DNA from: Natrarchaeobius oligotrophus | GTDB taxonomy: Archaea; Halobacteriota; Halobacteria; Halobacteriales; Natrialbaceae | Assembly (NCBI RefSeq): GCF_003841465.1 | Contig: NZ_REFZ01000005.1 | Span: 186,001-250,000 of the forward strand | Reading direction: 5' to 3' | DNA: 64,000 nucleotides | Part shown: in pieces, positions 1 to 64,000 of the stretch | Numbering within the stretch: position 1 is the first letter of the stretch | How the letters are laid out: every line of letters begins with the position of its first letter | Position numbers and translations under genes: made by a program | Notes under the pieces: generated by a model | What the model saw: the letters and a program-made list of their open reading frames with translations, nothing else | What the model was told of the DNA's origin: nothing | Database searches by the model: none

Positions 1-1
1 C

Positions 2-349
2 ATGACGAAAGAAGCCCTCACCCGCCGACGATTCGCGACGTTCGTCGGCGCGGGCACGATCGCTGTACTGGCTGGTTGTTCGGACGACGAAACCGATGCG
101 GACGACCCCGGCGACGACGCCGGAGACGACGAGCCAGCGGACGACGAACAGACCGACTCGAGCGACGAGAACGGAGACGAGACGGACGACGACGACAGTG
201 ACGAAGATGCGGACGATAGCGACGCCGACGGTGACGAAGACGCGGACGGCGAAGATACCGACGGCGAAGATGCAAACGATGACGACGACGAAGACGCAGA
301 CGACGGAGACGCAGACGACGAAGACGCAGACGATGACGACGTGAGCTAA
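2..349 (+). CDS. Acidic twin-arginine lipoprotein, function unknown
   Basis: A 115-residue protein. The N-terminus carries a twin-arginine signal (LTRRRF) followed by a short hydrophobic stretch and a lipobox (AGC at about residues 24-26), so it is predicted to be exported by Tat and lipid-anchored on the outer face of the membrane. After the cysteine almost everything is a low-complexity run of Asp, Glu, Gly and Ala with DDxDGDEDADG-like repeats, and no folded domain can be recognised. The ATG at position 2 is the first available start; its promoter lies outside the window. The Arg-rich frame on the other strand is a shadow of the repetitive GAC/GAA codons. The lipoprotein call is firm; the role is unknown. 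Confidence 0.75.
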   Translation: MTKEALTRRRFATFVGAGTIAVLAGCSDDETDADDPGDDAGDDEPADDEQTDSSDENGDETDDDDSDEDADDSDADGDEDADGEDTDGEDANDDDDEDADDGDADDEDADDDDVS

Positions 350-522
350 TCGGCGCTACTCGTCGTTCACACACCCACCGTTGCGCCGCCCTCGAGCCGA
401 CGGACGCCCACGCAACCGGATCGGCTCGAGCGACGCGTTTTTCTCGACTGGATCGATTCCGACGACTCCGTTCGCGACGCGAGTTCGCCGTCGCGGCCGG
501 TACCGGCGTAAAATCCACACCG

Positions 523-529
523 CTTATAC
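523..529 (+). promoter_or_regulatory. TATA box of tRNA-Arg
   Basis: The sequence CTTATAC ends about 26 bases before the first base of the mature tRNA, which is the normal archaeal TATA to start-site distance. No other gene lies between it and the tRNA. Confidence 0.6.
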
Positions 530-554
530 CGATCCATCGTCGATTCCTACTCGA

Positions 555-629
555 GGGCACGTAGCTCAGTCTGGATAGAGCGTCGGACTTCTAATCCGAC
601 GGTCGTGGGTTCGAATCCCATCGTGCCCG
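555..629 (+). tRNA. tRNA-Arg (anticodon TCT)
   Basis: A complete cloverleaf can be drawn by hand. The acceptor arm GGGCACG (555-561) pairs with CGTGCCC (622-628), with a G discriminator at 629. The D-arm has GCTC..., the anticodon loop is CTTCTAA with anticodon TCT (reads AGA, Arg), and the T-arm contains GTTCGAATC. No intron is visible and the 3' CCA is not encoded, as is usual in haloarchaea. Confidence 0.95.
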
Positions 630-801
630 TGCGAAAATTATCGGATCAGTACCTCTCGCGCATCTGTAGCGTTGGATGGGTCACTGGCCGAAATTCGGCC
701 GATCTTCGACTCGAATCTCATCCTGAGAATCCGGATCCCGTTCAACAGTTGAACGCCCCCCTTCGCCGCCCGGTGGTTTTCGTTGTCGTGTTTTCGTCGA
801 G

Positions 802-1143
802 GTGGTCGGCGTGAGCACCACACCGTGGACGCCGGTCGGCCGCACGACATGTCTTCACTGTGGAGCCCACGTCACCAACCGATTCGGTCGCGTCTTTGGT
901 GACGATCGCGACCGTGCCCATCGTTGCGGAAAGTGTGACAGCTACGCTCGATTGAGCCGTGGGTCCGCAGCCGGGCTCGAGCCCCGACGAACTCGAGGTG
1001 ACGGTTCGAGCGGTCGACTCGGGCCGTCGCGTCCATCCCACAAACCCAACCGCTCGAGCGATCCACTCACGGCCAGGGGATCAACCAGCCGAACCCGCCG
1101 GCACACAGCGTCGAACTGCCCAGTCCGGCATCGGTGGGACTGA
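802..1143 (+). CDS. DUF7563-like zinc-finger protein with C-terminal extension
   Basis: The N-terminal part has CLHCGAHV, then RFGRVF, then RCGKC: two Cys pairs around an RFxRVF core. This is the same pattern as the short gene at 44822-44971, so it is probably a small haloarchaeal zinc-binding protein of the DUF7563 type. The start is a GTG at 802 or 811; no ATG is available. After about residue 52 the protein continues for about 60 Arg/Ser/Pro-rich residues unlike the family, and the last 77 bases overlap the convergent gene on the other strand. The zinc-finger part is convincing; the long tail may be read-through after loss of the original stop. Confidence 0.55.
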   Translation: MVGVSTTPWTPVGRTTCLHCGAHVTNRFGRVFGDDRDRAHRCGKCDSYARLSRGSAAGLEPRRTRGDGSSGRLGPSRPSHKPNRSSDPLTARGSTSRTRRHTASNCPVRHRWD

Positions 1144-1585
1144 GCGTGTGCTCCTGACCGCGACTGCCGCAGGTGATCGTCCGGGTCCCGGTGTGCGTTC
1201 TGTTTTCCCCCGTCTCGACGACGTACACCGTCACGTCGCCGCGGCTCCAGTCTTCGACCGAGGTGGTGACGTTCTCGCCTGGACCGACGGTGATCTCCTG
1301 AGCGTGGACGTCGTCGACCGGCGTCACGTTCCGGTACTCGCCCGGCCAGACGAGGTCGTCGAGGGTCGCCAGCCGCCGGTCGCCGTCGGCCGTGGTGACT
1401 TCGAAATTGAGATAGCCCGCCTCGTCGAGGTCGGCGACGGTGTAGACGGTCACGTGCTGTTCGTCGTCGACGTCGTTTTCGATCGTTACGACCGGCCGGT
1501 CGCTCCCCGTCGCGACGGCGACGGCGAACAGCGACGCGACGAGGAGGACGCCGACGAGGAGGATCGCGAATCCGCGGGAGACCAT
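1067..1585 (-). CDS. Single-pass membrane-anchored protein, function unknown
   Basis: A 172-residue protein. Residues 7-26 are strongly hydrophobic (ILLVGVLLVASLFAVAVA), giving an uncleaved signal anchor or signal peptide. The remaining ~145 residues are acidic and beta-rich (VVTIENDVDDEQ, VTVYVVE) and predicted to be extracellular. Two cysteines near the C-terminus (ITCGSRG and TLCAGG) could form a disulfide. It is transcribed convergently with the zinc-finger gene to its left and divergently from the beta-propeller gene to its right. No family is recognised. Confidence 0.7.
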   Translation of the reverse strand: MVSRGFAILLVGVLLVASLFAVAVATGSDRPVVTIENDVDDEQHVTVYTVADLDEAGYLNFEVTTADGDRRLATLDDLVWPGEYRNVTPVDDVHAQEITVGPGENVTTSVEDWSRGDVTVYVVETGENRTHTGTRTITCGSRGQEHTLSPTDAGLGSSTLCAGGFGWLIPWP

Positions 1586-1717
1586 GCGAGCGACTCGTTT
1601 TCGACGGGTTAAAATACGTTCGCTTCGGGCGAAAGATACTCGAGAACTCGAGACAGCGGCGTGTTCCGCAGGGACGGACCGGTGGAACCAATTGGCGGGA
1701 GTCGAAAGGACGAGCCG

Positions 1718-2935
1718 ATGCCCTCCAGACGTCAGCTACTCGCCGGCTCGGCGACGGCTGCGGCCGGCGCGCTCGCCGCCGCAGCCCTCGTGACGCCGTC
1801 CGCGTCGGCGAGCGAATCGCCGCTCGACTGGCCGATGTCGCGGTACGATCCCGCGGGAACCGGCTACAACCCCGAGGCGTCGGGACCGACCGACGACGTC
1901 CGGGTCGCCTGGTCGCACGAATCGACCGGCTGGTTTCGCGGCGCTGCAGCACCGATCCGCCTCGGAAACACGCTCTACGCCGTCGGCGACGGGCTACTCG
2001 CCCTCGAGGTTGCCGACGGCGAGCGGTTGTTCGCCCGCCGCGGACCGTACACCTCGAGTCCGGCCCGCGCCCGGTCGGCGTCCTACCGGACCGACGCGCT
2101 CGCGGTGGCCGGCACGGGCGGCGTCGACGGTCTGAACGCCGGCGGCGGGATCGACGTCCCGGGAGTCGATCGAGCGATCGGTCAGCGTCGCTGGCGCGGG
2201 CCCGAACGCGGATCGCCGCGTCCGACGATCGAACACGATCCGACGGTGAGCCCGGTCGCGGCCGACGACGCGGTGTACGCGCCGATCTACGGGACGAACT
2301 CGATCGTCGCGCTGGACGCCGATAGCGGAGCCCAACGGTGGCGCGCCACCCACCACGAAGACGACGTCGTGAGCGTGAGCTTCGGTCGTCCGGCCGTCCG
2401 CGACGGGACGCTGTACGTCGCCAACTGGCCCCACCAGGTGACGGCCTACGCTCGCGAGGACGGCACGCAGCGCTGGCAACGCGAATTCGACGCGCAGATG
2501 CAACTGAGCACGACCGCGACCGACGCAGGCGTCGTCGTCACCACCCGCCACGGCGTCGCGCTACTGGACCCCGACGACGGCGGGCCGATCTGGCGGCGCG
2601 ACCTCGAGGGCAACGCGACCGACGGCGACGCGGCCGTCGCAGAGGGGACGATCTTCCTGAGCGACGGGCTGGAGACGTTCTACGCGCTCGACCTCGAGAC
2701 GGGCGACGAGCTGTGGTCGGCACCGTTCGAGGGCGAGACGGAGCCGGTCGTCGCCGGCGGAATGGTGTACGCCGTCGAGGACGACCTGTTTCTCGTCGGC
2801 TTCGATGCGGAGACGGGGACCGAGCGGTTTCGGTACCAGCCGACGGAAGCGCCGCTGTCGCCGCCGATCGTCGGCGACGGACGGCTGTACCACGTCAACC
2901 GCGGGCGGGTCATCGCCCTGGAGGAAGGGGAATGA
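1718..2935 (+). CDS. Exported PQQ-like beta-propeller repeat protein
   Basis: A 405-residue protein with a Tat signal (SRRQLLAGSATAAAGALAAA) and a predicted cleavage around ASA-SE. It then has repeated blades of the type 'xVYAxxYGTNSIVALDADSGAQRW' and 'TFYALDLETGDELWSA': an aromatic, ALD, a short turn with TG, and a closing Trp. This is the PQQ-binding-like or quinoprotein-dehydrogenase-like propeller family. No dehydrogenase catalytic residues can be identified, so a binding or scaffolding role at the cell surface is more likely than an enzyme. The ATG at 1718 was chosen because it begins the Tat motif; an upstream in-frame start at 1661 would bury it. The stop overlaps the start of the next gene (ATGA), implying translational coupling. 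Confidence 0.85.
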   Translation: MPSRRQLLAGSATAAAGALAAAALVTPSASASESPLDWPMSRYDPAGTGYNPEASGPTDDVRVAWSHESTGWFRGAAAPIRLGNTLYAVGDGLLALEVADGERLFARRGPYTSSPARARSASYRTDALAVAGTGGVDGLNAGGGIDVPGVDRAIGQRRWRGPERGSPRPTIEHDPTVSPVAADDAVYAPIYGTNSIVALDADSGAQRWRATHHEDDVVSVSFGRPAVRDGTLYVANWPHQVTAYAREDGTQRWQREFDAQMQLSTTATDAGVVVTTRHGVALLDPDDGGPIWRRDLEGNATDGDAAVAEGTIFLSDGLETFYALDLETGDELWSAPFEGETEPVVAGGMVYAVEDDLFLVGFDAETGTERFRYQPTEAPLSPPIVGDGRLYHVNRGRVIALEEGE

Positions 2936-3726
2936 CGGACGACCGCGAGGACGAAACGGACGTCGCACCGAACGACGGGCCGGCGGACGAGAGAGCGTCG
3001 AACTCGAGCGGATTCGAGGCCGTCGTCGCGAACGCGATCGGGCGACTCCGGAGCGATCCCGTCCTGTGGCTGCCGTTTTTGCTCGCCGGGCTGCTCTCGT
3101 TCGCGATCGATCGACGACGCGCCGCCGACGCCCTCCCCGTCGAGGCGGGAGTCGACGACGCGACGGTGAGCGTCGCGTATGCGATCTACCCCTCCGGCGT
3201 GACGGAGACGGTTCGGCCGCTGGGCGCGCTGGTGGACCTTCGGCTGCCGTCGCTCGCCTACGCCCTCGGGCTCGAGGCGCTCGCGGTGCTCGCCGTCGCC
3301 GGCGCGGGCTGGCTGACCATCGCGCGGGCTCGTGGCGATCCGCTTCGCCCGGAGCGCTTCGGTCGGTACCTCCTCCTGGTGGTCGGCGTCGGAGCCGGCT
3401 ACCGGCTGCTCGAGGCGGTCGGCGTCGGGTACGGCGGCGGGAGCCTGCTGTCGGGACTGGCGGTGCTCGCGCTCGCGTTCGCCGTCCTCGTTCGACTGTT
3501 TCTGTGGCCGGCGCTGGTGTTGCGTGGCGAGGGCGTCGCGGCCTCGCTGGCGAAAAGCTGGCGGGACGCTCGAGGGCAGGGGTGGACGATCCTGGGACTG
3601 ATCCTGCTGATCGGGCTGGGAGCATGGGCGCTGGCGCACGCGCCGGTCGTCGGAACGGTTCTCAGCGTCTGGCTCGTCGGCACGATCCACGCCGTCTCGC
3701 TGGTCGCCCTGCTCGAGCGCACGTAA
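2932..3726 (+). CDS. Multi-pass membrane protein coupled to the beta-propeller
   Basis: A 264-residue protein. A charged cytoplasmic N-terminus of about 45 residues is followed by about five or six hydrophobic segments (LWLPFLLAGLLSFAI, LALEALAVLAVAGAGWL, YLLLVVGVGAGYRLL, LLSGLAVLALAFAVLV, ILGLILLIGLGAWALA, VGTVLSVWLVGTIHAVSLVALL). The layout, with an amphipathic 'AxSxxKSWRDARG' segment between late helices, recalls haloarchaeal membrane proteins distantly related to the GPDPase membrane-domain family; the frameshifted gene at 16177-17360 has a similar plan. Its ATG overlaps the stop of the propeller gene by four bases, so the two probably act together at the membrane. Function unknown. Confidence 0.8.
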   Translation: MTDDREDETDVAPNDGPADERASNSSGFEAVVANAIGRLRSDPVLWLPFLLAGLLSFAIDRRRAADALPVEAGVDDATVSVAYAIYPSGVTETVRPLGALVDLRLPSLAYALGLEALAVLAVAGAGWLTIARARGDPLRPERFGRYLLLVVGVGAGYRLLEAVGVGYGGGSLLSGLAVLALAFAVLVRLFLWPALVLRGEGVAASLAKSWRDARGQGWTILGLILLIGLGAWALAHAPVVGTVLSVWLVGTIHAVSLVALLERT

Positions 3727-3830
3727 GGTCGCCACGCCGGAGCCGTACGTCCAGCGTTCTCTCGCTCTGAATACGCTAGAAGCGTTTAACCCACCGGAGT
3801 ACCGATACCGAGGTGAACGGGGGCAGGAGG

Positions 3831-3923
3831 ATGGAAGAAGCGACCCAAAAAGAGGTAAACGAAGCGATCCTGAAGCTCGAGCGGGACGACGACTCGGAGG
3901 AAATCATTATCGCAGACGAGTAG
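3831..3923 (+). CDS. Possible 30-residue acidic small protein
   Basis: A short frame reads MEEATQKEVN... and ends ...EEIIIADE, an amphipathic, Glu-rich peptide with normal codon use. A GGAGG sits directly against the ATG. An in-frame GTG at 3813 would give a leaderless start about 25 bases after the TTTAA at 3785. The frame lies alone between the membrane-protein gene and an AN1 zinc-finger gene. No family is recognised. Support rests on codon bias and start signals only, so this is a candidate rather than a firm gene. Confidence 0.4.
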   Translation: MEEATQKEVNEAILKLERDDDSEEIIIADE

Positions 3924-4088
3924 CGGTCTCGAGGCGGGAGCGTGACGAGACAGCCATAGCGGTGCAAAACCGAGTTCGATTTCCGAGGAGAGCGTCGACG
4001 GCGACAGCGAAACGTACGGAGCGCGACGCGATAACGGCCGTTCTCCCGGAAAATTCATTATTTTTGAGTGCTCTTCTGGAAAGGATAG

Positions 4089-4586
4089 ATGGGGGAGTGT
4101 GAGTATCCTGGATGTTCCGGCGATGGGACGATCCAGAATTCGTGCTCGTACTGCGAGTTCGATTACTGCTCGACCCATCGACTCCCGGAGCGACACAACT
4201 GCCCTGCGCTCTCGAACGCGAGTACGCTCGGTCCCGATTTCAGGACGGAGTTTGCGGTTACGACGGCTACGCCGGACGAAAAAACGCTCTGCTCGGATTG
4301 TCAGGCCGCGCCCGTCGTCTTCGGAGAAGAGTTCTGCGAGGACTGTTTGCGTCAACTGACCGGGAGCCGCGAAAACAAACAGTGTGAGCGGTGCTCGAAT
4401 TACACCACGCCGGAACGCGATCGGTGTCTCGATTGCCGGCGTCGGGAGCGGGTGATGGATTCGAAAAGCCCCGACGTCGCGCCCGACGGATCGCTGGTGA
4501 CGGAATCGGTTGACCCAGAGGACGGCACGTCCCAGAAGTCGACGGGGCTCATTTCTCTGCTGAAATCGGTATTTCGTCGCGGGTAA
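4089..4586 (+). CDS. AN1-type zinc finger protein
   Basis: A 165-residue protein. The N-terminal ~37 residues match the AN1 zinc finger, with CEYPGC then CSYCEFDYCSTHRLPERHNC: Cys-x4-Cys, Cys-x2-Cys, Cys-x2-His and His-x-Cys spacing that binds two zincs. A second Cys-rich region follows (CSDC...FCEDC and CERC...CLDC), probably one or two additional zinc ribbons. The C-terminal 40 residues are acidic and end in a short amphipathic helix (LISLLKSVFRRG). Archaeal AN1 proteins are poorly characterised; a nucleic-acid or protein-binding role is plausible. Confidence 0.85.
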   Translation: MGECEYPGCSGDGTIQNSCSYCEFDYCSTHRLPERHNCPALSNASTLGPDFRTEFAVTTATPDEKTLCSDCQAAPVVFGEEFCEDCLRQLTGSRENKQCERCSNYTTPERDRCLDCRRRERVMDSKSPDVAPDGSLVTESVDPEDGTSQKSTGLISLLKSVFRRG

Positions 4587-5114
4587 CTCACCACTGGGCG
4601 AGTATCGCATACGGGATCGAAGGCGGGAGAATCAGCAGCAGGGACTCGTACACGCGATTATTTCCTAAGCCAACGACCGCCTTTCGCGAAGCGATTCACT
4701 GATCTCGAGTCGTGGAACGAGACGACCGAAACACGACGTTGAGCACGGGCGAGGTAAAATGCTACTATACTTCGATAGATATAAGTTTTTTCGAGCGATA
4801 AATTATCACGAAAGCCACGCAACTAGCGATACGCGTTGGGCGAACGCGAAATGCCCCGGGTGCTGGAACCACCCGAAGCGTGGCTTCTAACCCCTATCGA
4901 GGGTTTCCACCATGATTACGCTCGTTCTGACGGGATATAAACGTCCCGCACGACGGACGAACCGCCCTCACGAGCGACCGACGACCGAATCGAACGTGAT
5001 TCCGACCGAACCACGCGTGATCCGAATCGAATCGAACGCAACCCCCGCCGAATCCGATCCGACACCGACGTCGGTCGCACCAGCTGACGCAACATGGCCC
5101 GCAAGGAGAGTTCG
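4587..5114. other. Gene-free region, AT-rich in part, holding an RNA-like element
   Basis: 528 bases without a convincing gene. The stretch 4755-4810 is markedly AT-rich for this genome and holds TATA-like sequence around 4784-4791. The structured element at 4851-4911 is listed separately. A second TATA-like motif (GGATATAAACG) lies near 4931-4941. From 4970 to 5060 there are degenerate repeats built on CCGAATCGAACG / GATCCGAATCGAATCG. A frame can be read from 4912, but its composition is poor and it overlaps the hairpin. Confidence 0.5.
4851..4911 (+). ncRNA. Two-hairpin element resembling an IS200/IS605 (TnpB) omega-RNA end
   Basis: Two consecutive hairpins are visible. Hairpin 1 is CGGGTG (4857-4862) with CACCCG (4870-4875) and a 7-base loop. 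Hairpin 2 is GTGG (4880-4883) with CCAC (4907-4910), enclosing AACCC (4889-4893) with GGGTT (4901-4905). A TATA-like box sits about 70 bases upstream. The sequence resembles what I recall of the 3' ends of haloarchaeal tnpB (IS1341/IS605) elements, where the guide-RNA scaffold lies at the right end, but no tnpB or tnpA frame is present here. It could be a scar, a solo omega-RNA or an unrelated structured RNA. The structure is seen; the identity is inference. Confidence 0.4.
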
Positions 5115-5300
5115 ATGAGCGGCGAGCCCGCATCCGACGCCGAGTCGCCATCGGACTCGAGGCGCACCTCCGACTCGAGCCCGTCGACGGACTGTCCGCA
5201 CTGTGGCCGCCCGGTCGCGCGGGTGTCGGTCGTCGGTCCGCTGGAGGCCGTCGCCGGCCCCTGCGGCTGTCGAGTCGCACCCGACCTGCTGATGGATTAG
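5115..5300 (+). CDS. Small zinc-ribbon-like protein
   Basis: A 61-residue protein: a Ser/Asp-rich N-terminal half, then CPHCGRPV and, 18 residues later, PCGCRV. That is a CxxC...CxC arrangement likely to bind one zinc. The ATG at 5115 is preceded by AAGGAGAG at a proper ribosome-binding distance; an upstream ATG at 5094 is in frame but overlaps that site. It is a single-gene unit followed by the large repeat lipoprotein. Function unknown. Confidence 0.6.
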   Translation: MSGEPASDAESPSDSRRTSDSSPSTDCPHCGRPVARVSVVGPLEAVAGPCGCRVAPDLLMD

Positions 5301-5448
5301 CGCTGTGACTGAACGGGTGTCGACTACGGTTCGACGGTCGACCGCCCGAAACGCGCGGTCCTCGAGTCGATCCGCGCGGTCGTTTCACTCACTCAAACAT
5401 ATCCAATAACCGGAACGTATTTGACGCCCGGGCGACAGATCTCGGGGT

Positions 5449-8154
5449 ATGCCCACGCCCTCCAGGCGACGCGTTCTGACGGGAAGTGCCGTCTCGCTCG
5501 CGGCGCTGGCCGGCTGCGTCGCGACGGCGGTCGAATCGACCGAACCCGAAACCGGCTCCGACGCCGACCTCCCGGACGACCTCGAGGCCGTCCTTGGGGC
5601 GATCCCCGACGAGGACGACGTCGACGGCTCGTACGAGGGAGTCATCCTCGCGGCCGTCGGAGACGACGCCGAGGATCTCGATCCCGAATCCCGACGACTG
5701 CTCGAGGAACTCGAGGCGGTCGACCGGAGCCGAATCTCGCAGGTCGGGACGGTGATCTTCGAGAACTACCGGCCACGGATCGGGATCGCGGCCGGCTCGT
5801 TCGACCGGCCGGAGCCGGGAAGTTCGGTCGACGACGACGGCGAGTGGCGGCTCGCCGAGGACCGGGAATCGGCGTACGCGACCGCCGACGGACGGGCCGC
5901 AATCGTCGGCGGCGAGGACGCGACCGACCTCGCGGGCGCGCTCGTCGAGGCCGCAACCGGGGAAGCGACGGGGTTGTTCGACGAGCGCGAGTACCTCGCG
6001 ACGGCCGTCTCCCGACTCGCCTCCTTCCCGCACGTCTACGTCATCACCGATCCCGACGACGCCCTCTCGACGAGCGAGAGCGATCGACTCCGGGCGTTCG
6101 TCGCCGCCGCCGATCAGCCGCCGGGACGGATCGAGGGCGTCGCCGACAACGAGTTCGTGCTCTATCCGAGCGCCGACGGCGCGCTGTCGGACGACGAGAT
6201 CGTCGAGGGGTTCGTCCGCGAGCTCGGACACGGAACCGTCCTCGAGACCGAGATCCACCGCGAGGAACGCGCGGTCCGCGTCGAAGCCGTCGTCGAACAG
6301 CCCCTCGAGCGCGACATCGACGCCGCGCCGAACGCGCGGTTCCGGGCCGACGTCGAAGGAGGTGGCGTCGAACTCGAACACGAGGACGGCGAAACGATCG
6401 ACGGGGACGACCTCGAGCTGTGGGTCGACGGCGAGCTCGCGTCGAGCCAGCCCGCCGAATCGGTCGACGAGGTGGCCGTCGGTGACGTCCTCGCGGTCGA
6501 GACGAAGGCGCTCGCGACGGTCACGCTCCGGTGGGTCGACGAAGACGAGTACGTCTACCACGACTACGTGACGGTCGTCGTCGGCGAGGGTGCGTTCGAG
6601 ACAGCCTCCGACGTCGACGACGGTCGCATCGAACTGACCTACACCGGCGAGCGCGAGGCGAATCCCGACCGACTCGCGTTCGAGCATCGGCGGGCCGACG
6701 GCGAGACGGTGACGCCCGCGGTCGACGGTGCGGACGGGACGCTCGCGTCCGGCGACTCGCTCGTCGTCTCCGACGTCGAACTGGACGATACGGTCTCGGT
6801 CGAACTCGACGTCCCGCCGGAGCCGTCCGGCCGGCCGGCGAGGCTCGTCCGCGTTCGCGCCCGTCCGCCGCAGGTCCACACGTTCCGAGACGACGACGCG
6901 GTCGTCGTCGCGTACGCGGACGACGAAGCGCGCGACGCCGCCGAGTTCCGGGTGCGCGTCGACGACGAGCCGGTGGCCGACCAGCCGGCCGATCGGACGG
7001 ACGTCCTCGACACGGGCGACGAGCTCGCCTTCGAACTCCCGGCGCTCGGCGAGGAACTCGTCGTCGAGTGGACCGCGCCCGACGACCCGGTGGACGTCGC
7101 GAGCTACGCGAACACGCCGCGGATTGCGACGGCGTTCGAGTACGACGACGGAGACGGAACGCTGACGGTCGTTCACGACGACGGCGACGCCGTGCCCGCC
7201 GGCCAGCTCGAGTTGCTGGTCGACGGGGAGCCGGCCGACCGCCAGCCGGCCGACGAGTACGAGACGTTCGAACCCGACGACTCGCTCTCGCTCGCGGTCG
7301 AGCCGTTCGCTCCCGTCGAGCACCGCTGGGCGGCCGGAGAGCACGATCGTCCCCTCGGGCGGACGATCACCGGCGAGGAGTCGATCGACGCCTCGTACGA
7401 TCCCAACGAGCGCGCGGCCCGGTTCGTCTACACCGGCGGCCGCGACGCGGACGCCGGCCGCCTCGGCGTGTACCGCGACGGCATCCGCGGGAACGAAGAG
7501 CCGGAACCGCTGTTCGCCGACGAGGGGACGCTTACGGAGGGCGACGCGGCAACCGTTTCCGACGTCGAGCCGTACGATCGGCTGGCGATCGTCCTCGTCG
7601 ACGACGAGCCGCGCGCGAGCCGAGCGCTCCTGCGGTTCGATCCGACGCCGCGGCGCGCGTTCGCACTCGAGGACCGCGACGGCGAGGTGGTCGCCGTCTA
7701 CCGCGACCGCGTCGAGCGCGACGCGGCGGCGTTTCGGGTGCGCGCCGACGGGGAGGAGACGAACGCGCAGCCGGACGACGCACTCGAGACTCTGAGCGCC
7801 GGCAACGAGATCGAACTGGGCTCGTTCTCGCCCGGAACCGAACTCGTCGTCGAGTGGACCGCGCCCGCCGATCCGATCGAGGTCGACGATCACGTCGTCG
7901 TGCCCTCACCCGAGTTCGAGACGTCGGCCGACGACGGCGAGGTCACGATCGAACACGTCGGCGGGGACGAGGTGGCCGCCACAGACGTCGACGTGATGAT
8001 CCATCCCTCGCACGGCGACCTCGTCGGCTGGGACGGCGAGGGAACGATCTCGAGCGGCGAGACGGCGAGCTACGCCGTCGACGAGTCCCCCGAGATCGTG
8101 TCCGTCGTCTACCGCGAGCGCGAACTGCTTGCGGAGACGCGATTGGACGACTGA
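5449..8154 (+). CDS. Large Tat lipoprotein with about seven Ig/pilin-like repeats
   Basis: A 901-residue protein. The Tat signal (PSRRRVL) and lipobox (LAALAGC) predict a surface-anchored lipoprotein. Residues ~40-295 form one N-terminal globular region. From about residue 297 to the end there are about seven diverged units of 80-95 residues with a recurring plan: a beta strand like 'VTIEHVGGDEVAATDVDV' or 'VELEHEDGETIDGDDLEL', then 'xVDGE..xxQPA', then 'L..GD.l.v', then 'L.v.WTAP.DPv'. The strand and turn pattern resembles the C-terminal domain of haloarchaeal type IV pilins, here strung in tandem without a pilin signal. An adhesion or envelope role is inferred. The 834-residue frame on the opposite strand is a codon-bias shadow. 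Confidence 0.8.
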   Translation: MPTPSRRRVLTGSAVSLAALAGCVATAVESTEPETGSDADLPDDLEAVLGAIPDEDDVDGSYEGVILAAVGDDAEDLDPESRRLLEELEAVDRSRISQVGTVIFENYRPRIGIAAGSFDRPEPGSSVDDDGEWRLAEDRESAYATADGRAAIVGGEDATDLAGALVEAATGEATGLFDEREYLATAVSRLASFPHVYVITDPDDALSTSESDRLRAFVAAADQPPGRIEGVADNEFVLYPSADGALSDDEIVEGFVRELGHGTVLETEIHREERAVRVEAVVEQPLERDIDAAPNARFRADVEGGGVELEHEDGETIDGDDLELWVDGELASSQPAESVDEVAVGDVLAVETKALATVTLRWVDEDEYVYHDYVTVVVGEGAFETASDVDDGRIELTYTGEREANPDRLAFEHRRADGETVTPAVDGADGTLASGDSLVVSDVELDDTVSVELDVPPEPSGRPARLVRVRARPPQVHTFRDDDAVVVAYADDEARDAAEFRVRVDDEPVADQPADRTDVLDTGDELAFELPALGEELVVEWTAPDDPVDVASYANTPRIATAFEYDDGDGTLTVVHDDGDAVPAGQLELLVDGEPADRQPADEYETFEPDDSLSLAVEPFAPVEHRWAAGEHDRPLGRTITGEESIDASYDPNERAARFVYTGGRDADAGRLGVYRDGIRGNEEPEPLFADEGTLTEGDAATVSDVEPYDRLAIVLVDDEPRASRALLRFDPTPRRAFALEDRDGEVVAVYRDRVERDAAAFRVRADGEETNAQPDDALETLSAGNEIELGSFSPGTELVVEWTAPADPIEVDDHVVVPSPEFETSADDGEVTIEHVGGDEVAATDVDVMIHPSHGDLVGWDGEGTISSGETASYAVDESPEIVSVVYRERELLAETRLDD

Positions 8155-8234
8155 GCGGGAGCTAGCTGAACGGTCACCGACGACGCGGACAATTCAGGCC
8201 GGCGGTACAACTGCGGGGCGTCCGTCACCCCTGC

Positions 8235-9416
8235 ATGGACGAGCCGGCCGACCGAGCGGCGACCGCGGACGCGATCGCGGGGATCGACACGTTCGCCGAG
8301 CAGGCGCGCCGGCGAGCGAGAATCGAACGCGAGGCCGTCGAGTGGGCGATCGACGAACTCGAGACGTTGGTCGACGAGCGGAACGTCGACCTCGAGGGGC
8401 TGCTCGAGTACGGCCGACGGAGCCGCGAGAGTCTGCCGAATCGCCACCGTCGGGCGTTCGAAGCGATGGCCGACGAGTTCGCGGTGGACGACGAACTGTA
8501 CGAGGCGTACGTCTTCGCGTTCTCGGAGCTTTGCGAGGAACTGGCCGAGGACGGGTCGTGCTCGGAGAAGAACCCGAAGGGGTGTACGAACGCGCTCGTT
8601 TCGGATCCGATGGTCGATATAGACGGCGACGCCGACGGGCCGCTCGTGCTCAAAAACCGGGACATCGCGGGCCGGGGCGTGCGCCCGAAGTCGATCGTCG
8701 AGCAGCCGCCGATCGACGATTACCACGGCTTCCTGACGATCGACACCTGCGGCACGATCTCGATCTTCAAAGGCGTCAACGACCGCGGGCTGGTCGCCGC
8801 GAACACGTACATCGACAGCGAGCGCGACGACGTCGACCCGGAAGAACAGCTGCGCAACGGGACCGTGATCCGCATCCTGCTCGAGGAGTGCGCCTCCGTC
8901 GGGGAGGCGAGGACCGCCCTCGAGTCGTACCCGGTTCGGCGGCTGATGGGCCAGACGCTGTTTCTGGCCGACGGAACCGACGCCGTCCTGCTCGAGATCG
9001 ACCCGGTCGAGGAACGAATCGACGTCGACGACGAGCCCGTCGTGATCAGAACGAACCACTTCGTGAACGCGCACTCGACCGAGACGGAGAGTTCGACGCT
9101 GCGTCGCGACCGGGCGATCGACGTGCTCGAGGAGTCGGACCGACTCGACCGGGAGGACCTGTGGGCGCTCGCACGCGACCACGAGAACGGCCCCGGCGAC
9201 GACTCGATCTGTCGTCATCCCGAACCCGAGACGGAGCAACCGCACGCGTTCGGTCAGCTGACGACCGCCAGCGCGGCCGTCTTCGAGGGCGGGTCGCCGA
9301 CGGTCGAGGTCGCGATCGGGAATCCCTGCGAGGGCGGGCGAACGCGCTGTGGCTTCGGCGAAGCGGTGCCGACGGACCTCCGGACGGGAAAGCGGTGGTT
9401 AGAGCGGCTGCATTGA
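8235..9416 (+). CDS. C45-family acyl-CoA:6-APA acyltransferase-like hydrolase
   Basis: A 393-residue protein. The N-terminal ~115 residues are helical. The motif KGCTN gives the expected nucleophile Cys117, followed by 'LVLKNRDIAGRG', 'GVNDRGLVAANTYI' and 'TNHFVNAHSTE'. This is the pattern of the Ntn-hydrolase C45 family (isopenicillin-N acyltransferase, carcinine hydrolase). In characterised members autocleavage before the Cys frees the nucleophile. The likely reaction is hydrolysis or transfer of an N-acyl group on a small amide; the substrate cannot be deduced. It stands alone, converging with gshA on the other strand. The ATG at 8235 is the first good start. Confidence 0.8.
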   Translation: MDEPADRAATADAIAGIDTFAEQARRRARIEREAVEWAIDELETLVDERNVDLEGLLEYGRRSRESLPNRHRRAFEAMADEFAVDDELYEAYVFAFSELCEELAEDGSCSEKNPKGCTNALVSDPMVDIDGDADGPLVLKNRDIAGRGVRPKSIVEQPPIDDYHGFLTIDTCGTISIFKGVNDRGLVAANTYIDSERDDVDPEEQLRNGTVIRILLEECASVGEARTALESYPVRRLMGQTLFLADGTDAVLLEIDPVEERIDVDDEPVVIRTNHFVNAHSTETESSTLRRDRAIDVLEESDRLDREDLWALARDHENGPGDDSICRHPEPETEQPHAFGQLTTASAAVFEGGSPTVEVAIGNPCEGGRTRCGFGEAVPTDLRTGKRWLERLH

Positions 9417-9437
9417 GACGGCGCTCGAGCGAGCCGA

Positions 9438-10523
9438 TCAGGCCCGAACGCGGTGCTGTCGTTCCAGGTCGGCCTCGAGCCACGACGCGGCCTCGAGACG
9501 CAGTTCCTTCGCGCGTCGCTTCGTGATCCGCGAGTCGGGGAGGCGATCCGCGAGCGGATCGTACGCCGACGGCGTGAACCCCTGATCCGACAGGTACCGC
9601 CGAACGTCCGGATTCTCGAGACCGTCGTGGATCGCGGCGTCGGTGACGCGTTCGACGGCGTCGAACGGCGGGAGGGTGACCGCTTCGGCGTCGTCAGTCA
9701 CCGAATCGACGTCCTCGACGACCGTGCCGCGGGCGTCGGCGTCGGCGACGATCGACCGGAGCTCCGTCGTCAGTTGCAACACCTGCGTCGGCAGGGCTGC
9801 GTCGGGCGAACGCCACTCGACCGTCGGAAACGCGTCGCGGAGCCGGATCGGCGTCCACACCGCGTCGTACGGGCTGAACTCGTCGTCGAAGGCGTCCGGG
9901 TCGACGCCGCGGGCGAGCGCGCGGTCGCGAAAGCCGTCGTAGGCCGACTCGAGACGATCCTCCCACTCTGCCACGCTGTCGACGTACGGCCAGAGCTGGC
10001 CCTGGTCGGGACAGGATCCGTAACACGAGCGGCGGTAGAGGTACGGCCGGGCGCAGGCGAGGATTCGTTCGCCGCGGTAGTGCGACGAGCTGTTGACGAG
10101 CGCGAACGCGGGATCGAACGCGGTCAGTGCGTTGAGCTGATCGACCGGGTTCGACTGCTCGAAGTGGACGTGCGTGCCGGCGCAGACGCGGGCGTCGTCG
10201 AACGTCGGGCCCACGATCCGTCGCTGGAGGTCGGTGCCGCGCTTGTCGCGGTAGGGAATCTCCGACGGCGCGGCGAAAAGCGGCGTCGAAAGCGGGACGA
10301 GTCGCTTGTCCCGGTCGCGGGCCGCGGCGACGGCGGCGCCGACGCGGCCGAGAAACTCCTCGCGGAGTTCGGCGAGCGACGGACAGGGCGATGTTTTGAT
10401 CTCGAGCATCGGCTCGACGAACTCGGGGTCGGTCCACTCGAACTCGTCGAGCAGTGAGTCGGGGGCGACCAGGTCGCCGTCGTCGTCGACGACCCAGTAC
10501 TCCACCTCGAGGCTGGTTTTCAT
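9438..10523 (-). CDS. gshA: Glutamate-cysteine ligase, GCS2 family
   Basis: A 361-residue protein starting MKTSLEVEYWVVDDDG. It contains the GCS2/YbdK-type ATP-grasp-like core: 'MLEIKTSPCPSL', 'GTHVHFEQ' (metal and glutamate site) and 'VEWRSPDAALP'. In haloarchaea this enzyme makes gamma-glutamylcysteine, which serves instead of glutathione as the main low-molecular-weight thiol. The internal ATG at 10523 matches the family N-terminus; 17 upstream codons are non-conserved. It is a single gene converging with the C45 hydrolase. Confidence 0.88.
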   Translation of the reverse strand: MKTSLEVEYWVVDDDGDLVAPDSLLDEFEWTDPEFVEPMLEIKTSPCPSLAELREEFLGRVGAAVAAARDRDKRLVPLSTPLFAAPSEIPYRDKRGTDLQRRIVGPTFDDARVCAGTHVHFEQSNPVDQLNALTAFDPAFALVNSSSHYRGERILACARPYLYRRSCYGSCPDQGQLWPYVDSVAEWEDRLESAYDGFRDRALARGVDPDAFDDEFSPYDAVWTPIRLRDAFPTVEWRSPDAALPTQVLQLTTELRSIVADADARGTVVEDVDSVTDDAEAVTLPPFDAVERVTDAAIHDGLENPDVRRYLSDQGFTPSAYDPLADRLPDSRITKRRAKELRLEAASWLEADLERQHRVRA

Positions 10524-11031
10524 GGATATCTCTGTGAGTGTGCCGTTGTCGGCGACCCTCGAGCAAGCCGTCACCGGGTCGCTCGTATCTATCGGACGCC
10601 GGCGTCGAGAGACGTCCGAGAGAGTCGATCAGGATCGTGAGATAGGGGGGTTTCGCGTGAAGCCGTTGAGCCTGCGTACGCAGGGACTACGCCCCCTGTA
10701 TGCTCACCATACCGCCGTAAACGGGAAGGGAAAACGGCCCGCTGGGGGATTCGACGGTGAGTCACGGACGGTCGCAGACGGGCGAATCGCCGCAGCTACG
10801 GTCGTCGTCAGCGGCCTGGCGTCGCTACTAACATCGATGTCACGTGGTTGCGCTAACGTACCTGGCAGCTACTTGACCGTGCAGTAACAAAATGTAACTG
10901 CGAAACCGACGAAGCGGTCGACGCTGCCGACGGACGCCGTCGATGACCGACCGTCGCGGAGCCGCTCGCTCGAGCGGGGCCGAACCCGACGGCGCGAATC
11001 CGCGCAGCGTCGATCGCGGAGATTTCCCACC
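10524..11031. other. Gene-free region between divergent gshA and the VOC gene
   Basis: 508 bases with no frame of convincing codon use. It should carry the promoters of both flanking genes. The only regular structure noticed is a 14-base perfect palindrome, CCTGCGTACGCAGG (10671-10684). Nothing else could be assigned. Confidence 0.5.
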
Positions 11032-11652
11032 ATGTCCAACGATTCACGCAATCCGGTGACCGCGGAACTGCCAGACAGCCCGTTTCACACGACTGGGACC
11101 GACCACGTCACGATCTGGGGCAGCAACGAAGAGGAGACCGTCGCGTTCTACCGCGACCTGCTCGGAATGCCCCTCGTGTTGCGCCAGCCGAATCTCGACG
11201 ATCCCTCCCAGACGCACCTGTTCTTCGACACGGGCGACGGCCGCATCCTGACGTTCTTCGTCAGCGACGACCGACCGTCCGCCCGCGGCCAGCGCGGCGG
11301 CGTCGGTGCCGTCCACCACCTCTGTTTCAGCGTCGATCCCGAGGAGTACGAGGACGTGATGCAATCGCTCGAGGACGCGGGCCACCAGTACAACGTCTTC
11401 GATCGGGGGATCTTCCACTCGATCTACACCAGCGACAACAACGGCCTCGTGATCGAACTCAGCACGGACAAATACGAGATTCCGGACGAGCGACGCGGCG
11501 AGGTGCTCGCGAAGGCACAGCAACTCCGCGAGGAGGACGGCGCGGAGTACGCCAAGGACGAGCACCTCCGGAACGCGATCGAAGCGGTCGGCCTCGAGGT
11601 CGTCGCCCACGACCTCCCCGAGGCCAGCGCCGGCGTCGGTGGTGTCGAATGA
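11032..11652 (+). CDS. VOC-superfamily metalloenzyme (glyoxalase/dioxygenase-like)
   Basis: A 206-residue protein. A vicinal-oxygen-chelate fold is indicated by 'DHVTIWGSNEEETVAFYRDLLGM' near the start and the paired module 'VHHLCFSVD' to 'GLVIELSTD'. The metal ligands expected are the His of DHVT, the His of VHHL and the Glu of IELS. Combined with the serine hydrolase that follows and overlaps it, the pair looks like bacterial MhqO/MhqD (a VOC ring-cleaving dioxygenase with a carboxylesterase). A role in quinone or catechol-type detoxification is therefore possible but unproven. Confidence 0.82.
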   Translation: MSNDSRNPVTAELPDSPFHTTGTDHVTIWGSNEEETVAFYRDLLGMPLVLRQPNLDDPSQTHLFFDTGDGRILTFFVSDDRPSARGQRGGVGAVHHLCFSVDPEEYEDVMQSLEDAGHQYNVFDRGIFHSIYTSDNNGLVIELSTDKYEIPDERRGEVLAKAQQLREEDGAEYAKDEHLRNAIEAVGLEVVAHDLPEASAGVGGVE

Positions 11653-11677
11653 GTCCGGCAACGGACGGTGGCGGCGA

Positions 11678-12382
11678 ATGAGTTCGGAACCGGGCTCGAG
11701 TCCCGACGAAAGCGGCCCCCACCAGGGTCAGCCGCTCGTCACGGGCGGAACGCCGCTCGAGGAGGCCGACGCGGCGACGGTGCTCGTCCACGGACGCGGC
11801 GCGACGGCCCGCAGCATTCTCGGGATCGGAACCGAGGTCCACCGGGAGGGCGTCGCCCTGCTGGCCCCGCAGGCCGCGGGCAACGAGTGGTATCCCAACT
11901 CGTTTCTCGCGCCGGTCGAGTCGAACGAACCCGGCCGGACCTCCGGACTGCGGGCGGTCGCCGACGCGATCGAGGCGGCCGGAGATGCGGGCGTTCCGTC
12001 CGAGCGCGTGCTGATCCTCGGCTTCTCGCAGGGGGGCTGTCTCGCGAGCGAGTTCGTCGCGCGCACCCCGCGGCGGTACGGCGGGATCGTCGCGCTGAGC
12101 GGCGGGCTCATCGGCGAGTCGGCCGATCTCGAGGAGTACGCGTCGGACGCGGGTGCCGATACCGATGGGAGCGGAGACGCCGGTCTCGAGGGGACGCTCG
12201 CGTTCCTCGGCTGCAGCGACGTCGATCCGCACATCCCCCTCGAGCGGGTTCACGAGACGACGCGGGTGCTCGAGGCCCTCGGCGCGGACGTCACCGAACG
12301 CATCTACGAGGGGATGGGTCACGGCGTCAACGAGGACGAGCTCGCGTTCGTCGCGGGGATGGTCGAGCGGCTGGTCGATTAG
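11678..12382 (+). CDS. Alpha/beta hydrolase, phospholipase/carboxylesterase family
   Basis: A 234-residue protein. The nucleophile elbow GFSQGG places Ser117; the acid is likely the Asp in 'SDVDPHIP' and the His is in 'GMGHGVN'. The oxyanion side is 'VLVHGRGATA'. This is the short carboxylesterase (MhqD/YpfH-like) family. The ATG at 11678 was chosen; a GTG at 11639 overlaps the upstream VOC gene and adds a non-conserved tail. Close spacing implies a two-gene operon with the VOC gene. Confidence 0.85.
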   Translation: MSSEPGSSPDESGPHQGQPLVTGGTPLEEADAATVLVHGRGATARSILGIGTEVHREGVALLAPQAAGNEWYPNSFLAPVESNEPGRTSGLRAVADAIEAAGDAGVPSERVLILGFSQGGCLASEFVARTPRRYGGIVALSGGLIGESADLEEYASDAGADTDGSGDAGLEGTLAFLGCSDVDPHIPLERVHETTRVLEALGADVTERIYEGMGHGVNEDELAFVAGMVERLVD

Positions 12383-12512
12383 TGGAGTTCGGACGCCATC
12401 CCGGTTCGGCCGCCCTCGAGAGCGCGGCGTCTCCGTCCCGACTCGAGCGGCAGACCGCTTCGCGTTTGGCCCGTCGCTTATCTCCGTCGACGGCGTAGAT
12501 TCGAACGAGACG

Positions 12513-13025
12513 ATGTCCTCGAGCCGATCCACCAGACGGGCGTTACTCGCGGGTGCCGCGGCGACGGTCGCGGCGGGCGTAGCCGGCTGTCTGGACCGGT
12601 CGACGGAAGGGCCGGCGGACGACGAGGACGACGAGCCGATCGTCGAGGTGGCCGAGGCGACGGCGAGCGAGGGCGAAACCGACCCGGAGGCGTGGGCCGA
12701 CGTCGAGGAGGTCCGCCTCGAGGCCTACGTCGGCGGCTGGGTCGGCGTCGAGCCCGATCTCATCGACCGGATCGAGAATCCGACGCTGGTGCTCGTCGAG
12801 GGCCGCGAGTACGAGATAACCTGGGAGAACGGGGACGCCGTCAAGCACAACCTGGCGCTGCACGACGGGGACGGCGAGGTCGTCGGGGAGTACGCCACCG
12901 GCGTCGTCGAGGATCTCGGCGCGACCGAGACCCTCGAGTTCGTCGCCCGGCCCGAGATCGAGACCTACATCTGCGAACACCAGCCGGCGATCCAGTACGG
13001 TGCCGTCGACGTCGTCGACGGCTAG
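12513..13025 (+). CDS. Halocyanin-like cupredoxin lipoprotein
   Basis: A 170-residue protein with a Tat signal and lipobox (GVAGC), an acidic linker to about residue 55, then a cupredoxin domain. The first copper ligand would be the His of 'VKHNLAL'; the ligand loop near the C-terminus is 'YICEHQPAIQYGAVDV'. Classic blue-copper loops have Cys-x2-His and a Met; here the order is Cys-Glu-His-Gln and the Met position is Gln. Either the site is a variant lacking the axial Met or copper binding is altered. It is likely to face the outside as an electron carrier or copper-binding protein. Confidence 0.8.
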   Translation: MSSSRSTRRALLAGAAATVAAGVAGCLDRSTEGPADDEDDEPIVEVAEATASEGETDPEAWADVEEVRLEAYVGGWVGVEPDLIDRIENPTLVLVEGREYEITWENGDAVKHNLALHDGDGEVVGEYATGVVEDLGATETLEFVARPEIETYICEHQPAIQYGAVDVVDG

Positions 13026-13112
13026 TGGCGTTTCAACCCGGTGGGGAACACCGATGGGATGCGTCCGGTTTCATCCGTCGGTCGGCGCTCGGACGGGCAC
13101 GAGCCAGACCGG

Positions 13113-13529
13113 TCAGCGAACGACCGTGACCGGAACCGGAGAGCGCCGGGCAACCGTTTCGGCGACGCTGCCCAGCAACACCCTCGAGACGCCCGTCCGA
13201 CCGTGACTGCCGACGACGACGTGGTCCACGTCGTTCTCCGCCGCGAAGTCGACGATCGCACGCGCGGGCTGGCCGACCGCCACCTCGGTTCGGTACTCGA
13301 CGTCCGCCGCGTTCTCGAGGTCCGGAATCTCGTCGAACCCCTCCTCCTCGAGTTCGTTCTGTCGATCCCGGAAGTACTCCTTGAGGAGGTCGATCCCCGC
13401 GCTCGTCGATCCGCCCGCCGCTTCGACGACGCGCAACAGGACGATCTCCTCGTCCGGATACGTGGCGAACGCGTGTTCGACCGCTTGCTGTGCCGGGGTG
13501 GAGCCGTCGTACGCGACGAGGATGGCCAT
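13113..13529 (-). CDS. Universal stress protein, UspA family
   Basis: A 138-residue single UspA domain starting MAILVAYDGS. The nucleotide-binding signature is 'VVVGSHGRTGVSRVLLGSVAETVARRSPVPV', the G-x2-G-x9-G-S/T pattern of ATP-binding members. The length is typical for a single-domain Usp. It converges with the cupredoxin gene. A stress-response role in the cytoplasm is known for the family; the specific signal is unknown. Confidence 0.9.
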   Translation of the reverse strand: MAILVAYDGSTPAQQAVEHAFATYPDEEIVLLRVVEAAGGSTSAGIDLLKEYFRDRQNELEEEGFDEIPDLENAADVEYRTEVAVGQPARAIVDFAAENDVDHVVVGSHGRTGVSRVLLGSVAETVARRSPVPVTVVR

Positions 13530-13735
13530 GGTGTCGATAGCGAGCCTCGAGTCTTAAAAGGCACCGACCGTGGCGAATTCGCGGGACTCGAGTCGGGGGC
13601 TCGCTGCGGTCCTCGGTCGTCGGCCTGCGATCCGTGCGTCGCTCGCCGTCCTCGATCGAACCGGCTCGTTTCAGTCCCGCCGGGCCTCCCCAGCCGACTC
13701 GGTCGCTCGAGCGTGCCACCGTTCAGTTCTCGTCG

Positions 13736-13797
13736 TCTTCGAAGACGAACGTCCCGTTCTCCTGGATCCGCTCGCCGTCGACTTCGATGAACGAATC
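13736..13797. repeat. 62-bp direct repeat, copy 1 (displaced 3' end of the aminopeptidase gene)
   Basis: Identical over 62 bases to 13901-13962, which encodes the last 20 residues of the M29 aminopeptidase. On the minus strand copy 1 reads the same peptide and then continues as EDDEN before a stop, while the active gene stops after EE. This suggests that copy 1 holds the original 3' end and that a segment was inserted or duplicated between the copies. Confidence 0.9.
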
Positions 13798-13900
13798 AGT
13801 CCGAACTTTTTCCCGGGCCCTCGCTCACGTCGTTCGCTCGGACCCGGCCAAAAACTTCGATGAAAAAGACCGCAACGTCCGTTCGGTCGTCGCGAGCTAC
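13798..13900. other. 103-bp spacer between the 62-bp repeats, with an imperfect inverted repeat
   Basis: The spacer contains TTTTTCCCGGGCCC ... GACCCGGCCAAAAA, arms of an imperfect hairpin around CTCGCTCACGTCGTTCGCTCGG. Motifs of this kind recur in intergenic DNA of haloarchaea. It now supplies the final codons and stop of the aminopeptidase gene. Confidence 0.6.
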
Positions 13901-14994
13901 TCTTCGAAGACGAACGTCCCGTTCTCCTGGATCCGCTCGCCGTCGACTTCGATGAACGAATCGTCGCTCATGTCGACGATCATGTCCACGTGAACGGCGG
14001 AGTCGTTGGCCTCGTTGCCCTCGCCGACGGTGTCGTCGTAGGCCCGGCCGACGGCCATGTGAACGGTGTCGCCCATCTTCTCGTCGAACAGCATGTTGTA
14101 CGTAAAGCGATCGATGTCGCGGTTCATCCCGATGCCGAGTTCGCCCAGTCGACGCGCGCCGTCGTCCGTGTCGAGCACCTCGGTGAGGACGTCCTCGTTT
14201 TTCGCCGCCGAGTGCGAGACGACCTCGCCGCCCTCGAACTCGAGGAAGACGTCCGTGATTTCCCGGCCCTGATGGTACAGCGGCATGTCGAACAGCACCT
14301 CGCCCTCGACGCTGTCGGGACGGGGTGCAGTAAAGACCTCGCCGCCGGGCAAGTTGTGCTCGCCGTGGTCGTTCAGCGTGGGGTTGCCGTCGACCGACAT
14401 CGTCACGTCCGTTGTGTCGCCGCTTTTGATCCGGACCTCGTCCGCAGGGTCGAGAATCTCCACCATGTTCTCCTGGTGAGCGCGCTGGTCGTCCCAGTCC
14501 TTGTTGACGGCGTCCCAGACGAAGTTCTCGTAGGCCTCCGTACTCATCTCCGCGAGCTGGGCGTTGGCCGCCGCGGGGTACTGCGTGAGACACCAGCGCT
14601 TCGAGAGCCGTTCCTCGAGGATCGGCCGCTGGGCCTGGTTGTAGGCGGCGCTCACCTCGGGCGAGACGTCGGCGGTCTGGGTGACGTTGTCGCTGCCCCG
14701 GATCGCGACGTAGACGTCCGTCTCCTCGATGAGCGCTCGCTCGTGGGCGGGCGTCTCGAACTCCACGTCCGCGTCGTCCCCACCGGCCGCCCGGAGGTAC
14801 GCCCGCTGCTGGCGCTTGCCGGTTCGCTGGCTGGTCGTCACCGGGTTCGCGCCGCGATCGCCGATCACCTCGTGGAGGGCAACGACGAGGTCCTCGGCGA
14901 CCGGGTGGGCGTCGATCACGACGTTGTCGCCTTCCTGAAGGTCGACCGAGTGGTTCGCGACGATCTCGGCGTGCTCGCGAATGCGCGGATCCAT
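13897..14994 (-). CDS. M29-family aminopeptidase
   Basis: A 365-residue metalloaminopeptidase (AmpS/leucyl aminopeptidase type), starting MDPRIREHAEIV. Family features include 'GDNVVIDAHPVAEDLV', 'FTAPRPDSVEG' (metal-ligand region), 'FEGGEVV', 'RRLGELGIGMN' and 'NDSAVHVDMIVDM' with Glu, His and Asp ligands for two metals. It is cytoplasmic and acts in peptide turnover. The ATG at 14994 begins the conserved N-terminus; 37 upstream codons do not fit. The C-terminus is unusual: the last 20 residues are encoded by one copy of a 62-bp direct repeat, so the stop has been reset a few residues early. The catalytic region is intact. Confidence 0.9.
   Translation of the reverse strand: MDPRIREHAEIVANHSVDLQEGDNVVIDAHPVAEDLVVALHEVIGDRGANPVTTSQRTGKRQQRAYLRAAGGDDADVEFETPAHERALIEETDVYVAIRGSDNVTQTADVSPEVSAAYNQAQRPILEERLSKRWCLTQYPAAANAQLAEMSTEAYENFVWDAVNKDWDDQRAHQENMVEILDPADEVRIKSGDTTDVTMSVDGNPTLNDHGEHNLPGGEVFTAPRPDSVEGEVLFDMPLYHQGREITDVFLEFEGGEVVSHSAAKNEDVLTEVLDTDDGARRLGELGIGMNRDIDRFTYNMLFDEKMGDTVHMAVGRAYDDTVGEGNEANDSAVHVDMIVDMSDDSFIEVDGERIQENGTFVFEE
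13901..13962. repeat. 62-bp direct repeat, copy 2 (in the aminopeptidase gene)
   Basis: Perfect partner of 13736-13797, lying at the 3' end of the aminopeptidase coding region (minus strand). Confidence 0.9.
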
Positions 14995-15409
14995 GTGCCA
15001 CACGTACCCCAAGCGCCGGGATACCGTTTTCGAATCGAGAGCGAGAGAGCCGGGTTTCCGCGTCGTCGGCCGTGTGCTGTCGATGATCCGGACCCGCTCG
15101 AGCAACGGAGGGACGGACGCGCCGAGAGCGAAGACGCCGTCGATCGTGTGACGGTCAACGGTATCGGCCGTTGCGCCGGCTCGAACGTGACGTCAAAGGC
15201 GTTGTCGTCCCGCTCGTTCTCGGGGAATTCCAGCACTGACAGCGCACTCTCGACCCGGAATACCCTATTCCCCGGTTATCGACTGCTGGTCCGCCGGTAG
15301 GTACAGGTGTAGGACGTATCTACAACCGTTTTAAAGAAGGTAACTCGGGGCACCACACCAAATTTGTTTGGTGGAAATCTGAAATGGCTACAACCCATTA
15401 TAAGATTGT
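14995..15409. other. Gene-free region with a TATA-like box before the HalOD1 gene
   Basis: 415 bases with no supported gene. Its left part should hold the aminopeptidase promoter. The right part is clearly more AT-rich, with GTTTTAAAG near 15329-15337 as a likely TATA box for the HalOD1 gene, then the palindrome at 15356-15373. Confidence 0.5.
15356..15373. promoter_or_regulatory. Operator-like palindrome upstream of the HalOD1 gene
   Basis: CACCAAA-TTTG-TTTGGTG is a perfect 7-bp inverted repeat with a 4-base spacer, about 36 bases before the ATG. It lies where the transcription start would fall if GTTTTAAAG (15329-15337) is the TATA box, a usual place for a repressor site. Confidence 0.45.
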
Positions 15410-15709
15410 ATGAATTTTCAAAACAAACATAAGATAGTCGCGGATGGCGGGTCGACGACCGTAATCGAAGAACAACCGAGTGAATCCACAGCCCAGGCTG
15501 TAATACGGGGAGTTTCTGCCGTACAGGGAACTCCGAAATGTGACCTCGATCCGCTATACAATAGTATCGAACCAGAGGCGCTGAACGAACTGACGCGACA
15601 TTCACAGCGTACCACAGGAGAGACGTCCGTCGAATTCACTTACGAAGGATTTACTGTTGAGGTGCAAGACGAGGGGTCGGTACAGATCACAGATTCTCCG
15701 CCCGATTGA
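15410..15709 (+). CDS. HalOD1 output-domain protein
   Basis: A 99-residue protein matching the haloarchaeal output domain HalOD1: 'AQAVIRGVSAVQGTPKCDLDPLYNSIEPEALNEL' followed by the beta hairpin 'VEFTYEGFTVEVQDEGSVQI'. The family occurs alone or fused to response-regulator domains and is thought to be an output or interaction module. It is stand-alone here. The gene and its upstream region are visibly lower in GC than the neighbours, which may mean later acquisition. Confidence 0.85.
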   Translation: MNFQNKHKIVADGGSTTVIEEQPSESTAQAVIRGVSAVQGTPKCDLDPLYNSIEPEALNELTRHSQRTTGETSVEFTYEGFTVEVQDEGSVQITDSPPD

Positions 15710-15917
15710 AATGATGGTGAACCACGTACTATCGTCAAGACGGAAAAGCCCCTTCTGTGCGCTCACAGGCCGGAATTCCCCGTTACCGAACTACTGATCC
15801 GCAAATAAGTACGGACGGAGGTGTTACGTTCGCCTCCGCGAGCGAACGCAGTGAGCGAGCGGCCGAGAAATCCTCGAAGCCCCAGTTCCGCCGTTCCGGG
15901 AAACGGGCCGCTCTCTG

Positions 15918-16172
15918 TCACTCGCCGCCGTCGGCCAGAAAGATCCCAAGGTAGATCGACGCGAACGCGCAGACGACGCCCGCGCCGAAGACGATCGTAA
16001 ACGGCGACTCGAGGACGACCTCGCCGCCGTCGTCGATTAGCCAGCCGCTGAAGCCGACGATCACCAGCGAGATGGCCGCCAGCCGCAGGACGGAGACGAG
16101 GTGATGGCCGAGGGTACTCGAGGACGGCTCCGGCGGAACCGGGGCGTCCTCCGATCGGGAGTCGTCGACCAT
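15918..16172 (-). CDS. Small two-helix membrane protein
   Basis: An 84-residue protein. A polar, acidic N-terminus of about 25 residues is followed by two hydrophobic helices (VLRLAAISLVIVGFSGWLI and FTIVFGAGVVCAFASIYLGIFLA) separated by DDGGEVVLESP. The ATG at 16172 lies four bases after the stop of the frameshifted membrane-protein gene, so they form one operon. No family is recognised. Confidence 0.7.
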   Translation of the reverse strand: MVDDSRSEDAPVPPEPSSSTLGHHLVSVLRLAAISLVIVGFSGWLIDDGGEVVLESPFTIVFGAGVVCAFASIYLGIFLADGGE

Positions 16173-16176
16173 CGAC

Positions 16177-17360
16177 TCACCCGTCCACCGTCGCTCGCTC
16201 GCGGTCGGCCCCACGGTCGGCGCTGTACTGTACGCTCATACGATCGTACTGGACGGGAGCGGGCAAAAGTGCGAGGGACGGAGTCGCCAAGCGGCCGCTC
16301 GAGTCGTCCCGGCCGCCGGCTCGGTCAGAACCGGTGAACCGTTCGTCCCGACGGTCGGGACGGTCCGAATCGGCGGACCGACCGTCACGGGAGCCGATTC
16401 GTTCTCGGGTGGGCCGTTCTCGAGCCGTCAGCTCGCGACTCGAGTCGGACGGCGGGTCGCGAGTCGGCTCGACTCCGTCGCCGTCGGCGAGTTCCTGGAC
16501 GAACGAGACCGTCGCCGCCGTCAGCGCGAGCGCGATCGGCGCGACGAGTGCGAGCGCCAGGAGGAAGCCGCTCGGGCCGGCGCTGACGAGGATCGACAGG
16601 ACGAACGACGACAGGACGGCGGTGAGGACGTGTCCGAGACAGAACCGGAGGTACGGGCCGCCCTCGAGCGCGTACCGGTACGATCGCCGAAATCCCTCGA
16701 GAAAGCCAGCGTCGTCGACGACGAACACGCGGCGTAAAAGAGGTACCCGAGGACGACGACGGCGGGAAACGCGAAAACAAGCAGTTCGGGTGCGACGACG
16801 AGTAGCGCCACGGCGACGAGCAACGCGGCGAAAACGGCGAGATTGTACAGAATGAGCCGCGCGGCGTACCGGGCCACGAACTCGAAGATCGAGGCGGGTT
16901 CGCCGCGGAGTCGACGGTCGATCCCGCCGAGGTAGCCCGCGGCGACGACGCCCAGGATCGCCGCGTAGACGATCGCGGCGGTTCCGATCACGAACGCGAA
17001 CGTGGGTTCGATGGCCTCGAGGGGGAGCACGACCGTCTCGAACGGTACCTCGACGGTGACGTCGACGCCGCCCGACGAGCCGGACGGGTCCGGCGGATCG
17101 ACGAACCGCCACAGGTCGAGCAGCGGGCTGGGGAACGCGAACTCGAAATTCACCGAAGTCCAACCCGGCGGCTGGTCGACGGTGCGACGCACGCTGTCGA
17201 ACTCGAGCACCGAGAGGAGAACCGGCACCAACGCGAACGGCAGGAGGTCGTCGAACCGGTCGGCAACGCGCGAGACGTGTCTCGAGAAGGGGCCGCGACC
17301 GCTCGAGTCGGCGGACGGCGAGGTGGCGTCTTCGGGAGGGGATGCGGGGTCGGGAACCAT
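16177..17360 (-). pseudogene. Frameshifted multi-pass membrane protein gene
   Basis: Two overlapping frames together make one protein. The 5' frame (from ATG 17360) encodes 'SRHVSRVADRFDDLLPFALVPVLLSVLEF', several membrane segments and '...VVVLGYLFYAA', then turns into Ser/Arg-rich nonsense. The next frame resumes with 'VFVVDDAGFLEGFRRSYRYALEGG', further membrane helices and an acidic/Arg-rich tail ending at 16177. One base missing around 16728-16733 (GCGGCG next to ACAC on the plus strand) explains the switch. The plan resembles haloarchaeal membrane proteins with a 'FRRSYRYAL' amphipathic segment between helices. It may be a true pseudogene or a sequencing error; both halves keep coding quality, which favours a recent event or an error. 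Confidence 0.75.
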
Positions 17361-17452
17361 GCGCGAACGCAGACGCGGTTCCCGGTTGAACGTTTCGTCT
17401 CGCCGACTCGTGACGATCGCTCGGTGGAGCGTGGATCGGCCGTTCGGTCTAT

Positions 17453-17471
17453 TACTTCGAAAATCGAAGTA
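17453..17471. promoter_or_regulatory. Perfect 8-bp palindrome upstream of the membrane-protein gene
   Basis: TACTTCGA-AAA-TCGAAGTA, an AT-rich perfect inverted repeat about 93 bases before the ATG at 17360 and 42 bases beyond the stop of the methyltransferase gene. It could be an operator or a short terminator hairpin. Confidence 0.4.
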
Positions 17472-17512
17472 TAGTCACATCGGTCGTCACCGGTCGAGAA
17501 ACGGCGACCCGC

Positions 17513-18277
17513 TCAGTCGCCTTCGTCGGCCGTTTTCCGACACAGCGCGGTGTACGCGACGCCGAGAAGGGCGTCGTCGACGACCTCGCACTCGTCGTAG
17601 ACGCTCGAGAGGGTCTCGAGGACGTCCGCCTCGGGTCGCCAGTTCGCGTACCACCGGAAGAACCGCACGACGAACGGGTTCGCGATCCGCGCCGGCCCCT
17701 CGGGGATCGCCCGCAGACCGATGACGACGAACGGGCGTCCCGGAGCCAGCGAGTCGTGGACGTTCTCGACGGCCCGGCGGACGTCGGGCATGATACCGAG
17801 CGAGAGCGTCGCGACCGCGGCGTCGAACTCCCCCTCGAGGTCGACCGTCGTCGCGTCGGCGAGACGAACCTCGACGTTCTCCCAGCCGTGCTCGTCGATC
17901 CGGTCGCGCGCCTTCGAGACCATCGCGGGGCTGTAGTCGACGGCGACGATCGATCCCGATTCGCCGACGGCGGCCCGGAGCGCCTCGAAGTTGACGCCGG
18001 GGCCGCAGCCGATCTCGAGGACGCGATCGCCGGGCTCGAGGCCCAGGCGGTCGATCGCCGCCTCGCGCATGGGTTCGAAGTCGCGCTCGCTCATCGCGTA
18101 GTAGTCGCTCCAGCGGTCCCACACCTTCCGGCTGCGCTCGAGGTGGGCCGCCGCTGCGGGGTCGTCCGTTCGGTCCCCGTCGGTCGAACCGCCGTCCGAT
18201 CGCCGTGTTGCGGTCGCGTGTGTGCCCTCCGCCGGCGTTTCGGCCGAACGCGTTCCGTCCTCCGGTTCCGTGTGCAT
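17513..18277 (-). CDS. Class I SAM-dependent methyltransferase
   Basis: A 254-residue protein. A disordered, charged N-terminus of about 45 residues precedes a Rossmann methyltransferase fold: motif I 'VLEIGCGPGVNF', motif II with the acidic residue in 'IVAVDYS', 'VRLADATTV' and 'FDAAVATLSLGIMPD'. The 'YYAMSERDFEPMREAAIDRL' start and C-terminal 'NPFVVRFFRWYANWRP' recall UbiE/COQ5-like or phospholipid N-methyltransferase-like enzymes. The substrate is unknown. It is transcribed away from the threonine aldolase gene. Confidence 0.82.
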   Translation of the reverse strand: MHTEPEDGTRSAETPAEGTHATATRRSDGGSTDGDRTDDPAAAAHLERSRKVWDRWSDYYAMSERDFEPMREAAIDRLGLEPGDRVLEIGCGPGVNFEALRAAVGESGSIVAVDYSPAMVSKARDRIDEHGWENVEVRLADATTVDLEGEFDAAVATLSLGIMPDVRRAVENVHDSLAPGRPFVVIGLRAIPEGPARIANPFVVRFFRWYANWRPEADVLETLSSVYDECEVVDDALLGVAYTALCRKTADEGD

Positions 18278-18413
18278 GATCTACTAGCTACTCGAGTCCC
18301 GACCGTGGAGGGGGTTCGGGCGAAGCGTATCGGCACTTTATAAGAGTCGACCTCGTCGCGGGAACTCCACCCACGAGCGCCGAGTATTTGCCCCTCGCGC
18401 GGATACGCCGAGT

Positions 18414-19436
18414 ATGATCGACCTGCGCTCGGACACGGTGACGAAACCCGACGAACGGATGCGCGAGGCGGCGCGAACCGCCGAGGTCGGCGACGACGTC
18501 TACGGCGAGGATCCGACGGTGAGCGAACTCGAGGCCCGTGCGGCCGACGCCGTGGGCACGGAGGCCGCGCTGTTCGTTCCGACGGGGACGATGGGCAACC
18601 AGATCGCCGCACGGGTCCACACCGAACCCGGCCGGGAGATCCTCGCCGAGCGCGAGAGCCACGTCGTGAAGTACGAACTCGGCGGATTCGCCCAGCACTC
18701 GAGCGCACAGGTGCGGATGCTCGACGGCGGCGAGCGGGGGATTCCGACGCCCGCACAGGTCGAGGACGCGATCGTCGAAGAGAGCCTCCACCGGCCGGGA
18801 ACCGGCTTGCTCTGTCTCGAGAACACGCACAACGCGAAGGGGGGCGTCGCGATCGCGCCCGACGAGATCGCCGCGGTCGCGGACGTCGCCCGAGAGCGCG
18901 ACGTTCCGGTTCACCTCGACGGCGCGCGGGTGTTCAACGCGGCCGTCGCGCTCGACGTTCCCGTCACCGACCTCACCGAACCCGTCGACTCGGTGATGTT
19001 CTGTCTCTCGAAAGGGCTCGGCGCGCCGGTCGGTTCGATGCTCGCGGGCAGCGAGGGGTTCGTCGGGGCGGCCCGCCGCGTCCGCAAGCTCTTCGGCGGC
19101 GGAATGCGACAGGCGGGCGTGATCGCCGCGCCCGGCCGCCGCGCCCTCGAGAACGTCGACGACCTCGAGCGAGACCACGAGAACGCCCGTCGGCTCGCGG
19201 CGGGCCTGGCCGACGTCGACGGGTTCGACGTGCGCGAACCCGAGACGAACATCCTGCGCGTCGACGTCGCCGGGACGGGCCTCGAGCCGGCGGCCGTCCT
19301 CGATCGACTCCGCGAGCGCGGCGTGCTGGCCTCGGAGATGGGGGCGACGGCGATTCGGTTCTGCACCCACCGGGACGTCACAGACGCGGAGATCGAGCGG
19401 GCGCTCGAGGAGATCGACGCCGCGATGGCGGGCTAG
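18414..19436 (+). CDS. ltaE: Low-specificity L-threonine aldolase
   Basis: A 340-residue PLP enzyme that cleaves L-threonine or L-allo-threonine to glycine and acetaldehyde. It has the N-terminal 'MIDLRSDTVTKPDERMREA' signature, 'GDDVYGEDPTV', 'LENTHNAKGG', 'HLDGARVFNAAV' and the PLP lysine in 'MFCLSKGLGAP' (Lys200), followed by 'RKLFGGGMRQAG'. Length and motifs are normal. It is monocistronic and divergent from the methyltransferase gene. Confidence 0.92.
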   Translation: MIDLRSDTVTKPDERMREAARTAEVGDDVYGEDPTVSELEARAADAVGTEAALFVPTGTMGNQIAARVHTEPGREILAERESHVVKYELGGFAQHSSAQVRMLDGGERGIPTPAQVEDAIVEESLHRPGTGLLCLENTHNAKGGVAIAPDEIAAVADVARERDVPVHLDGARVFNAAVALDVPVTDLTEPVDSVMFCLSKGLGAPVGSMLAGSEGFVGAARRVRKLFGGGMRQAGVIAAPGRRALENVDDLERDHENARRLAAGLADVDGFDVREPETNILRVDVAGTGLEPAAVLDRLRERGVLASEMGATAIRFCTHRDVTDAEIERALEEIDAAMAG

Positions 19437-19534
19437 ACCGCAGTTTTCGGGGCGGCGTCGAGGTTTGCAGTCGGCGGTGTCCGCCGGTCGACTCCGACCG
19501 GCGGGCGCGTTTCGCCGGCGAGATGAGAGATCCG

Positions 19535-19669
19535 CTACCGGCCGCCGCGCATCCCCTCGCGGAACTCGAGGATGGTTCGCCGGAGCAACAGGTACGAGAA
19601 AAACACCAGCGAGAGCAGGATCAAGACGATCGCGATGATGACGGGATCGTCGGGGATCAGGTCGAACAT
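19535..19669 (-). CDS. 44-residue single-helix membrane protein (DUF7859-like)
   Basis: The minus strand reads MFDLIPDDPVIIAIVLIL, continues as a hydrophobic helix and ends LEFREGMRGGR before a stop. One transmembrane helix of about 22 residues is followed by a basic tail. I recall very similar small proteins as a conserved haloarchaeal family (DUF7859). The ATG at 19669 gives the whole conserved N-terminus. Function unknown. Confidence 0.75.
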   Translation of the reverse strand: MFDLIPDDPVIIAIVLILLSLVFFSYLLLRRTILEFREGMRGGR

Positions 19670-19853
19670 TGGTTTCGCATAGCGCGTCGGCGTGCAAAAT
19701 CGTTTCGACGCGTCGCGACGCGAGTGAAATCCGCCCGCTTCGTGCGACCGAATCGCAGTTCAGGGCCTCTCGAGTCGTTCGACGGCGGTTCGGTCGTCTG
19801 CATCGACCGTCGGATCGGGATTCGTGACCGACGGACCGCGAGTCGGCTATCGC

Positions 19854-20432
19854 TCAGAACTCGGTCTCGACGTCGCCGTCCTCGTCGAGGTCGATGATCG
19901 CGTCGAAGCGATCGCGGAACTGCTCGACGACCGCGTCGTCGTGGGGGTCCTCGGAGAGGTGAAAGAGGCCGATCGCGTCGTAGGCATCGAGAAGTTCGAG
20001 GATGCGATCGACGGCGTCCAGCGCGTCGTCGTCGCCGGCGTAGTAGGCGAGTTCGGTGACCGAATCGAAGCTGAGCCGGAGCTTGCCGTCGTGGGCCTCG
20101 AGGAAGCCGTCGATGTGGTCGACGATGCCGTCGACGTCGTCGGGGGCGGCGACGTAATGGACCGTGTCGCTCTGGCGTCGCGAGTAGCCGCGTTCGATGC
20201 TCAGCGTGTCCAGGATCTCGGCTCGCTCCTCGTCGACGTCGTAGTACTCGAGTTTCTGATTGACTTCTCGAGCGGTGGTTCGCGTGGAGATGACGAGAAA
20301 GTGGTCGGTGTCGGTCTTCAGGAAGTCGGTGTCGATGCGGTCCGTTTCGCCGGTGCTCGGGTGGAGCAAGAGAACGCCGGTCCCGCCGGGAACGGTTTCC
20401 GGCGTGCCGTCGATTTCCAGGCGATAGTCCAT
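19854..20432 (-). CDS. DUF7090-like protein, possibly a degenerate KaiC/RecA-fold
   Basis: A 192-residue acidic protein starting MDYRLEIDG. Segments 'GGTGVLLLHPSTGETDRIDTDFLKT', 'DHFLVISTRTTAREV', 'DTVHYVAAPDDVDGIVDHI' and 'KLRLSFDSVTELAYYA' follow the beta-alpha order of KaiC-like domains in haloarchaea, but the Walker A lysine motif is missing. Nucleotide binding is therefore doubtful. I recall the family as DUF7090. The ATG at 20432 was preferred over 20456 because it begins the conserved part. Confidence 0.7.
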   Translation of the reverse strand: MDYRLEIDGTPETVPGGTGVLLLHPSTGETDRIDTDFLKTDTDHFLVISTRTTAREVNQKLEYYDVDEERAEILDTLSIERGYSRRQSDTVHYVAAPDDVDGIVDHIDGFLEAHDGKLRLSFDSVTELAYYAGDDDALDAVDRILELLDAYDAIGLFHLSEDPHDDAVVEQFRDRFDAIIDLDEDGDVETEF

Positions 20433-20831
20433 ACTGGCGTGAACAACTTGCGGCACCGACTTAATTGTGCGGATGTTCGTTCTGGCCGGCGAGGATCGAC
20501 CTGGTCGGGGCTAGCCGCTCGTCGCCACAGACTGCGTTCGTGCGACTCGAAGCGAGGCCGGCTCGAACGAAGTTGCGACCCGAAGGCGACCGCGGCCATC
20601 GCGGGTCGACACAATTCTGGATGGAGCCTTCGGGCTCGAGTCGGAGCAAAGCGAGTAGGTCGGAAGAGGAAACCGACGAAGAACGACGCAACCCACGACG
20701 GATGCGTGGTGGACGGTGAACGACGGGAGTCACCAGCCCGTCGACGGTGACTGATCGCCGGGAGCCCACGTCGAAGCCTTCCGTTCAACGAACGAACCCC
20801 GTCTGTAGTGAACGAAGCGTGGTAGAATGGG
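20433..20831. other. Gene-free region, nothing recognised
   Basis: 399 bases between the DUF7090-like gene and the iron-transport permease, both on the minus strand. Frames here have poor codon use. No repeat, RNA or promoter beyond that expected for the DUF7090-like gene was recognised. Confidence 0.45.
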
Positions 20832-22511
20832 TTACATGTCTTCCTGACGGAGGATGATCACCATCGAGAGCCCGGAGATCACGATGAGAATCAGCGCGGG
20901 AATGGCAGCGTAGCCGTACAACCCAGCGCTTTCAGCGGCCCAGATCCGAGTGACGAGGGTCTCGAAGCCGGTCGGGCGCAACATCAGCGTCGCGGGCAGT
21001 TCCTTCATAGTCGTCAGGAAGACGAGCGCAGCGCCGGCGACGAGTCCGGGCGCGATGAGTGGGAGTGTGATCTTCCGGAACGTCTCGAGGCGACCGTGGC
21101 CGAGCGTTCGCGCGGCCTCGTCGAGGCGCGGATTGACCTGCAACACCGAGGTTCGCGTCGAGCCGACCGACTGCGGAATGAACCGGACGACGTAGGCGAA
21201 CACGAGGATCGGAATCGAGTGTTGAATGCTGATCGAGACGGGACCGAGATCGAGGGTGCCGTAGTTCGCGCCGAAGTAGACCAGCGCGAGCCCGATGACG
21301 ATGCCGGGAATCGCGAATCCGACGTATGTCAGACGCTCGAACACGTGGCCGAGCAGGGTGTCGTAGCGGGCCGAGAGATAGGCGACGGGGAGTGCGAGCA
21401 CCGCGGCGACGCCAGCCGCGAGCGCGGCGACGTACACCGAGTTGAGAACGAACGACCACTGGAACTGGAAGCTGGCCGGAACGTCGGCCTGGCTCGTCGC
21501 CAGCCACGAGAGGTAGATCAGGACGGGAACGGCGAGCGTGACGAATCCGACGAGCGCGCAGACGGCCATCGCCGGGTACTTGAGCCGACCGAGCCGGATC
21601 AGATCCTCGGATCCCGCGCCGATGGAGTCAGTGTGGATCGTGTCGTCCCCGCGAACGCGCGACTCGACGGCGAGGATGAACAGCGTCACGACGATCAACT
21701 GAATCGAGAGAAACGCAGCGTAGTCGGCTCCGCCGAAGCTCCGGTGTTCGAGAAATATCTGTCTGGTGTACACTTCGGCCTGCAGAAACGCCGGCGTCCC
21801 GAAATCGGAGACGGCGTACAGCGCGACGAGCAACGCGCCGGCGACGACGGCCGGTCGGATCTGTGGGAGCGTCACCCGCCGGAACGTCGTGATCCGATCG
21901 TGATTGAGGGTCCGCGCGGCATCGACGAGGGAGGTGTCCATACGCAACAACGCGGCACGCGTCGTGATGTACACGTACGGATAGGTGTACATCGTGATCA
22001 CGATCGTCGCGCCGTGTAACCCGTAGATGCTCGGTAGTTCGGTCACGCCGAAGGGCTCGAGCCAGCTCTGGACGATCCCCCGGGGGCGGAAAACGGAGAC
22101 GAACGCGAACGCACCGATGTAGCTGGGGATCGCCAGCGGTAGCGAGACGACGATCGTCCAGAATCGGCGGTACGGGAGGTCGGTCCTCACGGTCAAAACG
22201 GCGAGCGGAACCGCGACGAGAACCGAGAGGATCGTTACGCCGACCATCAGCAACAGGCTGTTCGCGAGAATTTCGAACGTTCGCGGGCGGACGACGATCC
22301 CGTACGCTCGCTGCGGATCCACCTCGCTCGCGCGGAAGAACAGCCACGTGAGCGGGAACACCATCGCCGCGGCGACCGCGCCGCTCAGGAGCGTCAGTCC
22401 GAGAGGTCTTGCATCGCGGGTCGACGGCGACGCATCCGCCCCGTCCGCCGGCGTGGGTGCTGTCGGGGTTGGCGCGGATGGGGAAGACGCAGCGTCCGTC
22501 TCGTCGGTCAT
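20832..22511 (-). CDS. Iron(III) ABC transporter permease (two fused domains)
   Basis: A 559-residue protein with about 12 transmembrane helices and two binding-protein-dependent transport domains, each with an EAA loop: 'DAARTLNHDRITTFRRVTLPQIRP' and 'EAARTLGHGRLETFRKITLPLIAPG'. This is the FbpB/SfuB-type fused permease that moves ferric iron across the membrane. An Ala/Pro/Thr-rich N-terminal tail of about 35 residues precedes the first helix. It lies 192 bases downstream of the iron-binding lipoprotein and is probably co-transcribed with it. No ATPase gene is within the window nearby. Confidence 0.9.
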   Translation of the reverse strand: MTDETDAASSPSAPTPTAPTPADGADASPSTRDARPLGLTLLSGAVAAAMVFPLTWLFFRASEVDPQRAYGIVVRPRTFEILANSLLLMVGVTILSVLVAVPLAVLTVRTDLPYRRFWTIVVSLPLAIPSYIGAFAFVSVFRPRGIVQSWLEPFGVTELPSIYGLHGATIVITMYTYPYVYITTRAALLRMDTSLVDAARTLNHDRITTFRRVTLPQIRPAVVAGALLVALYAVSDFGTPAFLQAEVYTRQIFLEHRSFGGADYAAFLSIQLIVVTLFILAVESRVRGDDTIHTDSIGAGSEDLIRLGRLKYPAMAVCALVGFVTLAVPVLIYLSWLATSQADVPASFQFQWSFVLNSVYVAALAAGVAAVLALPVAYLSARYDTLLGHVFERLTYVGFAIPGIVIGLALVYFGANYGTLDLGPVSISIQHSIPILVFAYVVRFIPQSVGSTRTSVLQVNPRLDEAARTLGHGRLETFRKITLPLIAPGLVAGAALVFLTTMKELPATLMLRPTGFETLVTRIWAAESAGLYGYAAIPALILIVISGLSMVIILRQEDM

Positions 22512-22703
22512 TGTGGTGGGACACGCGGGCGCGTCCGAAATCGAACGTCGCCGCGGGTATCGTGGTCGACCTAGCTCCAGGGTGCTGTAAAGGATTTCGA
22601 ACCGGATCGCCTCGAGTCAGCGGCGTAACGGAAGGGCCGGCGTCGGGCGGGGTCAACCGGACGACCCGAGTCGTCCGATCGGAGCGAGCCGGGACGCGAT
22701 CGA

Positions 22704-23891
22704 TTAGCGAATGCCGACGTCACGCAGGAGGTCGACGGCCGGTTCGACGTCGGCGAGCTGGTTGAGGTCGAAGTCGGGGTAGGAGATCTCCTCGAGTCGG
22801 GGGACCTCCTCGTGATCGTACTCGACGCCGGGGATGACGGCGTACTCGCGGTTCGTTTCGACGAAAAAGCGCTGTCCCTCGGCGCCGAGGAGGTGACGGA
22901 CGAAGTCGGCGGCGAGGTCCTGCTCGTCGCTGCTGTCGAGAACCGCGGTTCCCGAAACGTTGAACAGGGAACCGAGATCGCCGTCAGTGTAGGTGACGTT
23001 GATGGGGGCGTCGGGCTGATCGTCCATCACCCGACCGACGTAGTAGTGGTTGACGAAGCCGATGCTGACCTCCCTGTTGGCCACCGCGTCGGGCGTCGTC
23101 GAGCCGCCCTCGTAGTGCGTGACGCCGGCGTCTTCCATGTCCGTGAGGTACTCGCGGGTGAACTCCTCGCCGTGTTCGACCATGAGTGCGCGGACCCACG
23201 AGAGGAACGAACCGGAGTCGACGCGCCAGCCCATGTCGTCCTGGAACCGGTCGTCGTCGGCGTAGGCGAAAATGTCGTCCGGAAGCTCCTCGGGGTCCCA
23301 CGCGTCGGTGTTGTACGCGATACACCTGACGCGACCGGAGACGCCGGTCCACGTTCCGTTCGGATCGCTCCACGCGTCGGGGACGGTCTCGATGACGTCG
23401 TCGGGAAGCGAGACGGTCCGTCCCTCGTTTGCGAGCGCGCCGAGCGTTCCCGAATCCTGCGTGTAGAAGATGTCCGCCTCGCTGTTCTGTCCCTCCTCGA
23501 GGATCGTGCTCAGGTGCGCTTCGTTATCGTCGTAGCGGATCAACACCTCCAGGTCGTCGTAGTAGTCCTCGACGTCTCGAAGGACCGGCTCGATCTGAGC
23601 TTCCCGACGACCGGAGTAGATCGTCAGCGTCCCTTCGAGATCGGGAAGGTCCTCCCAGGCGGTTCCCTCCTCGGAGACGCCCTCGAAACCGACGTCCTCC
23701 GGATCGGAGCCGACGGGATCGTTGGCCTCCCCGTCGTCACTTCCGTTGCCACCGTTGCCGTCGTCCGATCCGCTGCCGATACAGCCGGCGAGTCCGGTTA
23801 TCCCCACCACAGTCGCCGTCGATCCGGCGAGAAACCGTCGGCGATCGATCGTCGGTCCGGCACCGTCGAATTCGTCCGTCTGCTTCACCAT
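22704..23891 (-). CDS. Iron ABC transporter substrate-binding lipoprotein
   Basis: A 395-residue protein. It has a Tat signal (DRRRFLAGS) with lipobox (LAGC), a Gly/Asn/Asp-rich linker, then a ferric-binding class fold: 'LTIYSGRREAQIEPVLRDVED', 'ADIFYTQDSGTLGAL', 'GRVRCIAYNTD', 'VSIGFVNHYYVGRV' (the Tyr pair expected to hold Fe3+) and 'GTAVLDSSDEQDLAADFVRHLL'. It works outside the membrane and delivers iron to the fused permease downstream. A perfect iron-box palindrome sits between the TATA box and the start codon, so repression in high iron is expected. Confidence 0.9.
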   Translation of the reverse strand: MVKQTDEFDGAGPTIDRRRFLAGSTATVVGITGLAGCIGSGSDDGNGGNGSDDGEANDPVGSDPEDVGFEGVSEEGTAWEDLPDLEGTLTIYSGRREAQIEPVLRDVEDYYDDLEVLIRYDDNEAHLSTILEEGQNSEADIFYTQDSGTLGALANEGRTVSLPDDVIETVPDAWSDPNGTWTGVSGRVRCIAYNTDAWDPEELPDDIFAYADDDRFQDDMGWRVDSGSFLSWVRALMVEHGEEFTREYLTDMEDAGVTHYEGGSTTPDAVANREVSIGFVNHYYVGRVMDDQPDAPINVTYTDGDLGSLFNVSGTAVLDSSDEQDLAADFVRHLLGAEGQRFFVETNREYAVIPGVEYDHEEVPRLEEISYPDFDLNQLADVEPAVDLLRDVGIR

Positions 23892-23896
23892 ACCTA

Positions 23897-23916
23897 GTTT
23901 TAGGTCGACCTAAAAC
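23897..23916. promoter_or_regulatory. DtxR/SirR-type iron box overlapping the iron-transport promoter
   Basis: GTTTTAGGTCGACCTAAAAC is a perfect 20-base palindrome containing the TTAGG...CCTAA core of DtxR-family (IdeR/SirR/Idr) operators. It starts six bases upstream of the ATG. A TATA-like GTATATGTG on the minus strand lies just upstream of it, so a bound repressor would block the promoter. Confidence 0.75.
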
Positions 23917-24005
23917 ACATATACGTTGCGATTTTCTGCGCGAGAAGTGGTGAGAGGGTGGGACAGCGAAGGCTGCTCGGACGGCCGAGACCGATGCCCA
24001 CGGTA

Positions 24006-24021
24006 TTTCGGCCGGCCTAAA
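24006..24021. promoter_or_regulatory. Weak second iron-box-like site
   Basis: TTTCGGCCGGCCTAAA: the right half is a perfect CCTAAA and the left half has one mismatch to TTTAGG. It lies 90 bases upstream of the main iron box. Confidence 0.4.
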
Positions 24022-24039
24022 CCTCTCCACGGTAAACAA

Positions 24040-24055
24040 TTTAGGGCAGCCTAAA
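24040..24055. promoter_or_regulatory. Third iron-box-like site
   Basis: TTTAGGGCAGCCTAAA: both half-sites TTTAGG and CCTAAA are exact with a 4-base spacer. It lies about 124 bases beyond the main box, toward the divergent methyltransferase gene. Confidence 0.5.
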
Positions 24056-24208
24056 GAATCTGTCGGTCATCCTCTGGCGACGGTCACGTGCAGTCGATCC
24101 GCCGCGTCGTCGCCGCGAGCCGTCGCCTCCTCGAGCGGAGTGAATCGAACTCCCACGCGCTCGAGTCGAAGGCGAACCGATTTTGCCGAGGAGGACCGAT
24201 CGTCGCGT

Positions 24209-24889
24209 ATGAGCGTCCGCGAGGAGTTCGACGAGTGGGCGGCGAGCGGCCGCGACCGAGGGATGGAAGAGCGCCACTGGCACACCGCAAAGCACGCGCT
24301 GGCGCGGATGCCAATCGAGCGCGGCGAGACGGTGCTCGATCTGGGCTGTGGCAGCGGCTACGCGGGCCGGGCGCTGCGGGAGACGAAAGGGGCCGGCCGG
24401 GCGTACGGACTCGACGGCGCGCCGGAGATGGCCCGGAACGCGGCGGACTACACCGACGATCCCGACGTCGGATACGTCGTCGGCGACTTCGGCTCGCTGC
24501 CGTTCGCCGACGGGAGCGTCGACCACGTCTGGTCGATGGAGGCATTCTACTACGCGGACGACCCCCACGCGACGCTCGCGGAGATCGCCCGCGTGCTCCG
24601 CCCGGGCGGTACGTTCTACTGTGCGGTCAACTACTACGAAGAGAGCGTCCACACCCACGAGTGGCAGGAGTTCATCTCCGTCGAGATGACCCGCTGGGAT
24701 CGAACGCAGTACCGCGAGGCCTTCCGCGACGCCGGCCTCGTCGTCGCCGAACAGGACGCCATTCCCGACCGTGAGATCGAGATACCCGACGAGTCGGCGT
24801 TCCCCACCGAGGACTGGGACAGTCGCGCCGACATGGTCGAGCGCTACCGCGAACACGGGACGCTGCTGACCGTCGGCGTCGCTCGCTGA
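24209..24889 (+). CDS. SAM-dependent methyltransferase
   Basis: A 226-residue class I methyltransferase: motif I 'VLDLGCGSGYAGRAL', 'GRAYGLDGAPEMARNA', 'VVGDFGSLPFADGSVDHVWSMEAFYYADDP' and 'ARVLRPGGTFYCAVNYYEE'. This is a Methyltransf_11-like family member; the substrate is unknown. Divergent from the iron transporter, with iron-box-like sites in the shared upstream region. The ATG at 24209 begins the conserved MSVREEFDEWAASGRDRGMEE N-terminus. Confidence 0.85.
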   Translation: MSVREEFDEWAASGRDRGMEERHWHTAKHALARMPIERGETVLDLGCGSGYAGRALRETKGAGRAYGLDGAPEMARNAADYTDDPDVGYVVGDFGSLPFADGSVDHVWSMEAFYYADDPHATLAEIARVLRPGGTFYCAVNYYEESVHTHEWQEFISVEMTRWDRTQYREAFRDAGLVVAEQDAIPDREIEIPDESAFPTEDWDSRADMVERYREHGTLLTVGVAR

Positions 24890-25149
24890 TCGGTATCGTC
24901 TCCGTCGCTGAGCGTTCGGTTGTTGTCGACGCTCTCCCTGTGTCTTCTCGACTCCTTCCCACGTCCGACCCCCTCGCTTCGACTCGAGTCGGGCCGTTGA
25001 TCGACGGACGTTCGACCTCCGGCACGAACGAGTCTCGTCGAGACCGGTCGACGCCGTCCGATCTCGGTGATTCCGCCCAAGTTGTAAATCAGCGCGAACG
25101 ACGCCAGGATTTCGAGCCGAAACTCCACGGCTTCAGCCGCGAGAGGAAG

Positions 25150-25800
25150 TCAAAATCCACCGAGGAAGAGCCGGAAGCCGAGCCCGATCAGCACGAGTCC
25201 AGTAATCCACTGAATGCCATTGGCTATCGTCGGCCGGGTGACGAGCACGCTCCGGAGCGCGCCCGCAGCAACCGCCACTGTGCCGAGATAGAGCATGGTG
25301 AGTGCGGCGTAGATACCACCCAGAAGCGTTAGCTGTGCCTCGATCCAGTCGCCGCTCACAAACTGCGGAAGGAACGCGAGGAAGAAGATCGCAACCTGGG
25401 GGTTCAACACGTTGACCGTAATCGCCTCGAGAAACGGGTTCGATGTCTCCGTCGGTTCCCCGATCACGTCGGCGTCGCTCGCCGGAGACTTTCCGTCGCT
25501 CGAGTCGATCTCGACGTCGTCACGAATCGTTCGGATACCGAGGAAGACAAGGTAAGCCGCGCCGAGATACGTGACGGCCGTGAACGCAACCAGCGACGCC
25601 TGAAAGAGCGCCGCAAGGCCGAGGACGGCGGCGACAGTGTGGACGACCACGCCGACGCTGATCCCGGCGGCGGACGCGATTCCGACGCTACGTCCCTCCG
25701 CGATACTGCGGGTCAGGACGTAGATCGAATCTGGTCCCGGCGACAGGATCATCGCACCGGCAGCGACGAGATAGAGCGCGAACAGCGACGGATCGATCAT
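25150..25800 (-). CDS. LysE/RhtB-family amino acid exporter
   Basis: A 216-residue membrane protein with about six helices. The N-terminal signature is 'AAGAMILSPGPDSIYVLTRSIAEGR' (the SPGPD motif of LysE/RhtB), then 'GISVGVVVHTVAAVLGLAALF', 'LGAAYLVFLGI', a polar loop, and 'ITVNVLNPQVAIFFLAFLPQF'. The family exports amino acids or homoserine lactones; the substrate here cannot be told. It is a monocistronic unit. Confidence 0.88.
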   Translation of the reverse strand: MIDPSLFALYLVAAGAMILSPGPDSIYVLTRSIAEGRSVGIASAAGISVGVVVHTVAAVLGLAALFQASLVAFTAVTYLGAAYLVFLGIRTIRDDVEIDSSDGKSPASDADVIGEPTETSNPFLEAITVNVLNPQVAIFFLAFLPQFVSGDWIEAQLTLLGGIYAALTMLYLGTVAVAAGALRSVLVTRPTIANGIQWITGLVLIGLGFRLFLGGF

Positions 25801-25932
25801 CGCATCACGACTCTCACGTTACGTCCTGTCCTCCGACACGGGTTCTGATTTCCGGTTTCCGTCCGCGACCGGTGGCGGGCGCGAGCGATCAGTTCGTTTC
25901 GGTTCGGACGCGTTCAGTTGCTCGAACGCCGT

Positions 25933-26517
25933 TTATTCGAATCGTTCGCCGGCTGGAATCGCGGCCTCGAGCCAGTTCTCTTCGGGCGGGAGCGGACAGT
26001 CGAACGTCTCGCTGTAGGCGCAAAACGGCGTGTACGCGAGGTTGAAATCGACGACGATCTCGTCGCCGTCCTCGAGGTCCCGATCCGGAGACAGCTCCAT
26101 GTACCGTCCGCCCCGGTAGCTCTGTTGACCGGTCGTCTTGTCGCGAAACGGGACGAACAGCGACTGCTCGTTCGGGCTCTCGAGGCGGTAGGCCGCGAGT
26201 TCGAACGGGCCGTCCGCGAGGTCTGCGTCCGGACGCTCGAGGTCGAACGCGAGCGTCGCGACGCGGAGGTAGCGCATCTCGCCGCCCGCGGTCGTCTCCA
26301 TTCTGACGACCTCCGGATCGTCGGGGACGTCGACGGTCGCGCGGACTCGGTACGTCGGATCGGGGTCGAAGTACGACAGTCCGTCGAACTCGTCGCGCTC
26401 GTCGGGCGGGATCGGCGACTGCGGGTGGGTCGCGAAAAAGTCGTCTTTCTCCGCTCGTTTTTCCTCGAGTTCGGTCCGCCACCGGTCGACGTCGACGCCC
26501 TCGGACGAATCGCTCAT
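25933..26517 (-). CDS. DUF1684 family protein
   Basis: A 194-residue acidic protein. The C-terminal signature 'FVPFRDKTTGQQSYRGGRYMEL' followed by 'VVDFNLAYTPFCAYSETFDCPLPPEENWLEAAIPAGE' is the DUF1684 pattern, with invariant NxAYxPxCAY and CPLPPxEN. The N-terminal 'RTELEEKRAEKDDFFATHPQSPIP' is also typical. Its function is not established. No signal peptide is visible, so it is cytoplasmic. Confidence 0.85.
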   Translation of the reverse strand: MSDSSEGVDVDRWRTELEEKRAEKDDFFATHPQSPIPPDERDEFDGLSYFDPDPTYRVRATVDVPDDPEVVRMETTAGGEMRYLRVATLAFDLERPDADLADGPFELAAYRLESPNEQSLFVPFRDKTTGQQSYRGGRYMELSPDRDLEDGDEIVVDFNLAYTPFCAYSETFDCPLPPEENWLEAAIPAGERFE

Positions 26518-26634
26518 ACCGGTCCTACCGGTCGCGAACGGGAATCGGTTGTGCTTCGGATGCGCTGGAACGAAGCCTCCGGCGCGGGTACGAACGAATG
26601 TGTCGAATAACCGGTAGGAGGGGGTCGGGGCGGG

Positions 26635-26871
26635 TCACTCGGAGACCGTCAACACGCCGTTTCGGGCCGAGACGGCGGTCGCGCCCGCCGGTAGTTCGAA
26701 CTCGAACTGCCGATCGTCGGCGACGACGATCACCGTCGAGCCGACGACGTCGCTCGAGACCGCGGCGTCGGGCCCGAAGTCGACGACGATGGCGCTCTCG
26801 CCGCCGTGGTCGAGGGTTCGGACGACCGCGCCGTGGCGGTCGGCGTTTCGGAGTGAGTCGGGGACGTTCAT
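26635..26871 (-). CDS. Small DUF7127/Hsp20-like protein
   Basis: A 78-residue protein starting MNVPDSLRNADRHGAVVRTL, with a compact all-beta pattern (AIVVDFG, TVIVVADDRQFEFELP, GVLTVSE). The final 'VLTVSE' strand and the overall order resemble a shortened alpha-crystallin/Hsp20 domain; I recall the family as DUF7127. It is a single gene with a short intergenic distance to the divergent CPBP protease gene. Confidence 0.75.
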   Translation of the reverse strand: MNVPDSLRNADRHGAVVRTLDHGGESAIVVDFGPDAAVSSDVVGSTVIVVADDRQFEFELPAGATAVSARNGVLTVSE

Positions 26872-26948
26872 GCCCGAAGTACGGTCGCAACACGGTTAAG
26901 CGTCGTGCCGACGGTACACTTTTTCCGCCTCGCGAAAACCGATTCGAC

Positions 26949-27896
26949 ATGTTACAGAACGACGACGGGGCGGATCGGATCGACCGACGGCCGCTGTCGG
27001 TCTTTCTCGTGTCGTTGATCGCGCTCTCGAGCGGTTTCGTCGCCGTCTCGTGGCTGCTCGAGGTGAGCATGATCGTCCTCGCGCCGGCGTACATGTTCAC
27101 GCCGTTTTTCGCCGGCGTCGTCACCTGCGTCGTCGGCCCGCCGTCGTTCGAGCGGGCCGGATTGCGCGTTCCCTGGAGCCGCCTTCGCTGGCTCGCGGTC
27201 GCCGCCGCGGCCCCGATCGTCCTGTTGCTCGCCGGCACCGCGCTCGCGCTCGCGGTCCCCGGCGTCGAGTTCGTCCCCGACGCCAATCCGCTTACCGGCG
27301 AGGGAACCGAGTTCGCACCCGCCGACGAGCCCGCGGGCCCGTCGTTACCCGACTGGCCGCTGAACCTCCTCGTCGCGATCGTCGCGGCGCTGATCTTCGG
27401 GGTCACGATCAACGCGATCTTCGCGCTCGGCGAGGAGTTCGGATGGCGGGGCGTCCTCCTGACGGAACTCGCACCGCTGGGCTTCTGGAAGGCGTCGGCG
27501 GTCATCGGCGTGCTCTGGGGCGTCTGGCACGCACCGGTCATCCTCGAGGGGTATAACTACCCGAACTATCCGATCGTCGGCGTCGCCGTCATGACCGCGG
27601 CCTGTCTGGCGATGTCGCCGGTCTACACCTACCTCACGGTGAACGCGCGATCCGTCCTCGCACCGACGCTCTTTCATGGGACGTTCAACGCCTTCGCCGC
27701 GGTCATGTTCGTTTTCGCTCAGGGCGGCTCCGAGCTCGTGGTCAACCCCGTCGGTGCGATCGGCATCGCCGTCTTCGGACTCGCGGCGGCGGCGATCGCG
27801 ATCCGCGGCGCGCCGCCGCTGTCGTCCGACTGGGCGCTCGAGGACGACGACAAAGACGTCGTCGAGGACGTCGACGCCAGCGCCCTCGAGGGGTGA
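26949..27896 (+). CDS. CPBP-family intramembrane protease (first of three)
   Basis: A 315-residue membrane protein. It has the CPBP/Abi (Rce1-like) motifs: 'ALGEEFGWRGVLLTELAPLG' (EExxxR), 'GVLWGVWHAPVIL' (second His) and 'LAPTLFHGTFNAFA' (third motif, His and Asn). These are the glutamate and histidine residues of this glutamyl intramembrane protease family. About eight helices and an acidic tail. Family members process prenylated proteins or bacteriocin-like peptides; the target is unknown here. A palindromic repeat lies directly past its stop. Confidence 0.88.
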   Translation: MLQNDDGADRIDRRPLSVFLVSLIALSSGFVAVSWLLEVSMIVLAPAYMFTPFFAGVVTCVVGPPSFERAGLRVPWSRLRWLAVAAAAPIVLLLAGTALALAVPGVEFVPDANPLTGEGTEFAPADEPAGPSLPDWPLNLLVAIVAALIFGVTINAIFALGEEFGWRGVLLTELAPLGFWKASAVIGVLWGVWHAPVILEGYNYPNYPIVGVAVMTAACLAMSPVYTYLTVNARSVLAPTLFHGTFNAFAAVMFVFAQGGSELVVNPVGAIGIAVFGLAAAAIAIRGAPPLSSDWALEDDDKDVVEDVDASALEG

Positions 27897-27905
27897 GACG
27901 GGCCG

Positions 27906-27960
27906 CTGTCGGTCAGCGCCGGCGCAACCGCAGATGCATTGCGGTTGCGGGGAAATCGGG
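27906..27960. repeat. Dispersed palindromic repeat, copy C
   Basis: Contains the 13-mer CCGGCGCAACCGC (27919-27931) shared with copies A (42136-42203) and B (47289-47355). A hairpin is formed by CGCAACCGC (27923-27931) and GCGGTTGCG (27941-27949). It lies between the convergent CPBP and radA genes. Confidence 0.65.
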
Positions 27961-28001
27961 ACGGGATCCGTCCGAAAAATCGCTGCGTCGTCTCGACGCC
28001 G

Positions 28002-29033
28002 TTACTCCGGCTTCAGTCCGCCGTCCTGGACGCGCATGACGGCCTCGCCGTCCGCGAGGTTCGGCGCGTCGACCAACCGGACGATCCGTTTGTCACCCTT
28101 GGACTTTCGGAGGTAGATCCGGAACGTCGACTTGTGGCCCAGGATGTTGCCACCGATGGGCTGGGTCGGGTCGCCGAAGAACGAGTCGGGGTTCGAGGCG
28201 ACCTGGTTCGTGACGATGACCGCCGCGTTGTAGAGGTTGCCGACCTTGTCGAGGTCGTGGAGGTGCTTGTTGAGCTTCTGCTGGCGGTTCGCGAGCTCGC
28301 CGCGGCCGACGTACTCCGCGCGGAAGTGGGCGGTCAGCGAGTCGACCGCGAGCAGACGGACGGGGTACTCGCTGTCTTCGTGCTCGCTCGCGAGTTCTTT
28401 CGCCTTCTCTGCCAGCAGCATCTGGTGGTTCGAGTTGAACGCCTTCGCGACGTGGATCTTCTCGAGGATGTCCTCGATGAGCGCGTCCATCGCGTCCTCG
28501 TCGCCGGGCGAGCCCTCGATCTCGCGGTCCTCGAGCGTCGCCGCGATAGCCTCGTCCGGGAGGCCCCGGACCATGTCGTCGATCCGCTCGGGACGGAACG
28601 TGTCCTCGCTGTCGACGAAGATGGCGCTGCCGTGAAGGCCGCCGACCTCCTTGGGAAGCTGGACGTTGACGGCCATCTGGTGCGTGACCTGGGACTTGCC
28701 GGATCCGAACTCGCCGTAGACCTCCGTGATCGACTGGGTCTCGATGCCGCCGCCCAGCAGGTCGTCGACCTCGTCGATGTGCCAGGTGAGCTTGCCGATC
28801 TCGTTTCGTCGCTCGAGTACCGTCGAACCGGTCTCGAAGCCGCCGACGTCGGCGGCGTCGCGGGCGGCGCGAACGATGTCCGCGGCGGTGGAGTCGCCGA
28901 CGTCCGCCGTGTTCGACAGTTCGGCCGGCGAGGCGACCGCCAGACTCTGGAAGGAGTCGAAGCCTGCGTCCGCGAGTTTGTCAGCCGTTGCCGGTCCCAC
29001 GCCGGGGAGTTCCTCGAGATCAACTTCGGGCAT
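28002..29033 (-). CDS. radA: DNA repair and recombination protein RadA
   Basis: A 343-residue archaeal RecA/Rad51 recombinase. The N-terminal helix-hairpin-helix domain starts [20 protein letters not shown]; the ATPase core has Walker A 'GEFGSGKS' (107-114), 'QMAVNVQLP' and '[26 protein letters not shown]', then the L2 region 'TNQVASNP'. It forms filaments on single-stranded DNA and catalyses strand exchange. The ATG at 29033 matches the conserved start. No intein is present. Confidence 0.96.
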
Positions 29034-29559
29034 ACTCCGTCGTTGTCCCGGCCACCCCATAAAGCCTCGTTAACAGGAGAGTGAAAGTGAAAGTGACGGG
29101 CTGCGGCGGGGTGCTCGAGATCGGAGCCGAGAGTTTAGGTACGAAGGGGAAGACGCGTGGCCGGATGGGTATCACTATCAGTGGATAGTGACACGGGCTG
29201 TACGGTGGCGCGGTTCTGTGTGTGGAATGCGCGCGGACGGCTCGAGAAACACCTGACCACTGCCGCCCATCGCCCAGCGTCCCAACAGTTAGTATCCTAA
29301 CGCTTTTTACGATTGGTTTCGAACCTAATAAACGCGCACGAAAGTGCGCAGAGCCGGAGTGATCACCACCAAGCAAGCACTCCGGCTCATACACGACCCC
29401 CGCGTAGCGGGAGCAATCCACCATTGACGCCCCCGAAATAAAGACCTGCCGACGTGTCGTCGACCCAAGGCCTCCCGTCGGTTCGCCGGGTCAGCCACAG
29501 ACGATACTGGCGTTTCGGGTGGGTTGTGCTCCGCTACGTCGGGTCAGACGGAGCGACAC
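29034..29559. other. Long intergenic region downstream of a zinc-ribbon gene and upstream of radA, with a structured RNA
   Basis: 526 bases. The left end should carry the radA promoter (minus strand). The middle holds a TATA-like CTTTTTACG (about 29302-29310) followed by three hairpins listed as a ncRNA. To the right of it there is no recognisable gene until the small zinc-ribbon gene at 29560. Confidence 0.5.
29331..29411 (+). ncRNA. Probable structured non-coding RNA with three hairpins
   Basis: Three adjacent helices can be drawn. H1: GCGCAC (29334-29339) with GTGCGC (29344-29349) closed by a GAAA tetraloop of the GNRA class. H2: GAGCCGGAGTG (29351-29361) with CACTCCGGCTC (29378-29388), an 11-bp perfect stem with a 16-base loop. 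H3: CCCGC (29399-29403) with GCGGG (29407-29411) with a 3-base loop. A TATA-like sequence about 25 bases upstream fits a start near 29330. No matching RNA class (tRNA, 7S, RNase P, C/D or H/ACA) was recognised. The RNA may extend to about 29440. Confidence 0.55.
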
Positions 29560-29739
29560 ATGGTCACGAAACTCACCATCCACTGCGACTGTGGTACCGA
29601 CGTCCGAACCGAGACGACCGACGGAACGATTGCCTGTCCCGACTGCGAGTCGGCGTTCGAAATGACGATCGTCGAGTTCGTTCTCGAACGCGAGAGGTCC
29701 AGCCGCCGCTCCGGCACTCGCTCCTGTCGCGGTCCGTGA
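29560..29739 (+). CDS. Small zinc-ribbon-like protein
   Basis: A 59-residue protein: MVTKLTIHCDCGTDVR..., then 'ACPDCESAF', giving CxC and CxxC pairs 15 residues apart, a likely one-zinc ribbon. The tail is basic and ends in Arg/Cys-rich residues. Start ATG 29560. It converges with the beta-propeller gene to its right. No family name can be given. Confidence 0.55.
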   Translation: MVTKLTIHCDCGTDVRTETTDGTIACPDCESAFEMTIVEFVLERERSSRRSGTRSCRGP

Positions 29740-29769
29740 GGAACGCCACGAAACGGCGCTTTCGCCGCG

Positions 29770-30912
29770 TCAGGGCTTCGGTTCGCCCGGCGTCCACTCG
29801 AGACAGTAGAGTCGTTCGTCGTCGCTGCCGACGAAGAGACGGTTCGTCCCCACCGCGGGCGTGCTCGCGATCGCGCCGTCGGTCGAGAAGTACCAGAGGT
29901 GATCGTACTCGTCGGCGTCGATTCCGTAGATCGAGCCCGTCGAGTCGCCGACGCAGACGACGTCGCCGACGACGACCGGACTCGAATTGATTTCGCCGTC
30001 GAGGGCGATCCCCTTCTTGGCGAACAGCCAGCCGCGAACCTTTCGGCGGCCGAACGTGGTGTCGGTGACGTGGAGGTAGCCGTCGTCCGCGCCGACGAAC
30101 GTGGTGCCGTCGGGCTCGCCGTCGTGGGTCTCCTCCGTCGGGGACGCGTCGTCGGACTCGCCGGGAACCACCGTCGCGGAGGAGGTGAACGCGTCGCGGA
30201 TCTCGTAGGTGAACCACGACTGGCCGGTCTCGCCGTCGAGCGCGAGCAGGGTTCCGTCGTCGTCGGCGACGTAGACGCGGCCGTCGAGACACGTCGGGCC
30301 GTCGGCGGCGACGCCGTCCGTGGGCGCGTCCCAGCACTCCTCGCCGGTTTCGCCCTCGAGCGCGCGGATCGTCTCGTCGTCCGTGCCGAGGAAGACGCGC
30401 TCGCCGCTCCACTCCCGGCGGTCGTCGACGGCCGGGGAGCCGACGGCCGCTCCGTCGGTCTCGGTCGTCCACTCGAGGTCGCCCGCCTCGATCTCGAGCG
30501 CGGAGACGCCGGCCTCGTGGCCGGCGTAGAGTCGGCCGTTCGAGTGCGAAAGCGACGTCGTGAGCGCGCCCGGCAGTTCGGTCCGCCAGCGCTCCTCGCC
30601 GGTTCCGGGATCGAGCGCGACGATCGTTCCGTCGTCGGTCCCGAGCCAGAGGTGATCGCGCGTGACGATCGGCGTCGCGTCGGTGCCGACCGTCGTCTCG
30701 AAGACCCACCGGCGTCGACCGGTCTCGCGCTCGAACGCGTACAGGTTTCCGCGGCTCGTTCCGACGTAGACGGTGTCGCGATCGAGAACCGGGGAGCCAA
30801 CCGGCCCAACGAGGTCGGCCGTCCACGCCTCCCGGACGCGGTGGGGTCCCTCGAGGTCGCGTCGGACGCCGCCGTTCCGTCGGTCGCCTTTGAACTGGTT
30901 CCAGTCGGTCAC
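29770..30912 (-). CDS. Cytoplasmic PQQ-like beta-propeller repeat protein
   Basis: A 380-residue protein with no signal peptide. It consists of seven or eight blades with repeats such as 'TVYVGTSRGNLYAFERETGRRRWVFE', 'LWLGTDDGTIVALDPGTGEERWR' and 'VYVADDDGTLLALDGETGQSWF'. The motif 'xYAxxxETGxxxW' defines the quinoprotein-like or PQQ_2 propeller family. The lack of an export signal sets it apart from the exported propeller at 1718-2935. Probably a binding scaffold; no catalytic residues identified. Confidence 0.83.
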   Translation of the reverse strand: MTDWNQFKGDRRNGGVRRDLEGPHRVREAWTADLVGPVGSPVLDRDTVYVGTSRGNLYAFERETGRRRWVFETTVGTDATPIVTRDHLWLGTDDGTIVALDPGTGEERWRTELPGALTTSLSHSNGRLYAGHEAGVSALEIEAGDLEWTTETDGAAVGSPAVDDRREWSGERVFLGTDDETIRALEGETGEECWDAPTDGVAADGPTCLDGRVYVADDDGTLLALDGETGQSWFTYEIRDAFTSSATVVPGESDDASPTEETHDGEPDGTTFVGADDGYLHVTDTTFGRRKVRGWLFAKKGIALDGEINSSPVVVGDVVCVGDSTGSIYGIDADEYDHLWYFSTDGAIASTPAVGTNRLFVGSDDERLYCLEWTPGEPKP

Positions 30913-31229
30913 TGCGTCGGTGTACCGATCGAATCGACAAAAGGATGCGACATTCGCGACGCGGTCCGCTCTCGGTTCGCGCGAGGTCGAGGCGCGATTT
31001 CGGGTGAGGAACGGGTCGGTTCGGAATCGGAGACGGCGGGTTCGGTACGGCGGATGCCTCTACAGTTTCGAGCGGAACGGAGAGGGGAAGGGGGAACGAC
31101 AGGACGCTGAACGGTGGTGGCACTGGGTGGTGATGACGTCGCGTCCTGTCGTACTCCCAAATAGCGGGCGGACGGTGATACCGGTGTTCCCAACGTGGTT
31201 AGGGGCGGCCGGCATCGGCCGGCACCGCC
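30913..31229. other. Gene-free region with a long stem-loop
   Basis: 317 bases with no supported gene. It holds the promoter for the beta-propeller gene (minus strand), the stem-loop at 31096-31152, and a GC palindrome (GGCCGGCATCGGCC-like) near 31206-31224. Confidence 0.5.
31096..31152. other. 12-bp stem-loop with 33-base loop
   Basis: ACGACAGGACGC (31096-31107) is the exact reverse complement of GCGTCCTGTCGT (31141-31152). It lies 78 bases past the stop of the PspAB-like gene (minus strand). It could be part of a transcript end or a small RNA; it lacks the U-tract of a typical terminator. Confidence 0.45.
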
Positions 31230-31841
31230 TCATTCCCAGGGATGCGTTCCGTTCGCGCTCGGCCACAGCGGGTACCAGTACTCCTTCTCGCGCTCGATCT
31301 CGAGTTCGCCGTCGAGCGCCGCCTCGAGTTTGAACTCGACGCTCGAGTCGCGTTCGCGACCGGAGCGGGGCGCGAAGGGGTAGAACGCGCCGCGGCGAAA
31401 GGAGTAGATCCAGTACACCGGCTCTCCGCTACGGTGTTCCTCGTAGGCGAAGACGGCCGCGAGCAGTCTGGAGCCGTAGCTGTGTTCGACGAACGTGTCG
31501 GCCGCGAAGTGCATGCTCGTGATCAGGTCCTCGGGGTCGTCGTCCGAGAGAATTACCCACTGGTAGCCGTGGTCGTCCTCGGCGACGGCGAAGTCGGTTC
31601 CGGTCTCCTCGCGGCCCGCCTCGAGGATGGCCTCGACCTCGTCGACGGCCTCGCGAAAGCTGCTCGAGTCGACGCCGGAGAAACACAGCGCGCCAACGTC
31701 GAGCGACTCGTAGCCCAGTTCGGCCTCCATCGTGAGGTAGGCGGTGCTCATCCCGAAGAGGTCGTCGGGGTCGGCGTCGCGTCCGGCGTCGACTTCCGCG
31801 CGCAGTCCGAGGGCGGCCCGGAGTCCGTCCAGCAGTCCCAT
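31230..31841 (-). CDS. PspAB-like (PspA-associated) protein
   Basis: A 203-residue protein starting MGLLDGLRAALGLRAEVDAG and containing 'DLFGMSTAYLTMEAELGYES', 'HGYQWVILSDDDPEDLITSMHFAADTF' and 'VYWIYSFRRGAFYPFAPRSGRERDSSVEFKLEA'. This matches what I recall of the PspA-associated protein PspAB, an envelope-stress accessory in Actinobacteria and haloarchaea. No pspA gene is visible in the window. Cytoplasmic. Confidence 0.72.
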   Translation of the reverse strand: MGLLDGLRAALGLRAEVDAGRDADPDDLFGMSTAYLTMEAELGYESLDVGALCFSGVDSSSFREAVDEVEAILEAGREETGTDFAVAEDDHGYQWVILSDDDPEDLITSMHFAADTFVEHSYGSRLLAAVFAYEEHRSGEPVYWIYSFRRGAFYPFAPRSGRERDSSVEFKLEAALDGELEIEREKEYWYPLWPSANGTHPWE

Positions 31842-32125
31842 GGTGGTGATATCGAGCGCGGACGTTTAGAAGGCACCTGTTGACCGACGGCTCGAGAACG
31901 ATCGGAAGCCCGGGAACGAGTTCCGGAACGAACTCGAGGAACTGAACTCGCGCGATTCGACCCCTCGAGGGACGAGCGTCGGGCTCGATCGACCCCTTCG
32001 ATCCGTATCAGGTAACCTGACACTCGTCGAGAGCGTCGAGAGCGGCGGTGGCGTTATACGACTCGAGACCCTACAATACTCGAATAGCCAGCCGACCAAA
32101 TACGTATCCACTATCCGACGCATCC

Positions 32126-32761
32126 ATGAAAACACTCGCGTCACCGAAAGCCCCGCTTTCCGTACCGAAACCCGACCACCTCGCCGAGCGGTCGCGCCGC
32201 GCGCGCGCCGAGGCGATGTCCGTCCTCCCGCTGGGAGACGGCCTCTACGAGGTCGAATCGGCCAGCGGCCACACCTACCTCGTCGACCTCGAGGCGGGTC
32301 GGTGCACCTGTCCGGATCACGTCTTTCGCGACGTTCGGTGCAAGCACGTCCGCCGGGTCGCGATCGAGATCACCGAAGGACGGACGCCCCCGCCGGGCGA
32401 ACTCGCCGTCGAGTGTCGCGACTGCGGCGGGACGACGTTCGTCGACGAGGACGCCGTCGAACCGTTCTACTGCGACGACCACGCGATCGAGCCGGGCGAC
32501 ACCGTCGTCGACCGCGAAACCGGAAGCCGCCTCACCGTCGTCGACGTCTCGGATCTCCGGGCCGACGCCGTTCGGATCCGGGAAGCCGACTGCACCGTCG
32601 CGGAGTACGGCACGAACGACGAGTACGGTCCCGACGTTCCCGTCGTCGGGGCGATCTACCACCACGCGACCGTGAAGCGAAACGGCGTCGTCCCCTCGAC
32701 GCTGAAGGTCTACACGTTCCCCCGCACCAGACTCGAGGGCGGGGCTCCCGGCGCGGAGTAA
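32126..32761 (+). CDS. SWIM zinc-finger domain protein
   Basis: A 211-residue protein. The SWIM motif CxCx(n)CxH appears as 'CTCPDHVFRDVRCKHVRRVAIEI'. It is followed by a second metal-binding region 'CRDCGGTTFVDEDAVEPFYCDDHAIE' and a beta-rich C-terminal half. SWIM fingers bind DNA or proteins. The ATG at 32126 follows a good start region; the further upstream in-frame start at 32048 is not needed. Function unknown. Confidence 0.82.
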   Translation: MKTLASPKAPLSVPKPDHLAERSRRARAEAMSVLPLGDGLYEVESASGHTYLVDLEAGRCTCPDHVFRDVRCKHVRRVAIEITEGRTPPPGELAVECRDCGGTTFVDEDAVEPFYCDDHAIEPGDTVVDRETGSRLTVVDVSDLRADAVRIREADCTVAEYGTNDEYGPDVPVVGAIYHHATVKRNGVVPSTLKVYTFPRTRLEGGAPGAE

Positions 32762-32962
32762 GGCGAATGCAGTGGCGATTTTCCGAAACAACCGCAGCCC
32801 GTTCGCGGACGCGGCCGGGAACTCGCGACGGGTTGTCCCGAAACGGAGAACAGAAGCCGGACGACCGAACGGAACGAAACGAGCGATCGAAACCACGTCG
32901 GATATCGAGTCACGCGAGCGAGCGTCGCGAGCGCGACGGTGGGTGCGTGAGACGAAACGCGT

Positions 32963-33484
32963 TCACTCGAGGATCTCGGCCGCCTCCTCGACGTCCATCA
33001 CGCCCTGTTCGACGGCGTTCAGGACGCGGAGGATCTCCTCGTCCGGGCCGTCGTCGCCACCGTCGGCGACCTCCTCGAGGGTCACTTTCTCGGAGCGGCC
33101 GACGAACTCCGGGAAGTCGGTTCCCTCCGCGATCGCGGTCTCCTTTTTCACCCGGTAGTTGCCGCCGTCCGTGACGTGCAAGTCCCCGGGGTGAAAGAAG
33201 TACCACTCCTCGCGGTCGAATCGGACGCCGATTCTGGGTTTGGCCCCGAAGTTTTGCGCGAAGTAGATGAGCGCCTCGACCTCCTCGCCGGTGAGATAGA
33301 TCGGATCGCCCGCGCTCGATTTCGCTTCGATCGCGTAGAAGACCTTGCCGTCGCCGGCCAGCACGTCGGGAAGTTCGCGGTCGGTCGCGGCCCCGCTCGC
33401 GGGCGCTCGCATCACCGCGAAGCCGGCCTCGTCGAGCGCGTTGACGAGTTCGCGTTCGCGGCGGTCGCCCTTCGCCTGAGACAT
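32963..33484 (-). CDS. hjc: Holliday junction resolvase Hjc
   Basis: A 173-residue endonuclease that cleaves four-way DNA junctions. The N-terminal core has the PD-(D/E)xK fold: '[29 protein letters not shown]' (the conserved Glu), '[20 protein letters not shown]' (Asp, Glu and Lys of the active site) and '[19 protein letters not shown]'. A C-terminal acidic extension of about 50 residues is common in haloarchaea. It adds to the recombination functions represented by radA upstream. Confidence 0.93.
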
Positions 33485-33571
33485 ACCCGTTCCTCGCAGG
33501 CGGGCGCTAATAAAGGAACGGACCCGGTTCGGTCGGCGAGAACGCCGACAAACGGCGCGAGAACGGATCGA

Positions 33572-34381
33572 TCAACAGAGCGCAAGGACGACGTCGATCG
33601 CGTGCGACGGCGCGGGCTGGGCCTCCTCGATGTCGTACTCCAGAGCGACGTAGAGCAGTCCGAACTGGAAGGCGTTGAACGCCGCGTGGGCGACCGTCGG
33701 AACCACGAGGTTGTCCGTCTTCGCATAGAGGTAGCCGAAGATGATCGAGCCGCCGAAGACGACCGACAGCGAGATCGCGGTCGCGCCGAGCGAGTCGGCG
33801 TAGGCGGTGTAGACGGGAAAGTGAACGAGCGCGAAGACGGCGCTCGCGGCGACGACGGCCTGCATTCGGGAGAACGCCGAATAGAGGCGCTTTTGGATCA
33901 CGTTCCGAAAGAGGAACTCCTCGGCCGGCGCGTTGAAAAAGAAGACGATGAGAATCATCACCAGCACCATCGTCTGGTCGTCGCCGACGAAGTCCATGAC
34001 CTGACTCTCGGCGGTGGGAAGCGACAGGAGCTGGACGAGCGCGCTGACGGCGACGAAAAACACGACGCTTCCGACGACGCCGGCGGCGACGTAGAGCCAC
34101 CCCCGCCTCGTCGGCATCCGGAGGTCGACGTACGACCAGCCGCGATCGGTCGCGGAGAGGTAGATCCCTCCCGCGAGCACGAATCCGAGGAAATTCAGAA
34201 TCAACAGCATCGTCCGCGCTTCGATCGAGGCGTCGGTCGGCGTTCCCTGCAACGCCGGCTCGAGCAAGAACGCGGGAAGGGTGGTGAACTGGGTCGCGGC
34301 GATTCCGAAGACGGCGAGGCCGATCGCGACGAGGGTCGCTCGGAGCGGGCCGTCCTCTCGGAGCCGTGCTGGCGCTCTCAT
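33572..34381 (-). CDS. CPBP-family intramembrane protease (second of three)
   Basis: A 269-residue membrane protein with about eight helices. The CPBP motifs are 'NAPAEEFLFRNVIQKRL' (EExxxR), 'VFALVHFPVY' (His) and 'LVVPTVAHAAFNAFQFG' (His, Asn). Predicted glutamyl intramembrane protease, substrate unknown. It lies behind hjc on the same strand, with no overlap. Confidence 0.86.
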   Translation of the reverse strand: MRAPARLREDGPLRATLVAIGLAVFGIAATQFTTLPAFLLEPALQGTPTDASIEARTMLLILNFLGFVLAGGIYLSATDRGWSYVDLRMPTRRGWLYVAAGVVGSVVFFVAVSALVQLLSLPTAESQVMDFVGDDQTMVLVMILIVFFFNAPAEEFLFRNVIQKRLYSAFSRMQAVVAASAVFALVHFPVYTAYADSLGATAISLSVVFGGSIIFGYLYAKTDNLVVPTVAHAAFNAFQFGLLYVALEYDIEEAQPAPSHAIDVVLALC

Positions 34382-34570
34382 GGACCGACGTACGATCAGG
34401 CCGCCCTTGTGCGTAACGAGATGCGTCGGGAACGGAGAGTCACGAGCCGTCGGCGTCCCAGCGACCGAAGACGACTACCGATCCTCCACTGAGGACGAGA
34501 GACGACGGACGTCGGTTCACCGATCGCAGCTGAACGACGCGTCGCTCGAGTGGCCGCGTTCGTTCCGGCG

Positions 34571-34849
34571 TCAGTACGGGTCCTCGAACGGAATGCCGGC
34601 GTCGGCGAGCGCCGAGACAGCGGACCCGACGTCCGTACCGAGAACGTGCGGGACGATCAGCACGACCAGCACCGCGGCGACGACGGCGACCGTCCCGAAC
34701 GGCTCGAGCGCGGAGTCGATCGCGACGGCCACGGAGGGTCCGAGAGCGACGGCGACGGCCACGGAGGGTCTGAGAGTAACAGAGACGACCGCGGTCGTGA
34801 TCGAGATCTTCCGTCGACCGGAGCCGAAATAGGGAGTCGTATCGCTCAC
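34571..34849 (-). CDS. Small membrane protein with internal duplication
   Basis: A 92-residue frame starting at GTG 34849. The N-terminal half contains two near-copies of LxPSVAVAxA ('LRPSVAVAVA' and 'LGPSVAVAID') encoded by a DNA repeat, then one clear membrane helix (GTVAVVAAVLVVLIVPHVL) and a short tail ending PFEDPY. No family is recognised. The helix and codon use support it as a gene; the repeat unit suggests recent internal duplication. Confidence 0.5.
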   Translation of the reverse strand: MSDTTPYFGSGRRKISITTAVVSVTLRPSVAVAVALGPSVAVAIDSALEPFGTVAVVAAVLVVLIVPHVLGTDVGSAVSALADAGIPFEDPY

Positions 34850-34902
34850 AGCACCGCGTGAAAATACGTCGTTTTCGACGGTCGTATCCGATTCTCGCGA
34901 AC

Positions 34903-35397
34903 TCACTCGAGGCGGATCGTCGTCGAATCGCTCGGCCGGTACCGGCGTTCGTGGGTGGCGACGAACGCTCGGATCTCGTACTCGCCGGGAACGGGGACGA
35001 CCGACTCGCGTCGATCGCGGGTGCGCTCGAACCGGCCGGACCAGGTGAACCGGACCCGTTTTCGCTCCCCCTGGCGGAACGTAAACGACGACGGCCGGTC
35101 CCTGACGTACAGTCGTTCGTCGCTGGCCTCGAGGTCGCCGTCGACGCTCCACCCCCAGCGGCGCTGTCGGGGCGTCGGCACCTCGACGGGCACCGGGAGC
35201 CGGTTTTTGAAGTCGACGGTGATCTCGACCGGTTCGTCGAGCGCGTAGACGTCGCGGTCGGTCTCGACGGAGACGGCGATCGCCCGGCGCGCGAGCGGGA
35301 CCGGCACGAGCGCGGAGAGGAATCTGGCGATCGCCGATCGCGACTCGTCGTCCTCGATCCGACTCGCATCGGATCTGCGCGGGCGTGGACCGACCAT
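34903..35397 (-). CDS. DUF7974-like / BsuPI-like beta-sandwich protein
   Basis: A 164-residue protein. The N-terminus 'ARFLSALVPVPLARRAIAVSVETDRDVYALDEPVEITVDFKNRLPVPVEV' is followed by beta strands such as 'RKRVRFTWSGRFERTR' and 'PGEYEIRAFVATHERRYRPSD'. The order resembles the intracellular-proteinase-inhibitor (BsuPI) fold, in which a beta sandwich binds partners; I recall a haloarchaeal family DUF7974. The ATG at 35397 gives the best start. Function unknown. Confidence 0.65.
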   Translation of the reverse strand: MVGPRPRRSDASRIEDDESRSAIARFLSALVPVPLARRAIAVSVETDRDVYALDEPVEITVDFKNRLPVPVEVPTPRQRRWGWSVDGDLEASDERLYVRDRPSSFTFRQGERKRVRFTWSGRFERTRDRRESVVPVPGEYEIRAFVATHERRYRPSDSTTIRLE

Positions 35398-35509
35398 GGC
35401 CGAAAAACGGGAGTCGTCGGTACTAAACGTGTGGTTCGGTCGACGACGGTTCGGTTCGACCGTCGTCGAAACCGCGAAGATCCCCAATCACCCCCGGTTC
35501 AATCGTCGG

Positions 35510-35677
35510 TTATCGCCATGCCGTAAGCGTCGGCGCGGCTTCGGCCTGCATCGAGAGCCACGCGCCGTCCGCCGAGATGTCCGCGATGACGTACTCGTCG
35601 CTGTTGCTCGAATCGCTCGAATCGATCGAGCCGACGATCGTGTCGTTCTCCGTCATGGCGTGGGGGTTCGTCGCCAT
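35510..35677 (-). CDS. Small DUF7556-like protein
   Basis: A 55-residue protein reading MATNPHAMTENDTIVGSIDS... and ...YVIADISADGAWLSMQAEAAPTLTAWR. The 'YVIADISADGAWLSM' stretch is highly conserved in haloarchaea as I recall (DUF7556). The ATG at 35677 lies about 22 bases after TTTATATG on the minus strand, consistent with a leaderless transcript; a second ATG at 35656 is an alternative. Divergent from the CBS-domain gene. Confidence 0.8.
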   Translation of the reverse strand: MATNPHAMTENDTIVGSIDSSDSSNSDEYVIADISADGAWLSMQAEAAPTLTAWR

Positions 35678-35778
35678 GTATGTGAGTGACAACCACTCGC
35701 ATATAAACTCGTCGAATCTGACTGTCCGGCCAACGAACCGGTCACGGCGACGACCGATCGCGGGCGCACGAAACACTG

Positions 35779-35787
35779 GGTTTATAC
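35779..35787 (+). promoter_or_regulatory. TATA box of the CBS-domain/glyS operon
   Basis: GGTTTATAC ends about 24 bases before the ATG of the CBS-domain gene, which fits a leaderless transcript. Confidence 0.6.
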
Positions 35788-35811
35788 ACATTTTCGCCGT
35801 ACCGAGTGGAC

Positions 35812-36663
35812 ATGAACGTAGCCGACGCGATGACGCCCCGGGACGACGTGGTGACCGCCGAACTACCGGGCACTCGCGCCGACGTCCTCGAGTACCTGCA
35901 AGAGCGGTCGTTCTCGTCCGTTCCGGTCGTCAACCCGACGGACGACGGTCCGGAGTACCGCGGTCTGATCTCCCGGGACGTCCTGATCGAACAGCCGGAC
36001 GAAGACCAGCTCGTCATGCTGATGGACGAGGTGCCGACGACCACGAGCGAAACTTCGCTCGAAGCGGCCGCGCGGACGATGGTCGAGGAGAACGCGCGTC
36101 GACTTCCGGTCGTCGACGGGGAGTTCGAGGGAATCGTCACCGTCACCGACGTCGTCCACGCGATCGCGACGGGCGACCAGGAGACCGACGACGCGGTCGA
36201 ATCCTACGCGAGCGCCGACGTGAACACTACCTACGAGGAGACGCCGCTGACGGTCGCCGAGCGCGAACTCTACTACGCGAACGTGCCGTACACCGTCGCG
36301 CTGGACGACGAGGGCCGGATGAGTGGCGTCCTGACGGAGGTCGACATCATCGACGTCGCCCGGATCGTCGAGGGCGAAGAGGAGACGGGGAACAACTTTC
36401 CGGACCAGGACTCCCAGTGGTCCTGGGAGGGAATCAAGGGCGTCGGGAGTCGCTACCTCCCGACGCGGGACATCGAGATTCCGAACGGGCCGGTCAGCGA
36501 GTTCATGTCCGACGAGGTGGTGACCGCCTCCGTCGAGACCACGCTGCAGGAGGCGGCCCAGCGGATGATCAGCAACGACATCGAACAGCTCCCGATGGTG
36601 ACGGGCGAACAGCTCGTCGGCATCGTCTGCGACGTCGACCTGCTCGAGGCACTGTATGAGTGA
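35812..36663 (+). CDS. Four-CBS-domain protein
   Basis: A 283-residue protein made of two CBS pairs. Recurrent pieces include 'MTPRDDVVTAELPGTRADVLEYLQERSFSSVPVV', 'TTTSETSLEAAARTMVEENARRLPVVDGEFEGIVTVTDVVHAI', 'VDIIDVARIV' and 'FMSDEVVTASVETTLQEAAQRMISNDIEQLPMV'. CBS pairs bind adenosine nucleotides and sense energy state. The stop overlaps the glyS start by eight bases (ATGAGTGA), so its translation is coupled to that of glycyl-tRNA synthetase. Leaderless start at 35812. Confidence 0.88.
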   Translation: MNVADAMTPRDDVVTAELPGTRADVLEYLQERSFSSVPVVNPTDDGPEYRGLISRDVLIEQPDEDQLVMLMDEVPTTTSETSLEAAARTMVEENARRLPVVDGEFEGIVTVTDVVHAIATGDQETDDAVESYASADVNTTYEETPLTVAERELYYANVPYTVALDDEGRMSGVLTEVDIIDVARIVEGEEETGNNFPDQDSQWSWEGIKGVGSRYLPTRDIEIPNGPVSEFMSDEVVTASVETTLQEAAQRMISNDIEQLPMVTGEQLVGIVCDVDLLEALYE

Positions 36664-38434
36664 GACAGCGAACGCGACCGAGACGGAGGGCGAGCCCACG
36701 AGCGAGAAGCTCGTCGAACTGGCCAAACGTCGGGGCTACTTCTTTCAGTCCTCCGGCTCGTACGGCGGGGTCGGGGGCTTCTACACCTTCGGTCCGCAGG
36801 GCGCGGCGCTGAAGGGGAACGTCGAGGACGCCTGGCGCGACCGGTTCGCCGTCGCGGAGGGGAACATGGAGATCGACGCGCCGACGATCATGCCCGAACC
36901 CGTCTTCGAGGCGTCGGGCCACCTCGAGGGGTTCGACGACATGCTCGTCGAGTGTCCAGACTGTGGCGAGAGCCACCGCGCGGATCACGTCGTCGAGGAC
37001 GACACCGAGTACGAGGACGCGGAAAGCCTCCCGATCCCCGAAGTCGAGGAGGTCATCGCCGAGTACGAACTCGTCTGTCCCTCCTGTGGCGCCGGCCTCG
37101 CCGGCCAGGCCGTCGAGGCGTTCAACCTCATGTTCGCGACGAACATCGGCCCCGGCGACTCCCAGCCGGGCTACCTGCGTCCGGAGACGGCACAGGGTAT
37201 CTTCGTCGAGTTCCCCCGCCTGAAAGAGTACGCCCGCAACCAGCTTCCGTTCGGCGTCACCCAGATCGGCCGCGCCTACCGCAACGAGATCAGCCCGCGC
37301 CGATCCATTATTCGGACTCGCGAGTTCACCCAGGCCGAACTCGAGTACTTCGTCGACCCCGAAACGGACGAACCGGACCTCGAGCGCGTCGAAAACGTCG
37401 AGGTGGCGCTCTATCCGGCCAGCGAACAGCAGACAGACGACGGCGAGGTGATCGAGACGACCGTCGGCGCGGCCGTCGAGGAAGGCGTCATCGGCGATCC
37501 GTGGGTCGCGTACTTCCTCGGCGTCGCCAAACCGTGGTACGAGTCGGTCGGCGTCGACATGGATCGGTTCCGGTTTCGCCAGCACCTCTCAGGCGAGCGT
37601 GCCCACTACGCGGCCGACTGCTGGGACGCCGAAAGCGAAATAGACGGGAACTGGATCGAACTGGCCGGCTTCGCCTACCGGAGCGACTACGACCTCTCGA
37701 AACACGCCGAGCACTCCGGCGACCGCTTTACCGTCTTCAGACAGTACGACGAGCCCAAAACCGTCGAGCGAGCGACCGTCGATCCCGACATGAGCTACCT
37801 CGGACCCGAGTTCGGCGGCGACGCACAGACCGTCGTCTCCGAGCTCGAGGCGCTCGCCGGACGGGACCGCGCCGCGTTCGAGGGAGACGCCGTCGAGATC
37901 GACCTCGAGGGCGAAACGCGCGAAATCCCGGTCGAGAAGACCGGCTTCGCGGTCGAAGAGGAGACGATCGCCGGCGAACACGTCACGCCCCACGTCGTCG
38001 AACCCTCCTTCGGCGTCGACCGGCTCGTCTACACCGTGCTCCACCACGCCTACCGCGAGGACGAGGTCGACGGCGAGGAGCGAACGTACCTCGAGCTCCC
38101 GCCCGAGGTCGCACCGACCTTCGTCGGCGTCTTCCCACTGCAAAACGACGCCGACCTCGAGGCACAGGCCGACGAGATCGTCGACGATCTTCGAGAAGCG
38201 GGACTCTCCGTGAGCTACGACGACTCGGGCAACATCGGCCGACGATACCGCCGTCAGGACGAGGTCGGCACGCCGTTTTGCGTGACCGTAGACTACGAGA
38301 CGATCGAAGAAGACCAGACGACCGTCACAGTCCGTGAACGCGATACCACCGCCCAGAAGCGCCTGTCCGTCGACGAACTCGCGGAGACGCTCACGGCGAT
38401 TCGGGAAGGCGATCTCGCGTTCGACGAGCTGTAA
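36656..38434 (+). CDS. glyS: Glycyl-tRNA synthetase
   Basis: A 592-residue class II aminoacyl-tRNA synthetase of the archaeal/eukaryotic alpha2 type, charging tRNA-Gly. It has 'KRRGYFFQSSGSYGGVGGFYTFGPQGAALK', a zinc insertion ('CPDCGESHRADH...CPSCGAGLAG'), 'RPETAQGIFVEF', 'RTREFTQAELEYFVDP', 'PSFGVDRLVYTVLHHAY' and a C-terminal anticodon-binding domain. It overlaps the upstream CBS gene by eight bases. Confidence 0.95.
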   Translation: MSETANATETEGEPTSEKLVELAKRRGYFFQSSGSYGGVGGFYTFGPQGAALKGNVEDAWRDRFAVAEGNMEIDAPTIMPEPVFEASGHLEGFDDMLVECPDCGESHRADHVVEDDTEYEDAESLPIPEVEEVIAEYELVCPSCGAGLAGQAVEAFNLMFATNIGPGDSQPGYLRPETAQGIFVEFPRLKEYARNQLPFGVTQIGRAYRNEISPRRSIIRTREFTQAELEYFVDPETDEPDLERVENVEVALYPASEQQTDDGEVIETTVGAAVEEGVIGDPWVAYFLGVAKPWYESVGVDMDRFRFRQHLSGERAHYAADCWDAESEIDGNWIELAGFAYRSDYDLSKHAEHSGDRFTVFRQYDEPKTVERATVDPDMSYLGPEFGGDAQTVVSELEALAGRDRAAFEGDAVEIDLEGETREIPVEKTGFAVEEETIAGEHVTPHVVEPSFGVDRLVYTVLHHAYREDEVDGEERTYLELPPEVAPTFVGVFPLQNDADLEAQADEIVDDLREAGLSVSYDDSGNIGRRYRRQDEVGTPFCVTVDYETIEEDQTTVTVRERDTTAQKRLSVDELAETLTAIREGDLAFDEL

Positions 38435-38598
38435 TCGCGGTCGAAAGGGACACGTTCCCCAGACGTGTGGGTAACTGAGGGAGCCGGTTCGGAACGTACT
38501 GTCGGCTCGGGAGCGAAAATCGACCCGAGCACGGCGACGTACCCCGCGGAGTGACGGAACCGACGGACTGAAGGTCCCCTCATCCGAGGCTTGTGGTG

Positions 38599-39189
38599 AT
38601 GGCCGACGAACTCAAGCGGCGACTCGTCCACGCGAGCGGCTCCGGACTCGTCGCGCTCTATCTTCTGGCTGACTATCTCGCGATCGGTCTCACCTGGCAG
38701 TACTTTCGGTACCTGATGATCGTCCTCTCGGTCGGCGTGATCGTCCTCGAGATCCTGCGATTGCGCGTCGGCCTCGAGTGGTGGCTCTACGAGAAGCTGA
38801 CGCGGGAGTACGAGCAGGATCAGTTCGCCGGCTACGGCTACTACATGCTGAGCATGACGGCGGTGGTGCTCGTCTTCCGGCCCGAGATCGCCCTGCCGGC
38901 GATGTTGATGCTCGCACTCGGCGATCCGATCAGCGGCGCCGTCTCGGACGACTCACTGAAACGGGTCAAGGGACCGAAAGTGCTCGTCACGATGTTCGTC
39001 GTCTCCGCGGCGCTCGCGGCCCCGTTTCTGTCGCACGCGCCGCTTGCGATCCTCGCCGCGGCGCTCGGCGCGACGGTCGCCGACGGCGTGACGATCCGGA
39101 TTCGGGAGTTCGTCGTCGACGACAACCTGACGATCCCCATCTACGCGGCCGTCCTGGCCTGGCTCGTTCTCGAGTTCGTGCCGATCTGA
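38599..39189 (+). CDS. Dolichol kinase-like membrane protein
   Basis: A 196-residue protein with about six membrane helices: 'LKRRLVHASGSGLVALYLLADY', 'YLMIVLSVGVIVLEILRL' and others, with the cytidylyltransferase/dolichol-kinase signature 'LALGDPISGAVSDDSLKRVKGPKVLV' (GDPxxxxxG and KxxKGxxxG). The likely reaction is CTP-dependent phosphorylation of dolichol for glycolipid carrier recycling. The ATG at 38599 is preferred over the GTG at 38593. Confidence 0.82.
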   Translation: MADELKRRLVHASGSGLVALYLLADYLAIGLTWQYFRYLMIVLSVGVIVLEILRLRVGLEWWLYEKLTREYEQDQFAGYGYYMLSMTAVVLVFRPEIALPAMLMLALGDPISGAVSDDSLKRVKGPKVLVTMFVVSAALAAPFLSHAPLAILAAALGATVADGVTIRIREFVVDDNLTIPIYAAVLAWLVLEFVPI

Positions 39190-39321
39190 TGCGAGTTGGG
39201 TTCGCGCCGATCAGAGTGGACCCCGGAAGGAGCATCGTTCACAGACGGGCTGTCGTCCGTCGGCTCCGGTGGGATCGCCGGACGGTCGCGGTCCACCGGT
39301 ACGTCGATACGTCAGACCGTC

Positions 39322-39822
39322 TCACGCGTTGAGCCGCCAGAGTTCGGCGTTGAGCACCGCGGCGAACGTCACCCACGCGAGGTAGGGGACGAGCAATCCG
39401 GCGGCCCGACGGTCGACCCGGTCGAACGCCGCAATCGTCGCGACGACGAGCACCCAGAGGACGAGGATGACGCCCAGCGCGACCAGCGGTGCCTCGAGCG
39501 AGAAGAACGCGGGCGTCCAGGCGACGTTAAACGCCATCTGGACGGCGAACAGCCCGATCGCCAGCCGGCGACCGTCCGCGTCGGCGCGCCAGATCAGCCA
39601 GAGGGCGATTCCTAACAGCGTGAACAGCGCGGTCCAGACGACCGGAAACGCGATCTCCGGTGGATAAAACCACGGCTTCTCGAGGGCGCGAAACCACGGC
39701 GTGTCGGGACTCGAGAGGACGCCGGGGACGCTGCCGACGACGTTGACCAGAACGACGAATCCGGCCGCTCGAAGGATCGATCCGCGGTCGGGAACTCGCG
39801 ACGCGTTCGCTCGAGTCGCCAT
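39322..39822 (-). CDS. TspO/MBR family protein
   Basis: A 166-residue protein with five helices. The TspO signature is 'ALEKPWFYPPEIAFPVVWTALFTLLGIALWLIW', followed by 'QMAFNVAWTPAFFSLEAPLVALGVI' and 'LLVPYLAWVTFAAVLNAELWRLNA'. The family binds tetrapyrroles or sterol-like ligands. It converges with the dolichol-kinase-like gene. Confidence 0.9.
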   Translation of the reverse strand: MATRANASRVPDRGSILRAAGFVVLVNVVGSVPGVLSSPDTPWFRALEKPWFYPPEIAFPVVWTALFTLLGIALWLIWRADADGRRLAIGLFAVQMAFNVAWTPAFFSLEAPLVALGVILVLWVLVVATIAAFDRVDRRAAGLLVPYLAWVTFAAVLNAELWRLNA

Positions 39823-40299
39823 ACCGTCCGGACGACGTGAGGGGACTTGGAGTTGTTCCCGTCGGCGATTCGGCGTGACCTCGACGCGATCACGGGGTTC
39901 GCTCGAGTCGCGGTGTTTCGATCGGAATCACGGACGGCTGGCTGCCTGCTCCGTCAGTCGGGCAACCACTCCGTCGGTAGCGACGCCTGCGCGATCAGCG
40001 GCGTCGAAGACCGCCCCGCCAGCGGGAAGCATCGCCGGCGACGGTCCGGACGATCGGTTTTTCGTCGCCGTTCCGGACGTCGTCCGGAAGTCGTCTCGCA
40101 CTACCGTGGCGTACTCGCGAGCTAGACGGCTACCCGACGGGTCGAGTGAGCTATACAGCTACCCGACGGATCGAGCGAGAAGACGTTGCTTTCTTCGGAC
40201 TGTGCGAACTGCTGTGAGTCAGTTCGTGCGAACGCATACCGGTCGCGGTTTCGCCGGAAAACGGGGACGGCAGTCCGTCCGAACGCCGACCGACTCGAG
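39823..40299. other. Gene-free region with a 29-bp tandem repeat
   Basis: 477 bases with no supported gene. Two tandem 29-base units (40119-40147 and 40148-40176, four mismatches) are listed separately. No RNA signal or transposon remnant was recognised. Confidence 0.5.
40119..40176. repeat. 29-bp tandem repeat, two copies
   Basis: Units 40119-40147 and 40148-40176 share the pattern GAGCTAxACxGCTACCCGACGGxTCGAGx and abut each other. Confidence 0.7.
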
Positions 40300-41187
40300 C
40301 TACCGCTCGTCGCCGAGGGGTGGATGCGGGACGTCGTTCGCCCTCGTGAGCGTCTTCGGTCCCCAGATCACGACGAGGAGAGTCGCCAGTAGAATCCACG
40401 ATCCGTAGTAAAAGACGTCCGCAACCTCGATCGTTTCGGCGGTGAAATTAATCCAGCCGTGTAACAGGATGACGACGAGGATGCTGCGCGCCGTGTGATT
40501 GTAGACCCACGTAAACACCGGAGAGAGTGCGACGATTCCGACCGTGAACAGCCAGAATCCTGCCGTCCCGAATCCGATCGAATCGTGCTGAAACGATCCC
40601 TCGATGAAAAACAGTGGAAGGTGCCAGACCGACCAGACTACCCCCAGTATCAGGCTGGCGGTCAACGCGGACCAGTTCAGCTGTAGCCGATCAAGCGCGT
40701 ACCCTCGCCATCCCAGCTCCTCGAGGAGGGGCGGAAGCGTCGCGAAGAAGACGGCAGGGAGGATCGCAAGCGGAGTGGTGGCGAATTCCTGCACGCTGGT
40801 GCCCCACGTCATTCCCGACCTCCCGAACAGCAGACCGGCGACACCGGCCGCGATGGTTACCGTTACCGGGAGCGCAAAAATAACGAGCACCCATCGCAGA
40901 CCGATTCGACGGAATCCCGTGACTCGCGCCCAGAAATCCGCTCTTCCGCGTTCGTCGTAGACGAGGTAGACGAATCCGATGCCAGCAATTCCGGGCCCGG
41001 CAAGACCGGCCAGTAGCAACCCGAGCCCGGCAGCGCTAGTAAACGGAACGTCGAGAACGACGACCGATAGCCAGCACGACCACGTTATTCCGAACGTAAC
41101 GGCGAAGAACAGCCACGGATTTCCCGTGAAAAGAGCGGATTCACCGTTGGACGTCGTCCGACCTATTTTCGCGCTCACACGTTTCAC
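40300..41187 (-). CDS. CPBP-family intramembrane protease (third of three)
   Basis: A 295-residue membrane protein with about eight helices. The CPBP motifs are 'LPPLLEELGWRGYALDRLQ' (EExxxR), 'VVWSVWHLPLFFIEG' (WHxP) and 'ILVVILLHGWINFTAE' (His, Asn). It resembles the protein at 26949 in its WRGxxL and VWHxP motifs, suggesting these two are closer to each other than to the one at 33572. Substrate unknown. Confidence 0.87.
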   Translation of the reverse strand: MKRVSAKIGRTTSNGESALFTGNPWLFFAVTFGITWSCWLSVVVLDVPFTSAAGLGLLLAGLAGPGIAGIGFVYLVYDERGRADFWARVTGFRRIGLRWVLVIFALPVTVTIAAGVAGLLFGRSGMTWGTSVQEFATTPLAILPAVFFATLPPLLEELGWRGYALDRLQLNWSALTASLILGVVWSVWHLPLFFIEGSFQHDSIGFGTAGFWLFTVGIVALSPVFTWVYNHTARSILVVILLHGWINFTAETIEVADVFYYGSWILLATLLVVIWGPKTLTRANDVPHPPLGDER

Positions 41188-41420
41188 GATACGGTACCGT
41201 TGCTCGGCGCCGTATTAAGAACGTCGAGGGTTTGAAATGTGTGTGAACGGCGTTCTCCGATCCTCGGTTGACGGGAGTGAGCCGCTCGACGTCGGAGAAT
41301 CGACGGTTCTCGACGGGAATCCGCGACGAGACGCTATCTCCCTCCCCGGCCGAACGCGCTCGCAGTGGGCAGCGACGGACATGTACAACGTTTTTGTCGC
41401 CGCCGCCCGCGCGTGCAACC

Positions 41421-42125
41421 ATGAAGACGGAGGGCGGCTCCGAGGAGGCGAAGCGTCGGGCCGGCGAGCGCGCGGCTCGAGCGGTCGAGGACGGGACCGT
41501 CGTCGGCCTCGGGACCGGGTCGACGACCGCCTACGCGATTCGAGCGATCGGGCGGGCCGTCGACGAGGGTCTCGAGGTGCGGGGAGTTCCGACCTCGTTT
41601 CAGTCGCGGCAGTTGGCCCTCGAGGTCGGGATTCCGGTGACGGAACTCGACGCGGTCGAGGGGATCGACCTCGCGATCGACGGCGCAGACCAGATCGCAA
41701 ACGGCGACGGAGCCGGCCGGGGAACACTGGTCAAAGGCGGCGGCGGGGCACACGCGCGCGAGAAGCTAGTTGGCGCGACCGCCGACCGGTTCGTCGTCGT
41801 CGCTGACCCCTCCAAGTTCGCGGATCAGCTCGAGCATCCGGTTCCGCTCGAGGTCCTCCCGGACGCACACACCGTCGTCGCAGACGACGTCCGGGAGCTA
41901 TCGGGGGAGCCGACGCTCCGAGACGCCGCCGCGAAGGACGGCCCCGTCGTCACCGACAACGGAAATCTGGTGCTCGACTGTGACTTCGGCCCGATATCGG
42001 ATCCCGAGGAGCTCGCCGCGGATCTCGCGCTGATTCCCGGCGTCGTCGAGCACGGACTGTTCGTCGGACTGGTCGATGCGGTCTACGTCGGAACGGACGA
42101 CGACGTCGAGGTTCGCGAGTACTGA
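41421..42125 (+). CDS. rpiA: Ribose-5-phosphate isomerase A
   Basis: A 234-residue enzyme that interconverts ribose-5-phosphate and ribulose-5-phosphate. It has 'VVGLGTGSTTAYAI' (phosphate loop), 'DLAIDGADQI' (catalytic Asp), 'LVKGGGGAHAREK' (catalytic Glu/Lys region) and 'VVTDNGNLVLDCDFG'. Length and motifs are normal. Monocistronic, with a palindromic repeat just past the stop. Confidence 0.93.
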   Translation: MKTEGGSEEAKRRAGERAARAVEDGTVVGLGTGSTTAYAIRAIGRAVDEGLEVRGVPTSFQSRQLALEVGIPVTELDAVEGIDLAIDGADQIANGDGAGRGTLVKGGGGAHAREKLVGATADRFVVVADPSKFADQLEHPVPLEVLPDAHTVVADDVRELSGEPTLRDAAAKDGPVVTDNGNLVLDCDFGPISDPEELAADLALIPGVVEHGLFVGLVDAVYVGTDDDVEVREY

Positions 42126-42135
42126 TACGGATTGC

Positions 42136-42203
42136 TGTGACGATTTACCGGCGCAACCGCCGCACGGATCGCGGTTGCGCCGGAAATGACTTACAGTAAA
42201 CCG
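42136..42203. repeat. Dispersed palindromic repeat, copy A
   Basis: A 68-base element with a perfect 13-bp stem: CCGGCGCAACCGC (42148-42160) and GCGGTTGCGCCGG (42171-42183), loop of 10 bases. Flanks are TGTGACGATTTA on the left and AAATGACTTACAGTAAACCG on the right. A related copy (B) lies at 47289-47355 and a shorter one (C) at 27906-27960. It sits 11 bases past the rpiA stop. Confidence 0.75.
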
Positions 42204-42297
42204 TATGAAACGGTCCGGTGTGCGTCAGTACCGGTTGGACCGCGACCCGTCTGCGGTCCCCCGGGAAACTGCGACAACAATCCGTCCGGGACGCCGA

Positions 42298-42699
42298 TCA
42301 GATCGGCTCGTCCGCCGGCGCGTCCGCTCGCCCCGCGAGGAGCGCGACGGTCACGTACAGCGCGCCCAGCAGGCTCGTGGCCGGCACGACCCAGGATCGA
42401 AGTTCGAGGTCGTCGGCGTTCTCGTAGGCAGCCTCGAGCGCGGTAGCCACGGTCCGCTGCGGTGCTAGCGCCATGACGAGTCCGACGCCTGCGAGCGGTA
42501 TCCGGAGCCCCCTCGGGTTCGTTCCGCGGACGAGAACGAGGGTGAACGCGATTCCTTCGAGTCGGGCGATGGGAATCGTCCACGGCCGGAGTCGCCCGTC
42601 CGCCGGGTTCGCGAACGCGAGCGGCTCACAGGCCTCGACGATCCGACGAGGGGCGACCGTCTCGAGGACGCAGAATCCGATCAACAGTGTGCGCAGCAT
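42298..42699 (-). CDS. Small membrane protein, function unknown
   Basis: A 133-residue protein with about three membrane segments (LRTLLIGFCVLETVAPRRIV, GLVMALAPQRTV, VVPATSLLGALYVTVALLAG) and duplicated 'AFANPADGRLRPWTIPIARLEG' and 'AYENADDLELRSWVVPATSLLG' segments that suggest an internal repeat of an amphipathic unit. It resembles conserved haloarchaeal hypothetical membrane proteins. Divergent from the IPP isomerase gene. Confidence 0.7.
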   Translation of the reverse strand: MLRTLLIGFCVLETVAPRRIVEACEPLAFANPADGRLRPWTIPIARLEGIAFTLVLVRGTNPRGLRIPLAGVGLVMALAPQRTVATALEAAYENADDLELRSWVVPATSLLGALYVTVALLAGRADAPADEPI

Positions 42700-42835
42700 G
42701 TCGTTTCGTCTTCGATAGCTGACGAGAAAAGCGTTCGAGTCGAGACGCGCTCGAGGGCACGATCGGTCCGAACGCGGCGAAGCGGAACGGACCGCTTTTG
42801 ACTCCCCTCGCGAGAGTGTCAGTAGAGACGATCCG

Positions 42836-43897
42836 ATGCCCGAAACATCCGACAGGAAAGACGATCACATTCGAATCATCGAAGAGGAGGACGTCGAAAC
42901 GGGAGGAACCGGATTCGGCGACGTCGAACTCGTCCACGAAGCGCTACCCGAGATCCACCGCGACGAAATCGATACGTCGACGAGCCTGATGGGCCACGAG
43001 CTTGCTCTTCCGATCGTCATCGAGAGCATGACCGGCGGCCACCCGAACACGACGAAGATCAACCGTGCACTCGCCGAGGCCGCCCAGCGGACGAACGTCG
43101 CGATGGGCGTCGGGAGCCAGCGCGCCGGTCTCGAGATCGACGATCCGGCGCTGCTCGAGTCGTACACAGTCGTTCGCGACGTCGCCCCGGACGCGTTCCT
43201 GTACGGAAACGTCGGCGCAGCCCAGCTACTCGAGTACGACGTCGCAGACGTCGAACAGGCCGTCGAGATGATCGACGCGGACGCGATGGCGATCCACCTC
43301 AACTTCCTGCAGGAGGCGGTTCAGCCCGAAGGCGACGTCGACGCCCGGGGTTGTCTCGCGGAGATCGAACGCGTCGCGAGCGAACTGTCGGTTCCGGTAG
43401 TCGTCAAAGAGACCGGAAACGGAATCTCGCGTGAGACCGCGGTCCGACTGCGCGACGCCGGCGTCGATGCGATCGACGTGGCCGGAAAGGGCGGTACGAC
43501 GTGGTCGGGGATCGAATCCTACCGGGCAGCCGCAGTAGGCGCGACGCGTCAGGAAGGGGTCGGCCGGCTGTACCGGGCCTGGGGCGTTCCGACGGCAGTG
43601 AGCACGCTCGAGGCGACCGACGTTCACGACTGCGTCGTCGCCAGCGGTGGCGTCCGATCCGGACTCGACGTGGCGAAGGCGGTCGCCCTCGGTGCGCAGG
43701 CCGGCGGCCTCGCGAAGCCGTTTCTCGGGCCCGCCGGCCAGGGAACCGACGCGGTCGTGGATCTGATCGAGACGCTCGCACTCGAGTTGCGGACCGCGAT
43801 GTTCGTCACCGGATCGGCGTCGGTCGACGAACTTCGATCGACGGAGTACGTGGTGCTCGGGAGGACGAAGGAATATCTGAACCAGCGAACGCGCTGA
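42836..43897 (+). CDS. fni: Isopentenyl-diphosphate delta-isomerase, type 2
   Basis: A 353-residue FMN/NADPH-dependent isomerase that converts isopentenyl diphosphate to dimethylallyl diphosphate in isoprenoid lipid synthesis. It has '[11 protein letters not shown]', '[11 protein letters not shown]', '[11 protein letters not shown]', '[15 protein letters not shown]', '[14 protein letters not shown]', '[11 protein letters not shown]' and '[21 protein letters not shown]'. These are standard type 2 motifs. The ATG at 42836 is well placed. Confidence 0.95.
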
Positions 43898-43951
43898 CCG
43901 CTTTCGGGCGTCTTGCCGGTGGTTCTACGCGCCCGACCGCACGCTGGAGCC

Positions 43952-44016
43952 GTCCAACCGCTGTTTCGTAGTTGTTCGGCGTGGTTCGTCGCAGTCTAAC
44001 CGCTGTTTCGTAGCTG
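43952..44016. repeat. 23-bp imperfect direct repeat
   Basis: GTCxAACCGCTGTTTCGTAGxTG occurs at 43952-43974 and again at 43994-44016, with two mismatches. It lies in the gene-free interval 43898-44157. Confidence 0.55.
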
Positions 44017-44157
44017 CCTGGCTCTGATAACGCGATCTACGACCGCTGGAACGAGTCCGAGCCGAACGCGTCGCTAGCCGAGGACGTCACCGATCGATCG
44101 GAACGGACCCGCGGCTAGTCGGTACAGCGTCGATAAAATGTGTTCGAGTGGCGTCCC

Positions 44158-44325
44158 TTACAGGTCGCGCGGCTGGACCGTCTTCCGGTCGTTCGCCTCT
44201 GCACGGCGGGCAGCGTCTGCGAGCAGCTCGTCGACTTCCTCGTCGAGTGCATCGTAGAAGTCCGAGGCGACGTTCTTGTCATCGAGCGCTTCTTTCACGG
44301 CGGCTTTGACGATAAGGTCTGCCAT
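44158..44325 (-). CDS. DUF1931 histone-fold protein
   Basis: A 55-residue protein: MADLIVKAAVKEALDDKNVA..., 'FYDALDEEVDELLADAARRAEANDRKTVQPRDL'. This is the small DUF1931 family, a histone-like fold with helices and the final TVQPRDL. The protein is short in haloarchaea, as here. A TATA-like TTTATAC lies about 27 bases before the ATG at 44325. It may bind DNA, but no function is established. Confidence 0.85.
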   Translation of the reverse strand: MADLIVKAAVKEALDDKNVASDFYDALDEEVDELLADAARRAEANDRKTVQPRDL

Positions 44326-44821
44326 ACGATGTATCGATTTCCCCTTCCGTAGTATAAACGTTTTGGTTGTTAGTGGAAATACACTGCTTGCAGCGGTTGA
44401 TTCGCCCGTTTGGATAGGGGCCACCACCGGAAAGTATATGTCTGATGAATCTCTGACGGGACGTTCCGCCCTTCGAGCCGAGGGAAACGACCTCGCGCGC
44501 GGCGTCACGACCGCTCGCGCGCGATCCGAGATCCAGCGGTCGACGCACAGCTCGTGGACGGAACGATCCCTGGTTCGACGGCGGCGACGTGCGAGTAGGT
44601 CCCGTCTACCCGAACCCCTGACTCACTCGAGTTCCGCGTCGACGGCGGCCCTATTCCACATGCCCGCGCGTTCTCCCCGAACACCGACGAGGAAGAGACG
44701 ATATCTGTTTTCCGATATCAAAAACAAACCTTGCTGATCCCCACTATTAGACAGTGTTTGGCAAAGGATTTTTAAATGGTTAGCCGCTATCTTCGAGCAC
44801 CGGCCCCGGCCGGTGTAACCA
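44326..44821. other. Gene-free region with promoters of the two flanking small genes
   Basis: 496 bases. A TATA-like box at 44352-44360 (minus) serves DUF1931, and TTTTTAAATG near 44769-44778 (plus) could serve the DUF7563 gene. The palindrome CCGGCCCCGGCCGG lies near 44802-44815. A frame from an ATG at about 44439 exists but has poor codon use and is not supported. Confidence 0.5.
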
Positions 44822-44971
44822 ATGCCCACGTGTAACCACTGTGACGCGCACGTCTCCGAGCGCTTCGCGCGGGTTTTCGCCGACGAGAACGGCGAAATTC
44901 GCGCTTGCATCAGCTGCTCGGCTAACGCGGGTATCGCGGAAGTCGCGAAAGAGCGCGCTCGCGGTACCTGA
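44822..44971 (+). CDS. DUF7563 small zinc-finger protein
   Basis: A 49-residue protein. [29 protein letters not shown]: two CxxC pairs surrounding a highly conserved core, then a helical tail. This is typical of the short haloarchaeal DUF7563 family in length and pattern. Zinc binding is expected; function unknown. A diverged, extended relative lies at 802-1143. Confidence 0.85.
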
Positions 44972-45050
44972 ACCCGCCCGAGATCCGAACGCGATCGTCG
45001 CCTCCCCGCGAACGGGACGTTTTTCGACCACGGCTACCTACCGGTCTTCG

Positions 45051-45305
45051 ATGGCCGACGGATCGCACGTCGTCTACGTACTCGAGTGTGCCGACGGCAG
45101 CCTCTACACTGGCTACACGACCGACCTCGAGCGGCGAGTCGCCGAACACGACGCCGGAGACGGCGCGAAGTACACGCGCGGACGGACGCCCGTCGAACTC
45201 CGCTACCACGAGCGATACGAGTCTCGATCGGCGGCTATGTCTCGCGAGTACGAGATCAAACAGTTCAGCCGAACCGAAAAGGAGCGACTGATCGGACTCG
45301 AGTAA
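45051..45305 (+). CDS. GIY-YIG nuclease-superfamily protein
   Basis: An 84-residue single-domain protein. The GIY-YIG core appears as '[31 protein letters not shown]' with the later '[34 protein letters not shown]' (catalytic Arg and Glu). It belongs to the short YhbQ/URI-like class. It probably acts on nucleic acid; the physiological role is not known. Confidence 0.9.
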
Positions 45306-45455
45306 CGGCTCGAGCCGCGGACGTTCACGTTCCCGTCGATCTGATCGTGGATAGACTGCTCGAGGGGACGTCGATCCGGGGACCAGTTTCGACCGCGATC
45401 CTCGCAGGTCGAGCGATGGCGTCGCTTTTTTCGCACCGGGCGACGAGAAACGAGT

Positions 45456-46850
45456 ATGGAAGCTATCACGTTCGGCACCGACGGCTGGCGGGCGACGCTC
45501 GAGGAGTTTACGACACCGCGAGTCCGGATGGTCGGCCAGGCGGTCGCCTCGTATCTCGCAGACGAAGGACGCGAGGGACCGGTCGTCGTCGGGTACGACG
45601 CTCGAGAGACCTCCCGCGGGTTCGCGGAGGAACTCGCGCGGGTGCTGTGTGCGAACGGGTTCGACGTGTTGCTCCCCGAGCGTGATCGGCCGACGCCGCT
45701 GATCGCCTCCGCCATCGTCGATCGCGACCTCGCCGGTGGGCTCGTCGTCACCGCCTCGCACAATCCGCCGGAGTACAACGGCGTGAAGTACATCCCCGAC
45801 GACGGCGCGCCCGCGCTCCCCGAGGTGACCGACGCGATCGCGGATCGACTCGCCGAGCCCGATCCGCTCCCCGAGGACGAACACGGCGTCGTCCGGGACG
45901 TCGACCTCGTTGCCCCTCACGCGGACGCCGCCGTCGCCCTCGTCGAGTCGATCACCGGCGACGTCGACCTCGGCGGTCTCGCCGTGGCGTACGACGCGAT
46001 GCACGGCAGCGGTCGCGACACCACCGACGCACTGCTCGAGCGCGCCGGCGCGTCGGTCGAGTGCCTGCGCTGTGAGCGTGACTCCGAGTTCGGCGGCAGC
46101 GCACCCGAGCCGGCCGCCGATCACCTCGAGGAGCTGATCAAACTCGTCACGGACGAGGGGAGCGATCCGGAGCTCGGAATCGCCAACGACGGCGACGCCG
46201 ATCGAATCGCGGTCGTCACCCCCGAACGCGGCTTTCTCGACGAGAACCTGCTGTTCGCCGCGCTGTACGAGTACCTCCTCGAGGACGATACCGGGTCGGC
46301 GGTTCGCTCGGTGTCGACGACGTTCCTCGTCGATCGGATCGCGGCGGCCCACGGCGAGACGGTCGAGGAGGTGCCGGTCGGCTTCAAGTGGGTGGCCGAC
46401 GCGATGGCCGACGGCGACGCCCTGATCGGCGGCGAGGAGTCCGGCGGTTTCACGGTTCGCGGCCACGTCCGCGAGAAAGACGGCGTCCTCGTGGCGCTCC
46501 TCGTCGCAGCGATGCACGCCGACGAGCCCATCGACGAGCGCATCGACAGGCTGCTTGCAGAACACGGAACCGTGGTCCAGGACAAGCGAAGCGTCGCCTG
46601 TCCGGATCACGAGAAGGCGCGCGTGCTCGCCGACCTCGAGGAAGAGATTCCCGATTCGGTCGCCGGAACGCCCGTCGAAGGCGTGAACACGGCCGACGGA
46701 TTCAAGCTACAGCTAGGGGACGGTTCGTGGCTACTGATCCGTCCCAGCGGCACCGAACCCGTCATTCGAATCTACGCCGAGGCGAGCGACGACGAACGCA
46801 TTGCGGAGTTGCTCGAGGCCGGGACGGAGCTGGTCGAACCGCTCGTCTAA
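45456..46850 (+). CDS. Phosphoglucomutase/phosphomannomutase family protein
   Basis: A 464-residue phosphohexomutase. The catalytic serine loop is 'VVTASHNPPEYNG' (Ser101), the metal loop 'DGDADR' (245-250), the sugar-binding loop 'IGGEESGG' and the phosphate-binding loop 'RPSGTEPVIRIYAEA'. These are the four diagnostic sites. The substrate may be glucose-, mannose- or glucosamine-phosphate; in haloarchaea several paralogues exist. Start ATG 45456. Confidence 0.93.
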   Translation: MEAITFGTDGWRATLEEFTTPRVRMVGQAVASYLADEGREGPVVVGYDARETSRGFAEELARVLCANGFDVLLPERDRPTPLIASAIVDRDLAGGLVVTASHNPPEYNGVKYIPDDGAPALPEVTDAIADRLAEPDPLPEDEHGVVRDVDLVAPHADAAVALVESITGDVDLGGLAVAYDAMHGSGRDTTDALLERAGASVECLRCERDSEFGGSAPEPAADHLEELIKLVTDEGSDPELGIANDGDADRIAVVTPERGFLDENLLFAALYEYLLEDDTGSAVRSVSTTFLVDRIAAAHGETVEEVPVGFKWVADAMADGDALIGGEESGGFTVRGHVREKDGVLVALLVAAMHADEPIDERIDRLLAEHGTVVQDKRSVACPDHEKARVLADLEEEIPDSVAGTPVEGVNTADGFKLQLGDGSWLLIRPSGTEPVIRIYAEASDDERIAELLEAGTELVEPLV

Positions 46851-47054
46851 CGGCTTCGTCACACAGTCCGTCGTACTGGGACCGATCCCCGAGGAAGTCG
46901 GATCGGGTCGGGTCGGATCACGTCGACCGGCGCGGCGGCCGGATCGACTCTCGGCTTCGACGTGTACTCGAACCGACCGGGAGCGTCGACGATCGAATCC
47001 GGAGAGGTCCGCTACAGTCGAAAGGAACGTCCGGCGTGCGGACGAACTGTCCGT

Positions 47055-47648
47055 ATGCTCGCGATCTTCTCCGATACGCACAGCACCGGGGGCCACCAAC
47101 TCGAGGACGACGCGCTCGCGGCGGCCCGCGAGGCCGACGTCGTGATCCACGCCGGGGATTTCACCAGCGCGTCGGCGCTCGAGGCGTTCCAGTCGGAGTG
47201 TGATCGACTGTTCGCGGTTTGCGGGAACGCTGACAGCGCGGCCGTCCGGGATCGACTGCCGAGCGCTCGCGTAGTCGAGACGGTCTGTTGTCACGATCTA
47301 CCGGCGCAACCGCAGGACGATCGCGGATTCACCGCCACTGACGGACAGCAAACCGGAGAGTCCGAGCGCGCTCGCATCGCGGTGACTCACCGACGCGATG
47401 GCGGACAGACCGGACTCTCGCTGTTCGGCCGCTCGCGGGACGCGGACGTCGTCGTCTCGGGACACACCCATCGGCCGACCGTGGTCGACACCGATGACTG
47501 TCTCCTCCTGAACCCGGGGAGCCACGCGCAGCCGCGGGGAAATCGACCGGGATTCGCCGTGCTCGAGGCGACCGACGGCGCGCTCGCGGGCGAGGTGCTC
47601 GAGCCGGACGGGACGCGAATCGAGACGTTCGAGGTCGAACTCGGATGA
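47055..47648 (+). CDS. Metallophosphoesterase (YfcE/MJ0936 type) with an inserted repeat
   Basis: A 197-residue calcineurin-like phosphoesterase: 'AIFSDTHS', 'VVIHAGDFTS', 'VCGNADS', 'AVTHRRDGG' and 'VVVSGHTHRP', all the metal-ligand motifs of the family. Residues ~79-101, between 'ARVVETV' and 'ARIAVTH', are an extra low-similarity segment (CCHDLPAQPQDDRGF...) encoded by a copy of a palindromic repeat. The reading frame is kept. The normal family has only a few residues here, so an insertion is inferred. The inserted loop lies away from the metal motifs. Confidence 0.88.
   Translation: MLAIFSDTHSTGGHQLEDDALAAAREADVVIHAGDFTSASALEAFQSECDRLFAVCGNADSAAVRDRLPSARVVETVCCHDLPAQPQDDRGFTATDGQQTGESERARIAVTHRRDGGQTGLSLFGRSRDADVVVSGHTHRPTVVDTDDCLLLNPGSHAQPRGNRPGFAVLEATDGALAGEVLEPDGTRIETFEVELG
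47289..47355. repeat. Dispersed palindromic repeat, copy B, inside the metallophosphoesterase gene
   Basis: A 67-base segment matching copy A: TGTCACGATCTACCGGCGCAACCGC on the left, with CCGGCGCAACCGC at 47301-47313, and ACAGCAAACCG on the right. The right arm of the stem has diverged (GCGGATTCACCGCC). It keeps the reading frame open. Confidence 0.65.
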
Positions 47649-48096
47649 GCGGGGGACGAACGGTGGTGAAGTGAAGGTACCCGGACGGAGAGAAACGGCG
47701 CGGCTGCTCGCGGAACGAGTGAGTCGGCTGTAAAGCGCCAGCGGGGGATCGAACGGGCGGAATCGGGCGGTCGGACCGGTGGAGGGCGGTCGGACCGATG
47801 GAGGACGGTCGAGCCGCCGGACCGGTGGAGGGCGGTCGAACGAGCGGATGGATGATCCAGCGGGGTCAGGACGGTTCCAGCGTCCGGATGGAGGGGGACG
47901 ACGTCCGCGTCGCCTGGCACCCGACGGCGTGGGTCGTTCGTCGGGACCCACTCTCGAGTAGGAGGGGATCGTCAATATAAGCGCGGTAAGCTGAAAAAGC
48001 GGTTTTACCTATGGAGCGGGCGTCGTTCGACGCGCGCTGGGAGCTTCGATTCCGGTTGAAACGACGACGGGTGAGACGTCGACCGACCGACGAACG
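47649..48096. other. Gene-free, repetitive GC-rich region
   Basis: 448 bases. The middle (about 47765-47850) is built from degenerate copies of GGGCGGTCGGACCGGTGGA. A frame runs through the repeats but has no recognisable domain. Nothing else identified. Confidence 0.5.
47765..47850. repeat. Degenerate 19-23 bp tandem repeats
   Basis: Four or five tandem copies related to GGGCGGTCGGACCGGTGGA, the later ones diverged and with small insertions. Confidence 0.6.
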
Positions 48097-48879
48097 CTAC
48101 TCCGCGAGCGCGTCGAACGTCTTTCGCGCCCACGTGATCGCGTACTCCGGGCCGTGGTCCCGGTAAGCGTCAGTCGCGAGGGCGTCGAACGGAGCCGGTA
48201 GCTCGAGATCGTGTTTGATCGCCGCACACGCGAGTTCGGCCGCGTCCGCGAAGTCCGTCTCGCCGCGGGCGACGGCACGCGGGAGCCCGGAGACGCGTTC
48301 CTCGAGCCGCGTGCCGGCGTCAGCCCACGCGTCGGCGAGGTCCGGATTGGTCTCGGTCCACGACGCGAACACCTCGCGGGTCTGGAGACCGAGCCAGCCG
48401 TCGAAAAGCGCCGCGGCCACCTGGTAGGTTCCGCCCGGGTCGAGGTCGACCGCTCGATCCAGGTCGGGGTAGTCGTCCTCGAAAAAGCCGAGGAAGTGTT
48501 CGGGAACGTCGAGGCCCAGTTCGACGAACGCCTCGGTGAGTAAAAAATCGACGAACGACTCGGGCGATCCCTCGACGCGTGCTTTGACCAGAACGATCGG
48601 CGGATCGGTCTGGCGGGTCCAGACGATGCTGCCGTCGCCCGGCATGCCGATCGTGAGGTCCGATCCCGCGTATTTCGAGAGTAACGCGGGAGCGTCCGCC
48701 GGAAGCCACTCCGCGGGATAGCTCGCCGGCTCGAGGGAGTCGACGACGAGACCGAGATCCGACGCGACCGATGGCGAAAGCGTCTCGAAGTCGCGCTCGC
48801 AGTCGAAGACCAGGGCGGTCGGCGCGTGCTCGTCACGAACTCGCTCGACCGGACTCGAGAGGTCGCGGGAGTCGAACAT
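48097..48879 (-). CDS. DUF7089-like hypothetical protein
   Basis: A 260-residue acidic protein starting MFDSRDLSSPVERVRDEHAPTALVFDCERDFETL. Features include 'SYPAEWLPADAPALLSKYAGSDLTIGMPGDGSIVWTRQT' and 'FLLTEAFVELGLDVPEHFLGFF', a mainly helical C-terminal half, and 'YAITWARKTFDALAE' at the end. I recall this as the haloarchaeal family DUF7089, function unknown. Its start overlaps the stop of a 29-residue upstream gene by one base (TGATG), so the two are translationally coupled. Confidence 0.75.
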   Translation of the reverse strand: MFDSRDLSSPVERVRDEHAPTALVFDCERDFETLSPSVASDLGLVVDSLEPASYPAEWLPADAPALLSKYAGSDLTIGMPGDGSIVWTRQTDPPIVLVKARVEGSPESFVDFLLTEAFVELGLDVPEHFLGFFEDDYPDLDRAVDLDPGGTYQVAAALFDGWLGLQTREVFASWTETNPDLADAWADAGTRLEERVSGLPRAVARGETDFADAAELACAAIKHDLELPAPFDALATDAYRDHGPEYAITWARKTFDALAE

Positions 48880-48968
48880 CAGACGAAGACGGTCTGGAAG
48901 ACGAGCAGAACCGACAGCACCGCCGATGCGACGACCGTACCGAGAACGATCTTGGTTGCAGTACTCAT
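48879..48968 (-). CDS. 29-residue single-helix membrane peptide
   Basis: Minus strand: MSTATKIVLGTVVASAVLSV, then LLVFQTVFV and stop. It is almost entirely one transmembrane helix. The stop TGA shares its last bases with the ATG of the DUF7089-like gene (TGATG), a strong sign that it is translated. Too short for homology recognition; its role may be to assist or regulate the downstream protein. Confidence 0.6.
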   Translation of the reverse strand: MSTATKIVLGTVVASAVLSVLLVFQTVFV

Positions 48969-49177
48969 ACTCGAGAGCTATCACCCGCCTCGCTTAAATC
49001 CATCCTTCTCCCGTCGACGAATCGCCGTTCGACGGCGGAATTAGCGTCGCACGTCGCCTGCTGCGGTGGTGGATGTGATCCGTCGCGGTGAAGGGTGTGA
49101 TCCGTCGCGGTGGTAACCGGGTGGTCTTTCGCCTCGCTACCGCTGTAACCGTCGAATATCGACCGCGAGAACCCCTT

Positions 49178-49199
49178 GGTTTCCGGTGGAAACGAACCG
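49178..49199 (+). other. ORB-like element downstream of oapC
   Basis: GGTTTCCGGTGGAAACGAACCG contains the ORB core xCCGGTGGAAACGAA, but without the G-string. Confidence 0.4.
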
Positions 49200-49225
49200 A
49201 CTCGATCGGAAGAAGTGCCGGCGAA

Positions 49226-50182
49226 TTACCCGTCGCCGTCGCGCCAGGAGTCCGGCACGTCGATGACGTAGCGTCCGTCCTCTTGCAGTGAGATGATGTA
49301 CTCCTCGCGGTTGTACAGCTCCATCAGGTTGAGTTCGTACTGACCGGGGCTGACGATCTTGATGCTCTCGAACTGCTCGTTCAGCTCCTCGCGAAGTTCG
49401 TCGATCGATGGCTTTTCTCCGGACGGCTCGCTGACGACGCGACCGTGTTCCGGATCGTGGTCGTCGCGTTCGGGGGCTGGATCGGTCCCGGTGTCGACGG
49501 TTGGTTCGGACTCTCCGCCGGAACTCGTATCGGTACTCGAGTCGGTATCGAACTCGGACTCCGCGTCGGAACGAGCGTGAGGGGTGTCGTCGACCTTCGA
49601 ACTCGACCCGGATACCGGCGGGAGCTCGTCGTTCGAGATCATCTCGCTTCTGGCGTCGGCCTGTGCGGATTCTTCGGTCTCGGCGAGCGTCGACCGATCG
49701 ACGGAGTCGTCGTCCGAACTCGAGTTCCCCGTCCCCGAAATCCAGGACGAGTCCGACGCGGGCGGACGTGATCCCGACGAAGTCGACGTCGGAGCGTTCC
49801 GTGAAGACGACGGTGATCCGGACTCCGCGTCGTCGGTCGCGGACGACCGATCCTCGGGTCGGCGCGCCGTCTCGGGCCACTCTCGAGTCGAAACGTCGGA
49901 CTTCTCGAGGCGGTTGGCGGCGTCAGATCGGCCTCGGGGCGAGCCGGATCGGGAGGCGCGGTCGGACGCGGCGGTGTCGTCGGTGGCGAACGACGGATCG
50001 GTCGACGTCGCGTCGTCGCCGGCGGTCGGTCGGTCCGGCGAGGGAGATTCGCTGCCGACGCCCGACGACGGCGAAGCCGGCGTGAACTGGAACTTGTTTC
50101 CGCCACAGTCCGGACAACCAGACAGCATCTCCTTGGAGCCGTCCGGAAACGTCCGACCGCAGTTCGTACATTCGTGTGGCAT
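49226..50182 (-). CDS. oapC: Origin-associated protein OapC (zinc-ribbon plus C-terminal domain)
   Basis: A 318-residue protein. It starts MPHECTNCGRTFPDGSKEMLSGCPDCGG, a clear CxxC...CxxC zinc ribbon. A disordered Ser/Asp-rich linker of about 200 residues follows, then a conserved C-terminal domain 'REELNEQFESIKIVSPGQYELNLMELYNREEYIISLQEDGRYVIDVPDSW'. The order oapC-oapB-oapA next to oriC and orc1/cdc6 is known in Haloferax volcanii. The biochemical role is not settled. Its ATG overlaps the oapB stop (TAATG). Confidence 0.85.
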   Translation of the reverse strand: MPHECTNCGRTFPDGSKEMLSGCPDCGGNKFQFTPASPSSGVGSESPSPDRPTAGDDATSTDPSFATDDTAASDRASRSGSPRGRSDAANRLEKSDVSTREWPETARRPEDRSSATDDAESGSPSSSRNAPTSTSSGSRPPASDSSWISGTGNSSSDDDSVDRSTLAETEESAQADARSEMISNDELPPVSGSSSKVDDTPHARSDAESEFDTDSSTDTSSGGESEPTVDTGTDPAPERDDHDPEHGRVVSEPSGEKPSIDELREELNEQFESIKIVSPGQYELNLMELYNREEYIISLQEDGRYVIDVPDSWRDGDG

Positions 50183-50574
50183 TAGTCTCGGGACACGAGC
50201 GCGCTGATGAGCGTTTCGTCCTTGTGGAGCGTCTCGATCTGGTTGGCCGGACCGATCACCGTCAGTTTCGCTTCCGACTCGTCTGCCCCCATGATGCGAC
50301 CGAGTAACGACGAATCGCGAGTTTCGGATTTGGGATAGGTCTCGATCTCGATGCCGTTGAACTCGTCCGGGTTAATCTCGGCCATCGTCGTCTCGATGAG
50401 TCGACTCTCTTCGTCCGGCGTGAGTCCTTCCTCGAGGATCACGATGTTGCCGTCGTGGACGCCGTCCAGGATCATCCTGATCTTCTCCATGGTCGCCATA
50501 CTGTCCATCCGCTCGCCGCTGATCAGGTCGATCTGAACGCCGTCCGAGTCGTCCGCGTTAGTTGCCTTCGGCAT
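50182..50574 (-). CDS. oapB: Origin-associated protein OapB (DUF2073)
   Basis: A 130-residue protein matching DUF2073: 'GVQIDLISGERMDSMATMEKIRMILDGVHDGNIVILEEGLTPDEESRLIETTMAEI' and 'GIEIETYPKSETRDSSLLGRIMG', ending in an alpha-beta tail. It is the middle gene of the oapC-oapB-oapA unit; one base overlaps oapC and six bases separate it from oapA. Confidence 0.9.
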   Translation of the reverse strand: MPKATNADDSDGVQIDLISGERMDSMATMEKIRMILDGVHDGNIVILEEGLTPDEESRLIETTMAEINPDEFNGIEIETYPKSETRDSSLLGRIMGADESEAKLTVIGPANQIETLHKDETLISALVSRD

Positions 50575-50580
50575 GGAAAC

Positions 50581-51219
50581 TCACCCGAAGTACTCCGCGA
50601 TGTTTTCGTAAACCTCGTCCATATTTTCGCCTTCTTTCGCCGAGAGCGGGACGGTCTTGTGCTGTGGGAAGGCGTCCTCGATCCGTTTGACGCTCGAGTC
50701 GTCCAGGTCGATCTTGTTCGCGAAGATGAGTACGGGGAGATCTCGAGATTCGATGATGCCGATCAGCATCGTATTGACCTGCGTGATCGGATCCTCTGCG
50801 CTGTCGAGGACGTAGATGACGCCGTCGACGTCTTCGCGAAGCCAGTGCATCGCTTCCGCGACGCCTTCGGTCGCCTCTCGAGAGCGGCGAATGGCGTCGT
50901 CTTCGTCCATCTCGTCGGTGAACTCCTCGTAATCGACTTTCGTCGTCACGCCCGGCGTGTCGACGATGTCGATCGTCACCGTCTTTCCGTTTCGCTCGAT
51001 CTCGACGTTTTCTTTCCTGCGCGCGCGTCGCGTTTCGTGTGGAATGTGACTTTCCGTCCCGATCGCGTCGCCCGTCCAGTCCCGAGCGATTCGGTTCGCG
51101 AGCGTCGTCTTTCCGGCGTTCGGTGGACCATAGATACCGATTCGTTTGGGTTCCTGTTCGGAGAACAGGCGGTCCGTAACCCGAGAGATACTATCTTTGA
51201 GTTCTGTGAACAGTCCCAT
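50581..51219 (-). CDS. oapA: Origin-associated protein OapA (Era-like GTPase)
   Basis: A 212-residue GTPase. G1 is 'GIYGPPNAGKTTLANRI' (Walker A GPPNAGKT), G3 'DIVDTPGVT', and G4 is 'ANKID'. The tail contains 'SAKEGENMDEVYENIAEYFG'. The fold is that of TRAFAC GTPases of the Era/Der kind. First gene of the oap unit; its start faces the origin. It is transcribed away from oriC, divergently from orc1/cdc6. Confidence 0.9.
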   Translation of the reverse strand: MGLFTELKDSISRVTDRLFSEQEPKRIGIYGPPNAGKTTLANRIARDWTGDAIGTESHIPHETRRARRKENVEIERNGKTVTIDIVDTPGVTTKVDYEEFTDEMDEDDAIRRSREATEGVAEAMHWLREDVDGVIYVLDSAEDPITQVNTMLIGIIESRDLPVLIFANKIDLDDSSVKRIEDAFPQHKTVPLSAKEGENMDEVYENIAEYFG

Positions 51220-51420
51220 CTATAGGGCCTCCAGCACACGGGGTGTGTCTGCGCGTACTACTGAACCGAACTCACTTAAGCCTACGTCAAACGAGTTGAG
51301 TGTCAAACAGGTTTGAGAGTCGTGCGAATATGTCACTCACCTACGCTGTTCGGTACTCCGTGCGCGACGATCCCGAACGGTGACTCGAAGGAATCGTCCC
51401 GGGTGATCGACTCTCGAACA

Positions 51421-51446
51421 CCCCCACCCCTTCGTTTCGACTGGAG
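51421..51446 (-). other. ORB element (left) with G-string
   Basis: Minus strand: CTCCAGTCGAAACGAAGGGG followed by TGGGGG. Same pattern as the right ORB but opposite orientation, a G-string adjoining the core. Confidence 0.85.
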
Positions 51447-51570
51447 ATCGCCCAATCCGGAGGTGGTATCGAGCAATGTTGTGGACCGTTTTTCGATCGA
51501 TACCCATCGACCGAGCCGTCTCGAGCCACCAGAGTCGTGATTTCGGATAGTTCGGAGCATCGAGAGGCCT

Positions 51571-51642
51571 CTAGTAACTTGACGGGATAACGAGGTCAAA
51601 TCTAGTTCTCTCTAGTAACTAATCTAAACCGACCTAGTAACT
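51571..51642. repeat. AT-rich interval with three CTAGTAACT copies (candidate unwinding element)
   Basis: CTAGTAACT occurs at 51571-51579, 51612-51620 and 51634-51642. The stretch is clearly lower in GC than its surroundings and lies between the two ORBs, where an unwinding element is expected. Confidence 0.6.
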
Positions 51643-51740
51643 ATTCTATTCTGCTAGTGGCACGGACCTTATTCTCAACCCACTCGAATAAAGATTCCCA
51701 TTCTAGAATCCTTCCCTCCCCCTCCCTCCTTCTCGTCTCT

Positions 51741-51767
51741 CTCCAGTTGAAACGAAGGGGTGGGGGG
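51741..51767 (+). other. ORB element (right) with G-string
   Basis: Plus strand: CTCCAGTTGAAACGAAGGGG followed by TGGGGGG. Inverted relative to the left ORB, about 295 bases away. Confidence 0.88.
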
Positions 51768-51826
51768 TTCTGGTCGAGTCGATCCGTCGGAACTCTACCA
51801 AAAGTCACCACTCTACACTGCACTCA

Positions 51827-51882
51827 CTATGCCACTCCTACTACGCCACTCCCACTACGCTACTCTCACTACGCCACTCCCC
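51827..51882 (+). repeat. Four 14-bp tandem repeats in the origin
   Basis: Units: CTATGCCACTCCTA, CTACGCCACTCCCA, CTACGCTACTCTCA and CTACGCCACTCCCC, abutting each other, with further half-copies on the right. An iteron-like array. Confidence 0.75.
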
Positions 51883-52324
51883 CACTATATCTCTCTTCTC
51901 GGAGTCTCGAGACGCTATTACGACGCTATTACGCGTGTACGTAATCTACTATTATCCAGTTTCGGTAGCTCCGCTCGAGGGTCGAAACCGGTGTTCGTGT
52001 CCACGAGTCAGGAGAAACTCGTCGCGTATTGGCTGCGAGTCGGGAGAAACTCGCCGCGTGCTGGAAGTCAACGCGTGCCGGAATTCGCCTCGCTTTACCG
52101 CGTTCGAACCCGGTTTATCTCCCGAAATCGGTGGTCTCTCATCATCGCAGCTGAATTAAAGGGAAGAATTTATTACAGAGGTGTTCCTCTGTTTCGTTTG
52201 CATCAACTGGATCCGGACTGGGCTATCACGCTCGTAGATCGGCCGAGTTGGCCCATCTACTCTCGCACGTACCTGGTTTCGGGCTCGGGTCTCCACACGA
52301 AATGAGGGGGTGATCGTACGACGC

Positions 52325-54166
52325 ATGTCTGACGACGAGACGAATACACCGAACGCAAACGGAATCGACGGGACGCACGGACTTTCGAGAAACCTCGGTC
52401 GAGCGGAGCTCACCGACGACGAGTCCAACCAGGGCCTGTTCGACGATCTCCTCAGCGGCGAGCCTATCTTCGAGAACAAGGAAGTCCTTCGCCCCTCGTA
52501 CACGCCGCACGAACTTCCACACCGAAGCGATCAGATCAACAAGATGGCGACGATTCTCGTCGCCGCCCTTCGCGGCGAGACGCCGTCGAACATTCTCATC
52601 TACGGGAAGACCGGAACCGGAAAGACCGCCAGCGCGAAGTTCGTCAGCAAAGAACTCGAGAGCACGTCCCAGAAGTACAGCGTTCCCTGCGACGTCGAGT
52701 ACATCAACTGCGAAGTGACCGACACACAGTATCGCGTGCTCGCGCAACTCGCGAACAAGTTCATCGAGAAGAACGAGGCGAGGATCGACGATCGGATCGA
52801 CTCGCTGGAGGAGTTGCTCGACGCCGTCGACGAGTACGAAAGCGAGTCCGACTTCGAACCCGACGATTCTCCGTCGGCCGAATCCGCGGATCTGTTCGAG
52901 TATCCCGCCGCCGACGATCCGGACGAGTCGAGGCCGGGTGCTCGGAGCGGGAGTTCCCGTTCACAACACGGTTCGGGCGACCAGCACCGTTTGGCTTCGA
53001 GTGGAAACGAAAACTCGTCGCATGCTGGCGGTTCTCCAGGTGAAACGAAGGGGTCGTCCTCCGGCCCAGTCGAAACGGGGGCACCTCGAGACGGAGGGGT
53101 GAACGGATCTGGCGGTGAAGCCGAAACGGACGCCAAAGGCGGCGGCAACCAGAACGAGTCCGCGACCGACCGACGTTCGTCGGGACGTCCCGCCGACCAT
53201 CCCCTCGAGTCCACCGGATTCGACTCCCGCGAGGCGATCGACCGGCGGATCGAGGAACTCGAGGACGATCGGGAGTCGTTCGAGGAGGTACCGATGACCG
53301 GATGGCCGACCGACCGCGTTTACAGTGTCTTTTTCGACGCCGTCGACTACGACGAGCGGGTCGTCGTCATCATGCTCGACGAGATCGACAAGCTCGTCGA
53401 GAAAAGCGGCGACGACACCCTCTACAATCTCTCGCGGATGAACTCCGAACTCGAGAACTCCAGAGTCTCGATCATCGGCATCTCCAACGATCTGAAGTTT
53501 ACCGACTTCCTCGATCCGCGCGTCAAATCCAGCCTCGGCGAGGAGGAGATCGTCTTTCCGCCGTACGACGCGAATCAGCTGCGCGATATCCTCCAGCACC
53601 GTTCCGAAGTCGCGTTCAAATCGGGCGCCCTCTCGGACGACGTGATTCCGCTCTGTGCGGCGTTTGCGGCCCAGGAACACGGCGACGCCCGTCGAGCGCT
53701 CGATTTACTTCGGACCGCGGGGGAACTCGCCGAGCGCGCCCAGGCCGAAACGATCGTCGAAGAACACGTCAGACAGGCCCAGGACAAGATCGAACTCGAT
53801 CGCGTCGTCGAGGTCGTCCGGACGCTTCCGACCCAGAGCAAGCTCGTCCTCTTTTCGATCATCATGCTCGAGAAAAACGGCGTCCACAGCATCAACACCG
53901 GCGAGGTGTTCAACATCTACAAACGGCTCTGCGAGGAGATCGACGCGGACGTCCTCACCCAGCGGCGCGTGACGGATCTCATCAGCGAACTCGACATGCT
54001 CGGTATCGTCAACGCCGTCGTCGTCTCGAAGGGACGTTACGGTCGAACGAAGGAGATCAGTCTCTCAGTTCCGCTCGAGGAGACAGAGGCGGTGTTGCTC
54101 TCGGATTCCCGTCTCAGCGATATCGACGACGTCCAGCCGTTCGTCCAGGCCCGTTTCGAGAATTGA
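52325..54166 (+). CDS. orc1: Orc1/Cdc6-family replication initiator
   Basis: A 613-residue AAA+ initiator. Walker A is 'GKTGTGKT' (94-101), Walker B is 'VVVIMLDEIDKL' (346-357), sensor 1 is in 'SIIGISNDLKF', and a C-terminal winged helix follows ('LPTQSKLVLFSIIMLEKNG...VLTQRRVTDLISELDMLGIVN'). It binds ORBs at the adjacent origin. A low-complexity Ser/Gly/Asp/Glu segment of about 125 residues (~173-298) separates Walker A from Walker B; its DNA contains three ORB-like motifs. The ATG at 52325 was preferred to the frame start at 52310. Confidence 0.93.
   Translation: MSDDETNTPNANGIDGTHGLSRNLGRAELTDDESNQGLFDDLLSGEPIFENKEVLRPSYTPHELPHRSDQINKMATILVAALRGETPSNILIYGKTGTGKTASAKFVSKELESTSQKYSVPCDVEYINCEVTDTQYRVLAQLANKFIEKNEARIDDRIDSLEELLDAVDEYESESDFEPDDSPSAESADLFEYPAADDPDESRPGARSGSSRSQHGSGDQHRLASSGNENSSHAGGSPGETKGSSSGPVETGAPRDGGVNGSGGEAETDAKGGGNQNESATDRRSSGRPADHPLESTGFDSREAIDRRIEELEDDRESFEEVPMTGWPTDRVYSVFFDAVDYDERVVVIMLDEIDKLVEKSGDDTLYNLSRMNSELENSRVSIIGISNDLKFTDFLDPRVKSSLGEEEIVFPPYDANQLRDILQHRSEVAFKSGALSDDVIPLCAAFAAQEHGDARRALDLLRTAGELAERAQAETIVEEHVRQAQDKIELDRVVEVVRTLPTQSKLVLFSIIMLEKNGVHSINTGEVFNIYKRLCEEIDADVLTQRRVTDLISELDMLGIVNAVVVSKGRYGRTKEISLSVPLEETEAVLLSDSRLSDIDDVQPFVQARFEN
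52995..53017 (+). other. ORB-like motif inside orc1/cdc6 (1)
   Basis: CTTCGAGTGGAAACGAAAACTCG matches the GTGGAAACGAA core of the ORB but lacks the G-string. It lies in the low-complexity linker. Confidence 0.45.
53034..53056 (+). other. ORB-like motif inside orc1/cdc6 (2)
   Basis: CTCCAGGTGAAACGAAGGGG then TCG: 19 of the 20 bases match the right origin ORB, with one substitution at the Thy/Gly position. It is the best of the intragenic copies. Confidence 0.6.
53065..53081 (+). other. ORB-like motif inside orc1/cdc6 (3)
   Basis: CCCAGTCGAAACGGGGG: core CCAGTCGAAACG as in the left origin ORB, followed by a short G-run. Confidence 0.45.
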
Positions 54167-54253
54167 ACCACACAGGCCCGAGGACCTCGATTTTCTCCGT
54201 TTCCGCTGACTCGTATCGAAGCGTCAATAGGGGTTCGGCCCCGCCGATCACGT

Positions 54254-54724
54254 ATGGAACGACGGAGGTTACTGCTCGCGACCGCCGGTCTCGCCGCGAC
54301 CGCCGGCTGTCTGTTCGACGACGGACTCGCCGGGAACGGGAGCGACGACGGGGAGCTCGATGGACACGAACGCGGCGAGCTCGAGATCGTCATCGACGGT
54401 ACGCCGGTCGACCTCTCGGCGGATCGATTCCAGGCCGAACACGCTGACGACTACTCGATCGACTTTCACCTCCACGAGTTCGACGACTACTGGTACATGG
54501 AGGGCGACGAACGGGTGACGTTCGCCGAAGCGATCGACTTTCTCCCGCACTTCTCGTACGATCGCGACGACGGCAATCACGTCGTCACGTATGACGATAC
54601 GACGTACGACGGCGCCGACGGAACGGAGCTGACGTTCGTCCGCAACGGTGACGTCGTCGATCCCACCGACCACGAACTGTACGACGGAGACGACCTTCGT
54701 CTCGAAATCACGACCGACGCGTGA
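54254..54724 (+). CDS. Tat-exported lipoprotein, function unknown
   Basis: A 156-residue protein. The signal is 'MERRRLLLATAGLAATAGC' (twin Arg and lipobox). The mature part is Asp-rich and contains 'LEIVIDGTPVDLSADRFQAEHADDYSIDFHLHEFDDYWYMEGDERVTFAEAIDFL', a pattern seen in several haloarchaeal surface proteins. The role is unknown. Two aromatic-His clusters (HLHEFDDYWYM) are notable as a possible metal site, but this is speculation. Confidence 0.75.
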   Translation: MERRRLLLATAGLAATAGCLFDDGLAGNGSDDGELDGHERGELEIVIDGTPVDLSADRFQAEHADDYSIDFHLHEFDDYWYMEGDERVTFAEAIDFLPHFSYDRDDGNHVVTYDDTTYDGADGTELTFVRNGDVVDPTDHELYDGDDLRLEITTDA

Positions 54725-55025
54725 TTCGAGGTGTGCCGTTCCGTGAGCCGTCGTTCGCGTGAATCGTCCGGAGTCCTGCCTGAACGATCGACTCCGGCGG
54801 AACGGATCGCGACGACCAGCGGAAAACATCCGGGCTGTCGAAAGGCGATCCGTTTTCACGGTTCGCGTCGTATCGGTTCGACAGTCGTGATACCGTACCG
54901 TTTCGAGTGGAACCGTCGGCGGTTCACGCTGGCCGACGGCGGCGATGCTCCCGTCCGGGGTGGCGGACCACCGGCGATCGATCGATCCTCGCGTCACTCC
55001 TCGGGCTCGCCCGACTGATCCGCCG
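54725..55025. other. Gene-free region upstream of GNAT
   Basis: 301 bases; CGTTTCGAGTGGAACCG near 54899-54915 resembles a weak ORB core. No gene or RNA recognised. Confidence 0.35.
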
Positions 55026-55490
55026 ATGGAGGTCTACGTTCGCACCGCGACCGACGACGACGTACTCGAGGTTCGGCGCATCCTCGACGCGGCGATGCTC
55101 GAGCCGGGAAACGTCGAGACGCGCATCGACGAGTGCGACGTCCTGGTCGCCGGCGATTACGCGAGACGGTCGACGGTCGACGGTCGCAGTCGGCGGGCCG
55201 ACGAAGCGGCGACGAGTGAACGGCTCCTCGGCGCGCTCGTTCTCGAGCCCTACGACGGCGATCGGGGCGCGCACGTCTCCGCCGTCGGCGTTCGCCGCCG
55301 TCACCGGGGCCGCGGCATCGGCCGCGCCCTGATCGAACGCGCGCTCGAGCGCGAACGACGGCTGACGGTCCGGTTCGACGAGCGGGTCCGTCCGTTCTAC
55401 GAGAGGCTCGGCTTCGCGATCGAACCGATCGACGGGAAACGACACCGGGGCGTCGCGACGGCCCGCGAGCTGAACGGGCGGTCCGGATGA
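55026..55490 (+). CDS. GNAT-family N-acetyltransferase
   Basis: A 154-residue protein with the GNAT core: 'VYVRTATDDDVLEVRRILDAAML', 'HVSAVGVRRRHRGRGIGRALIERALE' (acetyl-CoA binding R/Q-x-x-G-x-G/A) and 'VRPFYERLGFAIE'. Substrate unknown. The ATG at 55026 begins the conserved 'MEVYVRTA'. Confidence 0.88.
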   Translation: MEVYVRTATDDDVLEVRRILDAAMLEPGNVETRIDECDVLVAGDYARRSTVDGRSRRADEAATSERLLGALVLEPYDGDRGAHVSAVGVRRRHRGRGIGRALIERALERERRLTVRFDERVRPFYERLGFAIEPIDGKRHRGVATARELNGRSG

Positions 55491-55529
55491 ACCGCCCGTC
55501 TAGCCGAACGAACTGCTCTCGGTAGACGA

Positions 55530-57995
55530 TCACTCGCCGTCGCCCGAAACCGGTTCGAGCCGTGATCGAAACCGTTCCAGTCCGAGTTCGAGCATGTCGG
55601 GACTGACCGGCTGAAACTCGCCGTCGTCGGGGAGGTACGGTCGAACGGAGTCCCAGCTGTCGCGGGCGTATCGCTCGTCGAGTAACACCCGAACGCCGAC
55701 GTCTTCGGGCGAGCGGATCACGCGCCCGATCGCCTGTCGCGCCTTGCGGACGGCTGGAATCGTCAGCGCGTACGTGAACCCGTCGCCGAACTCGTCGTCG
55801 TAGGCCCGTCGGACCGCCTTCGTCCGCGGGCTCGCGGTGTTGACGATCGGCACGCCACAGACGACCGCCGCCGAGAGCCGGTCGCCGCTGTAGTCGACGC
55901 CCTCCGTCAGCGTTCCCCGCAGACTCGTCACCAGCACCTTTCCGTCGCCGGCGAAGAACTCGGTTTTGAGCGACTCGGTCGCCTCGTCGTCGCTCGAGGC
56001 GTCGAGCAGGACTGGCTTTTCGAGTCGATCCTCGAGCACGCCGGCGATCCACTCGGCTTCCGCGTAGCTCGGCATCCCGACGAGGACGTTTCCGGGGACC
56101 CGACAGACGTCGGCAACCGCGTCGGCGTAGTGGCGACGAGTCGAGTGTTGCCGCCGATCGTCTGCCCCCTGTGCCGGCGTTTCTCCCGCCGCGTCGTCCG
56201 CGACGCTCGCGTTCCCCGGCCGTCCGCGATTGTCGTACGTGAACTTCGGGGCGGCGACGGCGAAGCTCTCGCGGTTCTCTTCGGGAAAGTGAAGGCCGTA
56301 CCGTCGCTCGACGACCGGTCGATCCTCCTCGCGTGCGAGATACTGCAACCCGGTGACTTCGGTGAACGCTTCCATCGGCTCGAGCGTCGCGCTCATCAGG
56401 ACGCCGCCGCCGAACGAGGCGAGGCGTTCCCCGATGGCGTCGCTCGGAACGCAGTTGTGGATGGCGAGTCTGGCGGTGTATGCGCGTCGCCAGGAGTCCC
56501 CGGGCTCGGTCTCGTTCCAGGTGCGCTCGAGTTCGATCTCCCGGAAGTAGTTCGTGTGATCCCGACGGTACCACTCGCCCAGCACGCGTCCGACGGCCGG
56601 CGCGGAGCGGGTTCGGTCCTCGTCTTCGGCTTCGTTCAGGATGCGCGCGACGACGGCTCCGACCGCCTCGGCGCGGACCCAGTCGACGTCGCCGTAGCCC
56701 GCCTCTCGCGCCCACGTCGTCAACTCGTCTTCGCCGGGTTCGGCGGGATCTCTGAGCGGAATCTCGTCGTCCGCGAGGTCGGTCAGGTTCGATTGCCACC
56801 CCCTCCGTTTCCGGTCGAGATGGGCGGTCACCCGGCGGTCGAGTTCGCCTCGGAGGTCCCGGACGAACTCGAGCGTTCGGTTGAGTTCCTCGAAGCTGAC
56901 GTCGGTGTCGTTCAGCTCGGCCCGGACGAGGTCGGCGTCGGCGGTCTTCGATCCCCCTTCGGCACGCCGACCCTCGCGCTCGAATGTGATCGGCTGGATG
57001 ACCCGCGAGAGCTCGGTTTCCGCGTCCCGCAGCGTCGCGTCGGCGACGCCATCGCTGACGAGGTCGCGAACTCGCGGCTCGAGCATGTGTGCTTCGTCGC
57101 AGACGACGAACGTCGACTCGTCGAGAAGCGCGCCGGTGAACGAGCCGACCGTTCGCGGATCGAACGCGTGGTAGTAGTTACCGACGACGACCTCGACCTG
57201 ATCCAGGACGGCTCCCATGACCGAGTGGGGGCACGTGCCGTGACGGGCCGCCCGGGCGACGAGGTCTTCGGGCGTGACCATCCCCGCTGCGGTGACGTCG
57301 TACGGGACCGCTTCGACCGGGCTGCCGTCGCCGTCGTCCGGCAAGTCCTCGAGGTACCGCGCGTAGAACGGGCAGTACTCCGTCTCGACGCCGGCCGGCC
57401 CGCCGTCCGCGTACGTGGGGAGCTCCCGCGGGTAGGGCGTCGGCTCGCCCGCGGTCTCGAGGAACGTCCCGTCGCGGCCGCGCTCGCCGCTGTCGGCCAG
57501 CCCGATCTGTTGGCTGCGAGCGCGGTCGGCCAGCGCGCCGGCCGTCGTCTGTCCGCCCTCGCCGGAGAGGTCGCGGGTGCGGTCCCGAAGCGTCTCACAG
57601 CGGTCGTAGACGTTTCCGTCGTCGATCCCGGCCGTCCGCTCGCGGTTGTACGGACAGACGTCGGCCTTCCCGACGAGCGTGAGCCCCGAGACCGGCCGCC
57701 AGTCCTCGGGGAGATTCTCGTTGATCGTCTCGAGGTCGGCCTCGAACTGGCGCAGCTGCTGTTTGACGCTCGTGAGGACGAACACGCGCTCGTAGTCGGT
57801 CTCCGGATCGCGCACGAGGTCGATGCCGGCGGTGAGGGCGATCATCGTCTTGCCGGTGCCACAGGCACCCTCGACGACGGTGTATCCGCCCGATCGAGCG
57901 GTTTCGATGGCGGTTTCGATGCCGTCGACTTGCTCGTCGTACGGCTGGTCGTGGCCGAAGATCGAGCGCCAGGTCGACATTCGGTTCGAACTCAT
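55530..57995 (-). CDS. XPD/Rad3-like (superfamily 2) ATP-dependent DNA helicase
   Basis: An 821-residue SF2 helicase. Walker A is 'GACGTGKT' (43-50); the iron-sulfur cluster region has Cys at 'DVCPYNRE', 'VYDRCETL', 'EYCPFYARY' and 'HGTCPHSVM'; Walker B/DEAH is 'FVVCDEAHM'; later motifs are 'VLVTSLRGTLTEGVDYSG' and 'QAIGRVIRSPEDVGV'. This fits XPD/Rad3-like 5'-3' helicases of DNA repair. An insert of about 40 residues with Thr/Arg/Asp precedes the middle motifs. It may start at residue 1 (57995) or at Met 6 (57980). Confidence 0.88.
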   Translation of the reverse strand: MSSNRMSTWRSIFGHDQPYDEQVDGIETAIETARSGGYTVVEGACGTGKTMIALTAGIDLVRDPETDYERVFVLTSVKQQLRQFEADLETINENLPEDWRPVSGLTLVGKADVCPYNRERTAGIDDGNVYDRCETLRDRTRDLSGEGGQTTAGALADRARSQQIGLADSGERGRDGTFLETAGEPTPYPRELPTYADGGPAGVETEYCPFYARYLEDLPDDGDGSPVEAVPYDVTAAGMVTPEDLVARAARHGTCPHSVMGAVLDQVEVVVGNYYHAFDPRTVGSFTGALLDESTFVVCDEAHMLEPRVRDLVSDGVADATLRDAETELSRVIQPITFEREGRRAEGGSKTADADLVRAELNDTDVSFEELNRTLEFVRDLRGELDRRVTAHLDRKRRGWQSNLTDLADDEIPLRDPAEPGEDELTTWAREAGYGDVDWVRAEAVGAVVARILNEAEDEDRTRSAPAVGRVLGEWYRRDHTNYFREIELERTWNETEPGDSWRRAYTARLAIHNCVPSDAIGERLASFGGGVLMSATLEPMEAFTEVTGLQYLAREEDRPVVERRYGLHFPEENRESFAVAAPKFTYDNRGRPGNASVADDAAGETPAQGADDRRQHSTRRHYADAVADVCRVPGNVLVGMPSYAEAEWIAGVLEDRLEKPVLLDASSDDEATESLKTEFFAGDGKVLVTSLRGTLTEGVDYSGDRLSAAVVCGVPIVNTASPRTKAVRRAYDDEFGDGFTYALTIPAVRKARQAIGRVIRSPEDVGVRVLLDERYARDSWDSVRPYLPDDGEFQPVSPDMLELGLERFRSRLEPVSGDGE

Positions 57996-58176
57996 CGTCG
58001 GTCGTCCATAGCCTTGCCGGACTCGTTGCCGCGGCTTCCGTTATATACCGTCGGACGCAGTCGCGTCGGTCGGTCTCGACGCTCGAGCGGTATCGACGTC
58101 CAATCCGTCCGGCGGCTCCACTGGTAAAATTGAGATGTCCGGCGGTTTCACCGGTACAGCGGGCCAGCAGACCGTC

Positions 58177-58605
58177 TCAGTCTTCGGTGGTCGTCTTGTT
58201 TTTCTCGAGTTTGCCCCGGTAGATCTCCGCGCCGTCCTGGGCGACTTTTTCCGCCAGCACCGCGCACTTGATCCGCATCGGCGAGATGTCGACGCCGAGC
58301 ATGTCGACGACGTCGTCGCGGTCCATCTCGAGCAGTTCGTCGACGGTCTTTCCCGTGAGGTCGCTCGAGAGCATGCTCGCGGAGGCCTGACTGATCGCAC
58401 AGCCGTCCCCGGAGAAGGCGACGCGCTCGATACGCTCTCGACCGTCCTCGTCGGTGTCGAGTTTGACGTCCATCCGAATCTCGTCGCCGCACATCGGGTT
58501 CTCCCCGACGTGGGTGAACGTCGGATCCTCGAGTTCCCCGTAGTTGCGGGGGTTCTTGTAGTGGTCGAGGATCTGCTGTCTGTACATATCCGAGCCCAGT
58601 CCCAT
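58177..58605 (-). CDS. sufU: SufU/IscU-type iron-sulfur scaffold protein
   Basis: A 142-residue protein: 'MYRQQILDHYKNPRNYGEL', then the three cysteines Cys39 (NPMCGDE), Cys69 (GDGCAIS) and Cys114 (IKCAVL), with Asp41 nearby. These are the cluster or zinc ligands of SufU/IscU. It assembles and passes on iron-sulfur clusters in the cytoplasm. The ATG at 58605 is the expected start; 57 upstream codons do not fit. Confidence 0.93.
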   Translation of the reverse strand: MGLGSDMYRQQILDHYKNPRNYGELEDPTFTHVGENPMCGDEIRMDVKLDTDEDGRERIERVAFSGDGCAISQASASMLSSDLTGKTVDELLEMDRDDVVDMLGVDISPMRIKCAVLAEKVAQDGAEIYRGKLEKNKTTTED

Positions 58606-58810
58606 CGTTGTCCACGAATAGATCGGTGAGTTGTAAAAGGGTTCCGGGGCTCGCGTACCCACGATACCGAAATCCGTTATCTGAGTAACTCTGGCGAGTG
58701 TCTCGGTACCGATCGCCGACCACACCGTATTTGACGCTGCGAACGCGAGTATCAGTCGTGTTCGAGTCGACTCCACGAATTGGGTTCGCTCGAGACGCCG
58801 CCCCCTCCGT

Positions 58811-59038
58811 ATGAAACCGATCTACTTCTGTCGCCGGTGTGACGAGGAACTCCCGCGGACGGCCGAGGAGTGTCCACACTGCGGCTACAATCCGGCGTCG
58901 ATCGCGTGGCGCTTCGGCGCTGGCGCGCTGATCTTCGGTGGGGGACTGGCGCTCGTCTCGCCGCCGATCGGACTCTTCGGCATCTTCGTCGGAATCGTCG
59001 CGATCGGCGGCAGCTACCTCCTTTCACCGGCGGGCTGA
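58811..59038 (+). CDS. Zinc-ribbon small membrane protein
   Basis: A 75-residue protein: 'MKPIYFCRRCDEELPRTAEECPHCGYNPASIAW' is a zinc ribbon (CxxC...CxxC), then one or two hydrophobic segments (GAGALIFGGGLALVSPPIGLFGIFVGIVAIGGSYLL). Such proteins are common in haloarchaea; function unknown. Confidence 0.82.
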   Translation: MKPIYFCRRCDEELPRTAEECPHCGYNPASIAWRFGAGALIFGGGLALVSPPIGLFGIFVGIVAIGGSYLLSPAG

Positions 59039-59095
59039 TCCGCCGTCGGTTCCGATCCCGTCAGTGCTTTACCCGCATCGGTCCAACGGTCGGCC

Positions 59096-59341
59096 ATGCG
59101 AGTGGAATTCGACGAGGACACCTGTATCGGGATGTACCAGTGCGTCGCGGAGTGGGACGCCTTCTCGAAGGACAAAGCGAGGGGGAAGGCGATCCTCGAG
59201 GAGAGCGAGGAGAGCGAAGACGCCGTCTTCGCTCGCGAGGTCCCGGAAGACGCGGAACTGGACGCGAAGTTCGCCGCGCGGACGTGTCCCGTCGACGCGA
59301 TCACGATCTACGACGACGACGGCGAACAGCTCATTCCCTGA
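59096..59341 (+). CDS. Ferredoxin with three cysteines (3Fe-4S type)
   Basis: An 81-residue acidic ferredoxin. The cluster motif is C10-IGMYQ-C16 and C64-PVDAI, so only three cysteines are present, as in [3Fe-4S] ferredoxins that often partner cytochrome P450. The middle is Glu/Asp-rich. It lies directly before a Bat-type regulator and a P450 gene, which supports an electron donor role. Confidence 0.85.
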   Translation: MRVEFDEDTCIGMYQCVAEWDAFSKDKARGKAILEESEESEDAVFAREVPEDAELDAKFAARTCPVDAITIYDDDGEQLIP

Positions 59342-59361
59342 CGGCCGATCAGCTTTCGTTC

Positions 59362-60015
59362 TCACCGCCGTAACGCGGCGTCGACGAGTTCCGACTCGAC
59401 CGTCCGGAGCAGCGTCGACGCCGCGCTCTCGGAACACTCGAGGTCGGCCGCGACGTCGGCGAGTGATCCGCTCCGAGGGACGTCGTAGTAGCCGACCTCC
59501 CGTGCGACCTCCATCGCTTCGAACTGTCGGGCGGTCAACCGCCCCGCCAGCGTCTCGGCGCGGCGCTGGTGGTCGCTCACGCGCTCGACCTCGACGCCGA
59601 CGTCTTCGGGGAACGCCTCGAGCACGCCCGCCAGCGCGTCCGGTTCGCCGAGGACGGTGACGTGGACCGTCTCCCGTCCGGTGTAGACGATCGGCGGAAC
59701 GATCACGAGTCCCGGCACGTCGAACGATCCCATGAACGTCGCGTCGGCCTCGCGGAGCTCCATCTCGACGTAGCCGTAGAAGGTGTCCTCGTCGACCCGC
59801 GTGACGTCGTATCGGCGGACCATCTCGAGATCCGCTGCGATCTCGTCGAGCGCCGCCTGGTCGCCGACGACGAGCGAGAGAAACCGCATCGTCTCCGCCT
59901 CCGGATCGATCTCCCAGGAGAGCACTTCCTCCCGAAACGTCGGTTCGACGGGGACGTTCGGCACCGGCATCTGCATCGACGGCGGGAGTCGAAGCGTGAG
60001 GTCAGCAGACCGCAT
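59362..60015 (-). CDS. Bat-type HTH transcription regulator
   Basis: A 217-residue protein. The C-terminal HTH_10 is 'LTARQFEAMEVAREVGYYDVPRSGSLADVAADLECSESAASTLLRTVESELVDAAL', the bacterio-opsin activator type. The N-terminal part may be a sensor domain ('DADATFMGSFDVPGLVIVPPIVYTGRETVHVTVLGEPDAL'). It faces the P450 gene across a short intergenic region holding a TATA-like box, so it may regulate P450 or itself. Confidence 0.86.
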   Translation of the reverse strand: MRSADLTLRLPPSMQMPVPNVPVEPTFREEVLSWEIDPEAETMRFLSLVVGDQAALDEIAADLEMVRRYDVTRVDEDTFYGYVEMELREADATFMGSFDVPGLVIVPPIVYTGRETVHVTVLGEPDALAGVLEAFPEDVGVEVERVSDHQRRAETLAGRLTARQFEAMEVAREVGYYDVPRSGSLADVAADLECSESAASTLLRTVESELVDAALRR

Positions 60016-60056
60016 ACTCGTTCTTATCGTTTAAAGACGTTCAGTGCTTCGGGACA

Positions 60057-61466
60057 ATGACGACGGTATTCGCCACCCTCCGTTCGAGTATGAGCGATCC
60101 ACGACCGACCTCGAGCGCGCCGGCATCCGGGCCTCGCGGCCTCCCGCTGATCGGGAGTACGCTCTCGTTCGCCCACGATCCCGTTTCGCTCCTCGAGTCG
60201 AACGCCGAGTACGGCGACGTCGTTCGGTACGAGGCGTTCGGACGCGACCTCGTCGCGTTCTACGATCCCGGCCACGTCGAGCAGGTTCTCGTCTCCCGGA
60301 GCGACGAGTTCTGGCGCGGCGAGTTCGAACACGAGTTCAGCGACGTGATCGACATCGAGGGAGTGCTGTTCGCGGAGGGCGACGAGTGGAAACGCCAGCG
60401 GCTCATGCTGCAGTCGGCGTTCACGCCGGACATGATCCGAACCTACGCCGACGCGATGGTCGACGAAACCGTTCGGGCGATCGACGGCTGGGCGGATGGC
60501 GAGGTCGTCGACCTCGAGGAGGAACTGTCGGCGCTCACGCTCGCGGTGCTCGCGCGGTCGCTGTTCGACCTGGAACTCGACGAGGATCGCGGCGATCGGG
60601 TCCGGCGATGGGTCCACGCGATGAGCGAGTACACGGCTCGCGAGGTGTTCGGCGCTGGCGCGTTGTTGCCGGCGTGGGTGCCGAGTCGGACCGCTCGCGA
60701 GTTCGATCGTGCGACGGCCGACGTCCGCTCGCTCGTCGAGGAGCTGGTGGCCGAGCGCCGCGCGTCGGGTGCCGACGGCAACGACCTGCTGACGCTGCTT
60801 TCGACCGGGGAGTACCCCGACGGAACCAGCCCCTCGTCGGAGGAGATCGGCGATCAGCTTATGACCTTCCTGCTGGCCGGCCACGAGACGACCGCGACCG
60901 CGCTCACGTACGCCTGCTGGCTGCTCGCAGGTGACGACGGGACGCGGGAGCGCCTCGAGTCCGAACTCGAGACCGTCTGTGGCGATCGTGATCCGACGTT
61001 TGCGGACCTCCCCGACCTCGCGGTCACGGAGGCGATCGGCCGCGAAGCGATGCGCTTGTATCCGCCGTTGCCGTTTCTCCACCGCGAACCGCACGAGGTG
61101 ACGTCGGTCGGCGGTCACCGAATCTCGCCGGGAACGACCGTCCAGCTTCCGATGTACGCCATCCACCGCGACGAGCGGTGGTGGGACGACTCCGACGAGT
61201 TTCGACCCGGCCGGTGGCTCGAGGGCGACGGATCGGACGCGACGGTCGTCGCCGATCCCGACGACAGACCCGAGTACGCCTATTTTCCCTTCGGCGGCGG
61301 GCCGCGCCACTGCATCGGCATGCGCTTTGCGATGACGGAGCTGCAACTGACGCTCGCGACGCTCGCCCGACGCGTCGACCTCGAGCGAGTCACCGAGTCG
61401 GTCGAGACGGACGTCGGAATCACGCTCGATCCCGGACTGGTCGAGATGCGGGTTCGAAAGCGGTAG
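60057..61466 (+). CDS. Cytochrome P450
   Basis: A 469-residue cytochrome P450. The I-helix is 'LLAGHETTATAL' (274-279 AGHETT), the ExxR is Glu330-Ala-Met-Arg333, and the heme loop is 'FPFGGGPRHCIGMRFA' with Cys419. The N-terminus has no membrane anchor, so it is soluble. It likely hydroxylates a lipid, fatty acid or terpenoid; the substrate is unknown. The regulator lies divergent and the ferredoxin lies upstream. A TATA-like ATCGTTTAAAG near 60027-60038 and ATG 60057 fit a leaderless start; ATG 60090 is a second choice. Confidence 0.92.
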   Translation: MTTVFATLRSSMSDPRPTSSAPASGPRGLPLIGSTLSFAHDPVSLLESNAEYGDVVRYEAFGRDLVAFYDPGHVEQVLVSRSDEFWRGEFEHEFSDVIDIEGVLFAEGDEWKRQRLMLQSAFTPDMIRTYADAMVDETVRAIDGWADGEVVDLEEELSALTLAVLARSLFDLELDEDRGDRVRRWVHAMSEYTAREVFGAGALLPAWVPSRTAREFDRATADVRSLVEELVAERRASGADGNDLLTLLSTGEYPDGTSPSSEEIGDQLMTFLLAGHETTATALTYACWLLAGDDGTRERLESELETVCGDRDPTFADLPDLAVTEAIGREAMRLYPPLPFLHREPHEVTSVGGHRISPGTTVQLPMYAIHRDERWWDDSDEFRPGRWLEGDGSDATVVADPDDRPEYAYFPFGGGPRHCIGMRFAMTELQLTLATLARRVDLERVTESVETDVGITLDPGLVEMRVRKR

Positions 61467-61525
61467 TCGGCTCCGCTGAATTGTACTTCATCTAATGAAA
61501 TACGCCTGCCAAGTAGAGAGAGAAC

Positions 61526-64000
61526 TCACGTCTCGTCACCGCTTGCAGCGGGGAGCGTAACCGAGAACGTCGCGCCCTCGCCCGGTTCAGACTCGACCCA
61601 GATGTCGCCGCCGTGGCGCTCAACGATGCGCTTACAGAGCGCGAGGCCGATTCCCGTTCCCGAATGCTCGTCCTGCGCGTGTAGTCTCTGGAACACCTCG
61701 AAGACACGCTCTCTGTCGTCCGGCTTGATCCCGATTCCCTCGTCGGTGACCGAGACGATTACCCGCGAACCGTTTCGGACAGCCGAAATATCCACCTGTG
61801 GCGGCTCGTCGCCGCTGTATTCGATCGCGTTAGAAAGCAGGTTCTGGAATACCTGGCGTAACTGCCCTGGGTCACCCTCGACACGAGGCAGCGATTCGAC
61901 CGTGATTTCGGCATCGCTCTCTTCGATTCTCATCCGGAGGTCCTGGCGAACGTCCGCGATAACGGCGTCCAGATCGATCGGCTCGAAGGGATCGCCGCGC
62001 GTTTCGATCCGCGAATACTCGAGCAGCCCCTCGATCATGTCGCGCATCCGGTCGGCACCGTCGATGGCGAACTCGATGAACTCCTCACCGTCCTCGTCGA
62101 ACTCGTCCGCGTAGCGGCGCTCGATCAACTGGAGGTAGCTCGTGACCATCCGCAGGGGCTCTTGTAAGTCGTGTGAGGCGGCGTAGGCAAACTGTTCGAG
62201 ACGCCTGTTGGATTCCTCGAGTCGCCGCTCGAACTGCTTGCGCTCGGTGATATCGGCCAGAGCGCCGGGGAACGTCGTCGGATTCCCGTCGTCGTCGTAC
62301 TCGACGTGACCGCGCGCGACGACCCACCGGAGTTCGTCGTCCCAGACGCGGTACTCTTCTTCGTACTCCTCTCCCGATTCGATTGCGTCCTCAATCTTTC
62401 GTTCGACCCGCTCGCGGTCGTCGTCGTGAATGGCCGAGGTGAACTCGTCGAGCGGTACGCCCTCGCTGGCCGCGTCTGGATCGATCCCGAACTTCTTGGC
62501 GAAGGAAACGCTCGTGACCATTCGGTCGTCGGGAATATGCCACTCCCAGGTCCCGACAGCGCCGGCTTCGGTCGCCGCCTCCAGTCGCTCCTTTGCATCC
62601 TCGAGATAGCGCTCGCGTTCGACCCGCTCGGTTACGTCGTTTGCCGCACCCAGCCACCGAGTAATTTCGCCATTCTCATCCAGAAGCGGTGTAGCACGCG
62701 AGACGATCCAGGCTACTGTGCCATCATTACGAACGACCCGGTGTTCCAACTCGAAGCTGCTTTTCGTACGAACGGCTTCGTCGATGGTTTTCTGAACGCG
62801 CGGCTGGTCTTCTGGCGGAACGGCTTTTTCGATCCACGGCGGCCCTTGCTCGTCGGTGTCAGCGAGGAAATCCGCCCCCTCTAACCCGTGCATCTCGCTC
62901 CAGTCCGCGTTCGCACTGAACACCGCATCCGACGTGGTGGTGACCAACGCGCGAAAGCGCTCTTCGCTCTCACGCAGTTGTTCGTACGCCTCTCGTTTTG
63001 CCTCTTGGAGCAACTCCTGTCCGCGCAGTACGATGTCCGATGCGAGCTGTGATTCCTCCGATTCGAGCTGTGACTCCGACGTGTCTGAATCCTGTAACAG
63101 CTGCTGGTCGCCGTCTGCCTGGAGTTCCTGAACGATCGGAGTGATGTCCTCGACGCTGTGGACGATGTAGTCGAGTTTGCCAGCCGCGTCAAACACTGGC
63201 GAATTGATCGGATTCCACCAGCGTTCCTCGAATTCGTCACCATCGAACTCGCTGCGCTCGTCCGATGAGGATCGCCTCGCTTCGCTCGGCTCACCGCTGT
63301 CGGACTCGCGATCGGGGATCGGATAGTGTGTTACCGACATGGTGTCCGCTTCCCCGGTCTCCGCTACCCTCTCGAGCGACTCGCGTAGGTTCTCGACGCC
63401 CTCGGCTGGATCGTCGGGATTGTTCGGAAAGATCTCGAACAACGTCTTGCCCAGAATCTCCGCCCGGTCGGTCATCGTCGCATCCAGATACGCATCGCTC
63501 ACGGCTACGATTTCGTAGTCCCCTGGCTGTACGATGAGATAGTTGCCGGGAACGTTCTCGAACAGTCGACGAAAGGTCGCTTCGGTGGCTTCCGTTTCCA
63601 CCTGTTTGCGTGTGCCGGTTTCGCGAACGATTCCGATCGCTCCCTGTACGGTATCGCCCGCGTCGAGCACGTTTACCCGCACTTCACAGCGAACCCGTTT
63701 CCCCTCGGCGGTCTCCATGGTGAGTTCGAGTGGCTCGCTTTGGTCGGAGGCGTTCGCTCGAAGACGGTCGATCTCACGTTCGATCGACGCGCTGTCGCCG
63801 CCGAAGAGCGTGGACACGTGCTCGCCGAGCAGTTCCTCACGCGTGTACCCGGTTATCTCGACGATGACGTCGTTGACCGAGACGAGGCGGTCTTCGGCGT
63901 CGAGTCGATAGATCCCATCGTCGATCGTATTGACGAGCGTACGATAGTGCTGGAGGGCCTCGGTGTCGTCCGCCTCTCCCCATATCGTCACTTCAGAAGA
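61526..64000 (-). CDS. Multi-PAS sensor histidine kinase (5' end likely beyond the window)
   Basis: At least 821 residues, reading from a GTG at 63991; the frame stays open to the window edge, so the true start may lie a few codons outside. Order: PAS (about 14-125), PAS (about 137-285), a coiled-coil linker rich in Gln/Glu/Ser, PAS (about 345-455), PAS (about 470-580), HisKA with 'YAASHDLQEPLRMVTSYLQL' (His of the H box) and HATPase with 'NLLSNAIEYSG', 'VSVTDEGIGIKPDD' and 'SGTGIGLALCKRIVERHGG'. It is a soluble, haloarchaeal-type kinase with no membrane helices. No response regulator gene is adjacent in the window. Confidence 0.9.
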   Translation of the reverse strand, partial: SSEVTIWGEADDTEALQHYRTLVNTIDDGIYRLDAEDRLVSVNDVIVEITGYTREELLGEHVSTLFGGDSASIEREIDRLRANASDQSEPLELTMETAEGKRVRCEVRVNVLDAGDTVQGAIGIVRETGTRKQVETEATEATFRRLFENVPGNYLIVQPGDYEIVAVSDAYLDATMTDRAEILGKTLFEIFPNNPDDPAEGVENLRESLERVAETGEADTMSVTHYPIPDRESDSGEPSEARRSSSDERSEFDGDEFEERWWNPINSPVFDAAGKLDYIVHSVEDITPIVQELQADGDQQLLQDSDTSESQLESEESQLASDIVLRGQELLQEAKREAYEQLRESEERFRALVTTTSDAVFSANADWSEMHGLEGADFLADTDEQGPPWIEKAVPPEDQPRVQKTIDEAVRTKSSFELEHRVVRNDGTVAWIVSRATPLLDENGEITRWLGAANDVTERVERERYLEDAKERLEAATEAGAVGTWEWHIPDDRMVTSVSFAKKFGIDPDAASEGVPLDEFTSAIHDDDRERVERKIEDAIESGEEYEEEYRVWDDELRWVVARGHVEYDDDGNPTTFPGALADITERKQFERRLEESNRRLEQFAYAASHDLQEPLRMVTSYLQLIERRYADEFDEDGEEFIEFAIDGADRMRDMIEGLLEYSRIETRGDPFEPIDLDAVIADVRQDLRMRIEESDAEITVESLPRVEGDPGQLRQVFQNLLSNAIEYSGDEPPQVDISAVRNGSRVIVSVTDEGIGIKPDDRERVFEVFQRLHAQDEHSGTGIGLALCKRIVERHGGDIWVESEPGEGATFSVTLPAASGDET

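Follow-up and report, generated by a model that had tools for sequence, protein, structure and literature searches.

To our knowledge, few archaea-specific structured RNA families are known beyond guide, SRP and RNase P RNAs. The closest described RNAs are haloarchaeal intergenic sRNAs such as Haloferax volcanii sRNA132, which the relevant passages of the source present as short, intergenic and non-coding, with an archaeal promoter of their own (PMC6560208). On the protein side, the comparable systems are the stand-alone HalOD1 proteins (PF18545), whose domain is presumed to serve as a signalling output and may bind metal (PMC5847659, passages on HalOD1), and the zinc-finger microproteins of haloarchaea, which have fewer than 70 aa and two cysteine pairs (PMC6562870; PMC11241148) and include Brz (PMC2253796).

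The locus described here lies in a window of 64,000 nucleotides from Natrarchaeobius oligotrophus (contig NZ_REFZ01000005.1, positions 186,001 to 250,000 of the forward strand), numbered here from its first base. It very probably encodes a structured, stand-alone RNA some 127 nt long, read from the minus strand behind a TATA-like box of its own and divergent to a zinc-ribbon module with or without HalOD1 (Table 1). Such an RNA would resemble sRNA132 in being short, intergenic and non-coding and in having a promoter of its own. It is set apart from the sRNA132 type, as described in those passages (PMC6560208), by belonging to a conserved multi-hairpin family with up to ten copies per genome that is locked to zinc-ribbon/HalOD1 genes. 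Many copies have a downstream protein of the same kind as the stand-alone HalOD1 proteins, and the HalOD1 passages of PMC5847659 do not mention an RNA. The zinc ribbon is likewise small and carries two cysteine pairs, but unlike Brz (PMC2253796) it is paired with a structured RNA and falls outside both Brz and all Pfam families at cut-off (best match A2L_zn_ribbon, 17.8 bits against 22.9; NCBIfam gave none). The family, the strand, the promoter-like box and the module are all well supported by sequence comparison. The complete reading, which adds that the RNA is a partner of the module, is the one we favour, with some reservation.

Table 1. Positions of the predicted RNA and associated features in the window.
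Feature	Position	Strand	Description
Inserted unit, RNA and zinc-ribbon gene	29146..29763		About 0.6 kb between radA and a PQQ-repeat gene
Predicted structured RNA	29288..29414	-	Predicted 5' end near 29414, about 127 nt; supported by covariation, G.U bias, promoter spacing and fold (z -5.2)
Hairpin 1	29396..29414	-	GCUCCCGC-UAC-GCGGGGGU, 8 bp
Hairpin 2	29351..29388	-	GAGCCGGAGUG...CACUCCGGCUC; 11-bp perfect stem, arms 29351-29361 and 29378-29388; 16-nt loop 29362-29377
Hairpin 3	29334..29349	-	GCGCAC-UUUC-GUGCGC, 6 bp
Conserved tail	29286..29311	-	CGUAAAAAGCGUUAGGAUACUAACUG; possible small hairpin GUUAG-GAUA-CUAAC at 29288-29301
Putative TATA-like promoter box of the RNA	29435..29445	-	GTCTTTATTTC on the minus strand
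Zinc-ribbon microprotein gene	29560..29739	+	Divergent to the RNA; 59 aa; CxC...CPxC; C-terminal RGP

The three hairpins span positions 29334-29414 and have a stability well above chance (z about -5). The minus strand at 29288-29418 folds at -58 kcal/mol (z -5.2), a value equalled by none of 200 shuffles, and the plus strand at 29331-29450 folds with a z of -5.4. A preliminary description of this DNA had proposed a new structured RNA with three helices here. The helices are as it described them and recur in about 90 related copies; compensatory changes occur in all three, and Rfam 15 holds no family that matches the region, even at E values up to 5. The 11-bp perfect stem was retained unaltered. 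The 6-bp stem (GCGCAC-GAAA-GTGCGC) was also correct, but not its GNRA loop, since the RNA reads from the minus strand and the GAAA becomes UUUC. The third stem, given as 5 bp, is indeed a hairpin but extends to 8 bp on the opposite strand.

The strand is indicated by the way in which the stems vary. Across 93 copies and 24 pairs, the stem cells read on the minus strand comprise 2061 Watson-Crick pairs, 134 G.U, 12 A.C and 15 other combinations, and on the plus strand the same 134 cells become A.C mismatches (134 A.C against 12 G.U). As helix variation takes the form of G.U on the minus strand and of A.C on the plus strand, we read the RNA from the minus strand; the binomial p of this bias is 3e-27, uncorrected for the relatedness of the copies. 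The minus-strand fold is also the more stable one in 83 of the 93 copies. This reverses the direction first proposed, and the plus-strand TATA-like box put forward with it (CCTAATAAAC) in fact belongs to the tail region of the RNA itself, the conserved box lying on the minus strand. A plus-strand 5' leader of the zinc-ribbon mRNA, riboswitch-like or autoregulatory, would suit both the location directly upstream of that gene in the close family and the good fold of the plus strand with its GAAA tetraloop. It is very unlikely in view of the A.C excess, the greater stability of the minus strand and a fixed-spacing TATA-like box whose minus-strand orientation points into the RNA.

Covariation supports the same helices. 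In a diverse alignment of 37 copies, double compensatory changes were found in 11 of the 24 pairs. Cells with double changes numbered 40 against a shuffled mean of 7.3, and none of 500 shuffles reached 40, although these counts overstate significance because the copies are related and the alignment was fitted with a model of the same structure. Sliding the pairing partners destroyed the signal, and RNAalifold, given the same alignment and no structure, recovered the helices together with two apical hairpin-2 pairs, one of the two alternating between CG and GC. In hairpin 1, 97% of cells are paired and four of eight pairs have double changes. Hairpin 2, the 11-bp stem in which the preliminary description had proposed to look for compensation, has 98% of cells paired and double changes in six of ten modelled pairs; its two apical pairs switch from GG/CC to GC/GC in many copies. 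In hairpin 3 (98% paired), one pair has double changes and four have one-sided variation only. The stems of distant copies are visibly different, for example GAGAGGGAG/CUCCCUCUC in place of GAGCCGGAG/CUCCGGCUC.

Upstream of hairpin 1, the box reads CTTTATTT (CTTTAT-type) in 81 of 93 copies and CTATAT or similar in distant ones. Of the 93 copies, 91 have exactly 25 nt from the A of the box up to hairpin 1, although the intervening DNA is variable. From the distance that normally separates TATA box and start in archaea, transcription would be expected to begin on or close to the first base of hairpin 1, near 29414, and to run toward radA. An apparent promoter at a fixed distance, as expected of a stand-alone non-coding RNA, is therefore present at the sequence level.

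The preferred minus-strand RNA has two further competitors in the window. The radA gene is co-directional and lies some 260 nt downstream of the RNA, which could make the element a leader of radA or, in other copies, of whatever minus-strand gene lies downstream. This has very little probability: the next likely gene, assigned by a heuristic, lies on the opposite strand in 32 copies and on the same strand in 16 (33 undecided) and differs among copies, and the radA genes of relatives have no such element. The second, still less credible, is that the region is a small protein gene, as an ATG-started minus-strand frame of 134 aa (29020-29424) passes through the hairpins; the distances between hairpins 1 and 3 are spread over all three frames (37, 30 and 26 of 93 copies), so that the copies have no common frame. 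The broader class of cis-regulatory leaders and riboswitches was rejected, the conserved neighbour being divergent and the downstream genes variable. Elsewhere in the window, Rfam matched only a tRNA-Arg at 555-629, and ARAGORN called a tRNA-Asp at 28220-28310 inside radA, which is probably a false call.

The tail is strongly conserved within the close family and is loosely matched in some distant copies. Its consensus motif has no other occurrence in the genome within one mismatch, and we saw no clear U-run terminator for the RNA. Many copies have perfect complementarity over 10 bp between GGUGGAUUGC, which precedes hairpin 1, and the tail sequence GCAAUCUAUC. In the window (29411-29425 and 29305-29325) and in some other copies, this complementarity is shortened or broken. 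The candidate closing stem would lie mostly upstream of the predicted start, and judged by eye it has no clear strand bias.

The RNA belongs to a dispersed family of about 90 copies overall. By DNA search, we detected eight copies in the genome that carries the window and two to ten in each of seven relatives. The covariance model R1 matched 31 of 125 Natrialbaceae genomes, with 1-10 matches per genome, and found diverged copies in three families outside the Natrialbaceae. The distribution is patchy, most Natrialbaceae genomes being without the RNA; carriers include species of Natrinema, Halopiger, Natrialba and Natrarchaeobius. The RNA-only model R3 added further distant copies, including those in genomes G309, G185, G375 and G119 (the last only just, at E 0.009). 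No copy was found in viruses or plasmids by an exact-pattern scan of IMG/VR and blastn of PLSDB and phages, and the open-licence papers searched (supplements outside the scope) do not describe the RNA. The family is new on this evidence, and its pairing with the zinc-ribbon gene occurs as many as ten times in one genome. One Natrinema pallidum locus (L071, G105:C72:92289-92527) has one full and one truncated RNA copy side by side, separated by a partial zinc-ribbon match; this arrangement is the remnant of a tandem duplication. In Halopiger djelfimassiliensis (L011, G026:C2:626792-629950), two RNA/zinc-ribbon/HalOD1 units are 1.5 kb apart, and between them is a short CRISPR-like array with at least four exact copies of the repeat GTTTCAGACGAACCCTTGTGGGGTTGAAG.

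The zinc-ribbon protein and the RNA are found in the same genomes and are paired copy by copy. A simple motif search of 88 copies found both a zinc-ribbon and a HalOD1 frame in the divergent position in 54, the zinc ribbon only in 17, HalOD1 only in 11 and neither in six, so that 82 of 88 have at least one of the two. In many copies, the HalOD1 gene starts within the zinc-ribbon frame. Pfam HalOD1 (PF18545) was matched at 41-56 bits, against a cut-off of 26.3, in three distant copies and one other. The copy in the window has the zinc ribbon and no recognisable HalOD1, HalOD1 is also absent from some other copies, and the zinc ribbon is absent from copies L072 and L061; in L028 (G026:C3), the zinc-ribbon coding stretch is a run of N. 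Four of the five distant copies examined, those from G309, G185, G375 and G119, have a short zinc-ribbon and/or HalOD1 gene divergent to the RNA, and neither was recognised at the fifth (G250:C12). The strongest independent evidence for the distant matches being real is that copies found by an RNA-only model have the same neighbours. The tail of the zinc ribbon is arginine-rich, which would be unusual in an acidic halophile proteome. Its AlphaFold model is poor (pLDDT 70, pTM 0.40) and too weak for a fold search. HalOD1 is itself a multi-copy domain, with 34 matches in the window's genome, a small subset of which adjoin the RNA; tblastn of one HalOD1 against phages gave no matches. A type III toxin-antitoxin system was considered and rejected, the RNA being divergent and not a tandem repeat and no toxin family being matched.

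At the radA/PQQ-repeat site, homology with relatives breaks off near 29145 and starts again near 29763, and 71-160 bp separate these points in the measured empty sites (G001, G002, G015). Eight relatives are empty at this site, and in G003 the element occupies the same position. The common branch of G003 and the genome of the window (G000) therefore gained the unit, unless it was lost many times elsewhere. The preliminary description had proposed to look for conservation of the stems at radA neighbourhoods. There it is absent, the sites being empty, but it is found beside zinc-ribbon/HalOD1 genes at other sites; that test was mis-aimed because the element is conserved with those genes elsewhere. 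In Natrinema, the unit occupies another site that is orthologous across about 14 species. Non-orthologous copies are homologous from the end of the RNA to about the HalOD1 stop, over some 650-750 bp. Sequence comparison shows that the RNA and the zinc-ribbon gene, with or without HalOD1, are dispersed as one unit. As for the features of a MITE, an insertion and empty sites are seen, and the element ends are approximate.

About 19 of 92 copies, one of them deeply diverged, have the hairpin-2 loop reverse-complemented with respect to the stem, so that it reads CCAA where most copies have UUGG; the flipped counterparts of window positions 29362-29377 are in L016, L024, L071, L072, L114 and others. 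Kissing between UUGG and CCAA copies is not required, as single-copy genomes have either form. Inverted loops would fit recombination across hairpin arms, and with the highly conserved stems, multiple copies, patchy occurrence and empty sites they could suggest that the inverted repeats work at the DNA level, forming the termini or recognition hairpins of a mobile element that is non-autonomous and has no RNA function. This is nevertheless improbable to a high degree: a role as DNA would explain neither the excess of G.U over A.C on one strand nor the exact spacing of a TATA-like box, neither a transposase nor a flanking target duplication was identified, and the Natrinema unit is stable at its site.

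The main rival of the partner role is a trans-acting antisense role, in which an sRNA would use the hairpin-2 loop or the tail to pair with mRNAs, with the zinc ribbon as its mere regulator or a hitch-hiker. The promoter-like box and the exposed, conserved loop and tail would suit it, and intergenic sRNAs of haloarchaea have been reported to have mRNA targets (PMC6560208). We regard it as doubtful, though worth weighing: a fixed antisense target would not tolerate a loop in both orientations, the complement of the tail motif is confined in the genome to the elements themselves, and the tie to zinc ribbon and HalOD1 holds across families.

The constancy of the pairing with the zinc-ribbon microprotein suggests, tentatively, that the RNA is a partner, or a regulator, of the zinc-ribbon/HalOD1 module, a step to which we give somewhat less than even weight. 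Most likely, the zinc-ribbon protein would bind the RNA, which would either form a small RNP with it or act as a sponge that sets the level of free zinc-ribbon protein. In 13 leaders, no other AT-rich box was seen between the box of the RNA and the zinc-ribbon start, and one box may therefore serve both directions. Expression of the RNA and the operon would then be balanced over a shared, possibly bidirectional, AT-rich promoter at 29435-29445. A self-dispersing RNA-protein module, in which the RNP would reach further intergenic sites of archaeal chromosomes with no transposase of its own and feed into HalOD1 signalling, seems unlikely.

With HalOD1 as a presumed signalling output domain, the RNA, zinc ribbon and HalOD1 may form a small regulatory switch. 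The covariance model of the family could become an Rfam entry. With its covariation, promoter-like box and fixed partner, the RNA lends itself to direct functional tests in cultured Natrinema species, and the module gives a concrete context to HalOD1 proteins and zinc-ribbon microproteins, two groups that are plentiful in haloarchaea and for the most part lack an assigned function.
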